The notes under the pieces are model-generated. The model was not told where the DNA came from. It worked only from the letters and a program-made list of their open reading frames with translations, and searched no databases. Below, piece after piece: positions 1-64,000 of a stretch of DNA of 64,000 nt; the first letter of the stretch is position 1; each line of letters begins with the position of its first letter. The DNA is from Diprion similis (Eukaryota > Arthropoda > Insecta > Hymenoptera > Diprionidae), in the NCBI RefSeq assembly GCF_021155765.1, contig NC_060118.1, forward strand, positions 8,060,001 through 8,124,000, written 5' to 3'. The position numbers and the translations under genes are program-made.

Positions 1-3000
1 TATATGAAGGCTTTTATATTGGGATGCGCTAAACAGACATTCATAGATACATTAAATGGAAATTTCTAAGCTATTCTTGCCGGTCGTTCTGTTTAGATTG
101 AATTTATGAAATATCTGGACATCTGTCCCAGTAGAATTCAAAGTTGTTCCTAGTATTCGTAGTATCGTTACGTGTCATTTGGGGCTGGGTAACATGTGAG
201 CAAGTTAGTTACAGATACCCAGTATCAGTTACTTGTAACAGACGAGTATACAGAGTGTTCATTAGGGTGTTTCATTTTCAGGCGATGTTTTTTTTTCTGT
301 GCTACCTGAAAATCTCATACTTTATAAAAATCAAAAAATTATCCCGCTGGGTAAAAGGTTCCAACTGCATCAGAGACTTAGCTCTTTCAAAAATTCAATT
401 TTCCATATAAATAACACAGAAATTTTTTTTTTCGGTTCCAATTCGATTTTTCGATGTTCAAAATTTTTTTTTGGCAAAAACACGTGTATAACTTTTGTGG
501 GGCATACAATTTGCTACAAAAACTTCTTGTGAGTCAATTCCCCCTGACCAACAGTTTTTAAGTTATAGAGCTGGAAAGGTAAATGTTAATTATATCTCAC
601 ATCAAATTCTCTTGAAATCATCTCTTAAATCAATACTATAAAATATATAACTATAAAAATGGATGAATGAAATTCATATTCATTCGTTTCATTTTATAGT
701 TATTATTTAATGTAAAAGTATAAACAATTTTGATTTTCAGAGAATTTGATGTGAGATATAATTAACATTCACCTTTCCAGCTCTATAACTTCAAAACTGT
801 TTGTCAGGGAGAATTGACTCGGCAGAAGTTTTTGTAGCAAATTTTATGCCCTACAAAAGCTATACATGTATTTTTCACCAAAAAAAATTTTTAACAGTGA
901 AAAATCGAAATGAAACCGAAAAAAAAAATTTTCACACTGTGCACATGCACATTTGTACTTTTTGTTTTCCTTAATTTTTTTAAATTCTGTTCATAAGCAC
1001 CGGAATTTGGCTTGCCATTTATTTTTTATTGCCAAGCTTATTGTTCGGTTAACTTTATACAAGAATTTTTTACTGTTTTTTAGTGCTGAGTAAAAAATTG
1101 TGTCGCAAGTGATCAAATCTGATTCAATATCAAATTTTTCAAAGCCTTGTCCGGCCATAGATGTCTTGCCTCAAAATGCTTGAAGAATGTGCTTGAAAAG
1201 TTCAATCTCGACCAAGAAAAAAACCAAATTAATTCATATTTTGAAAGTGGATGGACATCGAGGAATGTTGCAGTTTTCGTGGTTTCAGGAATATGTCATT
1301 CCGACGTCATAGGTGATCACAAGTATTCCGTTACGTGAAATGATGTATCTTTTTGTTTCTCAAAATGTATGCTGAGACATGAAATGTTTGAAAAAGAATG
1401 AAAAATCAAGTGTTGTTTGAAGAACTGACAAGCATTGATGAAACAAAATGTTAATGAGATCCAAACATTCTTACCTAAGATGGACTGCTGCGGAGCCCAC
1501 TTCATGATAATCACGTTGTCTGGACGGCCAGGAAGATTCTCATTTTCGAATTTCCAAATAACGGTGTAGGGTAGTTGTGAAAACGCGGCAATAAATTCAT
1601 TCCTTGTTTCGTTACTCATCATGACGCTCTTTACATTCGTGCCAAGGCTCATGTATATGAAGCCTTGGGTCGCATCGTCCAAAGTCTTCTGAAGATTCTG
1701 CATCCAAAAACGGTTTGATATTGCGATATGATTGGGTTGGATCGATTGATTTTTTTTTTTTTAATGAAAATTGTCAAACAGTTTAAATATATCGAGAACG
1801 ATACCTTTGACAGCGGCTCGTTTTTTTTGGATATGTGAAATCCACCGATGTCTATGATTTTAGGAAGGTTCGGTCTGACGAACGAAATCGGTGCCTGCTG
1901 ATTGATGAAAACCAGACTAACATTCTTCTCAATATCAGCAATATGAGGAAGTTCGCTTCCAAAATATTTTCTCGAAATCTCCTGATGTCCTTGGAGATAA
2001 ACGGTTCTGTAATAGTGCAAAAATCTCCAAGCGTACACAAAGTTCCATAACCTTTGACAAAGTGACAATTTTCCCAACACTTTTATCTCGGCGTCCCAAT
2101 GCGCCGGATGAGAAGGCATCACGGGGTTTCCGATTCCGTATTGCATTTGAAGAGGCAAACCGAGCGATGTCACACCTTTGAAAAATATGAAAAACAGTTT
2201 TACAACTTCATCTATCACAACGAGGTGCTTATAAAAGACCACCGTTGTACACCTCAAAAACGCCGGGATGCAAAACTCCTATACCGCTCAAGTGATCAGA
2301 GAAAAATTCCGGCAGTTAATGCCTTATTTTGGCAAAAAGTGGAGCGACTTTTTACTTTTTTGAAATTTGGAAAAAAATTTACAGATTGGTTACCACCCAC
2401 AGAAACTGGCCAAATTTTCACAGTTGCACTGAATGGATCGAACTGTCCGGTATGATGCCACTCGGCGGTGATAAAACACACATTTTGAGCCCAGTCCCAT
2501 GAGATTTGATAGTAAAGAGACGAAATGGCAGCTGATCTAGTTCTCGATTACGAAGAACACCGAAATCTCATTTTGGTGACAATTGTCGGTAATTTCTTAC
2601 CGACATTACACGCATACATTGCCGGCATGCGCGTAATGTCGGTAACAAATGTCGCCAAAATGAGATTTCGGTGTTCTTCGTAAGCGAAAACCAGATCAGC
2701 TGCCATTTCATCATTTTACCATCAAATCTCATGGGACTGGGCTTAAAATGTGTATTCTATCACCGCCGAGTGGCGTCATACCGGATAGTTCGATCCATTC
2801 AGTGCAACTGTGAAAATTTGGCCAATTTCTGTGGGTGGTAACCAATCTGTAAAATTTTTGTCCAAATTTAAAAAAAGTAAAAAGTTGATCCACTTTTTGC
2901 CAAAATAAGGCATTAATTGCCCAAGTTTCACTCTGATCGCTTGAGCGGTATAGGATTTTTTCATCCCCGCGTTTTCGAGGTGGACAACGTGTCTTTATAA

Positions 3001-3578
3001 GCACCTTAATTAACGTTGTACCTGCAACGATTTGGCGATACGAAATTGACTTGGCTTCGTCGCAGACGATAATCATTCGCGCCCCGGAACAAAAATCGCT
3101 TACCTACAACTGGAACGTCCAAGTATTTGGCGAAAGATAAAAAGCTGGGCCAATACAGCATCTCGATTATCAACAAGTCAAACTTCTCCCCGCTGTTCGG
3201 TGAATACAACTTTTTCACATCTGGATGGTTGAAAACGCGTTCGGACATCGGTATGAACCTTGGCGCGATGGTCTGGAACAATTCGAGCCAAGTCACCTTA
3301 TTCCGAGTGGCAATCCAATCCACATCCTTGGTAAAGTCGGCGTACAGAAAGCTTATATCTATCTCCGTGTAGTTCTTGAGGGTTGGATCGTTGATTGGAT
3401 CCGGGGTGATAACGATCAGTTCGTGGCCTCGATCCCTCAGAGCCGCGGTCAGCCCTCGGAATACGACTTGATGACTGAACGACGGCATCGGAAATATGCA
3501 GAGTATTCTTGATGCACATCCTTGATGCGAGACATTCGCGACCAGGATCAGTGCAGCGAAAATTGACCAACGTGACAT
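1..3578 (-). CDS. UDP-glycosyltransferase, gene 1 (cut by left window edge)
   Basis: Visible coding exons on the minus strand are 3104-3578, 1805-2175, 1475-1697 and the first 28 bases of exon 4 (1-28); the rest of exon 4 and exon 5 lie outside. Family knowledge: insect UGTs are ER membrane enzymes that move a sugar, usually glucose from UDP-glucose, onto small lipophilic acceptors in detoxification. Seen: signal peptide ending near GCAS, the SHQ motif whose His36 aligns with the catalytic base, an N-glycosylation sequon at Asn69 (NYT), and in exon 3 MSLGTNVKS and WAPQQSILG leading into AHPNIKAFIYQ. The start at 3578 (MSRW) matches the paralogues. Intron 1 has a normal GT donor (AG|GTAAGC). 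Introns 1 and 3 each hold a foldback element. TATA-like boxes lie about 125-145 bases upstream of the ATG. Confidence 0.93.
418..937. repeat. Foldback element in intron 3 of UGT gene 1
   Basis: Arms at about 419-613 and 739-937 are imperfect reverse complements over nearly 200 bases. Landmarks are TATCTCACATCAAATTCTC on the left and GAGAATTTGATGTGAGATA on the right. The centre holds a second small palindrome (about 645-710). There is no coding capacity. It looks like a non-autonomous foldback or MITE-type element; the family is not recognised. Confidence 0.8.
2222..3006. mobile_element. Long terminal-inverted-repeat element in intron 1 of UGT gene 1
   Basis: The outer ends read GAGGTGCTTATAAAAG and, inverted, AAGGTGCTTATAAAGACAC. 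The arms run about 280 bases (about 2222-2510 and 2715-3006), with an inner palindrome (about 2557-2680) containing TTACCGACATTACACGC. A related single arm lies at about 41862-42176. Short ORFs inside are only arm sequence read in both orientations. It is a non-autonomous DNA element, and its insertion accounts for the 928-base length of this intron. Confidence 0.8.
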
Positions 3579-3891
3579 ATTCGTTGATTCGAGATGCGCA
3601 CAATTCGGTTAACTACTTCGTGGTTCGAAGCAAAACGTTCACTATTCCATCGTGTCAACCAGTATTGAGTTTTATCTAATTACATTCATTTCCCACTCCA
3701 GTTTTTTATATCATTTTTATAAGCGCTAGTGCCGAACCAGTGTTGACTTTGCAATAAACGAAGCACAGTCTGCAATGCTAAGGAACCATTAGTTCCGGTT
3801 GTTGGTATGTAGTATGTGTAATGCTATCTGTTATCAGTGTTATATTAAGTATGTACACATTTGTTGTAGATTTCGTGGCCTGTATTTTGTA

Positions 3892-3972
3892 GAAACGAGT
3901 GTATTCGTCGATAGAGGCCAATTAGAAACAGGCCATTCTAATTAGCCTCTATCGACGAATACACTCATTTCT
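3892..3972. repeat. Near-perfect hairpin
   Basis: Arms of about 36 bases (3892-3927 and 3936-3972) pair almost perfectly around a loop of about 8 bases. Arm landmarks are GTATTCGTCGATAGAGGC and GCCTCTATCGACGAATAC. It could be a tiny MITE or a structured RNA, and transcription cannot be judged from sequence. Confidence 0.8.
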
Positions 3973-5308
3973 CTATACATATACAGTTGTTCTGCACTTA
4001 TAGTTTACTTTATACTAATAGAATTGAAAGAATTGTTTACACTGAAGATAAAGAGTATAAAGACGTACAATATGTGTGTGAAGTTAGCATATCATTTCTA
4101 AGCATATCAAAAATTTGATCAAGTTCTATTTGCATTCAACTGAGTTCTACAGTTCCTAATAGTTTTCAACAATAGTTCTGGTCATTAAATACGTGAAAAC
4201 GAAAATTGAAAAAATGAACTTATTTCTGTTGGTTTTTTTTTTTCAGTTTTCGGTTAGTTCTATAGTTCTATAAATAAAACTCGAGGAGTTCTGTGAGAAA
4301 GGCTACAGAAAATTTCTTTTTTTTTAATCAAAATAAGAATATTTTAGATGAACGATCATGATATGCTGAAGCTTCAACAGGAGTTCTGGGCTTTAATAAT
4401 TTTTGACATTGAAGTATTTCTGTTTCCGAACGATCTTCCGAAGAGTTCCATCCCTTGCGCATCGTTGAATAATTATAAAAAATTATTAACAATTGTCGAC
4501 TCGTACGATACGAGTATGGCTTTCTTCTGACTTCCAAAGCGTTTTTCTTATTCTATACGTGCTTTTATAAGCTTCTATGAGCTTTGATTATCATATTGAT
4601 TTACTAAAATGTTCCATATTCGTACTGTGGCCATATTTTCTAAGCATGCTGCAGTATGTGCAAGTCATATTCTGAAGCATGAGACGGTATTTTTTAGCAT
4701 TTCAATAAGTAGCGTTTCATGCAGATAAACAGAAGACTTTTTCAGTTATGTGCCAGACTATAACTTTTTGTACAGATAAATAGTTGGACATTTGCGATAA
4801 AAGTGTAATTATGCAACATGAATCAGCATGATTAAATAGAACGAAGATGATTACATAATTTTAGGAAGTATCACGAAGTTGGATCAGCATCTTATAACTG
4901 TGCGTATCAGCTCGTTTCACAGATTTTTTTAATGATTTCACACGAGAACTCTCCTAGTTTTTGATAAACTTGCAAAATTATTATTTACACGTTTATGATA
5001 ACAATTCCATCTTTCAAAGTAAATCCTTTTATTAATGTAATTCTGAGTGTGTGCGTATTCCAAATGACATTTTCTCATGATAATGATTAAAAGTTACAAC
5101 GCTTGTTCGCCTAGTACTAATCAACTTAGGCGTCGAGAATTTTTATTGTCAATGAAATGAAGATAACTTTTCTTTTTTACTGATCATCTGCCAATTGTGG
5201 TTTAGAAAATAAATACTGTAAACCATTGACTTATATAGTACAACTATGTATATATTAGTTACTTTTAAGGAACGAGTATAAATAAATAAATTAATAAATT
5301 AAGTAATT

Positions 5309-5433
5309 TGGAGCGACCTCTGAAAATTTTTTTTTTGAGCTGTCCTTTGGAGTGGGCTCTTAAAACATCAAAAACTAACATTTTGTCACACGAGACTGAA
5401 AAAAAAAATAGTCGGTTTTTTTGCGCCATCCTA
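5309..5433 (-). repeat. Single-ended copy of the TAGGGTGGCGC element
   Basis: About 125 bases match the right terminal repeat of the element at 9986-10623 (same orientation as about 10498-10623), ending GCGCCATCCTA. The other end is not found nearby, so this is a truncated relic. Confidence 0.75.
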
Positions 5434-5917
5434 ATGTACACGTTATTATTCACAGTCGATCCAATGACCACATTCTGGTCTAGATAACTTCGAGAAAAGA
5501 GGCGTAACAACCTCATACGAACACGCGTCTTGCGAAGTTTGAATAAATTTTCCTTAGTCATGTATCATGTTACTTCTTACACTTTTAGATTCCTGGAAAT
5601 TCAAAATGAGCGTGAAACTGTTTAGAAATTAGCACAATTGACTGAAATATAGGCGAATGTATGATTTCACTTCGTGCATTAAGTGAGGAATAGAACTTGA
5701 CTTACGAGTATTTGCACCCTTCGATATCCGAAACTTTGATGATTGCCCAAAATTATCGAGCGATGTGTAGCCAGGAACTTGGTATGATAAAAGCGTTTCA
5801 AAAACTTATAACGATTACATCTTGTATATTTAAATACATGTAGCTATTACGAATTTTCACTTTAAAATAATTCTTCTCACGATCTTCTTACCCCGAGAAT
5901 ATGCGTAGATGAATTGA

Positions 5918-8406
5918 TCATGCCCTTTTCTTTTCGCTTATCAACTGCTGATTATTCTTCCAGAAATTGATACTGTATACCAATGATTTATACAAGACAA
6001 ACAGTGTTATACTGAAAGCTGACCAAATCGTGATTGAAATAATGAAAATCAAGTCCATGTCCTGCCGCTGATACCAAGGATCGTCGGCGGTCGTCGAGTG
6101 GAGATGAGGAGCACCCTTGTGACGTATCACGTGTTCCGTCCACCAAACCGCGTTCTCCAATAAATCGTACGGCTTGTCTTTCACCAAGTTCCGCAATTCC
6201 ATCATTCGTTCCTTGTAACTGGAAATCATAAACGTAATCGAAGTCTGTAGGACTGCTTGTGCAGTTGCCTGATGAATTTTTATGATCTTAAAACAAATTG
6301 TAAGTACCTGCTGTCGGTTGCGACGGATTGAATCGCTTCTATCAGATCCACCCTGTTCAATGTGAGAATTTCTAACTGCTTTCCAACACCAAGGGACACC
6401 ATTTTAGTGACTTGTGTATCCTGATCGGCAAATACTGGTAACCCAATCACGGGGACAGCGTAAGAAACTGCTTCTTCTGTACTCTGAAGTCCTCCTTGGT
6501 ATATGAAAGCTTTTACATTCGGATGCGCTGAAATGAAAATTTGATAAGTGTTCTTAAAAAACGTGATTCAACCCTCGTCGTATCACGAGTTGAGTTAACA
6601 GTTGGTATTTGAACTTGTTGTTTAGGAAACGGAAATTGTGGTGAAAAATTGTCTAGAAAAGATGTTAGAATTTTAGTGAAAACCAGACTGTCCTTGTACT
6701 TATGGTCTCAAAAAAAGTATCGCCAATCTTTTATGGCGGACGAAATGAAAAAAAAAAATTTCATTTTCAAAAATTCGCTGTGTCTAAAAATTAAAATTAG
6801 GCCATCAGTCTCAGCTGACAAATCCGTGAAAAGGAAATCAATTTGTTGATGAGTGAAAAATTCACCTCCTTTCAAGTATATGTCATCCTACCATTCTAAA
6901 TTGCGGTGAATCAATTCTGCTGTTCAATTTCCAGAATAGATTTTCTCTCGTTAGTACTCATATTCGTTCATATTCTAGTTGACAAACGTATTATGGTATC
7001 ACCTAGAATAGATTGTTGTGGTGCCCACTTTAGGGTAACAACATTGTCTGGTTTGCCTGGGAGAAAGTCATTCTCAAATTTCCAAATAACGGTGTAAGGC
7101 AGTTTAGAAAACGCGGCAATAAATTCTTCCCGTGTTTCCTGTCTCAACGTTGAGCTCTTGACGTTCGATCCAAGGCTCATGTATATAAAGCCTTGCGTTG
7201 CTTCGTCCAGGATCCTCTGAAGGTCCTGGAATAAAAAAGGATATGGTATTGCAACAAAGTCAGATCAAGATGTACCGATAATTAACTGAATCATCTGATG
7301 ATTCAAACATCCCAAAAACCGTACCTTCGATAAAGGCTTGCTCTGCTTCGACACGTGGACCCCACCGATATCTATAATACTGGGAACATTTGGTCTCACG
7401 AATGTAATTGGTGCCTGTTGATTGACGAAAACTAGGCTGATATTTTTTTCAATATCACCGATATCAGGAATATCATTGCCAAAATATTTCCTCGCAATCT
7501 CTTGCTGCTCCTTCATGTAATCTGTTCTGTACCAGTACATGAATCTCCATGTTTGTACGAAGTTTTTCAGTCTTTGTAAAAATGTCAGGTCTTCCAAATC
7601 CACCGCACCGTCGTCCCAAGTTGATGGGTGAGAAGATAGTATCGGATTTCCGATTCCGTATTGCATGTAAACTGAGAGACTCAGAGACGCCATACCTTCG
7701 TGAAATATTTTGCATTATTTTGAGGTTAGATTTATCAATAATCACCAGACGTAAATAACCATATTTAAATCGTTGCATGTACAAGAAATTACGATATAAC
7801 GAATGTCGTGACAAATTGTAACATAGATATTGTGATTTGAGTCCAAGACATATTCACACTGGAATGGAATTAAAGAATTTTGAAATTAGGTCTAAATAAT
7901 AATTATTTGCATTATCATCATCACTTGCCTATCACTGGAACGTCGAATCGTTTAGCGAGGGGCAAAAAAGCTGGCCAGTAAAGCATCTCAATTAACATCA
8001 AGTCAAACCTTTCTCCACTATTGGGCGCGTAAAGCTTTTCTAATTCCGAATGGCCGAGGATGCCTTTGGTCATCGACAACAATTTTGGTTTTATTTTCCT
8101 GACGATCCTCAGCCACGTTTCTTTTTTTCGAAGGGCTATCCAGTCATTGTCTTCAGTGAAAATATCGTACAGAAAAGCCACATCTATCTCCGTGTAGTTA
8201 CTAAGAGTCGAATCATTGATCGGGTTTGGAGTCACAACAACGAGTTCATGGCCTCGCTCCCTCAGCGCTAGAGTCAATTCCCGAAATACGACCTGATGAC
8301 TTAAAGAAGCCATCGGAAATATGCCCAGAATTCTCGATGCGTTACATACTTGATGCAGATTATGCATGACCAGGATCAGTGTAACTAACAATAAGTACCG
8401 CGACAT
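5918..8406 (-). CDS. UDP-glycosyltransferase, gene 2
   Basis: Join of 7929-8406, 7325-7695, 7003-7225, 6308-6527 and 5918-6218 gives 530 aa, the usual insect UGT length. The signal peptide (MSRYLLLVTLILVM) runs to about residue 24; the SHQ catalytic-base motif is at His37. The UDP-sugar signature spans exons 3-4, from WAPQQSILG to FIYQGGLQSTEEA and PVFADQ, whose Asp-Gln pair normally contacts the sugar. Exon 5 has the conserved AVWWTEHVIRHKGAPHL block, a membrane span (about LIFIISITIWSAFSITLFVLY) and a KKRA tail, a dilysine ER-retrieval signal. Intron 1 has a GC donor (ATAG|GCAAGTGA); other donors are GT. The phase 1-0-1-2 layout is shared with all neighbours, which argues for origin by tandem duplication. 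Confidence 0.95.
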
Positions 8407-8678
8407 TATCGTTTGCCCGGAATAATGACACCGTGGTTTTCTGACTATTTCTGATTGGCTTGGACCGCGAACGTAACATTGATGCTAATGTAAATCCGAT
8501 TGATTTGTTTGGTTTTCACTTCACAGTAGGCTTGGAGTTATCACATTGGAGTTCAGACATCTCCAAGGCACGTGGGATCAATTGCGATTGCGATTGGTCC
8601 GAATATTAATTCGTACCAATATATGTGATGAATACGTATTTAGTGTTGCTGCAAATTTTGTGAGGGATTCAGGCTCGA

Positions 8679-8976
8679 GTCGCAATGATCTTATGGATCT
8701 TGGATTTTTTATATGTTGTAAGAAAATCATTTCCACACATGTATCATTTTTTATTCTTGATTTGGAATGAATTTTTCTTTTCTTTTCTTTTTTTTTTTTA
8801 AACATCTCCCGTATCCATTGTATAAATTTGTAAAAAAACATAAATTGAAAATATTGAATATTGATCAATCAGTCATTCATTATATGATCACCTGTAGATG
8901 TGTGGAAATAATTTTCTTACAACATATCAAAAATCCAGACGATTTCACTAGAGCCAAGTCCCATAAGATTATTGCG
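8679..8976. repeat. Imperfect inverted repeat
   Basis: The left arm (about 8679-8741) and right arm (about 8897-8976) share AACATAT and AAGAAAATCATTTCCACACAT in opposite orientation. The right arm has about 18 extra bases near 8941-8958. It is a foldback relic of unknown family. Confidence 0.65.
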
Positions 8977-9985
8977 GGGTTCTTTCAATTTCACTTTTGT
9001 GTACGCGTGTTTTTTGTGACAAAATCTTTTAAAGTCGGTTATTTTTTTATCGACCGTCGGGCTCGAGTTTCCAGCTTCGTACTGGAAGTTTTGAGTTGAG
9101 GGAATTTAACTTTCTGATATAAACGTTCCCGAAATACTCTCAAGTGTCTACTGATCAGTTGAGATAATGAAGAGAGAAAAAAAAACTCGTAGACTTCGTT
9201 ATGTATTTTAATCTTATCGTGGATACGGGTAAATTGTTAATGGTTCTTACGACTGATAATGAATATACAATTAATGCACCGAGACTAATTAAAAATAATA
9301 TCAGTAACACAGCTTATTTATAGCAAGATTTTATGACTACATTCCTCTTTCTCAAGTGTTTGGATTCTACTTTGCTGCGATGGTTGCATTTCGCACAAAG
9401 TTTCAAACGTTCGTAAAACTGAGCCAAATTTGATATCCATTCGCATAAAGCTTGCATAATACCAGTATTGACAATTCTATGTCTTGCACAGTCACAATTG
9501 AAAACTAGAATAAGTCGAAAAAAGAAAAAAATTGCGTTTCCATTGTATGATTGAAACGGTTGGTCACCAAATGTCACCGAGTGTTCAGCGTTTTGTTAAC
9601 ACAAGAAGTTACGAACTGAGATAAGTAGTATTAATAACTATGTATGTGTTCAATACGGCACGTCAGCATCAAATTATTTTTTCCAAAATCGTTTTGTTTT
9701 AATTCGAGATGAGGTAAGATTAGAACGAAGCACGCAATACCGATAGTTCGATTGCACCACAATTCCATGATTCGCTGCAATTTTGTACAAATTTTCTCGT
9801 AGTTATTACAGACATTTTTAGTGGTACATTAAAAAGGGTTGTTTACATAGTTTCATAATCAAAATAAACCGAAGCATTGTTTATTCAACGATTATATAGA
9901 TTAACGTTGGTGATTAACGAAGAGGAAATACTTAAATTCATCATAATTTTTCATATTGTTATACCTACCGTGACAATATGCACAG

Positions 9986-10623
9986 TAGGGTGGCGCAAAA
10001 AAAAAACCGAGTATTTTTTTTTTTCTTTTTGAGTCTCGTGTGACAAAATGTTAGTTTTTGATATTTTCAGAGCCCACTCCAAAGGACAGATCAAAAAAAA
10101 TTTTTAAGAGGTCGCTCCAAATTTTTTAAAATCTCAAAAATCGTCACAAAATTAAATTAAAAAAATTATATTTTCAGTATTTTGTTTGATTTTTAATTCA
10201 TGTCGTGGTGTATTGTTATCGATTCTTCCTTACTAAATTAAAGAAAAAAAATTCATGATATTTTAATGTGAATATTAAAAGGTCGCTCGAAAAGATCTAA
10301 AGAAATGCACCAAAAAATTAGAAAGAAATTATGAGCTACCTTTTAAAATTCAAATTTTGAACTGGAACTTTCGGAAACTTATGTTTCTTTCTTTTGTCTA
10401 TAAAATTATACCGTAACGAGAAACAAAATAAAAAATAAAAAAAAAAAAAAAAAAAAAAAAAACGATTTTTGACCATTTCTGACGTTTTAAAAAATGTGGA
10501 GCGACGTCTAAAAAAACTTTTTTTGAACTGTCCTTTGGAGCGGGCTCTTAAAACATCAAAAACTAACATTTTGTCACACGAGACTCAAAAAAAAAAAATA
10601 GTCAGTTTTTTTGCGCCACCCTA
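9986..10623. mobile_element. MITE with 8-bp target duplication (hAT-like)
   Basis: The element begins TAGGGTGGCGC and ends GCGCCACCCTA, with terminal repeats of about 130 bases (9986-10118 and 10498-10623). It is flanked by perfect copies of ATGCACAG at 9978-9985 and 10624-10631. An 8-bp duplication suggests hAT or P-type transposition, and the G-rich terminus fits hAT better. There is no transposase ORF, so it is non-autonomous. It sits just 10 bases past the stop codon of UGT gene 3, within that gene's likely 3' UTR or polyadenylation region. Confidence 0.85.
10436..10462. repeat. Poly(A) run
   Basis: A near-uninterrupted run of A lies inside the MITE at 9986-10623. Confidence 0.9.
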
Positions 10624-10640
10624 ATGCACAGGTTGAATTA

Positions 10641-13600
10641 TCAAGATTTTTTCTTCGCGCTAATAAACTGCTCGTCACGATTCAGGAAATGAATACTGTG
10701 AACCAAGAACTTGTATAGAACACTTACTGTTATAATCAAAGTTATGAAAATCACAGATGAAATGATAAAAATCAAGTCCATATCTTGCCGCTGATACCAG
10801 GGATCGTCGGCGGTCGTCGAGTGGAGATGAGGAGCACCCTTGTGACGTATCACGTGTTCCGTCCACCAAACCGCGTTCTTCAAAGAATCGTAGGGCTTGT
10901 CTCTTACCAAATCCCGCAACTTCAGCATCCGCTGTTTGTAGCTGGAAAAGTTCAATGTCATTTAAATCCATATTACTGGCACTGCACTCACGTGAAGAAT
11001 TTTGATGACTATGAAACATCAGGGATCATCCATATTCAGGATGCTGACGAATGTTTTTCGGCTCACCCCCTCAAATCAACTTCAAATAATTCAAAAACAA
11101 TTGCCTGATTTGTTATAAATATAAAAAAGTTCTAACCGAATTGCACACCCTCGCAATCTCATTTTTTTCTTTTTTTTTTTTAATTTACAGGAAGTGCAAA
11201 TCGTCTAGTTGGTTGCCATATGTGCTGTATAGTATAGTGATGGGAATTTTTTCTTAGACAGTCCCACTAACGCCCACTAAACCCTCGCAGTTACAGATTT
11301 TTCTAACGTTATCAGAAATATGAAAGAATTAGGCAGTTGTTTTTTAATCACTTGAAGTTGATTTAGAAGGGGGTGAGCCGAAAACAAATCATCATTACCC
11401 CAAATAAGGGGCACCCTAATGAAATATGTGCATACCTGCTGTCTAGCACAACGGAGTGAATTGCTTTCATCAGATCTACCCTGTTAACGCTTAAAATATT
11501 CAAATTTTGACCAACACCAAGAGACACCATTTTGTTTACAAGCGTGTCCTGATCGGCTAACACTGGTAAACCGATCAAGGGAACGGCGTGAGAAATCGCC
11601 TCTTCTGTGCTCTGGAGTCCTCCTTGGTATATAAAAGCTTTTATATTCGGGTGCGCTAAACAAACAGTGTTAATTAATGAATAAATATTCCAGATATACC
11701 CTTGAAACAGTTTTTACCTTCTCGGCTTTCGTCCTGAATATATTTTTTAGCTAGTTTGAAAATTAAACAGTGCGAAAAAATGTTTTGACAAAAATGAAAA
11801 AAATTATAATAATTTTTTCGACGTATCAACGAATACTTAAAACAAAGCAAAGTGGAAAAGCAACAATTTTTTACCAGACCAAAGAGTGATTATTATCTAG
11901 TTATAATTACCTAAAACAGACTGCTGTGGGACCCACTTTATGATTATCACATTGTCTGGTTGTCCGGGAAGAACATCACCCTCAAATTTCCAAAGAATGG
12001 TGTAGGGCAATTGAGAAAATGCGGCTACAAATTCTTCCCGTGTTTCGTTACTCAACATGATGCTTTTCACGTTTGTTCCAAGGCTCATGTATATGAAACC
12101 TTGCGTTGCTTTGTCCAAAATATTTTGAAGGTCCTGTGCCCAAAAAATAACACAGAATAGTCGAATGAATCTATCTCATAGATTAAGGGAGGGGGGATTC
12201 CAAGTAAGAGCAGTAGAAAAGGATCATTTTATTTAACGTTTTTTATTATTACTAGACTAACGCATTTGAAAGCTGAAGATTTTTGCTTTTAAACACAAAA
12301 AGGGTATTCAAATTATGTTAGAAATTGACCGATGTTTGTCCCTTCAAGTTGAACTTTGCTGAAAACGATTGTCAGAACGGTAACCAGCACGCTTGCAGGC
12401 GAACGAAATATCCGAAATACAAAAACCAAGACTTTATAGAATCGTCAAAGTATCCTCTAAGCTGTATGGAACAGATTTTTGATAAATTGAAATTTGGCTT
12501 AGCTGCGACTTTTTTTTTATCAGATTTTGTGTTGCTTTTTTTCTAGACTTTCAGGAACGCTTTTATCAATTTCTCAAAAACAAAAAGTTGAATCAAAAAT
12601 CCATTCCACAGAATCACAGAGGATATATTAACGATTCTAAAGCGTTTTGGTTCTTGCGTTTCGGATATTCGGTTCGCCTACAAACGTGCTTACTGTTTCG
12701 CTAATCTTTTTCTGCAGAGCTTTACTTGAACCGAGACGACGCGACGTGAGGAAGTTGATTCTTAAGATAATTGCAAGAAAAATATTTTCTGCTTTGAAAG
12801 CGGAAATTTGTAGCTTTCGAATGCATTTTGTTTCAGTCTATTTCGCCCATTAGTCTGGCTATAATGAAACGATAGATTGACCATTTTCTATTGCTCTTAC
12901 CTAGGTAATCGCGTCAAAATAGCTATTTATGTGGCATGCCCGTAAACCGCCTGTTTTTTTGGCAAGGATAAAGATTTCAGGACAAGCTGAAGGCGAGCTG
13001 GAAGCGAGTACTGAAATTATCCGAGCCAAAAAACGGTTTACGGGCATGCCACATACAATATTTTTTACGATATGGGCATTGAAAAGCAAAACGAAGAGTG
13101 AGGTTATGTCGCGATCTGTTCGACGAAGCTACTTTATTCGGCAGTTTGGGATGCGCACTTCGAACTGCGCATCAAAACTGCAGAATAAAGACTTTATTCC
13201 GCAACTTTGTTCGCTGCCGTATAAAGCGTCACTTTACGGAACGAAAACTGCCACAAAAAGTAGACTTTTCAATGCCCATGCCGTAAAAATATAATTTATT
13301 GAATCTACTCGATGGCTTTAATATTTTAATAACGCTACCTTCGACAGAGGCTTTGTCTGCTTCGACATGTGGAATCCACCGATATCTATAACTCGAGGAA
13401 TATTCGGCCTAACGAACGAAATCGACGATTGTTGATTGACGAAAACCAGACTGACGTTTTTTTCTAATTCACCGATATCGGAAATATCGTTTCCAAAGTA
13501 CTTTCGTGCAGTGGCCTGCTGCTCTTGCATGTAATCTGTTCTGTACCAGTACAGAAATGTCCACAACTGGACGAAATTCTGCAACCTCTGCCAGAAGGTC

Positions 13601-14324
13601 AGCTTTCCAATTACTTGTATTTTAGCATCCCAATGTGAAGGATGAGAAGGCATTATGGGATTTCCGATCCCGTAATGCATTTCAACATTCAGGCCCAACG
13701 ACGACATACCTTCGTAAAATGCACGATATAGTTTTCAACTAATTTAAGTCAGTTAAAACACTCCCAAAGAAACTTGAATTCTACAGTTAGACATAAGAAA
13801 ACCTTTTAAGTCAAGCTTCCAGTATCTCAAAGAAAATCGTCAGGCTTACCAACGACTGGAACATCGAGTCGTTCACCAAGAGCGAACAACGCTGGCCAAA
13901 CAAGCATCTCGACCAATAACAAGTCGAACTTTTCACCACTGTTCGTAGAATAGAGCTTTTTCATTTCCGGATGGCCAAGCACGGTTTCAGTCACCTGCAT
14001 AAACTTCGGCGCCAAACTCTGTACCGAATCAAGCCACGTGTTGGTCTCTCGATGAGCAATCCAGTCTAAATCCTTGTTGAATTCCCCATACAAAAAGCTC
14101 ACATCTATCTCCGTGTAGTTTGTCAGGGTTGGATCCTTGACCGGGTCCGTGGTGACGATGATAAGCTCGTGACCTCGCTCTCTTAACGCCAAAGTCAGTC
14201 CACGATATACGACTTGATGACTGATCGAAGGCAAAGGAAACACACCGAGAATTCTCGAGGTGCATCCTTGATGCAAAACACTCGTCATCAGGATAAGTGC
14301 AACGAATATTATATGTCGCGACAT
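10641..14324 (-). CDS. UDP-glycosyltransferase, gene 3
   Basis: Join of 13850-14324, 13339-13709, 11911-12133, 11436-11655 and 10641-10941 gives 529 aa. Exon 1 gives signal peptide MSRHIIFVALILM and SHQ at His36. Exon 2 holds MHYGIGNPIMPSHPSHW. Exon 3 has MSLGTNVKSIML and WVPQQSVLG, where most paralogues have WAPQQSILG. Exon 4 has FIYQGGLQSTEEA and PVLADQ. Exon 5 ends in a membrane span and the dilysine tail KKKS. The intron 1 donor is ordinary (GTTG|GTAAGC). It is the longest gene of the array because intron 2 (1205 bases) and intron 4 (494 bases) carry mobile-element insertions, while the coding frame is intact throughout. Confidence 0.95.
11013..11422. repeat. Foldback element in intron 4 of UGT gene 3
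   Basis: The arms share TTTTTCGGCTCACCCCCT (about 11053) and, inverted, GGGGGTGAGCCGAAAAC (about 11370-11386). Weaker pairing reaches ATCAGGGATCATCC and the far end AGGGGCACCCTAAT. It is a non-coding MITE-like element, and its right end stops about 14 bases short of exon 4. Confidence 0.7.
12203..12900. repeat. Foldback element (about 700 bases) in intron 2 of UGT gene 3
   Basis: The left end GTAAGAGCAGTAGAAAA (12203 onward) is the inverted partner of TTTTCTATTGCTCTTAC ending at 12900. Further matching blocks include GGCGAACGAAATATCCGAAA (about 12397) and the inverse of TTTCGGATATTCGGTTCGCC (about 12660). The arms are over 300 bases but diverged. It is non-coding and the family is not recognised. 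Confidence 0.75.
12917..13292 (+). mobile_element. Double-hairpin interspersed element, copy 1
   Basis: About 375 bases, highly similar to 55312-55697 in opposite orientation. It contains two adjacent inverted repeats: hairpin A has arms TGTGGCATGCCCGTAAACCG and its inverse near 13030-13052; hairpin B has arms around ATGGGCATTGAAAAG (about 13070) and CTTTTCAATGCCCATG. Inside hairpin B is a further palindrome around ATGCGCACTTCGAACTGCGCAT (about 13150). Short ORFs of 60-70 codons recur in both copies but look like repeat sequence. It is probably a non-autonomous DNA element. Confidence 0.8.
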
Positions 14325-15776
14325 CTTTGACCGTTCGAGGCACCTCGAAGTACTGAAATTTTTTGCGTGTTAGACTGTTGCCAGTAGTCACATTATCATT
14401 TAACATACATGACTGCCTCTTATCTAGTTGATAGTTAACTCTATGCTGATACTTGGCGATAATTAATTGTGACGTATGTATGTATGTGATTGTAGTTACG
14501 TTTTCATATCCCAATATTGCATAATACTTCCGATAAGGAAATGAATACGTGCTCTTTAGTGAACCGTGTGTGAATCGTCCTCCTTGAATATTTATCGGTA
14601 TGATTGTAAACTTGACTGTCTCAACGTTATGTCCACGTGTTGAATCAATGTCAAATTCTCAGTGTATTTTATTGGAGCATTAGAAAATAATTGTGACTTT
14701 CACATAGTTTTAGAATATGGTTACGACCTTGGACTCTTCATTGAAACGTCTGAGTACAACAGTGATTTACTTAAAATTATGAACATTTTCTTCGTATGGT
14801 GAATGGAAAAAAGGAGGACATTGCGACAGTTATTAGTATTTCGATAAAGGATATTTCGTGATTTGACGGGATTTATTTTATACATACCGAAGAATTTTCG
14901 GCTCTTCAGCAGAGGATTCATTTCATACAAATACTTATGAGATTGTTTTAATAATTAATAAACTGTATTCCATGATAGATTCTCATGATCTATCTATTAT
15001 GTAGGGGGCCATTCATTAATTACGTAAGGATGATTTTGACGATTTTTGACCCCCCCCTCCCCCCCTACCTCCATGTAAGGATATATAAAATTTCTCGAAC
15101 CCCCCCTCCCTTTTCTTACGTAAGATTCAATCGCGTTTTTCTGAATAATAAAACGTTGTCAGAAAAGGATCAGTTGGACTAAAACTCACAGTTTGACGTA
15201 AATCAAAGATTTTTATTTTTTAGCAGATGATTTAGGTTATAGTTTATCATTGCTATCAGATATAGATTATCTTTATATTATTAGATAACTATCTAGTCTT
15301 TGAAATATTATTATTATAATTAAAAGTAAGTTTTTAAATAATCTTAAAGTGAACAAACATAAATCAGTTAAACAATCTTTAAACGAATAACACAAGAATC
15401 ATTTTTTATTTTCCAAATGATTAAAAAAAAATTAATACGCAGGAAGAATTCACTATAATATAATTATTATTTATGACATTTAAAATTGATGAAAATGAAC
15501 ATATTTAGGATTTTTAAATTTCAATAAACAATAAAAATTTGTAAGATAAGATGTAAATCGAAGTGCACATTATGAAATTAAGAAAATCATTCAGCATCCG
15601 AAATAGTAATAGATTTTTAATAATAAATTTCGACTTGTAAAATATTAAGTAAGAATGGGTTTTACCTTCCTCCACCCAAGATAGGGGCATGCATAGATTT
15701 TCTTAACCTCCCCTCCCCCTGGGGACCCTTACGTAATTAATGAATGGCCCCTAGTAGGTAAATAGCGTGGAGTGAA
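14325..15776. other. Spacer between UGT genes 3 and 4
   Basis: This 1.45 kb spacer is mostly occupied by a TIR element at about 15002-15753. The remainder is the upstream side of gene 3, with no recognised control site. Confidence 0.7.
15002..15753. mobile_element. TIR element, GGGGCCATTCATTAATTACGTAAG type
   Basis: The left end AGGGGGCCATTCATTAATTA and right end TAATTAATGAATGGCCCCTA are inverted copies, followed by C-rich (15049-15070) and CCTCCCCT (about 15707) blocks. The interior (about 15180-15650) is AT-rich and non-coding. The right end lies about 24 bases from the stop codon of UGT gene 4. Confidence 0.8.
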
Positions 15777-18576
15777 TTACGATGTTTTGGTTTTTTTCTT
15801 GGCTGACAGCTGATAGTACAATACGTGACGACCATGAATCAATAATTTGTACGTCACGAGTAGTGTTGTACCAAAAACCGCGAAAATCGCCTTAGTAATG
15901 ATGAAAATCATGTCCATGTCCTGCCGCTGATACCAAGGATCGTCGGCGGTCGTCGAATGGAGATGAGGAGCACCCTTGTGACGTATCACGTGTTCCGTCC
16001 ACCAAACCGCGTTCTCCATCAAATCGTACGGCTTGTCTTTCATCAAATCCCGCAACTTCAACATCCGTTGCTTGTAGCTGAAAAACATCAGTAATATCAA
16101 ATTTCACGCTTCTATTGTAGTCAGATAAAGGGTCTTAGTGTCTTGTTCCAAATACCTGCCGTCAGACGCAACGGATTGTATCGCTTTCACTAGATTGAAT
16201 CTATTAATGTTAAAAATGTCCAACTTCTTTCCCACACCAAGTGACACCATCTTGTGAACATTTGCTTCCTGATCAGCGTTTACTGGTAAACCGATTAAGG
16301 GAACACCGTGAAAGACTGCCTCTTCTGTACTCTGACGTCCTCCTTGGTATATGAAGACTTTTATATTGGGATGCGCTAAACGGACATTCATACAGACGTG
16401 GAATGAGAATTTTGTTAGTTATTCCTGTCCGTCGTCGTTCTGTTCATGTTGAATTCATTACAGATTTGGACATCAATCAAGCAGTTGAATTGGAAATATA
16501 ATTTGGGACTGGGGATCATGTCAGCAAGTCAGTTCAAGAAGTCCAGTATCAGTTACTCGTCACTATAGAAATGTTGGGAAAGAATTAGACAACAAGTGTT
16601 CTTGGAAGAGTTGACACGTGTGACTAAAACAAATTGTCAATGGATTCGAGTTACACTTACCTAAAATGGACTGCTGTGGGGTCCACTTCATGATTATCAC
16701 GTTGTCTGACCGTCCCGGGAGGATCTCGTCTTCGAATTTCCAAATTACGATGTACGGCAGTTCCGAAAACGCGGTAATAAATTCTTTCTTTGTTTCGTTA
16801 TTCAATATAACGCTCTTTACATTCGTTCCAAGACTCATGTATACAAAACCTTGCGTAGCTTTGTCCAAGGTTCTCTGAAGGTCCTACGATTTAAGTAAGC
16901 TTAAGTTGCACATTGATTTTCCTTTGTCGAAATAGTGAGTATTAAGAGTATCATGTACCTTCGGTAAGGACGGGATCCAATCAGAGATCTGAAGCCCACC
17001 AATATCGATGATATTGGGAACATTTGGTCTGACGAATGAAATCGGTGCTGGTTGGTTGACGAAAACCAAACTGATATTTTTTTCCAAGTCACGAAGATCC
17101 GAAATATCGTTCCCAAAATATTTTCTCACAATTTCCTGTTGCTTCTGCATGTAGGTCGTCCTGTACCAGTACAGAAACCTCCACGTCTCTACGAAGTTGC
17201 ATAGTCTTTGCCAAAATGTCGGGTGTTCAAGGGCGCCAATTCCACTTTTCCAATGCGATGGGTGCGAAGGAATTATGGGGTTGCCAATTCCGTAGTGCTG
17301 TTGGGTAGCCAGACCCGTAGAGGATAGCCCTTTGCCAAATAAATTTCTTATATATGTAATTTTTGAACTTACAGAAATCACAACAAGGATCATAACTCGG
17401 AAATTAACGCACTGCCTTTAGGAGGGGGGGTTACAGCTTGGACTGTCAAAAATCTGCCCTATTTTTGAAAGTTGTTGTTGTTGTTGTTGTTGTTTGGAAA
17501 TAAAAACACTTATAGAAATTTGAGATCGAGAGGTTTATTATTCATAGATTTAATAATATTTTAGAATTTTTTCATTGAAATTAATTACAAAATGGCAGTA
17601 CGGCGCATATACGTGTCGAACGATCACATTTTCAATCCTGTGGCGCAAATTCCTCGATTAGTTTTTCTCCAATTGGCTTGAAATTTTGACACAATCTTTA
17701 AAACTTGTTTATTGATTCGACCTACTGGGTTGATTCTTGAATTTCAATAACAACATTTTTTTATAAAGTTTTTTTTTTAACAATATTGTGGACAGGAATT
17801 GAAATTTTATGTTCATAATTGTTTATTGGGCGCTATGCTGGCATTTTGTTGTTAATTTCGCTGAAAAAATTCTAAAACGTTCTTGAAACCATAAATAACA
17901 AAACCCTCAAACTCAAATTGCTCTAAGTGTTTTCGTTTTCTAGAAAAAAAAAAAAACGTAAAAATTGGTATGATTCTAGACCGTCGATGATGTACCTCCC
18001 TTAACCTGTGGCAGTACAGATATGTTTGTCCGTAAAAACAATTTTCAAGAACCTATAAATATGAATGTAGATAAACATCGTTTTTATACATTATTTGAAT
18101 CACTTACCTATGACTGGAATTCCGAATTGTTCTGCAAAAGACAAAAAAACAGGCCAACGAATCAGCTCAAGCAATAATAAATCAAATTTTCTTTCACTGT
18201 CTGGTTTATACAGTTTCTGCAATTCTGGATGACTGATGATACTTTCAGTCATCAATAAGTACTTCGGTAATAGTTTCACCTGGGCTTCATACCACGAGTA
18301 AGTTTTTCCAACCCCCATCCAATCCAAATCCATGGGCTTGTACAGAAAGCTTATATCTATCTCCGTGAAGTTCTTCAGCTTCGGATCGTTGATCGGATTC
18401 GGAGTCACAACAACGAGTTCGTGGCCTCGCTCTCTCAATGCCAGAGTCAATCTCCGAAATACGATTTGATGACTAATCGACGGATACGGAAATACGCAGA
18501 GTATTCTCGACGCACATCCTTCATGCAAATTACTCAAAGCCAGGATCAGTACGACTGATATGAAATACCGGCACAT
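15777..18576 (-). CDS. UDP-glycosyltransferase, gene 4
   Basis: Join of 18108-18576, 16959-17329, 16661-16883, 16156-16375 and 15777-16077 gives 527 aa. The start MCRYFISVVLILAL at 18576 was chosen because it aligns with the signal peptides of the paralogues; the frame stays open upstream to 18927 but that extension has no family match. SHQ is at His36; the sequon here is NFT rather than NYT. Two changes in conserved places stand out: the exon 4 signature reads FIYQGGRQSTEEA (Arg where all other copies have Leu) with PVNADQ, and exon 2 has QQHYGIGNPIIPSHPSHWK. The tail KTKTS fits a KxKxx ER-retrieval signal. The intron 1 donor is GT (ATAG|GTAAGTG). That intron is 778 bases because of a foldback insertion. 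Confidence 0.94.
17408..18017. repeat. Foldback element in intron 1 of UGT gene 4
   Basis: The left side (GCACTGCCTTTAGGAGGG, then AAAACACTTATAGAAATTTG) mirrors the right side (inverse of CTCAAATTGCTCTAAGTGTTTTCG, then CCTCCCTTAACCTGTGGCAGTAC). Pairing continues inward through TTTTAGAATTTTTTCATTG. A (GTT)n run at 17471-17495 lies in the left arm. It is non-coding. Confidence 0.72.
17471..17495. repeat. (GTT)n microsatellite
   Basis: Eight tandem GTT units lie within the foldback in intron 1 of gene 4. Confidence 0.95.
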
Positions 18577-19319
18577 ATTTGTCTTTTTTCTATATATATT
18601 TCTGCTACGCTGTTGTTTCCAAACTTGAAGCCAGATGGTGTTGCAGTAATTGTTTCCAATGTGCATCAAGGCAACAGCCAGTGCTGACGAAAACTGTGTT
18701 ATGGAACACTTTGGTTTCTGTGTTTCAAACTGGGTTCTGTATTCATAAAACGACACTTTTGACCTCCAAATATCGTTCTCCAGATGCGCAAACACCAAGA
18801 GGGTAGTCCATGACTCAAAATAATTACGTATCTGTATGTACAGCTTGGTAAAATATTGTTCGAGACATTCGCTGACGTAACTATGCTGTGTATAAATATT
18901 TCGCAATCTTGATATGCACAAGCACATGTTCTTTTAAGAAAACTTTCGTATTTTTGATATGAAATGCGAATAATACAGTTGAAAAATCGTCAGTGATTTG
19001 AGAAAAATTCTAGACACGAATTATACTTGGTTATCTATCTGCGAAGACGTGATTTTTTTAAACATCCTTTGAAGGTGCTATACCAAAAAAAAAAAAGAAA
19101 TTTTAGAAGGACATTGGTTTTACCAATGAATTCCACAAGTATTGTTCAAGCATTTGAAGAGCAGAATTTGTGATAGAGTTTGAGGATTCGGAAGAAGAAT
19201 TTCGCCATTTGATTAATTGCACCCACTATTTAATTTCCAGGAAACAAGATATATGAAATGCACGTGTAATTTCATTGTGCAAATCTTGTATACATAATTC
19301 ACACATAATTTGTTATGAC
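18577..19319. other. Spacer between UGT genes 4 and 5
   Basis: About 740 bases. It holds the upstream region of gene 4, including an open upstream frame to 18927 that I do not accept as coding, and the 3' flank of gene 5. No repeat or RNA gene was recognised. Confidence 0.6.
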
Positions 19320-21827
19320 TTAATACACTTTCTCCTTTTTTCTAATCAAGTGCTGTTGGTTGAGGAAATAAATGCTGTAAGTCAACAACTTGTGTAAGAC
19401 TCCTAATGTTATACTAAAAGCTATCCAAATCGCGGTAGAAGTAATGAACATCAAGTCCATGTCCTGACGTTGATACCAAGGATCGTCGGCGGTTGTTGAG
19501 TGGAGATGAGGAGCACCCTTGTGACGTATCACGTGTTCCGTCCACCAAACTGCGTTCTTCAACGTATCGTATGGCTTGTCTTTTATCAAATCCCGCAGTT
19601 TCAGCATGTTTTGTTTGTAGCTGCAAACAATCAGTATAATCAAAGCCGTAGTTCGTTTGCGATTCTCGATTCTGAATGCAAAGAGTGTTTTATTTTACAC
19701 ACCTGTCATCGCGCACGATGGAGTGTATCGCTTCCATTAGACCGAATCTGTCGACGCTAAAGATGTCCAACTTCTTACCAACTCCAAGCGAGACAATCTT
19801 GTCGACGTTAGATTCTTGGTCGCAGAAAACTGGTAATCCGATCACAGGAACGGCATGAGAAACTGCCTCCTCTGTGCTCTGAAGTCCTCCTTGGTATATG
19901 AAAACTTTCAAATTGGGATGCGCTGAAAAAATATCGTGTTTGAATGTTGAACGAATGTTTTAGATATCGTGAAGTTGCGATGTATCGTTTAAACGAGGTA
20001 TTCCAATAGTAGTTTTACCCTTTAACTTTCCTCGCGCACAGCATTTCGCGAGAATAAGAAAGAATAAGAAAATGAGAAAATTGCATGATTTTTTTTCCTT
20101 AGAATAATTTTCAAACTCAACTGACACTGGAATCCTCAGAATAAAGCGTTAAATAATGCACAACGTTACCCAGGATTGACTGCTGCTGGATCCATTTCAT
20201 GACGTGGACGTTTTCCGGCTGACCTGGAAGACGGTCGTCTTCAAATTTCCAAATAACGGTGTAGGGTATTTTTGAAAACGCAGCAACAAATTCATCCCGC
20301 GTTTTGTTAGTCAACGAAGCACTTTTGGCGTTCGATCCAAGGCTCATGTATATAAAGCCTTGCGTTGCTTCATCTAAAATCCTCTGAAGGTCCTGCGATA
20401 CAAATCAGCCAAGATTGCGTGATTATATTTCGTCAAACGATAATCTACCGGAAATGCCTAACTTTAGTGATATTTTGGCCACAATACCTTCGACAGAGGT
20501 TTGCGCTGATCCGAAATGTGGAACCCACCAATGTCGATTATGTTAGGAACATTTGGACGGGCGAATGAAATCGGCGCCTGCTGGTTGACGAAAACCAAAC
20601 TGACATTTTTTTCCAAGTCACCAAGATCCGGAACATCGTTGCCAAAATATTTTCTCGCAATTTCCTGCTGCTCCTGCGTGTAGGTCGTTCTGTAGTGATG
20701 CAGATATCTCCACGTCGCTACGAAGTTGTATAGTCTTTGCCAGAATGTCAATTTTCCGACGGCTGTTCCTTTCATGTTCCAATATGGCGGATGAGAAGGC
20801 ATTATGGGATTGCCAAGCTGATAGTGCAGTTGGTGAGGCGGATATAGCGATGTTATTCCTTCATGAATGGTAAGATACAGTTTGTCAATTGAGATTATTA
20901 TAGCCCGTGGACAAATAATTCTTCTTCTATTGTAGAAAGTACACTCGCAGAAAAATGTTGTTTATGGTTTCATTAACCGACGAATGAAATATGATAACTA
21001 AAATAACTTGAGAACAGATCGAGACTACCATGAATTCGGTGATTTTATGTGGAACTTGTATACATTTTATCATAAGACGAACCATTCTCGTTGTATGAGG
21101 AACTATCCATTCGATTTCAGCAACCGTATGTAAGTTATTTTCGAAGAGTTCAATGACTTAGTTTTATAGTTGGAACACGGAAACTTCGATAATATTTCTC
21201 AAGAGTGTACAAAAATATATCGCTATGAAATACAATGCTTTTGAAATAACTGAAAGACACATGTTCAAGATATTAATATACAGGAAGAATCTTTCAGAAC
21301 TTGTTAAAGTATAAACACAGATAAAATTTGTTTGAATGACAATACGAAAATCACTTGCCTATCGTTGGAATATTGAATCGTTTAGCAAGAAGCAGAAGAG
21401 CAGGCCAACGAAGTGTCTCACATAGTAACAAATCAAACGATTCACCACTTTCCGGTTCGTACAATTTCTGTAGTTCTGGATGGCTGAGAATGCCTTCAGT
21501 CATAGCTGAATGTATTGGTGTCGATTTCATGACAAATTCATACCACGTGTACTTTTTTGCAAGAGTTATCCAATCCAGACTCAAGTGTTGGTACAGGAAG
21601 CTCACATCTATCTCCGTGTAGTTCTTCAGGGTTCGGTCGTTGATCGGGTTCGGAGTGACGACAACGAGCTCGTGGCCTCGCTCCCTCAACGCCAGCGTCA
21701 ATCCTCGAAATACAATTTGATGACTCAACGAAGGGAACGGAAATACGCCGAGTATCCTTGCGGCACATCCCGGATGTGAAAGAACCACGATCACAATCAG
21801 AGTAGCCGTTATAAGATGCCGCGACAT
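19320..21827 (-). CDS. UDP-glycosyltransferase, gene 5
   Basis: Join of 21359-21827, 20488-20858, 20170-20392, 19703-19922 and 19320-19620 gives 527 aa. Exon 1 has signal peptide MSRHLITATLIVIVV and SHQ at His36. Exon 2 is the most divergent of the array at its start: LHYQLGNPIMPSHPPYW replaces the usual YGIGNP block. Exon 3 has MSLGSNAKSASL and WIQQQSILG. Exon 4 has FIYQGGLQSTEEA and PVFCDQ. Exon 5 carries the membrane span and ends EKVY, giving a KxKxx retrieval signal. Intron 1 uses a GC donor (ATAG|GCAAGTGA). Intron 4 and exon 4 are almost identical to those of the pseudogene at 26828-27994, so the two exchanged sequence or split recently. Confidence 0.95.
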
Positions 21828-22583
21828 CTTACGATTAATATTCTCGCAATATCAAGGGCCCGGCAATATACTAGTTCGTTTCGAAGCACGAAGCCAGTTG
21901 TTGTAGCTATTGCTTGGCAAGGTTCTAGTCTTGGTTCCAAGGTGCACCGGAACCGCAGGCCGTGTGACGAATGCGGTATTTTCTCATAAATTGTTGTTTA
22001 TACGTCGAATACTAGACTGTCGCGGTTCATATGGTACTTTTGTGGCCGAGCACATCAAAACGTGATCTTCGCCTTTCACATACTCTTCACCAGCTGTGCA
22101 AGTCACAAGCGTACAGTTCAACAGTGCAGACAAGGAAGGTTGCGGCGCAGTACGTAATGCGGGATATTCCCAGACGTTGTGTAAACTTCATTCGAATCTA
22201 AAAAACTGAGAAAACATGCGCTGCTGTGTATTCTTAAATGTTGTTTCATGCTTCCGACGTGTGAATCCACACAAATTGTGACTTAAATTGTGGTACCTTC
22301 AAAATGAACGAAAAATCTTGCTTTCCGAAAATTGTGAGAATTTTTTAAAAAGATCGGTCGGGAGTCATGATAAATGAATTTGTGGGGAACATGATTTATT
22401 CAAGATCACCAAGTTATTATAATTTGATTACTTATACCGCTTAGGCTACAGTCGTTATTTGATAATAAAATTGAAAGCGTTCAATACTAATTACTGACAT
22501 TCAAGTAAATTGATGCGTTAGGTAATACTACACAAAATATCACTCCCAGCGAATTCTTTAGTGCCACATTTCCGCTGCGTTAA
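21828..22583. other. Spacer between UGT genes 5 and 6
   Basis: About 755 bases. It is the upstream region of gene 5 and 3' flank of gene 6. No TATA box, repeat or RNA gene is convincing. Confidence 0.6.
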
Positions 22584-25510
22584 TTAATATACTTTTTTCT
22601 TCCTGCTGACCAACAGCTGTGAATACTTGAGCACACGAATACTGTTAACTAATATCCTGTATAATACAACCAGTATCAAGCTAAGAGCCGTCAAAAATCC
22701 AGCAGAAATTAAGAAAATCAAGTCCATGTCCTGCCGCTGATACCAAGGATCGTCGGCGGTCGTCGAGTGGAGATGAGGAGCACCCTTGTGACGTATCACG
22801 TGTTCCGTCCACCAAACCGCGTTCTCCAATGAATTGTACGGCTTGTCTCTCATCAAATCCCGCAACTTCAACATCCGTTGTTTGTAGCTGGAAATAGAGT
22901 GTAATTAATGGTCCCGAGATCATTTGGTCACTTTATAAATGGACAATTTTTCACAGGCTAAATTCCACGTCATACGTACCCGCCATTCTGCACAACGGAG
23001 TGTATCGCGTCAAGTAAATCTTCGCTGTTGAAATTGAGGATTTCCAACTTCTTCCCAACCCCCAGGGACGACATTTTGTCGATTATTGAATCCTGATCGA
23101 CAAATACTGGTAACCCGATCACAGGAACACGGTGAGCAATTGCCTCTTCGGTACTCTGTAGCCCTCCTTGGTATATGAAAGCTTTTATATTCGGATGCGC
23201 TGAACAGACCAAGTATTGGAACCAGGAATTGGAACAATTTTTCAAGTAGTTTTAATCGTATTAGTATTATGCTAGTATGTAAGTTTGACACATGGATTCT
23301 TCTTCATTGTTGAAAATTTTTGTTTTAAATTTACTAATAATGTATAGGAAGCGTTATTCGAGTTCGGTATTGGGAATTTACTATACCTGTAACAAGTAGT
23401 TGAACTGTTCGTAATTGTGTGATTAGTAATCAATTGCATCATTTAGTAAAATTACCAGACGTTAGTACGATAAGTAGCGTAAACTTGGATATCATTATTC
23501 CAGTTATAATATACAAATTTAATGCAGTTGAATAACAGTTTGTTAATTTTATCACATAAGTGTAGAAACTTTATGATAAATGTATAATATAACTGGGGGA
23601 CAGAAAAGTCAATGTAAACGATTCGATCATTTTTTCAATAACTGTACTCGTAGAAAACGAATTTCAAATCCGGCTGATGTATTTTGCTGCTCAAGCAGCA
23701 AAATTATCAGAAGTTGATGCAAATTTGATGAGAATGCTGAATCATTCACTTGCAAACAGCAAATTTTGACTATCCAATGTGGAAACAACCAAGTTTACTG
23801 CGACCAATATGAGTTAAATTTTACGAAAGGGACAATTGTGATCAGTGACGCAGCAAATTCTCTCTGATGAATTCAAATTATTTCACTAACTATAGATCAG
23901 TAATTCGAGTGAAAAATCAGGATTCCAAATGATTTCGCATCAGAGATATCAACGAAATACCCTGAAACGTCACGAAGTACAACAAATTGAAACAGTTCGA
24001 AAAGTGAACGACACCACATCATCATTACCTAGAATGGACTGCTGTGGGGCCCACTTCATGATTATCACGTTGTCCGGCTGGCCGGGAAGAAACTCATTCT
24101 CGAATTTCCAAATAACGGTGTAGGGCAGTTTTGAGAACGTGGTGACGAATTCACCTCGTATTTCATCACTTAACAAGGCGCTTTTGACGTTTGATCCAAG
24201 GCTCATGTATATGAAACCTTGCGTAGCTTCGTCCAAAATCTTCTGAAGATTCTGTGTCAAAAAGTAGACCAAGATTATGCATCAAACATCTGTTGTTAAT
24301 GAGATGAGCAAATACTGTGTCTTGAAATTTTTACCTTCGAGAGAGGTTTCACCTGCTCCGAGACGTGAAATCCACCAATGTCAATAATCTTTGGAGTGTT
24401 TGGTCTAACGTATGTGATCGGTGCATGTTGATTAACAAAAATCAAGCTAATGTTTCTCTCAAGATCTCGGAGATCAGGTAGATTATTTCCAAAATATTTT
24501 CTTGCGATCGCCTGATTTGCTGGCATGAAATCGGTCATGTACCAGTACAGAAATCTCCACGTTTTCACGAAATTTTTCACCCTCTGCCATAGCGACAACT
24601 TTCCCACAACCGTCGCACCGCAATCCCAATTCGATGGGTGAGAAGACAGTATGGGACTTCCAATTCCGTACTGAACATTAGCAGGCAGCGCCAGAGACGT
24701 GATACCTTGACGACATGTTGAAGACTCTATTAAAATTCAGTCCAACTGAATACCACAATAACGTGATAAACAGATGTTGTTTGAAAGTTTCAGGCATGGG
24801 AATGTCAATAATTGAACGATATTAAACCATCAAAAATGTTGTAAATCACGAAATAGAAGTGCTTCATAAAATAGGTACACTTGAAGGAATAATATGTGCG
24901 ATACTTAAATATTTTCATCACAAAGTATTATCGTACTGAAACCCTTCCAAAATTGGGCCTCAAATCAATTTGTCAGTTCACCCTTATGGAAATAAAATTC
25001 TTCATTGATTTTTATTCGCCATTTGAATCACTTGCCTATAATTGGGACGTCAAACCGTTGACCGAAGGACAAAAATGTGGGCCAGTAAAGCATTTCGATA
25101 AGTAGAAGATCAAACCTTTGCCCACTGTTAGGTGCATAGAGGCTCATAAGTTCTGGAAGGTTTAGGATACGTTCGGTATGCAATTTACCCCGATCAGACC
25201 ATTCTATCACTGTATCAAACCAAGCTTTGTTTCTCCGCTGTGCTACCCAATCCACTTTCCCCAGAAAGTCCCTGTATAGAAAATCGATATTTATCTCCGT
25301 GTAGTTTTTCAAGGCTGGATCGTCGACTGGGTCAGTCGTCACGACAACAAGCTCATGGCCTCGCTCTCTCAGAGCCATTGTCAGCCTTCGAAAAACGATT
25401 TGATGACTGATCGAAGGCGTCGGACATATGGCCAATATCCTCGAAGCCCAACCCGGGTGTAAAGCACACACGAGTACCACGAATGCGGCCAATATCACTT
25501 TCCGTGCCAT
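22584..25510 (-). CDS. UDP-glycosyltransferase, gene 6
   Basis: Join of 25036-25510, 24335-24705, 24029-24251, 22980-23199 and 22584-22887 gives 530 aa. The frame is open further upstream to 25570, but MARKVILAAFVVLV at 25510 aligns with the signal peptides of genes 8 and 9. It belongs to the subgroup marked by WASRILAICPTPSISHQ. Exon 4 has FIYQGGLQSTEEA, then HRVP where paralogues have HGVP, and PVFVDQ. The exon 4 donor reads GCGG|GTACG, so the codon at the exon 4/5 join is Gly instead of Ser. Exon 5 is three bases longer than usual and ends KKKVY (dilysine). Intron 1 has a GC donor (ATAG|GCAAGTG). Introns 1 and 4 are near copies of those in gene 8, showing a recent duplication. Confidence 0.95.
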
Positions 25511-26827
25511 GACGTTCGCGTCTTCGACACACCACCAGCACCGTACACCACAGACTGTGGTCCGAAGCACGAAGCCAACTAATGATAATACATCTCGTAT
25601 TCGGCGTCGGATAACAGTATCGCGTCACTGACACCTGCCGTTTTTTAACCTATCAGTGGGCATAACGGAGAAATTTTTTGTCATCAATGTATTCCTGTAT
25701 AATCAGCTTGTAGATGAGTTGTTCCACACTTTTCTTCACATCAATGCTAAAAGCGAAACAGTCGCACGGAAGTAGACGCAATTCAAGAATTCGACACTTC
25801 TCTTCACGACATCCATCACTGCTATGCTAGCACTTGCTTTTGTGCGTCAATCGGAGAATCTCGTAAAATTAGTGAGGTATCGCAAAAAATATCTTCCCAT
25901 CGAAGTTGTATGTGTCGTCAATATGCTTGTTCTTACTCACATTTATTTTGCAATATAAATTCAATTTACCTTGGACCTGAAATAACATGTTTTCTCGAAA
26001 AATGCGAGTTTTATGACAGAATCACATTAATCACGACGGTTTCGTCCCATTAAAACATCCAACGCTGCTCTAGTTTTTGTCTTCATTTCTCACCATTGGA
26101 CTTTATCCGTTTGCGGTATACAATCTACACTCATATATTAATTTGTTAAACTTACTGAATATGCGATCGCTATTGTCAAAAGGTATATTCATAAATTCGT
26201 CAACTTGTTTCTCGTCCATAAAGCGCCTCGTGTAGAACGAATGTGACTTCGAACCACTGCATGTAGAATTGAACCCACCAAACTTTTTACTCGTGAAAAC
26301 GATTGGTGTAGAACCCATACCCTCTCCTTGTAGCAGCAGGGTTATTCAAGAATGGAAATAGATAGACGTGTCGTAATTTCGTTGCAGCATGTACAGCTAG
26401 GTGAAATATTGTACGTATTATTACACGGAAATCTCACGTGACTCGTTCGAGGTTGGATAGTTTGAGCGAACTGACGTAATTGAAAGACACGTGAATGTTT
26501 CAGATTCAGGCGGCATGGATAAATTCTTGCTTTCAAGAAAATTCTGTCAATTTGAGTATCAAATATTATCAACACTTCTCTGAAATTGTTAGTAACTATA
26601 GGAGAGGGAAATACGGCTTTATGTCCAGTGTGTTTGCGAAAAATATGATTTTATTCAATCGAACGAGTTTTCACAAGCGTGTTGCATAGCATAGTCGGGG
26701 TGTCGAATTATATACATTGGAAGAATCGATTACTTACTTACATTAAATTACATCAATGTATCACATGTTTCTGATATAGCACATCACTCCTCACCATGTG
26801 TCTTTTATAGAATTCGCATATAACAAA
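25511..26827. other. Spacer with a duplicated segment (copy A)
   Basis: About 25980-26827 resembles 28775-29620. Shared landmarks include TTTCTCGAAAAATGC/TTTCTTGAAAAATGC, AACGCTGCTCTA and ATTACTTACTTACATTAAAT. The copy is therefore part of a segmental duplication carrying the 3' flank of one UGT gene. No gene is supported inside. Confidence 0.75.
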
Positions 26828-27994
26828 TTAATGTACTTTGTCTTTTTTAATAGCCGCTATCTGATACTTGAACACACGAACACTGTAAAGTAATAATTTG
26901 TACAACACGACCAGTATCGAGCCAAGAGTCGTCAAAAATCCAGCAGAAATTAAGAAAATCAAGTCCATGTCGTGCCGCTGATACCAATGATCGTCGGTGG
27001 TCGTCGAGTGGAGATGAGGAGCACCCTTGTGACGTATCGCGTGTTCCGTCCACCAAACCGCGTTCTTCATCAAATCGTACGGCGCGTCTCTTATCAAGTC
27101 CCGCAGTTTCAGCATGCTTCGTTTGTAGCTGCAAACGATTAGTATAATCAAAGCCGTAGTTCGGTTGCGATTCTCGATTCTGAATGCAAAGAGTGTTTCC
27201 TTCTACTCGCCTGTCATCGCGCACGATGGAGTGTATCGCTTCCATTAGATCGAATCTGTCGACGCTAAAGATGTCCAACTTCTTACCAACTCCAAGCGAG
27301 ACAATCTTGTCGACGTTAGATTCTTGGTCGCAGAAAACTGGTAATCCGATCACAGGAACGGCATGAGAAACTGCCTCCTCTGTGCTCTGAAGTCCTCCTT
27401 GGTATATGAAAACTTTTAAATTGGGATGCGCTGAAAAATATCGTGTTTGAATGTTGAACGAATGTTTCAGGTATCGTGAAGTTACAACGTCTCATTAAAG
27501 TGAGGTATTCCGATAGTAGTTGTGCGCAGTAGCGTGCAGGCTTAAAATTTTAGCGATTCGATGTTCGCTAATATTAACTATGCACGTAACTGCTGTCGAT
27601 TATTAATGCTTGGTATTCCGATGAAACTATAGGTGCTAGATCAGCATCTGTTTGCTTGGATGAGGCGAACGTTGTCAATCTGTACGTGACTTTTGCTAAA
27701 AGGGGAGGAAATGGCTGTTTCAGTAACGTGAATAACTGCTTCATAATTATCACTTAGACAGCAGGATAGAGAGAATATTTGTAACGAAATGGAAATGAAT
27801 TTGAAAAATACCCAAGTCGGGGACGTAACATCAAGTTTCTTCAAGGAATATTCAGAAAATTGGATTATTTTTGTTCCTCGGAACATTTCTCAAAGTTAAC
27901 TGACACTGGTATCTTCAGGAAAGAACGTTAAATGATGCACAAAGTTACCCAGAACTGACTGCTGTGGAATCCACTTCATGATATGGAAAATGTC
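26828..27994 (-). pseudogene. Truncated UGT pseudogene (exons 5, 4 and end of 3)
   Basis: Exon 5 (26828-27128), exon 4 (27211-27430) and only the last 45 or so bases of exon 3 (27949 to about 27994, ending IMKWIPQQSVLG) are present; exons 1 and 2 and most of exon 3 are missing. Frames of the remaining exons are still open. Exon 5 has changes in otherwise invariant positions (RDAPYD, HAIRHKG, TTDDHWYQRHD). The exon 4 donor is AG|GCGAGT where gene 5 has AG|GTGTGT. Exon 4 and intron 4 match gene 5, while the membrane span and KKDKVH tail match gene 8, so it is a mosaic. It could still supply 3' exons to an aberrant transcript, but it cannot encode a complete enzyme. Confidence 0.9.
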
Positions 27995-28774
27995 CAAAAA
28001 ATTTTCGCGATTTCTTATTTTTTATACCAAAATTGAATTTTATTTTTGTCTCCCATCAGAGTAAGTGCTAAAAAATACTCAAAAAAAAAAAAAAAAAAAA
28101 CTTTCTGAAAGATGGCTGTTTACAAAAAATATTTGAAGGTCCCTAACCAATTGTTAAAATATTTTTCATTTATATTTATGTGTATACCCTACGAAATTAT
28201 GAATACGAGTAATATGTATACAGTTGGTCACAGCTCTCACGCTGTCAACTGAGCCGTGTACGTTAGGGATCTCGTACGGAGATAGCCGAGCGGCGCCGAT
28301 GAATGACGAAGACGCCAACGAGTGAGAGTTACCAGGAGGGACCAGGACGGACGACAGTGAACTAGCCTTACCTGAAATTCGACAGTGGCGTCGCCACTTT
28401 CGACCGGTCCGATTCCATATAAATACGGGCGCCTCGCGCGCTCGCGTCATTCAGTCTGAGTAATTCGCGCGCTGGCGTCACTGTCGTAAAGGGGTAGCCT
28501 CGTCTACGGGTTGATTACTAATCTAGAGTCATTTCGTTAGATTTCACTGGTAGCATGTTCTTGGAATTCTCAAATTGTCGAAAGATAGTCAATTTCAGTA
28601 GAGCGCTGAATTCGATAGAAGATAGAGTCAATTGTAAAAGAACTTTCGCATAGTGCTTAGTCTGTTATTTTCTAATTTTGTAAAGCTTTATGTTTGATTA
28701 TTCATTTTTTTTTCTTTTATTATGTCGAGTCTTTGATTTATTTTTATTGTTCCTCAGTTCCATCGATCACTAAA
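27995..28774. other. Unique block between duplicated segments
   Basis: Sequence homology to UGT gene 5 stops near 27994 and homology to the duplicated spacer resumes near 28775. The block between has a poly(A) run (about 28079-28100) and a GC-richer stretch (about 28230-28500) with a promoter-like core. It has no long ORF. It may be a solo LTR or a relic of another insertion. Confidence 0.6.
28418..28455 (+). promoter_or_regulatory. TATA box plus initiator-like core
   Basis: TATAAATA at 28418-28425 is followed at the right spacing by GTCATTCAGTCTG (28447-28459), which contains the arthropod initiator-like TCAGT. It points rightward, opposite to the UGT genes. No ORF follows closely. The arrangement fits a retrotransposon LTR promoter or an orphan promoter. 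Confidence 0.5.
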
Positions 28775-29620
28775 ACGTCAGGTTTTCTTGAAAAATGCAA
28801 GTTTTGTAATAAAATGCTATTTAACTTGACGATTCTTGTCATAAAAACATGCAACGCTGCTCTAATCTTTGTCTTTATATCTCATAATATAACTATATCC
28901 GTTCATCGTATAAAATCTATAGGCAGATAAAAAGTTGTTGGGTTTACCGGATGTGCAGTCGCTAGCATCGAAAGGAATATTTATCAATTCAATAACTGGT
29001 TTCCTGAGCTTAAAGCGCGTCGTGTGAAACGAATGTTATTTCGAACTACTGCATATAGAATTGAACTTACGAAACTTTTCTCTTGTGGAAACGATTCGTA
29101 TAGAATCAATGTCTCCTCTATGTAGCACCAGGGTGATTCAAGAACGAGAGAAAAGAAAACCGTTTCGTAATTTCGTTGCAGCATGTATAGCTAGGTAAAA
29201 TGTTGAACGGATTATCCATAGACATGTTATGTAACTCATTCCAGCTTGGATAGTTGAGTTAACGGGCGTAATTGAGAGACATGTGAATGTTTTGAATTCA
29301 GAAGGCATTGATAAGTTTCTGCTATCAAGTAAATTCTACCAATTTGAGTATAAAATATTATCAACACTTCTCCAAAATTAAAAGTAATTATCGGAGACGT
29401 TGACATGGTGCTACGTTCAGTGTGTTTGTGAAGAACATGATTTTACTCAATTTAATGAGGTTCTACAACTGTGTTGCATAGCATAGTTGGGGTGTCGGGT
29501 TATAAAAATTGGAAAAATCGATTACTTACTTACATTAAATTACATCAATGTATCACATGTTTCTGATATTGCACATCATCACTCCTCGTCATGTGTCTTA
29601 TAAAATTCGCATGAAATAAA
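28775..29620. other. Spacer with a duplicated segment (copy B)
   Basis: This is the partner of 25980-26827, giving the 3' flank of UGT gene 8 and joining the next unit directly. No gene is supported inside. Confidence 0.72.
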
Positions 29621-32074
29621 TTAATGTACTTTGTCTTTTTTACTAGCCGCTATTTGATACTTGAACACACGAATACTGTAAACTGATAATTCGTATAACA
29701 CGACCAATATCAAGCTAAAAGCCGTCAAAAATCCAGCAGAAATCAAGAAAATCAAGTCCATGTCCTGACGCTGATACCAGGGTTCGTCGGCGGTCGTCGA
29801 GTGGAGATGAGGAGCACCCTTGTGACGTATCACGTGTTCCGTCCACCAAACCGCGTTATCCAAAGAATCGTACGGCTTGTCTCTTATCAAATCCCGCAAG
29901 TTCAACATCCGTTGTTTGTAGCTGGAAATAGAGTGTAATTAATGGTCCCGCGATTATTTTCTCACCTAATAAATGGACAATTTTTCACAGGCTAAATTCC
30001 ACGTCATACGTACCTGCCATCCTGCACAACGGAGTATATCGCGTCAAGTAAATCTTCGCTGTTGAAATTGAGGATTTCCAACTTTTTCCCAACCCCCAGA
30101 GACGACATTTTATCGATTATTGTATCCTGATCAGCCAGTACCGGTAACCCGATCACGGGAACACCGTGAGAAATCGCTTCTTCGGTACTCTGAAGTCCTC
30201 CTTGGTATATGAAAGCTTTTATGTTTGGATGCGCTAAACAAACAAAGTGGCCAGATATTAAATTACTCTCTCAGGTAGTATCTATTAGTACTATAGTGCT
30301 ACCTTTTCTTTATGCATTTGGTTGGCGTTCTGTGGGAGTAATGACATTCACTGTGATTAATATGACTTCACTTTTACAAACGGGGAAAATTCCGGTCCAA
30401 TTATGCGACAATATTTTTTCTGAAGATTTCAAATTTTCGCGCTAGCAAAAATCAGTAAATCGGGAGAAAAATCAGGGTTTGGAATATTATCCCATCGTAG
30501 ATATCACTGATACACCTTCAAACGCCAAACTATAAACAAAATTAAAACGAATGGAATAGTAAACGAAACCTTCCCGTCATTACCTAAAATGGACTGCTGT
30601 GGGGCCCACTTCATGACTACCACGTTGTCCGGTCGGCCGGGAAGGAACTCATCCTCGAATTTCCAAATAATTGTGTAGGGCAGTTTTGAGAACGTCGCGA
30701 TGAATTCGCCTCGTATTTTATCACTCAACATGGCACTTTTAACATTCGATCCAAGGCTCATGTATATAAAGCCTTGCGTGGCATTGTCCAAGATCCTCTC
30801 AAGATCCTGCGTCAAAAAATAAATCACGATTGCATCACACCTTCGTTTTATGCGTAAAGAACCTACTGAAATTATTCAAAACTGTAATTGTCTTGGCATT
30901 TTTACCTTCGAGAGAGGTTTCACCTGCTTCGAGACGTGAAATCCACCAATTTCGATAATTTTCGGAATATTTGGTCTAACGTGTGAAATCGGTGCCTGTT
31001 GATTAACAAAAATCAAGCTAATGTTTTTTTCAAGATCTCGGAGATCAGGTACATTATTTCCAAAATATTTTCTTGCGATCGCCTGATTCGCTGGCATGAA
31101 ATCGGTTCTGTACCAGTACAGATATCTCCACGTCTTCACGAAATTTTTCAGTCTCTGCCATAGCGTCAACTTTCCCAAAACCGTCGCACCGCAATCCCAA
31201 TTCGATGGGTGAGAAGACAGTATGGCATTTCCAATTTCGTACTGAACATTAGCAGGCAGCGCCAGAGACGTGATACCTTAACGACATGTTAAGAGACTCT
31301 GTTAAAATTCAATCCAACTGAATAACACAATAACGTGATAAACCGATGTTGTTTGAACGTTTTAGGCACGTGCATGTCATCAACATCAAACAATCGAAAA
31401 TGTTGTGAATCACGAAATAGAAGTGTTTCATAAAATAGGTACACTGAAAGGAATAATATGTGCGATACTTAAACATTTTCATCACAAAGTATTATCGTAC
31501 TGAAACCCTTCCAAAGTTGGGCCTCAAATCAATTCGTCAGTTTACCCTTGCGGAAATAAAATTCTTCATTGATTTTTATTCGCCATTTGAATCACTTGCC
31601 TATTATTGGGACGTCGAACCGTTGACCGAAGGACAAAAATGTGGGCCAATAGAGCGTTTCGATAAGTAGAAGATCAAACTTTTGCCCACTGTCAGGTGCA
31701 TAGAGGCTCCTGAGTTCTGGAAGGTTTAGGACGCGATCGGTTTGCGATGTATACTGTGAAATCCATGATGTTATTATATCAAACCAAACTTTGTTTTTCC
31801 GATTTGCGACCCAATCCACTTCCCCCATAAAGTCCCTGTATAGAAAATTGATGTTTATCTCCGTGTAGTTTTTCAGGGCTGGATCGTTGACTGGGTCAGT
31901 CGTTACGACAACGAGCTCATGGCCTCTGTCCCTCAGAGCCATTGTCAGTCCACGAAACACGACTTGATGGCTGATCGAAGGTGTCGGGCATATGGCCAAG
32001 ATCCTCGAAGCCCATCCCTGATGTAAAACAGACACGAGTATCACCAATGCGGCCAATATTATTTGCCGTGCCAT
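29621..32074 (-). CDS. UDP-glycosyltransferase, gene 8
   Basis: Join of 31600-32074, 30906-31276, 30584-30806, 30014-30233 and 29621-29921 gives 529 aa (numbered 8 because the pseudogene occupies place 7). Signal peptide MARQIILAALVILV; SHQ at His36. Exon 2 shows two unusual changes in a block that is otherwise QYGIGNP: here it reads QYEIGNA. Exon 3 has MSLGSNVKSAML and WAPQQSILG; exon 4 has FIYQGGLQSTEEA and PVLADQ; exon 5 ends KDKVH (KxKxx). Intron 1 has a GC donor (ATAG|GCAAGTG) and is nearly identical to that of gene 6. Its 3' flank is duplicated next to the pseudogene. Confidence 0.95.
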
Positions 32075-33942
32075 GATGTTCGTGATTTCGACACACCACT
32101 AGAGCCGTACAACACAGACTGTGGCCCGAAACACGCAGAACTAATCATAATCCATCTGATATGTCGTGTACAAAAAACGCTATCTGTTTGTATACGCTCT
32201 TATTCATCTCGCCGTAGAGCATGAATACGCATTTTTTTTATTATGAATGTATTCTTGTATATTGAGTTTATAGATGAGTTCTTTACATGCTTCGTATCAA
32301 ATGCTAAAGGTAACACACATTCTTACAGACACTCTGGAGTTTTTATTTTTTTTTTCACATTTCGTCAGGCCCACTGCTGATAGGCACGTGTGTTTCACGC
32401 GTGAGACAGCGAATCCAGTAGAACTGGCCTTGCTCAGTATTCTAAATTATCAATTTAATAATCAGTTTGCACACACTGTTAGATTGTAAGAGTTTTTTGG
32501 TAAGATGAGTATTAAATATAATTTGTACTTCAAAGAATTGGTCGTCAATTTAAAAAAAAGTCGAAATAGAATATTTTCAGTATGTCGGTGTGTATGAATT
32601 TGGGGTGGGGTACAAAAATGCGGTAGGAAATCGTGAAAGTCAAATTACCGACAGGTAAAAACGTAGAAAGACCGTAAATACGAAAAGATGACTCGTACGA
32701 AGATAAAAACTGAGAACGCAAAAATGTGTAAATAAATTTATCCTGACATTTTTTATACGTGCATGGCCAAGGTGACGAAGGCAAAATATTGAATTGCGAT
32801 AATACCGAAGTATCGAAAAGTCGATTTTTTTATGTCAGACTCGTGCCTTTGCCGAAAATCTACGAATCCGAATTTATCAATGACGACTGACTAAAGACTC
32901 GAAAGGTTGGAATCCCGAAACCCGCTAATGGCCAGAATGCCGAATGATTGGATGACGTCAGAAACACGTAAATTCTCTTCAACTCCACGTGGATCCGGTA
33001 GGCGATGTCCAGTACCATTTAGCATAAGGCTACGTGACTATAACAAACGTATTTCGGCCGTTTGGCTTTCTGGCCCTTCTGTATTTTGCGGTTCATAATT
33101 TTGCTCGTTCTGAACTACGATTGTCGACAGCTAATTTTTTAGATTTTGCGGCTGCTCGAAGGATTAGTCGCTCTTAGTTTTCGAATTCCGGAACTTTCAT
33201 TTTTCTGTATCTCCACATTCTGTGCTGTGATCATTCGAAATGCAGACTTTTCTGAAAGTATTTTATCGGATAAAAGACCGTTGGGTTAAACGAACTTTCG
33301 GAAAAACACTTAATTCTACTAGGTGATCTATCGAAATTACTAATTCCGGTACACTGATCTTTTCGTTATTTTGAAATTCGTGTCTCGAAAATTTCGGATT
33401 TTGGACCAGTCCATTTTTTGCATCAAGATTTGGTAGGGTAAACAGTCTGTGTACTCGCCTAGCAAAACTCAGCACAATTCGCGGATTTTTTAGTTTTTGT
33501 ATTTTTCAATTTTGAGTGCATTATAAATTCGTACCAGTCATCACAACGTAGCTGAATTCTCGAAATATTGGTATCTCAAAAGTGCTGGGCTGGCGGAACT
33601 TTCGTTTTTCCGAATCTGCCAGAGAACCATTCAAGTTGGAAAACCGGGATTTACGGCACAAACTAGCACAAGTCTAGCACAACGTTCAAAAGTGTCGATT
33701 TTTTTATGTGTTGGGCCAACTTTCCATGTATAAATGAGTACGTATGAGTGAAATATGATGTTTTGTCAGGCAAATCAATTTCTTTAAGTATATTGCATAA
33801 AAAAGTACAGTTCAGGTATCACAGATCATAAAAAAAATTAGAACAACAATCGATCAGTCACATTCAATTAAAAGAACACATAGCTGATACGACATATTAT
33901 CACTGTTAAAATACATCTTTTGTGACATTCGCGTGGAACAAA
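32075..33942. other. Spacer between UGT genes 8 and 9
   Basis: This 1.9 kb spacer has no supported gene. From about 32560 to 33660 the sequence is built of degenerate units such as CCGAAATA, TCGAAAAGTCGA and TTCCGGAACTTTC. A related stretch occurs at about 36540-36720, and the same style of unit makes up the foldback at 40376-40870. Confidence 0.6.
32560..33660. repeat. Degenerate CCGAAA-type repeat block
   Basis: Many imperfect short units recur, for example ATACCGAAGTATCGAAAAGT, ATCCCGAAACCCG and CATTCGAAATGC. The segment around 32745-32830 closely matches 36636-36720 (GGCAAAATATTGAATTG..CCGAA). It appears to be a repeat family of unknown origin. Confidence 0.55.
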
Positions 33943-36395
33943 TCAATCTAATTTGTCCTTCTTGCTGCCGGGCAGCCGATATTGAACCACAAAAATACTG
34001 CGAACCATCAACTTATGTAATAAAACTAGTGTCATACTGAAAGCTATCAAAATCGCGGTTGAAATAATGAAAATCAGGTCCATGTCCTGCCGCTGGTACC
34101 AAGGATCGTCGGCGGTTGTCGAGTGGAGATGAGGAGCACCCTTGTGACGTATCACGTGTTCCGTCCACCAAACCGCGTTCTCCATCAAATCGTACGGCTT
34201 GTCTCTTACCAAATCACGCAACTTCAACATCCGTTGTTTGTAGCTGGAAATAGAGTGTAATTAATGGTTCCGCGATTATTTTGTCACTTAATAAATGGAC
34301 AATTTTTCACAGCCTAAATTCCACGTCATACGCACCTGCCATCCTGCACAACGGAGTGTATCGCGTCAAGTAAATCTTCGCTGTTGAAATCGAGGATTTC
34401 CAACTTCTTTCCAACCCCCAGAGACGAGATTTTATCGATTATTGTATCTTGATCAGACATTACCGGTAACCCGATCACAGGAACACCGTGAGAAATTGCT
34501 TCTTCGGTACTCTGCAGTCCTCCTTGGTATATGAAAGCTTTAATATTCGGATGCGCTAAACAGAAAATCCGACTACGTGTTGAACTAATTTCTACGATGG
34601 TATTGATCGTATAGTCGTCTAGTGGTACGTTTTTTATGCAATGGGATTGCGCCTTGTAATAGAAACAGAGTTTACTGTGACTAACTTGAGTCATGTCTCA
34701 CAAATGAGAAGATTAATGGCCCCGTTACGTAGAAATTTGCTTGTAATCAACTCTAATCATAACTAAAAAAAAACCTATAATTCGAATGTAGGATGAGATT
34801 CGAATCGACGTTGAAACAGGATTATTGGCTATATACATCCGAACGTCAAATAAAAGAAAAAAAGGTTTCATTGCATTTGAAAACTTGAAAAACCATGTCG
34901 TCATTACCTAAAATAGACTGTTGCGGTGTCCACTTCATGATTATCACGTTGTCTGGCCGGCCGGGAAGGAACTCATCCTCAAATTTCCAAATAACAGTGT
35001 AGGGCAGTTTTGAGAACGTGGCGATGAATTCATCTCGTATTTCATCACTTAACATTGCACTTTTGACGTTTGATCCAAGGCTCATGTATATGAAACCTTG
35101 CGTGGCATTGTCCAAGATCCTCTCAAGATCCTGCGTCAAAAAATGAATCAAGATTGCAATATTCCTTCGTTTCATGCATAAATAACCTACTGAAATCATT
35201 CAAAACTGTGATTGTCTTGGCATTTTTACCTTCGAGAGAGGTTTCACCTGCTTCGAGACGTGAAATCCACCAATTTCGATAATCTTCGGAGTATTTGGTC
35301 TAACGTGTGAAATCGGTGCCTGTTGATTAACAAAAATCAAGCTAATATTTTTCTCAAGATCTCGGAGATCAGGTACACTATTTCCAAAATATTTTCTTGC
35401 AATCGCCTGATTGGCTGGCATGTAATCGGTCCTGTACCAGTACAGATATCTCCACATCCTCACGAAATTCTTCAGTCTTTGCCACAGCGTCAACTCTCCC
35501 AATACAGCCTCGCCAGCGTCCCAGTGCGACGAATGAGAGGAAAATACTGGGTTGCCAATTGCGTAATGATTATTGGTAGTCAAACCGAGAGACGTTAGAC
35601 CTTAAAATCATGTTAAATACTGTGTTAAAATTCAATTCACCGTAATGATATATGGTAGACAAATGTGGTTAAAACGTTAGAGTTACGTCAACAACTTCAG
35701 TTACAAGATATTACACAACCAGAAATGTTGTGCATAATGAAGTTCAGCTGCTTTACGATGTTCACTATCGGAAATATTTCGTGCGATGTACAAAATTTCT
35801 TATCGCCAAACATTTTCACACTGAAATTGTCGCTTCTCTAAAGAACCTTTTCATCAAATCATCAGTTTCAAATTTTTTCGTTTTTTCCAACAGTTTCTTC
35901 TTACAATAAATATAACTTGCCTATGACTGGTACGTCAAATCGTTTAGCGAGTGGTAAAAATGCAGGCCAATAAAGCGCCTCGACAATCAGTAGGTCAAAC
36001 TCTTCTCCACTATCAGGTGCGTAAAGGTTCCTGAGTTCTGGAACGTTGAGGATGCGATCAGACTGCGACTTGAACGCGGGAGCCCAATTGGCAACGACGT
36101 CAAACCAAGTTTCGTATTTTCGGTTCGTAACAAAATCCACACGTTGAATGAAGTCCTTGTATAAAAAATTGATGCTTATCTCAGTGTAGTTTTTCAAAGT
36201 CGGATCGTCGACTGGGTCCGTCGTTACGACAACGAGCTCATGGCCTCTATCCCTCAGAGCCATTGTCAGCCCACGAAACACGATTTGATGGCTGATAGAA
36301 CTCGTTGGACATATGGCCAGGATCCTTGACGCCCATACCTGATGTAAAACAGCCACGACTAGCACCAACGCTACTGATATCAAATGTTCAGCCAT
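33943..36395 (-). CDS. UDP-glycosyltransferase, gene 9
   Basis: Join of 35921-36395, 35230-35600, 34908-35130, 34336-34555 and 33943-34243 gives 529 aa. Signal peptide MAEHLISVALVLVVAV; WASRILAICPTSSISHQ places it with genes 6 and 8. Exon 2 begins GLTSLGLTTNNHYAIGNPVFSSHSSHW; exon 3 has MSLGSNVKSAML and WTPQQSILG; exon 4 has FIYQGGLQSTEEA and PVMSDQ. Exon 5 keeps AVWWTEHVIRHKGAPHL and ends KDKLD, a KxKxx retrieval signal. Intron 1 again uses a GC donor (ATAG|GCAAGTT). Intron 4 is nearly the same as in genes 6 and 8, while introns 1 and 2 are more diverged. It is the last UGT gene of the array. Confidence 0.95.
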
Positions 36396-39300
36396 GGTTT
36401 TCGCGTTCTAGAGACATCACCAGCACCGCACATCACAGACTGTAGTCTGAAACATGAAGCCAACTATTATTAATGTACCACATTCGAGGTTCAAGGACGT
36501 GGCATCCCACCACTTAAATCCATAGGACGATATGACTCGGCGATAAATGCGGAAGACCAAGAAGTCGACGGGACGAAATCTTAAAAGTCAAACTATCGAT
36601 AATCAAAAACGTTGAAATACCATAAATTTATACCGACATTTTTTTTTATGAGAATGCCCAAGATTACGAAGATGGCAAAATATTGAATTGCCGAAATACC
36701 GAAGAGTTGAAAAGTCGACAGCGAGTGTAGTGTATAAAACAAAAATTTTTTGCGTTCGTTGCCAATGCTTTAACGTGATTCCAGACTATAATTTATTACA
36801 TTCATGCTCTAAGGCATCAGGTTTTTTGCTACCAGCTTCACTTCTTCCATTTCTTACATCATGTGTCAAGGGTATGGAAAGGCGCATGTGAAACACACGT
36901 GCAACGGCGCCAGCATCAAACGAATCATTTGATGTTGAATATAAAACAAAATCGATTCAAACCAGTTTCTTTTAACGGCTCCACACAAATATGATTTTAG
37001 TTACATAATGAACGGGGTCTCCAGGCTCCAGTAGTCGAGGATCTTTCGCAACGTCGGAAAAAAATTCGATGAAATTTTGCGGTAATAGACTGCTGAAAAA
37101 TGAATCGCAGTTATACGCGTGTTCTCGTTTCTGTACACTGTGTCACGGGATACTTTTCATCTTCTATCATGGATCATCACTCTGAATCGATCAGCTTGAA
37201 GAAAGGAGAGTACAAGTCCAACACGATTTTCTGTCGCATCTCTATAATTGGGACCGTATAATAAAGACTTTCTTCTTCTCTCATCAACATTTCCCGCAAA
37301 TGGTCAGGTAATGACCGTCCGCAATCTAGCGATCTTACACACTAAATGAAGAATTTTTTTTCCTTACCCATTCCGTAGTTTCTAAGTACCTACCTTAGTC
37401 ACCAACACGGATGTAAAAATCTCGCATCATTTTCTTGGTGTTCATTCGTCAAGTGGAAAACGAACGGATTTGAATTTCTTATTCGACTTAGCCGAATCGC
37501 TATAAGGAAAAAGTGTTTTCTCGCGTAATTCATCTTCTGGGAAATGAACATCTCGTTTGCGGAAACATCGTTTGTAGATTATTTGATCGATAATAATTTC
37601 ACAGACCAAAATATTAGACTATTCTTCAAATATACTCTGAAATCTTGCGAGTTGAGAATGAGAGGGATGAAGAAGTTGACGTATTCAGACTATATAGATA
37701 GAATATGTATCCATCTTGCGGTGTGTTTATAATTCACTTTATCTACGAAGGGGCGAAGTTTGCATAAGTGAGTCAAGCAAGGAGCTCCGGGAAAGAAGAA
37801 ACACGTCGACGAATTGCTACACCGTCAATTTGTCCGGTTAAACCCTGCAAGTGTCTGGTTTCTCGTTAAACTTTTCTTTCATCCCCGTCAGCTGCTGTCG
37901 ATTTAATGAAGGGCGTTGTATGCGGGACTTGTTATTTTACTTTTTTTCCAACTTTATTTCTATTTATCTTATTTCACTTTCACCGTGAAAAATCGATCGT
38001 ATAATTTACATCGGAAAAAATGAAGAGTGACAAACTATTATCGTCAACTACTTTTACGAACGATACCGAAGTGAATACCGTTTACAAATTCAGATGTTTT
38101 TTTCCTCTTTTTCTTTTTGTGCATAATACTTTTTTTTTAAACCTTTTTCATCTTTTTTTTTTTTTTTTTTTTCTAGCTTCTATACCGGCACGGAATTCCC
38201 AGACCATCAAAAACTAGGCTTGTGGGCAAATCCCGAGGATTTTCCGAGGTCGGAAATGAGGTTTGTAAAATTTCATCAAGGATTACGCGTTCCGAAGAAG
38301 TTCGTTTCAATTTCGTATACCGTTCCTGCTGTCCCTTTTTTCTCCGTCCTTCGTTTTTCCAGTTCTTGCCTTAAATTTTTTTTTTTTTTCTTTTACCTCC
38401 TCGTCTTCTTCTTTTCCTTCCTTGATTTCAGCATCACCTTCTATCTCGTACTCCCATTTTCGGATCTAAACCCAAATATATCCAACTTTTTTCCCCAGGG
38501 GTTAGCTCAGGTCTAACCGGCATCCGTTCGATAGGTGAAAAGGCGTTTTATCCTCTCCGCAGCGGAAGTATAACAGCGTCGATGCCTGTACTTTGTGCTA
38601 AAATATCAAGGCGACTTGAGATTAATATCAGAAATTCATTTTCTCGCAAAAGATTTCGGCACAAATTTTTGCTCCGCTATATTTAATTTTTTCGTATACA
38701 TCGTATCTTTATAACGACTTGTTTTTTGTTTTGTTTTGTTTTTTTATTATCCTGACGTTGCAGAGAGCGTATATTGCTGCGTAGCCAAGCTCAGAGAATT
38801 TATGAGGATCTTCGCAAAATTCCGCAAAATCGCGAAGCCGAATTTCTTGGCGACATTGTATTGCGAGGGTTCATGTACCGAGAATTTGTGTAGTTCGAGA
38901 GAAATGGAGGCAAGTGTAATTAAGCTGGGTCTCCTGATATTTATTCTTCTCCGTGATACAGGGCATTCCATGCCAAATTGTCCAATTTTCAATCCTGTAG
39001 ATCATTTTGTATTTGATTTATCTTCTTATTACAAATTTTCCTTTCATTTAGCTAACCATTAAAATGAGCTTTGACTCGGTTAAAGTATTCGCGTGAACAC
39101 CGAGCTTATTTCTCACAGAATTCTGTAATTAAATTTCAGCTATTCGACACCATAGAGAAAGACAATTCCAAGCTTTATGTGATGATTCAAAATTCGCTAC
39201 GGTAAATCCAAAAACGATGATAAGAGAAAGCAAAAATACATCTAATTTGCATGAAAATTGACGTATAGAAGGTTTTAGAAGTCGCTGATTTGAATCGGAG

Positions 39301-39728
39301 GTTGAAATCCCTCTATTTCAAGTGAAATCAGAAAATTATTCGAATTTTGTAGAAACTTGATTTCACTCAAAAAACGTTAATCGAAATATGCAAGCTCAAA
39401 TACTGGTTATAAAAAAATGAATACAAAGGCTGGACAAAAAATCTTGAAGAAGTGTTGATCCTTGGTGGACTTGGCACAGAATGAGCTATAGGGTACTCAA
39501 CACTAATACAGCGGGCCGAGAGTCGAGGAGAGGGAAACTCATCCAGGCTTGAAGCTGGTCCCCGAATACGGCTGGCGTGGATTTTCATCACTTTCCGAAG
39601 TTCCAGGGTCGCCAAAAGTTTGGCTCGTATAGTCGTGGACCCTCGTCCTGACTTAAGACGTTGCCCCAGCGATAGGAGCCTACAGCGAAATCCAAAATAA
39701 GCCGAAAGTGAGGGAAGTATTATAATGA
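36396..39728. other. Non-coding stretch right of the UGT array
   Basis: No gene with family resemblance was found. It holds a copy of the degenerate repeat seen upstream (about 36540-36720) and pyrimidine-rich stretches (about 37930-38460, with a T run near 38150-38172). Short ORFs here are low-complexity or random. Confidence 0.6.
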
Positions 39729-39856
39729 GAAGAGTTCTGCGTACAGATCCCGATACCGATATTTTACCGACACGTTAGATGCTTTACAGCTCAGACTCAA
39801 ACCCTTTTTTCAAATGTCGGTAAGTGTCGGTACCGGGATCTGTACGCAGAACTTTT
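39729..39856. mobile_element. Short MITE with 27-base inverted ends
   Basis: The ends AGTTCTGCGTACAGATCCCG and CGGGATCTGTACGCAGAACT are inverted copies around a 65-base centre. TACCGACA motifs sit just inside both ends. It has no coding capacity. Confidence 0.85.
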
Positions 39857-40375
39857 CTAAGTATACTACCCACGGGTGAAAATGTCGTGATTGGCAATGC
39901 GGAAAGAAAAAATTAAGCAAAAACCTTCCACGTCGCCTCGGCTAATTACTCGAGGTTCCAGGGGCGTAATTTCCTGTGTAAGGTAAACTAAAATTATTAG
40001 AGCGTGATGAAAATTAACCTGAATCGCAGAGCGCTGAGCTGTGTAAAATGGCGCCTGCCTTCATGGAGTGAAGTTTAACGAGTTTTTAAAAACCTCAAAG
40101 ATCTCCCGGTAGGTGGCGAGGTTTTTGACAAATCGGGCAAAACAAAAATGACGCTTCGACCGCAATTTATTCGACCGTGTTTCGCGTTTTCTTGTGTGCG
40201 GTATACGATGCATTTTCCACAGATTGCACGGGCGGAACTCACCTGGTTTTCTCACAGATAAATATCGCCCGTGTAATTTATCAAGATCTTGTATTTATAC
40301 GCGAAAACCTTGCGGTGCTGAAATATCCTTTCCTCGGTTTACGACCGTGCCGCATAGTTTCGAAAGGTCAGGGTT

Positions 40376-40870
40376 GAAATTCCGAAATTGAAAAGTTTTC
40401 GAAGCGCCAAATTCCGGATTTGTTTGTGGTGAAACTTAAAGCAAAGAAATCAAAGTTTCGAGTGGTCGAAACCCGATGCTCAAAGTTCCGAAAGTCCAAA
40501 ATTCCGAAAGGGCATAACTCCGACAAGTCAAAGTTTCGAAAGTGCGAAAATGAGAAAGAAATTCCGAATGATTAAAGATTTTCAATCCTGTAAATTTATG
40601 GCTTGGTGAAATTTCACCATTTTGATCTTTCTTTGTTTTGTATTTTACATATTTTTAGGTTCGGAATCCTGGCCATTCTGATTTTTGGTTTTTCACATTT
40701 TGTAATTTTCCGAATTTTAATCTGTCGAAACTTTGCTTTATTATAACTGAAATTTTTGAAATCTTGCATTTCCGAACTTTGAGCCGTTGGGTGTGTGACC
40801 ATTCGAAACTTTGTTGTTTCGTAAAATTTTCGTTTTTTTTTGCTTCAAGTTTCGTCACCAAATAATTCGG
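40376..40870. repeat. Large foldback built of TTCCGAAA-type units
   Basis: The left half reads repeatedly as CAAAGTTTCGA, AAAGTTCCGAAAGT and AAATTCCGAAAG. The right half is its reverse complement (TTCCGAACTTTGAG, TTCGAAACTTTG), with the turn near 40605. The outer ends ATTCCGGATTTG and CAAATAATTCGGAT also pair. It is an unusual nested design: short degenerate tandem units inside a long inverted repeat. Confidence 0.75.
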
Positions 40871-41861
40871 ATCCAGACGCCGTCGGGAGTTTTAAAATTC
40901 AAATGTATTTCAGTTAAAATCTTTAATTTGATCTTAACTTTATCCGGAGTTTTTTTTTTTTCATGAAACTCGTCATCAGGCAGTCAATGCTATATTTTGA
41001 ATTTATAATTTTACAGAAACGAACTACACAGTCTTGCGAACAATTAATTGCAATGAATTATTTTTTCAAGTAACTCCATAAATCAAAATTTTTATCCATC
41101 GTTTAAAAAAAACCGTAAGAAATGTGTAAACCTTGAACCTAAATCTACGATATAAGAATATATGTAATCGCTGTTAGATGTATGTGACACACGTTTTACA
41201 CATGCAAATAAATCGCAGAAGCAGTCAGACGTGCGAGGGCAAAGGGTGAAAAGAAAATACTCGGGAAACGTCGTGTCGAACAAGCTGTACCGTTGCTTTG
41301 CCTGTCCGACGATACATTTTTGACGTCAGAGAAACGTCGGAGCGTCGTTTCACCCGACGAAACCCCGAGGGAATAATATTTTAGGTTTTATTTTCGAGCC
41401 ATGTACCTGCGGTATTCCGGGTGTGGCGGTTGATGTTTCGCCCGTTGATGTCTGTGATTAAAATTCCCAGCTTCGTTGCTAATTACTTTCCCAATAGGAG
41501 GGTAGTTTTTAGACTCTCTTTTACTTTCTCCACCTACTATTTGCGGTAGGTACATTCTATCGACCTTGGAAAAAGACCTGCGAAGTAATTATCGTCTCAA
41601 GTTTTCCAACGTCAGGATGAAACGTCATTCCAAAAAAGAAAGAGATTGCGGACATCGAAGTCTACAAAAGCACATAAGCCTGGCCTGTAACAGAACCAGC
41701 CATCAAAGTCTAAAAGAATTTGGCGACCTCGTGAAAGACTTCACATTCAATCTCCCGCCGACCTTTGACCTGAGAAATAAATCCTCGGCCGAAGCTGGCT
41801 GATCTTATATTTCTTTGCAGCTCTTTATTTCCTGGCTTTCATCTTTCGCAAGTTCCTTTTA

Positions 41862-42176
41862 AGGTGCTTATAAAGACACGTTGTACACCTCGTAAACGCG
41901 GGGATGCAAAACTCCTATACCGCTTAAGCGATCAGAGTGAAACTTGGACAGTTAATGCCTTATTTTGGCAAAAAGTGGAGCGTCTATTTACTTTTTCAAA
42001 ATTTGGAAAAAAATTTTACAGATTCGTTACCACCCACAGAAATTGACCAAATTTTCACAGTTGCACGGAATGGATCGAACTATCCGGTATGATACCACTC
42101 GGCGGTGAGGAACACACATTTTGAGCTCAGTTCTATGAGATTTGATGGTGAAATGACGAAATAGCATCTGATATGG
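41862..42176 (+). repeat. Solo arm of the element at 2222-3006
   Basis: It starts AAGGTGCTTATAAAGACACG and follows the arm through CCTATACCGCTTAAGCGATC and GAGATTTGATGGTGAAATGA. The other arm is absent, so this is half of the element or the product of deletion between arms. Confidence 0.8.
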
Positions 42177-45100
42177 TTTTCGTTGGAACGAAATTAATAA
42201 GGAACAGAGTGACGTCGTAAGACTCGTTTCAAGAACGTGGATTTATTTTTATCCCGGACGTGCAATTGGGGGGCTGGAGCTGTACTTCAATGCCGGGGTA
42301 TTGAAGACTCCCTTTGTAGTTTAAGCTGGACGCTGACTAGGCCGACGAATTTACGACGAGTTTTTGTCCGGACGTGAGAAAAGCGAGAGGAGAGAGCCGA
42401 GCCAGAAAACTCGACAGACATGAATCTTTCATCAGTCCTCGCCTCCAGCCTTCCACCTTTCATTCCTCCTCATCCCTACGCTTCGTTCCCGATCTTTTGG
42501 ACGCCGTCTTTTCCCGCGTTGAGCTAGGTTAGGTAGTGTTAAAGAGGCACTCGCCGTCCCCTTAACCGTGTGACAATGCAACGCCTTATAAATTTTACGT
42601 ATACCCCTTACTTGCCGCCAAAACTCGTTGTCAAAGTTCACGGTAGAATCTTTGTCTCTGAAGACTCGAGTCGCTATACTCACGAAGAATTTTCATCCTT
42701 TTACTCCTGACCATCCGCCGTGATTATAAGCGTACTGGATCGACTGATTCCGGAAGGTCTGAACCTCCGTTCAATCGACTCGAGAAAGCTTACGACGAAG
42801 CTTAGGACGAAGGAATTTATCCCCGAGTGCTTTCTTAGGTCCTTGTAAAGGACATCTCGTCCTTATTCGGGCACCACTCATAAACTGCTGACGGAGGTAT
42901 TATTATTTCGTCGGAATCGAGTCTCCAGACATGAGAAATAATCGATCACCCTACGCCATGCTGTTAAGGCATCAGAGCGATGGAAAGCACCGATAAGATA
43001 CAAGTTGATGCTGTCGTGTACTGTTTTATTTATGAATTATCGATCAGGAATTCATATTGGCTATGAAATAATTCAAGGTTTTCTCCTACCCCCCTCTCTC
43101 TCTCTGTCTCCCTCTATGATGCATGATGAATTTAATGATGCTGCGTACGAAGTGACCCAGAACACGGAGAGAAGGTATAGGAGACATTGCGGAAGGGTGA
43201 AAGCTCTCTCTCTCTCTCTTTCGTACTCTTTCAGCGCAGAAGTCTGTTTGCGTTTCTCCTATCCACAGGCAATCCCAATCGCTGACGCTTTGCTTCCGGC
43301 TGACTTGCGCCAAGGCTCATATCCTCGCTACATTAACGGGAGCTTGACGTATGCGCACTCACACTCGCGAAAGCCAACCGCCAAGCTCTGTCAATAGGAG
43401 TGAATTTCCGATTTCATCCACCTCACTATTCCTATCAGTTTCCCGCCACTACCTTGGTAAACCTAAACCTCTGCCGGGATAACTCCCGGTTTATATGCCC
43501 TATTGAAATGCACCTCGATATTCAGATATGATGGAAATATCAGCGGAGAAAGAGACGCAAACATTGAATCAAAGAAACAGGAAATGCTTTTCATTACGCT
43601 ACTCTTCTCGTCTTTCAAAACGAGTTCTGCTAATGCAGACGTAACGTTATAGACTCTTCAATTTGATTCGCTACCCGCATTCGCTGTATGGTTGATTAAA
43701 AATAGAGGTTGTGGACATTTTCCATTCGTGCCAGGGGAGAGAAACCTTCTTCAATAATCACTCTCACGATATTCGTTCATCGGTTGTAAAACGAGCTGGC
43801 CAAAGTCGCGAGGTGGAGTGAATAGATCGGAATATGGCCGCCATTGTTCCCGGCGCTTCACAGCGCGATAATATAAATTGAATATAAATTTGCTACCAAA
43901 CCATTCCTGTTTTCAGATCCGTTGTTAAGAATGTCTGGCAACGAGTCAGAGCTATAATCAGTTCCGTGTAATCGTGACGAAACGAACGTTTTCTTCGGGA
44001 ATTTTCGCCTAGCGACGAATCTGTAAATACTGATGAGAGTGAGGAACGAATGTTCAGCCAGTCAATCGCTGAACGTTGTAAGGATGACATCGGATACTCG
44101 GTTTCTCGTTTAAGTCTAAAATCGACAGTTTTCATATCTGGCATTTGAAAATGTTAATTAACGCGATAAGAATTATACGCGCAGCATGCAATTTGTAACA
44201 TTTAATATCTGTGAAAAATCAATGGACTGTGAATAAATTAAATATGATTGAGGTGAAAATAAAGGTGATTTATTCTGGTGAATGGTGATACAGGATTATA
44301 CGTGATCAGGATAACACAAGATTAACGTCTGTCTTGGATGAATGTGACTGGATTTTTAACCCTCAAGGTAATTAAATATGTAAATTCTTTTGTGACGAGT
44401 CTGCGAAGAAACTTTTATCCGGGTTTGATTAAAATTTTTGTGTACAGACTTTTAAATGAAGGGGTCTTTTGAAGTACTCCTGTTTTATCTGCGTCTCAAA
44501 GGAATTTTTTCATCCCAAGGGATTATTCCAAGTCTGACTTTTTAGCGTATATATATATAATATTCATAGGCTCTTTGAATGTCATTAAAATCTTGGGTAA
44601 ATTAGCAGATCCGTAAAAGAAATTTCATTTTATATTCCTATAATTAGAATAATTATTTAAACAAGAATCCCTGGAGATGCTTCAAAATCCTAAAATCCTT
44701 GAAATCCCTGCAAAGCGAATTAGTATCTGCAGTTTAACATTTAGTTGAAAAAAGTTGTCTACATCAAAAAAAAGTCTGATAACCCAGAACGAACCGAAGG
44801 AAATCTTAAGCCAGAAATTTAACAAAATTTTCGTAATAATAAAGTCTTGTTATGATAAAAATTTGCGACAAATTGACGTAATTTTTCTTTTCTAAATAGA
44901 GAATTCTAAAAAAGTGAAGACAAATCATCAGACCCGATGATGACTGACGGGATTTTTTCAACGAATCTAATATCTGCAAAATGGCGAGTTGAACGGCGCG
45001 GTATTTCAGCTCGTTTAAGGGCACCGCCCAGCGCGGACATGAGGAGTATAAATGCGATCATAAACCGGCAGCGAGTGACACCATTAAACGATTAATATCC

Positions 45101-46983
45101 CCGGTGCAGACCGAAGCGAGGGCGTAAACTGTTTGACGTAAAATTTTAACGGTTATTGTATATATCAATAACGCGAAATACAGGGAGAGAGAGAGGCAGG
45201 TACGCAGCGCTTTAATGCCGGAGCACGGATCGAACCCGCTGCCACAGAAAGTGTCTCCTCATGGCTCATTGAATTACGGTAATGGAGTATTTACTCGTAA
45301 AAGTTGGAAGGAATTCACCCCCGTTCGTCCCTTGCCCTAAGCAAACATTGGCTCACATACACACCCCTTTGCAATGTGTTTCTTCGGATATTCAATATCG
45401 CTACGAGATTCCATTCTCTACCCACGAAAATGAACCAAGCCGTTAACTTTATCAGGGTTTCTTTCTTCATCATCGTATTACACCCTCGGTGATCGTAAGC
45501 TGGCCTGTCCCTACATTAAGTTCACAATTTTCAAGCCGAGGGAATTGCCTTCTGTATAGTAACGATGTTACTAAAAATCATCAAGAATCAAACCCTCGTA
45601 TATGTTTAGATTTATTTCTTCGGTACTAACAATAAACCTAACTCCTTTAAAAATCTGAAATGAATGATATTTTATTCGAATACCTTAGAAACTCTCAATT
45701 TTCTTTGGTAATCTTCAAAATTTATCGTAAAAATTCCTGTCTTGTAGACAATGGATGACTATGATTATAGATAGTGGTTCTGTATTTTATAATCAACACT
45801 CAAAACTGTATAAAGTTTGTAGTTATTTTAGTCTCATTTCCACGTAACTATTCCGTGTCTGAAATCTGATCGCAATCCGAAAATTCTTTAGTTTCAAAAT
45901 ATTTAAGGGAGTGATAAACCCTCGATTTTTGAGTTTATTGACTTTGAATCGCCGTTGTTGGTACGCTAAACTTTAGCAAATAACTAACGATACACGGCTA
46001 AAAGATGCTGATTTTATTTTTATTTCGAGTTTTTCAAATATCAAAAAAGATCCTTCATAGTTTAAGTTACAACATCTTCAGCAGTTAACAGAATTCTCGA
46101 CGATCTTTTACTCTTCATCTCATTATGATGTCAAATCATCGTGTGAAAAAAGTTGAAGAACGTTGTTTCGAGTGAAACGAGTGTAGAGCTAAACAATTAT
46201 AGACTGTTTTGAAATATCAAATTTAAAAGCTACAAAAAAAAAAAAAAAAAAAAAAATGATAAAACTTACAGTATTTTTCAACCCCGTATATAAATCGTCG
46301 AACATTTGTTAACCCCCCCAATCAATCACACAACAGCAGTTCAGGGTTGACCTGAAAACGAAATTTTGTTTACAAATAAAACAAATTTTCGGGTATATTA
46401 AAAACGTTTTTCGCTTTGAACCCGAATTTTTCGAACGAGTTTTAACGCGTTCAAGTTTAAACGTGAGAGCAAGCCGACGACGATTATAATGATGATGATG
46501 ATGATGATGATGATGGTGATGGCGGCGATGAAACTAATTGGTACCCAGCGTGCAGCCGAACTTCTTCTTGCTAATAAAACGGCTTTTAATATACGCCCAA
46601 TCGTTTGAACGAAGTGATGAAATTCACGTCCCCCGAACAAAAGGAGAGGAGGAGGGACGCAGCGCGCACTTGCTCCTCTTAACAAATAGCCTCGTTAGGC
46701 GGACAAAGAGCTTTGTAATTTTCCGTACCTCGAGCTAAAAGTGGGCCATGAAATCCTGCCGTTCCGGCACGCCAACGGGCTTTTCAAATTTTTTCTCCGT
46801 GCAAACCAGGTGATGTAAAATAAAAAAGGGCAACTAGACAAACGAGGTGGTTTAAGAATCCCGGGAATAAATAATAAATTATGAAAAAACGATGGAATCG
46901 GAGTTTGAAAAGTGAGACTGAAGGCGATTTCGGTTAATTTTTATAATAGAATCTCTTCTTAATCTGGAAAAACATTGTCAATT
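42177..46983. other. Non-coding stretch
   Basis: No gene is supported. It contains CT-rich microsatellites (43093-43115 and about 43205-43221), a poly(A) run (about 46233-46256) and an (ATG)n run (46489-46521). Regulatory or non-coding RNA content cannot be judged by eye. Confidence 0.55.
46489..46521. repeat. (ATG)n microsatellite
   Basis: About ten near-perfect ATG/GAT units, followed by GGTGATGGCGGCGATG. Confidence 0.9.
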
Positions 46984-47327
46984 AGGGGAGGGTGGGGCAA
47001 AGTGGGCCTAAAAAAATGCCTAAAATCAGAATAAAATGTTTAGGTTTCATAACTATTCTTTCTCGAGAATAATTAATCATAAATTCAAGTTCAGAGAATT
47101 ATTTGACTTTGACGAGTTGAGAGTAAAGCACAACTTCAAACGTTTCACGTTTATGAACTGTGCAATTACTCGAGTAAATGATTTCAGAATAATTCATATT
47201 TAATGAAAAGTTTAGCTGGTTAATTTTGTCCCTTGTTATTTAAAAAATTTCAAGGGGCCCATTTTGCGCCCAAATTTTTTGAGGTATCAAAAATTTTATG
47301 GTACCCACTTTGTCACACCCTCCCCTA
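46984..47327. mobile_element. MITE with AGGGGAGGGTGGGGCAAAGTGGG ends
   Basis: The left end TAGGGGAGGGTGGGGCAAAG and right end CTTTGTCACACCCTCCCCTA are imperfect inverted copies about 344 bases apart, with a second inner GGGCCCATTTTGCGCCC block near 47256. Flanking TA could be the target duplication. It is non-coding. Confidence 0.75.
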
Positions 47328-49985
47328 AATATTCTACGTTTTTGACAAGTCGCTTCGATTGAAAATAAAAATGATATTAATATCCTTTTTTCAATTGTAT
47401 AAAACAAATTTGAAATAATGATCTAATGTGTCAGATGCCTCATAATTATTGACAGTCAGACCTTTCAAGAGAGAAAATATGGGTTGAAATTGTCTTTAAC
47501 ATTGAAGAGTTATTGTCTAAATTGAATTTAACGTGACTGACTCGGGTCGAAACTTTTGAACCTTTGATACACAGATTTGTCATACTGAAAGTGTCCTAAA
47601 AAAAATTTCAAACCACACTTTTTAATAATTTTATTACGAGATAATTGTATACGAATATTTATCAAATTGATGAATTCTCAATCCACGCCATGTGGTAATA
47701 AAATAAAAGAAAACTATCGATTTTCTGACAACCAATTTCGTTGAGCAAAAAACCTGAAAAAAAGAAGTTCTCTACAGTCAGTCTAAAAAATTAACACGCT
47801 AATAAAATCCAATTTCTTCCAGCCAAACGTTTGAATGGAATTTTTTTATTCCTTTCTCTCTCTCTTCTCTCAATGAGTGCTGCACATACCTCCATGTATT
47901 ACTGAAATCAGGGTTAATAAAAGTCGTATAAAGCTTATTGTGAATTTGAAAATGCGAGGAAATAAATTCAGGCACATTAAGGGGTAATAAAATTAATCAA
48001 AGTATCATTTATGCTTGTGTTGAATATATATTTGCGTCGATGAGTCTGTTTTTGTTTTAATTTTTACAATACAGGCTATGATCATCGCACCTTGAAAATC
48101 ACATGCGATTTTCGTTTCATTACATTTTTGATATCGATCATTTTATTTTAGTTTTAGGCACTTTTGAAAATTTATATATGTATATATATATATATAGATA
48201 CCTACATACGTATTTATATATTTTTGTTATTATAATATTCAGTAACACACTCTTTTTTCTCACATACCCAGGCACTGCACACAATACTGATAATTTTTGA
48301 AAATTATCGTAAAATGGCGCCGTTCAATTATGTTACATTATGCAGACTTTTATTCACATACAATAGAAAAAAAAAATTAGATCGAATCATTGGGCAAAAA
48401 TCACTCGTATGCAATATGAGAATGAAATTGCTGGAGTTAAGTTTCTAAAATAATTCTGAAATTAGGAAATGAAGGTTTGAAAAAAAATTCATCGCCACTT
48501 TAACGTCGCAATCTTCAACTTCGTAGAAAGAAACAAATAAAAGACAAAGAAACGAGAAATGACTTGCTTTTACTTAACTTTTAACACGTTGCATTTTACA
48601 CATTTTACAGCAATAATTTACATGTTAGAACGAGAACCTGCATTACTACTACTGTTATAATAATGATACTAATATGTCACCTGCACGATTTATGCGTAAA
48701 ATTGTCCGAATCATTGCAAAAAATATAATATTGATTAGACGAGGTTCAAACTCTCTTGATTCTTATTTCTTATTCTGTTTTGTAATTGAACAATGACATG
48801 ATCATTGTGATCTTTACAGAAAAAATTACGCGGAAGCTTATCGTACGATATAAACTACTCTTTATCTTAGGCCATTATAACTCCAAGCCTTAAGGTAATC
48901 CAGTTCTTCGCGAAATATTATAAAACCAAATTAGATTTTTATACAATTCATACAATTTATTACAAGCAGTATATAATTGTTACGTTTGATAAGATAATTT
49001 TAGAATATTTCCAGTCGAATTCGAATTAGCGTTAACTATTTCAGGTTATCACACACTTCATTTTCATTCATTCACAGCGATGCAATGCCATCGGATATAT
49101 TTTATTATTTCATATATGATAGGAGAGTGTTAAAATTTGAATCATCGATGTGACTCGACGATACGATGAAGGATTTAACCTGTTGGCTCTTATTTATTAT
49201 AGTTAATTCTTATACCGTTTATTAAAAATTTCGCGAGTGTCAGAATATATTATTCAAGCTTGAGAAAATGTCTAAATGATAACGCGATATATGTATAAGC
49301 GATCGTTATACTTATATCTAGTCGGTAATTGTACGTGTGTTAATGAAACTAGGACGAGGTATATTACATTATTTTACCCTCACGATATAATATTTGGTTT
49401 GACTAGTCTTGACTTACGATTAGTCTCAAGCGCTGGGTAATATTATTACTTCCAGCTGAAAAATAGAGTATTCGCAACTACTCGACATCAATTTCTAATT
49501 TTTCTAGAAAATTCTAAACCTATGTGAATTTTTCTTAACAAAATAAACTTAAAATAAAATAAAATGACATTTGTTCCATTTTTTTTTCCTACTACGACGA
49601 AGAGGCATATTTGGTTAAGATGAATAAAAAATAACAAAATAACAACTTATTTTAAAGATTCATAATTACATTAACGTTACTAACTTTAGCTTGATTAACT
49701 TACGTTTTACAGAAGTGAAAAATTGATAACGTAACGAATTATAATAAAATCACATTCACTCATATTACACATGTGCGTAATAACATAATCATCATAGAGG
49801 TATAACAGACTTACGCTTTCTTGAAAGTAATCATCAAATCGATTAAAGCTCAACAATTAACATCACGATTGACAGTCGAACCGTAAACGCTCGACACGTG
49901 AAACGTATGAAAAAATAAAAGTACAAAACGGTGAACAGTGATGATGAAAATGAATTGAAACAGTAAAAAAACATGGCGGCCGTCT
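47328..49985. other. Non-coding stretch, probably including 3' UTR of the downstream ORF
   Basis: AT-rich sequence with an (AT)n tract (about 48177-48196). The part nearest 49985 is the 3' side of the minus-strand transcript; TTTATT (AATAAA on the minus strand) occurs near 49190, but the true polyadenylation site cannot be chosen from sequence alone. Confidence 0.5.
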
Positions 49986-51938
49986 TCACTCCATTAGTCC
50001 ATTTCTGTCGTAGCTTACGGACCGGAAGGCGTCGTCAACGAGGTCAGTTAAGCACCTGACAGCCTGTAAAAGTGCTGCGAGAAGAAGAGACAACGACAAA
50101 GAGATCAGTTTGCTCGGAACGAGGGCAGCGTTGTCGGCGTTTTGAACGCGGCCAGTTTTTTTCCGCTTCCGTTTCTCGAAGCTGTTTGACTTGAACTGTT
50201 TCGCATTCGGCGAGTCTCTTCCGGCGGTAATTTTGTCCAGAGAGCTTTTTCTCACCCTTGGTGATCTCTCCTGTGAATTTTTCCGCGTCTCGGTCGTATT
50301 TCCGACGCCTGGATTCGACCTTGAATTTTTCCTGGCTTTTTCACCGCTCGGCAAGGCCGATTTTCGACTCGATATTATGCTCTCGATCTTCCGCCGGAAC
50401 TCATCGGTCTTCGCCTCGACTTCGGCCAGTCGATTCCCCTTCAACTTCCGCCTCGACCTTCGACTCGATTGCTCGCTTCGCTTCTTGCCATACAGCGATT
50501 TGTTGTCCAGAGTATCGTCCGACTTCGCCTTGACATTGACCTCCAGGTATCTGTCACCGCATTCGTTTTCACCCTTGAACTGAAGGCTTTCGAAAGAGGA
50601 CTTTCCCCTCCACCCAGGGTCGCCAGTCACCTGAAACATCATCTCGTTCTCATCCAACGAGTTGGTTCTACTGTGGCACTTCTTACTATCCACCAATTTC
50701 TTGTCCTCGATTCTGCTGTTCAAGTTGTCATTAATCTCACGATAATTCGATGACAAGTCCCCGCTGTTCATCGAGTGGGATTTGATATTCTTCCCTGCCT
50801 CCTTGAACCGCCCCTTCGTCGGTGTTTTGCTCAGACTGTTCGGTATGAAGTTGACGTTCTTGTCGACCGACCCACAAAAGCTCGAGTTGCAGGTCCCGAC
50901 AAGTTCCCCGAGATTCGGAGGTGCGCTTGCGACGGGTTTGTCGTCGTTAAACTGCAGCAGGTTATCATCGTTTGTAAAAGTGTCGTGATCGGAGTCAGGC
51001 GACAGGTTCTTGCCTGATATTTTGACGAGCTCGTCACTTTCCTCGCTGAATGTGAACGAGAACTGCCCGCGTTTAACGGACTCTATGTTCTCCGTGCAAA
51101 GCAGGTCCTGGACTTCGAACAAGCTACGTTCGATGCTTGGACTCTTGTACAGCAGGTTCTTCAGCTCCGGAATATCGAGGTCCTGGACCTGGAGCAAGTT
51201 CTGTTCAATGTTGAGCAAGCTCTCCTCAATCTGTACGAGGCACTCCTCGATGTCACATGTGGTGCTGGTCTCCTCGGTGGACCTTGAGGTGCGACTGGAG
51301 TCGCTCCGCGCCGGACTGGACGTGAGGTCGAATCTGGTCTGGCTGTTATAGAAGACCTGGTAGTTGCTGTGGCTGTTGGCAATCTCGTAATTGGCTTCGT
51401 CCCGTGGGATAAGGTTCTCAACCGAGAGGTCCTCGGGCTCTGGTCCAGTCCGACAGTCACTACAGCTCTCAGAGAGCACGCGGTACGTCTCGTGGCTGTT
51501 GGCAATGGACACGCAGTGGCTGTTGGCCTCGGAACTGTGGGACGCCCGGATTTTCCTTGTCCAGGAATCGAAACTGTGAGTATCCTCAGTTAGCAGGTTG
51601 TAGTTGCTGTGACTATTCGCGTCCGGGTAAGTAGCGCGCTCCGGAGTGTTGTCCGAGCTCTGGGAACCACCAAGGAACATGCAACGACTCCCGAGGATGT
51701 TCTCGTCGTCGCTGTCCAGGTTCAGAAGGTTCCTCTGGGACCCGGCAGCTCCTTCCGCGTTCTCAACACTCGCGTCGACGTGGATCTCCACCGGGCACAA
51801 GACCCGCGAACGTCCTATCATCGAGTTGTAGTTGTCACGGTGATCGGCCGCCGTTGTGTCATCTAGGAAGTCGTAGGCGTGAGCTCTGTAGCTCGGGCAT
51901 GGTGTGTTCACCGGCGAATGTGCCATACCGTTCGCCAT
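49986..51938 (-). CDS. 650-codon ORF in frame after the DRAM stop codon; Ser/Asp-rich, unknown
   Basis: One uninterrupted frame from ATG 51938 to TGA 49986-49988. It is not a family I recognise. Seen: three copies of an ANSHxxY motif (about residues 107-113, 146-152 and 187-193, plus a partial ANSH at 138), each continuing into a tyrosine YxxPhi pattern (YNLL 113, YRVL 152, YQVF 193), with a fourth at YNSM 37. A predicted helical segment (about 230-275) contains ELKNLL. A basic region follows near 490-515, and a hydrophobic stretch (about 611-627, LISLSLSLLLAALLQAV) lies near the C-terminus. The reading frame is the same as the DRAM gene upstream; only a TGA and nine sense codons separate them. 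CAG directly precedes the ATG and could be a phase-0 splice acceptor. It could be a readthrough or alternatively spliced tail, or a separate protein. Confidence 0.75.
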   Translation of the reverse strand: MANGMAHSPVNTPCPSYRAHAYDFLDDTTAADHRDNYNSMIGRSRVLCPVEIHVDASVENAEGAAGSQRNLLNLDSDDENILGSRCMFLGGSQSSDNTPERATYPDANSHSNYNLLTEDTHSFDSWTRKIRASHSSEANSHCVSIANSHETYRVLSESCSDCRTGPEPEDLSVENLIPRDEANYEIANSHSNYQVFYNSQTRFDLTSSPARSDSSRTSRSTEETSTTCDIEECLVQIEESLLNIEQNLLQVQDLDIPELKNLLYKSPSIERSLFEVQDLLCTENIESVKRGQFSFTFSEESDELVKISGKNLSPDSDHDTFTNDDNLLQFNDDKPVASAPPNLGELVGTCNSSFCGSVDKNVNFIPNSLSKTPTKGRFKEAGKNIKSHSMNSGDLSSNYREINDNLNSRIEDKKLVDSKKCHSRTNSLDENEMMFQVTGDPGWRGKSSFESLQFKGENECGDRYLEVNVKAKSDDTLDNKSLYGKKRSEQSSRRSRRKLKGNRLAEVEAKTDEFRRKIESIISSRKSALPSGEKARKNSRSNPGVGNTTETRKNSQERSPRVRKSSLDKITAGRDSPNAKQFKSNSFEKRKRKKTGRVQNADNAALVPSKLISLSLSLLLAALLQAVRCLTDLVDDAFRSVSYDRNGLME

Positions 51939-51965
51939 CTGACCACCGCCCCATGTTCTGCCCGA

Positions 51966-54900
51966 TCAAATGATCGTCGTCGGTGGTTTTGGCTGTGGCA
52001 CCTCGTCCTGGCTCTCGTTCAGGACCTCGTTGCTAGTTCTCATGTGACCCGGTTTAAACAGTATCTGCGAAAGAGATTTTCTTGGTTATTTAGAGCGGTT
52101 GTTGACTCTTCGGTGATGGTTACTCTTCCTTGGAATCACCATCATCATCATTATCATCATCTTTTATAAATGCGCGTAGTGCGCAGAGTATATTTATCGT
52201 TCTTGATCGACGAATCCGATCACAGCTTCAGGATTCTGCTCACGTGTCTCCGACTGTCTGGCCATTGTCACCGCGGTTTCTATCGCGATAAAACTTAATG
52301 AATAAGTAATGAGGATCCAGCAGGCTCACCTTCGGTCGCTTTAGCTGAACGCCTCGAAACTCGTCGGTGAAGGTAAGGATGTAGACGCAGAAGCATCCAG
52401 CGCACAACCATTCGGCAACCGTGCTTGCCACGTGCAGTTCCCAACCGCCATCTGCCTTGTACCATTTCCTGGGATTGTCACCTGAAAATACACGTGAATA
52501 TTCATTGTCCATCGCAGCGTGATGACCGTAAGGTTAAACGGTGCACAAAACTAGCAACAAGTTCGTCTCCTGCATATACATAATTGCATAATGCATGTCG
52601 GTTGCAGAGACCTCAAAGTCCGATATCGGTGATTCGACTCATTCAAAGAGTTCATAAAAAATCAGCCCACTGAATTATTTATCAACCTTCCACTACGATC
52701 TTGCATCCAAACCGGTGCGGATTTATGCAAGAAGGTTGAGTTCGCGCCAGGAATTCAGGATTAAAAACAAATAAAATGCTTCCAAAACGGCTCGTCTGGA
52801 TAGTTTTTAACCCCTTGCTCGTAACTAACCGTGATACTTCAGCCGGGCCAAGACCGCGGTAACGGTTCCAACGATGAACAGGATTGTACACGAGAGTACC
52901 AGGGACAGACGAATATGCGCAATCCTGATCGAGCACCCTAGTGGATGTAGATAGTAGGAGCAGAGTACCTGAAAAAAGCGAATCAAACTTGAAAGTAAGT
53001 GGAACAAGGGGAGCAGAAGACACCTGTGGTCGGTAGTTTCTGGTTTTTTTTGTAACGCACGCTGATCCTGATCTTGATCAAGTCGAGGCTTACCTGGGTC
53101 CAGAAGTAGGCCGTTCCGCATCCGAAGCAGACAAGCGCTCCGATCAGATGAACGACAATGACATTGGTCTCCTGGAAGTTTGCAACCATGGACAATCCGA
53201 GGCAGGTCAAGAGGCCGAGGATCAGAGCAGCCCTGTTCCACTTTGGCAACGAAGCGTTGAACTGGTAGGAGCTGGAGAGTTCCTTGGTGTGGGAATACCG
53301 TATGTAGATAACGACGCACACTGTAATACAAACGAGCAGAGATCAGCGAGGAGATCGTTTACTCTCTCGCACACTAGGGATAAACAAAGACACGTTGAAG
53401 TCGTGGTAACGTCAAGGACAGTGCGAATGCGGTGCTCATTTCAAGGACTCTCATACTTTTTGACATAATCGAAATTATTTATCGATGGTAGGAGTGTGAA
53501 GTCTGAAATTCAGAGTAAATTTATGAGCTTCTATCTTTACCTCATCCACTTGTGCATCGATTCTACTGATAAAGACCTTATCACCTCGTGTACCACACCA
53601 ACGGCGACGAGTGAAACTTTTGCCAAGTCATGTTTTTGCGAGTAAACAATGTGAATAGCGATAAATTGCGGTTATTAAATGATCTGATAAGCCACTCGAA
53701 CCCGGAGATAATACACTCGAAGAATGTTATGTTGTACTCATTTCGTAATCCTCTGATGGCCGTTAATACCATTGCAAAAACGTGTAATGGGAGCAATAAT
53801 ATCAGTGTAATAACATAATAACAATAAAAAATCTACCGATTAGCTGATCAATTGCAGTAAAGAGTCACCTATACCGATGCCGACAAACAATGAATCGTTT
53901 AACTGTTCACACCTTCTCGGGATCAATGGATATGGACAGATATTTTTCGAATCTTTATGCCAATTCAACGCGTCATGCTTATACCGGTGCGGAGAAAAAC
54001 AATCCAGTAACGATTTTGACATAATCACGTCTAGTTCTGGTGTGAAAATTGCAACTTAAAATTTTGAAACGACTTCCAAGGAGTTGAGTTTCCAAACACG
54101 AACATGTTTTGCTTTGTTATCATTGACTGAGTGAATTTCAAACAATCCCAAGGTTGAGAACTAACGATTTTCCTAAACATGCATCATTAAAGTAACGTTA
54201 CCAACTTCAAAATCATCGCGGAAGTCAGTCGACACTTGAAGTCTTCTTCCAGTTGTTACTTCGTGATCACCGATCGAAGTAATCAATTCGGTTGACTTTG
54301 ATGAGTCATCACGAAGTGAGCGGTGCTCTTTCGCTAGTTTTGAAGTTGACTTTGGTACCGTTTCAATATTGGCACTTTGCCAATTTTGCTCACTTTGTTA
54401 CTAAGGATTTGAATCGCGTCACCTTTCTGTTTGGCAACAGCTCATCGCCGGTGACAATCAGCAATTTAACTGTCACGTGTCGGATTATACACACTCGTGT
54501 ACCGTTTCTGTGATACTTTATAGCCAGTTACAAACGGACGTTAACTACTTCCTAATCGGTAATACGGCTGGTTCAAAGACCCCGCGATTACGTCAAGTCG
54601 AGAGTCACTGTCGGATCAGTGAATGGAGAGACCAAAGTCTGTACTCTTTCTCTTTCTCTTTCTCTCTCTCTCTCTTCAAGTCTTGACCTTGAATCGCAAT
54701 GTTATCTCACTTCCAAGGCTTCCCTGACCCAGTAAATATATCGGGAAATAATGATGATTAGAGTGATTTAAAAATCCAGCAATAGCTTGTAGAACTACAT
54801 TTTTATAGGAATTAAGATGCTTCGCGAGAAAGGTATAAACTGTGAAAGAATCTTTACCTGAGTAGGTAGGTACGCGCATATATTATTAGGATGTTACACA

Positions 54901-57900
54901 ATATTTAAATCGCATTTACGACTCTGATCACGTATGTGGCTGCGACCCTATTTATCAAATATCAATGTTTTTACCTACTCGAAGTATTACCGAGGAGATA
55001 AACAAATGCAAAGTATTTTCAAGGCGAATCGTTCGGCGGTGATTATTGACCCCGAGATTCTTTCGAAATAGAAATTCGGTCCCACCTATATCTATAGAAC
55101 GAGTCACAATCGTGTCCCCGCAAAGTAAGTGGCTATCTTTTATTTCTCTACTCACTTGTCGCAGCTGCCATGTTTATTATTTGAGCAAAGATGCAACTTT
55201 CTGGCGGGTAAGTGGCCGTGTCCGAAATGTAGGGGAATCCCGCCTCCACGTGTCCCAACGTAACGGCAATGATGTACCTGCAATAAAACTAGAGCATGTA
55301 TCCTAGAAATTATTATCTTACGGCATGGGCATTAAAAAGTCCACTTTTTGTGGCAGTTTTCGTTCCGTAAAGTGACGCTTTATACGGCAGCGAACAAAGT
55401 TGCAGAATAAAGTCTTTATTCCGCAGTTTTGATGCGCAGTTCGAAGTGCGCATCCCAAACTGCCGAATAAAGTAGCTTCGTCGAACAGATCGCGACATAA
55501 CCTCACTCTTCGTTTTGCATTTCAATGCTCATACCGTAAAAAATATTTTATGTGGCATGTCCGTAAACCATTTTTTGCCTCGGATAATTTCAGTACTCGC
55601 TTCCGGCTCGCTTCCGGCTCGCCTTCAGCTCGTCCTGAAATCTTTATCCTTGCCAAAAAAACAGGCGATTTACGGGCATGCCACATAAATAGCTATTCTT
55701 CTACAGCAAAAAGTTGTTGTCTTATGAATCTTCACTTGACGTGTACGAATTCAAACCACCAAAACCATGAGTTTCAAATCGTAACTGCCACAAGTTGCCT
55801 TATGAATCAATATTCGACGTGAGATCGCGAGAGAATAAATTACTCGCTTTGGTCTGGGAATTTTTCATTCGTTTTATTTTTTCTCTCAGCCTGAGTTCGC
55901 GAGAATTTATATCCATGTAATCAAGGTGTCGCAAGTTATTGCGTGTTTTTTAAGTGATCTAATGTATTATAAGCTTATAGGTATATCGCACGATGAGCTC
56001 GTATGTGACTGCATATCTTTGATAGATTTTCATCGCTACTAATGCGGTTATGGTATTTGTATAAACGATATGATATCGCTACGTGAAAATTCATTTATAC
56101 AATAACGAACCCGCAGGTGTATAATTTATTGAATCATTATCAGACACAGCAAACATCACGTCGAGTTGAGTTTAAAATACTGGCAATCTTAGGTTGTATT
56201 ATCGTTGCTGTTATGTAAGTGCAAAAGAGGCGGAAAATGTAAAGAATAAAACCACGTCTGAGAATATTATCGTGTAAACGGATGTTGGAACGGAGAACAT
56301 GAATCGCAGATAAACTTTGAATAGTCCGAAGCGCATGATCATCGTTTTTCTTTTACGGTTTTTGTTCCTCGTATTCTTGGTTCGTTTGCTTGTTGTTGGA
56401 TTTTTTCAAAATCTCTTCAGTCCAACCCCAAAAATATATTCGCGACTTGTTTAATACAGAGAATGGATTTTATTCGTTGAAATTCCGTGTTATTTTCAGA
56501 CATAACAATAATAATAATGATGATGATGAAAATAACTCCCACGAGATTTAACCAGTGCCAAAAATATCTTATTAGATATAAGATATAGCGGAATGAAAAA
56601 TCGCGTAGTATCCGTGAATCTGTCTCGTGAAGGATTCTTCAAGCCTTTCAACAATCGCTAACCGTTGCGAGACTGAAACTAATTGAACAATCCTCTTATA
56701 TTAATGCGCTGTAATCCAATTTAATTTAATTTAACTGAGGACGTATATGATATGTTATATATGGGGCATTCCAGCTGGACTCGATCTACCTTTGACCTCA
56801 TGTTTTCGGATTCAGTTTTCAATTTTTTTTCATATTTCTTAAATCAAACGGTTTCCAGTTATAATTCTTCGCAAATGGCCTTTTTTTAAAAAATCACTTT
56901 ATTCAAGACCACTTAGCAAAAAAACGTGAGGCTCGACAAAAAAATTTCACGTAAGTAAAATACTCAAATCGATTCAAAGTTTCATTAAAAAAATCATGAA
57001 GCAATCTACCACTTCCCCAAAGTTGATTTTTTTCTTCTTCAATAAAAAAAATTCATTTTTCGTCAAGTACGTCATAAATAATTTAGCCCGTATTTTTTTT
57101 GTTCAGAAAAAGTTGCATTCGTTAAAAACATTTAAAAACCCGGAATATTATGCCTCGACTTCTCGTTAAAAAGTTAAAACGATTTTAAATCGATTCGGGA
57201 GAGTCATTGGAACTCAAAACTCGACAACGTTTCGTGAAAGAATGAATAACTAGTCTCGGATGACGTAAAAAAGGTTTTTCCTGTTTGTTTTTATATATTA
57301 CTGAATAAAATGAAATGAATTAAAAAAAAAAAATAAAAAAAAAAATAAAAATTAGAATGAAAAAAAGTTATTCCCATTTATTTATATACAAATATAAATT
57401 CGAATACTGGTAATTATAAGTATTGCATCACGTCTAGCTGAAACGTGCCGTGGTGTTAATGAAATTTTTACGAGTACAAATACAGCGAGTGATTTGCATT
57501 TACGTCTAGAAGAGTGTATTCAGGTACGTTAAACAAAGTGCAAACGGTCACGTACTTTAAACGGTTAGAAAAAAGTAAAAATATACACTAACGATTATGA
57601 TGACAATAAAGAAGCAATTGAACACCGTCTGGTTCTATTGACCTGAATTCTCTATTGTCCGAGAAAAAAGATATGTTTGTTAGCCCATTTATTATTATTC
57701 ATAACTCAACGAATTTATTTAACGTTCAATCGTGCCATCGGGTAATTAGTCGGATTTTATCATCGACTAACGATCGTGTCGAGGAGTCTTATCGTTTTTT
57801 TTTTTTTTCAACTCTTCTAGCTTCTTTAATTTCTTAACGGTTTCAATTTATCTAATTCGAAATTTAGCGCCTTGACTTGATCCGCGTGCAACAGCTTATG

Positions 57901-59280
57901 CTGCACTGAAAAAGGCCTTGAGGAAACCCTGAGACTTAATGAGAACCTTAGAATCATTAAACAAGAGGTGAACGGTTGGGCAACTCGACTTCTACTTCGA
58001 CGACTACACACGCACTTTGATTACCTTCCATGGAGATACGTACGTATAGTTTAAGGCAATGTGCAGCATTTGCCCTCGAATTATAAGGCAGACACTTGCG
58101 CACCTTCTCCTTTCTGTTTTATAACAGCTGTGAGAACTCGTTAAGAAATTCAAAGTGTAATTGTTTTTAGATAAAAAAAAAAAAAAAATTCCTCTCGGAC
58201 GTCTTTCGTAAGTTTAAGTTAAGATCAGAAATTCTGTGGGAAATTATGACTCAATCGCACGTTGTAACTGACAATTGTTCCATGAGAAAGTTTATTTCTT
58301 GAGTCGAGTTAAGGAATTCAATTCCACCGTATTGTTTAAGTGGTTTTTCAGTGGATTCTAAAATCAGTGATGTTAGAGGGATAGAGAGGTTAGAGAAATC
58401 AATTCTTCGGTGTAGTTGCGATAAAAATTTTTCTCCCACACTCGGAAAAACAAAATATGACTAATAAGTATTATTTTTTTTCAGTTCAATAGATTTCAAG
58501 TGTGATTTCAGTTATGAATATCAATTTAAAATTCAGTGTAATTTCATTGGAATAAGATATCTTTTCGATTTCAGTGTTATTCTAGTGGTGGAGTCGAAAG
58601 TTTTTCAATTCAGTGATTATTTTTAGGTGGGACTTTGTTGTATCCTTTTAATATAATTACAGTGAAAATAGAGTGTAAAAAATTCTTAACTCCACTGTGA
58701 AATCCAAGTGTAATCGAAATGAAATGAAATCTAAGTGTAACTTTGGTTTTGTTTCAGTGGGAAGGAAACCACCAGGGATTGCTTGAGATTTTTTCAAATT
58801 CCAAGTCGAGCTGAGAGTCTGATGTCAATCCTCACAGTCTTGACTGAAAAATTTCCAGCCACGTTTTCTCTCTGCCACTGTCAATCTGCCATACAGTTAC
58901 ATCCAGTGTTATTTTATACAAAACTTACGACAATTTGTTTACCTCAGAAATCAAGATTATACTCTCAAAATGTATAAGTTGAGAATTTGGAAACAACCTG
59001 GACAGATCCAGTTTCGAAAAAAGGTAGATTAAGAGTAGATTCAAGTCAGTCATGCACTTTGTAAGACGTTTTTAGTGCCCACTTGTCGTCTCTTGAATCG
59101 TTTGGCGTGATTTTTATTAATTGTAACAAATTTGGACGAACTTTCAGACAAAAAATTCCAAAAATTCTTCGATGCTGGTTTGAAAAATACAACTTACGTC
59201 ACGATGAAGGTCGTCGGTATGAGGATGAACAAGAAGATGGGAACGTAGTGGAGATTCTCAAGGGTCTTTTCGATCTCCAT
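51966..59280 (-). CDS. DRAM-family six-span membrane protein (autophagy modulator)
   Basis: Join of 59198-59280, 55156-55277, 53094-53320, 52830-52968, 52330-52481 and 51966-52064 gives 273 aa; all junctions have GT donors and AG acceptors and keep frame. Hallmarks of the Frag1/DRAM/Sfk1 family are visible: PYISDTATYPPESCIF after the first span, LTCLGLSMVANFQ in span 3, HLIGALVCFGCGTAYF in span 4, and HVASTVAEW before the last span. Six hydrophobic segments fit the family topology with both ends in the cytosol. Vertebrate DRAM1 and DRAM2 (238 and 266 aa) sit in lysosomal or endosomal membranes and promote autophagy. The start MEIEKTLENLHYVP at 59280 is the only suitable one. Intron 1 is 3.9 kb and holds repeats. 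The stop TGA (51966-51968) is followed in frame by a 650-codon ORF. Confidence 0.93.
52138..52161. repeat. (CAT)n microsatellite
   Basis: ATCATCATCATTATCATCATC lies in the intron before the last DRAM exon. Confidence 0.9.
54644..54676. repeat. (TC)n tract
   Basis: A TCTTTCTCTTTCTCTTTCTC-type pyrimidine tract lies in the DRAM intron between exons 2 and 3. Confidence 0.9.
55312..55697 (-). mobile_element. Double-hairpin interspersed element, copy 2
   Basis: This is the same element as 12917-13292 in reverse orientation, in intron 1 of the DRAM gene about 35 bases from exon 2. It differs by a small direct duplication, CGCTTCCGGCTCGCTTCCGG, where copy 1 has a single unit. The inner palindrome around GATGCGCAGTTCGAAGTGCGC is preserved. 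Confidence 0.8.
56764..57065 (+). repeat. Interspersed repeat, left member of an inverted pair
   Basis: It begins GCATTCCAGCTGGACTCG and continues through TTGACCTCATGTTTTCGGAT. The same sequence in reverse orientation is found at about 59660-59977. No ORF is present. Confidence 0.72.
58455..58760. repeat. Degenerate CAGTG/AGTGTAA array
   Basis: Loose repeats such as AAGTGTGATTTCAGT, CAGTGTAATTTCATTGG, CAGTGTTATTCTAGTGG and AAGTGTAACTTTGG recur at 25-50 base intervals in DRAM intron 1. The units are too diverged for a clear period. Confidence 0.45.
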
Positions 59281-59659
59281 GACTGCAGAAGGGCCCGAAA
59301 CAGGGGCCGGAGATACTCGTTGCGTGTCGAACGCGTTTCAAAATCGTTCCGCACGGTTCAAGCTCCGGAGCTACTCTGTCAGAGGCGACGACCACTCATG
59401 AGCTATTACGGCAAGATATCCAGGAAACGTTATCGTACCTTGTCATGCCATGGCTCACGCTGACCTTTCAATCGGAATCGCAGACTCTTTTGGCCGTGGT
59501 TCGTTCTGCGACAGAAAACACACAGGATAATAATTCCACTCACTTATCCGCCAGTAGTGGTCTAAAGTTGCACTTACGGAGAGGTGAGTGAATTGAAAAT
59601 CGATATAACTTCATGTTTATTTGATTTAAAAATGGTCTTTGGAAAAGAGGAAATGCACC

Positions 59660-59977
59660 TTTTAGTGGAAAAAAATTTGGACCAAATTAATGTTTTTACT
59701 TTAAGAAGAAAGAAAATCAGCTTCGGCTAGGCGTAGATTTGTTCACCTTTTTTTTATGAAATTTTGAATTGAACTGAGTATTTTGTTTTGATGAAATTTT
59801 ATTGTCAAATCACAAGTTTTTGTCGTATGTCCTCTTGAATAATGTAATTTTTTAAAGAAGATGATTTGAAAAAAAATGATAACTCAAAGCCGTTTTATTT
59901 GAAAAAAAATCTGAATAAATTCGAGAACTGAATCAGAAAACAGGAGGTCAAAAGTGAGTCAAGTTCAGCTGGAATGC
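59660..59977 (-). repeat. Interspersed repeat, right member of an inverted pair
   Basis: Reverse-complement copy of 56764-57065, ending GTTCAGCTGGAATGC. It lies about 400 bases upstream of the DRAM start codon, so the pair brackets the first coding exon. Confidence 0.72.
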
Positions 59978-62900
59978 GATATAAATATTATGAATACTCT
60001 ATATGCGACTATCTCGTAATGAAATGCATACAAAAGTACAGATTCTCTCATGAAGTTCCTAAAAATGAATTCACTGGATAGTTATTCGCAAATTCTCACG
60101 GTCAACTACTGTTCCCAATTATCATAACCATGATCAGAATATCTTCGTACATGCAATACGACCTAAATAAGCAGTTTATTGCCTTTTCTACGATGATGGG
60201 TTAATTATTCTTTCGTCGTTTGCTTATTATTTTATCTGGCATATAAAAATGCAATTCTTTTTTATTTTTGCAGGCGTCACCTTCCTTGGACTGATCCAGA
60301 AGAACTTTTTGATTCACCTGGATCGACGGAAATACTACAGACAATCAAAACTACTAGCAACATACGTGACATTTATCCTTCATAAGTTTGAAAAGTTTTC
60401 ATCTACACTTATGTTAATCTTCGTGAAAAGTTTTGTTATTACAGTTTAATTGTACGTTAAGTTAACATCCATAATCGTTTCCTTAAACTTGAACAAAATT
60501 ATCCACGATTTAGTCTCCTGTTCTTCTAATTGAAAAAAAAAAAAAAAAAAAATACTTGGAAGTTCTAAACCTAGAAAAACTTTTCACAGCGTAGAAAATT
60601 TTCCCCACGAATAGTTAGATAATACTAATAAAATGCATTTAGAATTCAAATTATATTAATAAATTTTTTATTTATTTTAAGAACTTATCGCGTGAAGTCA
60701 CCACTTCCGGATTACGTCTTCACGTGAATTGGAAAAACTTCGATTATTGAATGCTTTGTTGTGAGATGCAAAGTGTCCGGTCATTGTTGGGACAGGGAAT
60801 TGTTGGTACCTGCAAAGGCCCGGAAACTTTGTACCAAGTGTAAAGTTTCTTTTCTCGAAATGCACTTTCGACGGTGAATCGTTAAGGGCATTCGTCGTGT
60901 CCTCGAAGATACCAGAAGATATTCATTCAAACCTTAGGAAATAGGTATTTAAAAGATCCCTCTGACGCAGGCACAAAAGGCGTTTTATCTTGATTGTCGT
61001 TAAGATTACTTCGTTCACTGTGAAATATGGAAAAAAGAAATCTGAAATAGAAATACCGAGCTAAAACTCAGGGAGCGAATGAAGAAAGTGAAACATTATA
61101 TGAGGTAAAGAAAAGTATAAAACAATTCTCAATAAACTATAGAATGTTGCTACTATCATGATAAATTCAATTAATTCCCCAAATGGCTACATCGAATCTG
61201 AATCAAACAGCGAAACTTTGACCTGGGAATTCCAGAAGTATTATAATCGATTTTCCTGGACACCCTGATGACAAGCCCAATTAACTTCCGGTGAGAATAA
61301 AGTACTCATGAAGGCGTAATAAGAATAGAAAAAATTAGGCAGTTTAATGACTTTAAGCTAATTGTGAGACGTTACATCACTTGCTGTATTCACGATCGCA
61401 GATTCAAAATGGTGAAAACGTTTCCCAAGTAAATTCACGAGTTAATTTGCTTCGAGAAATTAAACAAAGATGTCATTTCGTTTCAAGAACCGCAGAATAA
61501 ATTATCCGCTGATAATCAGAGTACACGACAAGTGTAATAATAAGCATGAGGTAAGTAAAAGTAATCTTATGACACGTGAACGTCATGGTGTAATTAATAT
61601 CCAATCACGCGTAATAGTGAAATATTATACACGCGTATTAAGATTTCAAAAATTTTTTTTCATGATTTATTCACAATCTAAACCGCATAGTGGCTACGCA
61701 GCCTTTGACGAGCGTCCAGGCCCGTATAAATTAAACTCAACTACATTAGGAAAACGAGTCGATAAAAGTGGAAATACGCAACCGACTGATAAAACTGCCA
61801 AAAAAAATAAAAAAATAAAAACGAAAGTTTCCTGGGAATAATTATCGGTCTGAATCCACATCCTGGAAGTCATTTCCGCTCCAGACTATGCTGTAATCGA
61901 CACAAATGGCAAAACTCTATTTACCAACTCGACGATTCGACTCCAACTACGCGTCCCCAATTTATTTTCTAACAATAAGAATGATGCGTGTGTAGCTGAG
62001 CGCGAAGTCGACTCTTTGTCTCCAATCAAAAATAGCCTCTCCCCGTTATTCTCCGTTGCCAAACGTCGAATGTGTGTTAATAATATATTGCACTTGTTGA
62101 AGGATCAACTATCTTGTTGTCAATAATAGTGCGCGTGCTTCAATCCGGTAAAAATGAATTCGATTTCGAAAGACCCTCTCATCGTGTCAATTGGAACGAA
62201 ATTAAGGGGTAACACCGTGCACTGTAAAAACAAAAGAAAAGCTCTTTTTGTCCATTTTTCTTTTGTTTATATAGATGGAAGAAAAGGTAATAAGATAACA
62301 ATATATTTAACTCATATTTTACCCCCCAACGGCAATCGGGGTTCCTTAAAATGATCCGTCGCGACAGTCTTTTTACAGGTTTCAATTACTCCGCTGATGA
62401 ACCCCTATAAATGGGCCTACCGATACTTATATCCCCCCCTTTGTGGGACAGCTAATTGACCACGATGATGACATGCGGCAGACGTCAATGACTCATTGTC
62501 AGTGTGGATGCTCTCGTGTGGCTCTCATTCCACCTACTCACGATAGTAGCTGCACGATCATATTTCACACTTCATCTCTCTCATTCTCAAATTTTCTTCA
62601 AACGTAAAATACAGGTCCTCAATTCCGAAAAAAAAACTTCTGAAACGACTCGGTAAGCTGACTCTCTCGAAGTCTCTTACACTGAGATAAGATACCACGA
62701 GACGATACAACTCGGAGATAAAAAAAATTGTTCCGCAGCTGCTCAGACATTCTTAAAAAAAATTAGCCACACGTTCGTCGAGTGCTCGACTTAGCGAAAT
62801 GGATAGCGCAACGGTTTTGCGCAACTTGGGATTGGGATGCTACTACACACTACGCTACACTTGTGTGTGGTCGACGTCTTAAACACCGGTATCCAAGAAT

Positions 62901-64000
62901 CTTTCCACCCTGTTTAGAGGCTGTGGATATTCACCTGTTGTCACTAATCAAGAATATCGTAGAGGGTGAGACACTGATCTGGATTCGAGGCGCTGCAGCG
63001 CAGCCGATGACTCGAGAATCACGGTTTCAGGCCGGAAGGACACTGATCACTGACTGCACCCCGTGACTTTATTCGGCGTCTTTGTCGACGAGTTATTATA
63101 CTCAATGAAAAACTGCACAGCACTTGGATACTTTGGATACTTCGAGGAGTTGCGAGGAGTGGACGGTTATTCGGGAGTGTTTTTCACGTCGAGGGAAGTT
63201 GTTAGAGACCGCGAAGAACGGCCCTCGGTTTTGTCTGGAGGACGATCGATTTCAGACCCGCGGCGCTGCGAACTTGGCATCGCACCAAATACCGCGACTC
63301 CTACTGCGGACGCGCGACGGATGCGAATTGCGGACCGAAAATCCGAACCCCACCGTCTAATTTAGATCTTATCGCTGTTTTCACTCGTGCTTCGAGAGGT
63401 TGGATGATAACGGAGTTCAAAAAACCCGCGCTTTTCGTCATTTTTGTACTTGACGGGATGCCATTTCGCGGGATGTCGATTTTTTGTAAAGAACCTTTTG
63501 TAAGACGGGAAAAGAGAACAACGACTGCACCCGCACGCGGTAAAAGTAACATCGTCAACGCGATTGCGCCTTGGTATTTCTCGCTCGGCTCGATTTCTTA
63601 ATTGTTATCATGTTAGTATATGTACATCGCACCGGCATCTCTCCGTCGATTGTTATAACAAAAATCCTTTTTGCTCGGTCGATAAGCCCTCGCAAAAAAT
63701 AACGAGGTGTCAACCGCGGCCTGTAACTCCGCGATTACCAATGGGTTGATGAAAAAAAAGGGCTACTTTTTTTAATTAGAAATGTTTTTAAACGGAGTTG
63801 CATATTCCATCGTTATCCGAAATCTACAGCTAAATCTACAAGCTTAATTTCAATTTGTGACTTATCTACCGATGGTAAGGTAGAGCTTTGTCGGTGATCT
63901 CTCAGCCAGTCTCTGCATTGCAATAATCGCCTGAGGATAAAACCAATTGCCAGCTAGATACAGTTGGAAACGTTCTGTAGGTACATCAATTGTGCAACTA
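59978..64000. other. Region upstream of the DRAM start; no supported gene
   Basis: No ORF here resembles a known family. A poly(A) run is at about 60533-60551. From about 62770 to 63600 the DNA is richer in GC and CpG than its surroundings, as expected of a promoter or a non-coding first exon, but no TATA box, start site or splice pair can be fixed. Confidence 0.5.

Follow-up and report, generated by a model that had tools for sequence, protein, structure and literature searches.

In Diprion similis, a DRAM-type membrane protein gene and a 650-codon open reading frame (ORF) directly downstream of it appear to be two proteins encoded in tandem on the minus strand, with the ORF being an independent second cistron or an overlapping gene that is initiated separately; we place the probability of this reading at roughly 57%. 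DRAM would end at its ordinary exon 6 TGA, a separate coding sequence would begin 27 nt further on, and its mostly disordered product would be initiated at the ATG at 51938 or at 51926. The DRAM mRNA would most likely extend across the ORF as far as about 49.2 kb, making it dicistronic, and the ORF would most plausibly be translated mainly from a shorter transcript starting in the last intron or exon of DRAM. The start candidate for this shorter transcript is an Inr+DPE match at the DRAM stop, which would parallel fly loci with a promoter for the downstream gene. Positions are those of the window, the 64,000-nucleotide stretch of contig NC_060118.1 that was analysed (Table 1).

Table 1. Coordinates of the DRAM gene, the downstream ORF and associated signals in the window.
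Feature	Positions	Strand	Description
DRAM exon 1	59198..59280	-	ATG 59280; 27 codons + 2 nt; last base 59198; donor GTAAGT
DRAM exon 2	55156..55277	-	122 nt, as in paralog
DRAM exon 3	53094..53320	-	227 nt, as in paralog
DRAM exon 4	52830..52968	-	139 nt, as in paralog
DRAM exon 5	52330..52481	-	Frag1 domain ends here; donor GTGAGC, phase 0; paralog exon 5 is 158 nt
TATAAAAG	52161..52168	-	Intron 5; weaker promoter candidate
DRAM exon 6	51966..52064	-	32-codon tail + stop TGA (51968-51966)
Inr (TCATTT, A+1 51971) + DPE (GGTCA)	51940..51973	-	Candidate start site of shorter transcript; overlaps DRAM stop
Linker	51939..51965	-	27 nt, nine sense codons SGRTWGGGQ
Downstream ORF	49986..51938	-	650 codons, stop TGA 49988-49986
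First AATAAA past DRAM stop	49218..49223	-	Motif search

The DRAM-type gene has six exons and a product of 273 aa. Exons 2-6 match the Frag1 profile (PF10277) at 157.5 bits against a curated cut-off of 30.3 (E 4.7e-46, profile positions 21-219 of 220), and six Kyte-Doolittle windows of the product exceed 1.6, which on hydropathy alone corresponds to six membrane spans. Exon 1 was identified independently, as the single phase-compatible hydrophobic first-exon candidate from a scripted search. Codon score in exon 6 is.46 in frame versus -.25 and.01 in the other two frames. The profile match and the recomputed coordinates bear out the identity, exon structure, frame and lengths that an initial annotation had given for this gene. 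Sequence searches against solved structures returned one match for DRAM (E 0.66) and two for the ORF (E 0.69), which were taken as chance. No literature on a DNA damage-regulated autophagy modulator in a sawfly was found, and a search pairing autophagy modulator with stop codon readthrough returned nothing related.

A tandem paralog of DRAM adjoins the window just beyond its edge and has identical exon phases. Its exon 6 consists of 24 codons and a TAA lying six aligned residues before the stop of DRAM; there is no tail, the next in-frame stop is 4 codons on, and an AATAAA follows 354 nt after the stop. Because a paralog with the same phases ends similarly and without a tail, exon 6 and its stop can be regarded as the ordinary end of DRAM, and this short tail and stop count in favour of a second cistron. 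Further Frag1 matches on C6 and C11, which we take to be of the PGAP2 branch, are uninformative on the tail, and there is one weak match on C8.

The frame that follows the DRAM stop is open for 659 codons, from 51965 to the TGA at 49988-49986, with ATGs at codons 10 (51938) and 14 (51926). In 1000 simulated sequences of 1980 nt (first-order Markov, composition of the ORF), the longest open frame in any of the three frames had a median of 131 and a maximum of 309 codons. At codon positions 1/2/3 the ORF has G+C fractions of.486/.423/.691, and the corresponding values for DRAM exons 2-6 are.498/.429/.665. Since the simulations never exceeded 309 codons and third-position G+C matches that of DRAM, the 659-codon frame is coding and not a product of chance. 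Methionines in frame as early as codons 10 and 14 favour separate initiation; the fraction of the ORF's own windows with a methionine within 10 codons is 0.075. AlphaFold2 modelling of the ORF as a single sequence, which is weak without an alignment, gave a mean pLDDT of 38.9 (562 of 650 residues below 50), and this fits a predicted protein that is mostly disordered. The C-terminal end of the ORF is a hydrophobic stretch that could either anchor the protein in a membrane or reflect the pyrimidine tract of an intron that escaped recognition. A six-span protein with a very long cytosolic tail had been proposed; the six spans stand, and the cytosolic placement of the tail is made uncertain by this terminal stretch. 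The ORF found itself alone in its own genome, as did its last 45 residues. In two collections without insects, relatives of the ORF were sought with no pattern match (viral_contigs) and with 22 pattern matches, none of them confirmed (genome_contigs). No DNA tandem repeats were detected within the ORF; the same type of search recorded a short ATC array at 52135-52161.

Standard consensus motifs served for promoters and poly(A) signals. Between the DRAM TGA and the end of the ORF there is no AATAAA or ATTAAA, so the DRAM mRNA probably carries the ORF; a weaker AAGAAA occurs in this interval at 50702. The initial annotation had held that a separate transcript with its own start site for the ORF would speak against readthrough, and a candidate for such a site is present in the Inr+DPE match at 51973-51940. 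This match has exact spacing, lies over the DRAM stop and was counted for a second cistron. It was sought post hoc, however; the window holds 6 such matches versus 4.45 expected, with at least as many in 28 of 100 shuffles, which is near chance, and no Inr+DPE match lies within 300 nt of the start codon at any of the nine other genes examined. The TATAAAAG motif in intron 5 is a weaker promoter candidate because a start approximately 30 nt downstream of 52168 would put the ATGs at 52043 and 51954 before the ORF; TATAAA lies within 300 nt of four of the nine other gene starts. At 52 kb, CpG o/e lies at 1.08-1.17 versus 1.25 for the window, without a local peak. The ATG at 51938 has C at -3, and the out-of-frame ATG at 51954 has A at -3 and G at +4. 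The latter ATG, together with the context of the former, would hinder reinitiation and in part also translation of a short-leader transcript.

Dicistronic genes have been catalogued in Drosophila, with 159 pairs annotated in FlyBase release 6.04 (PMC4528330). The gap range given there for fly loci with solely polycistronic transcripts is -34 to 319 nt, and where monocistronic transcripts of the 3' coding region exist as alternatives, they usually arise from a downstream promoter (PMC4528330). The 27-nt gap in D. similis is within this range. Against a second cistron stand the near-chance frequency of Inr+DPE, the missing CpG o/e peak, the C at -3 of ATG 51938, the upstream ATG 51954, an RNA fold past the TGA that leans to readthrough, and an uninterrupted shared frame that would be expected only about 1 time in 4.

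Stop-codon readthrough is the possible alternative to which we give some, limited, credence. Some ribosomes would decode the DRAM TGA and produce a 933-residue DRAM with a mostly disordered extension of 659 residues. Recomputation upheld the proposed anatomy (exon 6 at 52064-51966, TGA, nine sense codons and the 650-codon ORF), and the 933 aa are obtained when the TGA is counted as one residue. The second ORF is protein-coding and in frame, and the linker has no stop. For two adjacent same-strand genes, a shared frame (1/3, assumed) combined with 27 nt free of stops (0.57 to 0.75 depending on composition) has a probability of roughly 1 in 5 to 1 in 4, making the shared frame much weaker evidence, as the initial annotation had allowed in calling it only supportive. 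Linker codon usage under the UGT+DRAM model is.37,.75 and.29 bits/codon across the three frames, values at which coding status is not separable. Published work on readthrough and dicistronic genes (PMC4528330, PMC5100048, PMC3840789, PMC7826183, PMC13170385) describes abundant readthrough in flies, mosquitoes and bumblebees, with TGA the stop most often read through and C favoured after it, and names Drosophila kelch and headcase as demonstrated cases; fly extensions are mostly 8-300 aa, some exceed 1000 aa, and the longer ones are often disordered. The RNA 3' of the DRAM stop is mildly stable (z -1.9, with 9 of 200 shuffles as stable) and ranks 5th of 95 ORF windows, or 3rd after G+C correction; a minority of readthrough genes have a structured RNA in the first 100 nt or so 3' of the stop. 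However, the stop is followed by T and not by the favoured C (TGATCG), which agrees with the earlier remark that TGA-T is not the strongest context, UGA-CUAG is absent, and neither the 500 nt 3' of the stop nor exons 5-6 contain CAGCAGCA. These leaky contexts are enriched in readthrough genes and are not obligatory. Readthrough is further opposed by an extension longer than most in flies, by the methionines at codons 10 and 14 and by the paralog, which has nothing comparable. It is unlikely that both mechanisms operate, with regulated readthrough DRAM (933 residues, possibly with a seventh membrane segment) tethering an approximately 600-residue disordered scaffold to the membrane of DRAM and the same ORF being expressed as an independent cistron from a promoter over the DRAM stop, yielding free and DRAM-anchored scaffold.

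A spliced fusion, in which exon 5 is joined in phase to the ORF through an acceptor past the TGA to give a long-tailed DRAM without the stop, is quite improbable. The donor of exon 5 is in phase 0, and phase-0 AGs are present past the TGA. We assigned 24 reference acceptors in the window by frame and motif (19 UGT and 5 DRAM; the assignment is weakest for the five UGT exon-2 sites with a terminal AAG) and built two matrices, the first leave-one-out and including the exon 6 site, the second from intron-side positions only and excluding that site. The exon 6 acceptor (52064) scored 2.5 leave-one-out and 4.9 out of sample. The CAG before ATG 51938, through which the initial annotation had suggested such a fusion, scored -6.4 against a reference minimum of 0.2 (leave-one-out, n=24) and -3.4 against 1.1 (intron-side), and it has 3 pyrimidines between -15 and -5, where the reference sites have 6 to 10. 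Below all 24 reference acceptors in both matrices, it is not a credible acceptor, which contradicts that suggestion. The AG at 51659 is a possible alternative, as its scores of 3.8 (first matrix) and 2.0 (intron-side) are within the reference range, but its use would lose the first 93 ORF codons, which look coding-like. An out-of-phase AG at 52293, in intron 5, outscored the exon 6 site in the intron-side matrix. If the TGA were a recent nonsense allele, or an error in the sequence, within a normally single long DRAM frame, this would account for the shared frame, and the source is a single assembly; the paralog, however, ends at almost the same position and is tail-less, leaving this explanation very hard to credit. 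The chance that the TGA is decoded as selenocysteine is negligible: the stop is indeed TGA, but none of the 4 matches obtained for 48000-60000 at E up to 10 was to a SECIS family, and no tRNA-Sec exceeded the cut-off in the same genome (9 matches, best 43.1 bits versus 47, with no insect positive control).

Dicistronic pairs and readthrough are both already known in flies. Under either reading, automatic annotation may wrongly split or fuse DRAM and the ORF. If the locus is dicistronic, it would provide two long in-phase cistrons across a 27-nt gap, which is useful for understanding how second cistrons start; if readthrough occurs, it would add an extension that far exceeds most of those in flies (8-300 aa), coupling a conditional scaffold to a membrane protein of the DRAM type. 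Like DRAM1 and DRAM2 (Frag1/DRAM/Sfk1 family, PF10277), the D. similis protein combines six spans and a Frag1 domain with a C-terminal tail that is short, as it is in the vertebrate proteins; it differs in the long coding ORF directly downstream, which a tandem paralog in the same genome lacks. In Drosophila kelch, a long second reading frame lies in phase beyond the stop of the first. The D. similis locus resembles kelch and headcase in this arrangement, but readthrough there would have to occur in a TGA-T context and with methionines soon after the stop. With Drosophila dicistronic pairs it would share two same-strand frames, a 27-nt gap with no standard poly(A) signal between them and a candidate downstream promoter, but its two frames, described here from genomic DNA, are in phase with no stop between them.

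The six exons of the DRAM gene encode a predicted product of 273 aa with six hydrophobic windows. Exons 2-6 match the Pfam Frag1/DRAM/Sfk1 profile at 157.5 bits (profile positions 21-219 of 220), and exon 1 was the sole phase-compatible hydrophobic first exon from a scripted upstream search. The initial annotation was correct in its coordinates and arithmetic: after the DRAM stop (TGA 51968-51966) the same frame runs without a stop for 659 codons, nine in a linker and 650 in the downstream ORF, until TGA 49988-49986. In intron 5 (52329-52240, minus strand), the frame of exon 5 is open for another 29 codons; if this intron were retained, DRAM would end in another short tail (VSLLDPHYLF...).

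Features of the DRAM locus and its tandem paralog (window coordinates unless a contig is named)
Feature	Position	Strand	Remark
DRAM gene	59280-51966	minus	Pfam Frag1/DRAM/Sfk1 profile match
DRAM start codon	ATG 59280	minus	
DRAM stop	TGA 51968-51966	minus	end of exon 6
Inr (TCATTT) + DPE (GGTCA), candidate start site	A+1 51971	minus	across DRAM stop; canonical spacing
650-codon ORF	ATG 51938 to TGA 49988-49986	minus	preceded by nine sense codons
Donor-like and strong acceptor-like sites inside ORF	50255-50075	minus	
Tandem DRAM paralog	C14:8125388-8126639 (L021 6388-7639)		Frag1 match, outside window

The downstream ORF is coding, since stops are absent over its length; across 1000 simulations matched to its composition, no open frame was longer than 309 codons. 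G+C at codon positions 1/2/3 is.486/.423/.691 in the ORF versus.498/.429/.665 in DRAM. The sense frame has the highest codon score (0.309 bits/codon), but codon usage alone is insufficient to settle coding status because one antisense frame is close (0.246). A Pfam search of the ORF returned no family, a search of solved structures returned no convincing relative, and the 269-Mb genome carries one copy. Serine accounts for 14% of the sequence; every 50-residue block within residues 1-350 is net acidic, residues 451-600 are net basic, and three of the four NSH motifs have Tyr at the third residue after the motif. In a single-sequence AlphaFold2 model, pLDDT is <50 at 562 of 650 residues. The donor-like and strong acceptor-like sites inside the ORF are out of phase with each other; an in-phase alternative would be a weaker acceptor whose first exon base is 50063. 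The hydrophobic stretch at the C-terminus falls on the pyrimidine tract and may thus reflect an intron signal rather than a membrane anchor.

A Frag1 search of the genome gave 11 matches: three in the DRAM gene, two in the tandem paralog, three on contig C6, two on C11, and one weak match on C8. Further Frag1-family loci (L022 and L023) resemble the PGAP2 type. The paralog stop lies at about C14:8125388, 1.4 kb past the window's end. Paralog exons 2-6, joined by hand, are 122, 227, 139, 158, and 75 nt versus 122, 227, 139, 152, and 99 nt in DRAM, with identical phases and 89/241 identical residues (37%). In the paralog, exon 6 comprises 24 codons closed by TAA, compared with 32 closed by TGA in DRAM, and when aligned to DRAM it stops six residues sooner. 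This structure and end indicate that exon 6 with its stop is the ordinary end of DRAM, which disfavours a recent nonsense mutation. Only four codons separate the paralog stop from the next in-frame stop, and AATAAA follows 354 nt 3' of it; because the paralog lacks a long tail, this feature is not a common property of DRAM genes in this genome.

Judging by poly(A) signals, mRNA using exon 6 probably carries the ORF as well, because neither AATAAA nor ATTAAA was found on the coding strand between the DRAM TGA and the ORF end. The first AATAAA past the DRAM stop is at 49223, and AAGAAA, a weaker hexamer, occurs at 50702 within the ORF. Acceptors were scored with a matrix built from 24 sites within the window. 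The window also holds a tandem cluster (3006-36407, minus strand) with at least eight putatively UDP-glycosyltransferase-like first exons. A spliced fusion through the CAG before ATG 51938, as initially proposed, is rejected on its scores: this acceptor scored -6.4 (leave-one-out reference minimum 0.2; 34th percentile among the strand's AGs) and -3.4 on intron-side positions only (reference minimum 1.1), under every reference site. The DRAM exon 6 acceptor scored 2.5 leave-one-out and 4.9 out of sample. Fusion of DRAM to the ORF through a phase-0 acceptor at 51659 is possible, as that site scored 3.8 with the full matrix and 2.0 on intron-side positions.

We favour the ORF as an independent second cistron (probability about 0.57; this and the lower weight given to readthrough are judgements, not computed values), to which the nearby methionines, stop context, and size point. 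Inr and DPE elements have known consensus sequences and a canonical spacing, and the candidate A+1 lies 33 nt upstream of ATG 51938. Such pairs occur six times in the window versus 4.45 expected, with a chance of about 0.004 per given 126-nt single-strand stretch, uncorrected for the several motif types examined. None of nine other gene starts examined had the pair within 300 nt, and no local CpG peak was found. Simple scanning or reinitiation is disfavoured because ATG 51954, out of frame and in good context, precedes the first ATG of the ORF.

Readthrough of the DRAM stop is the less likely reading. The shared frame favours it about four to one, the stop is TGA, and the RNA 3' of the stop is mildly stable (z -1.9; 5th of 95 ORF windows, 3rd once corrected for G+C); readthrough has also been described as common in flies, mosquitoes, and bumblebees, which we counted in its favour. 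However, T and not C follows the stop, the extension would be unusually long, and CAGCAGCA, not found in the parts tested, was counted against it. Methionines also stand at codons 10 and 14 past the stop; Met inside ten codons occurs in 0.075 of ORF windows. Jungreis and colleagues generally class a locus as dicistronic if no coding signature is seen between the stop and a conserved in-frame ATG (PMC5100048). Dunn and colleagues excluded extensions with a methionine within the first three codons (PMC3840789), but their filter does not apply here, the first being at codon 10. Decoding of the TGA as selenocysteine is unlikely on tests that had no insect positive control.

The fly annotation lists 159 dicistronic pairs and 328 readthrough genes, with extensions mostly of 8-300 aa (PMC4528330). 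Very long second ORFs may more often be separate cistrons; this is our own extrapolation, and the part of PMC4528330 drawn on here gives no such split. Under either reading, the locus belongs to an already known type.
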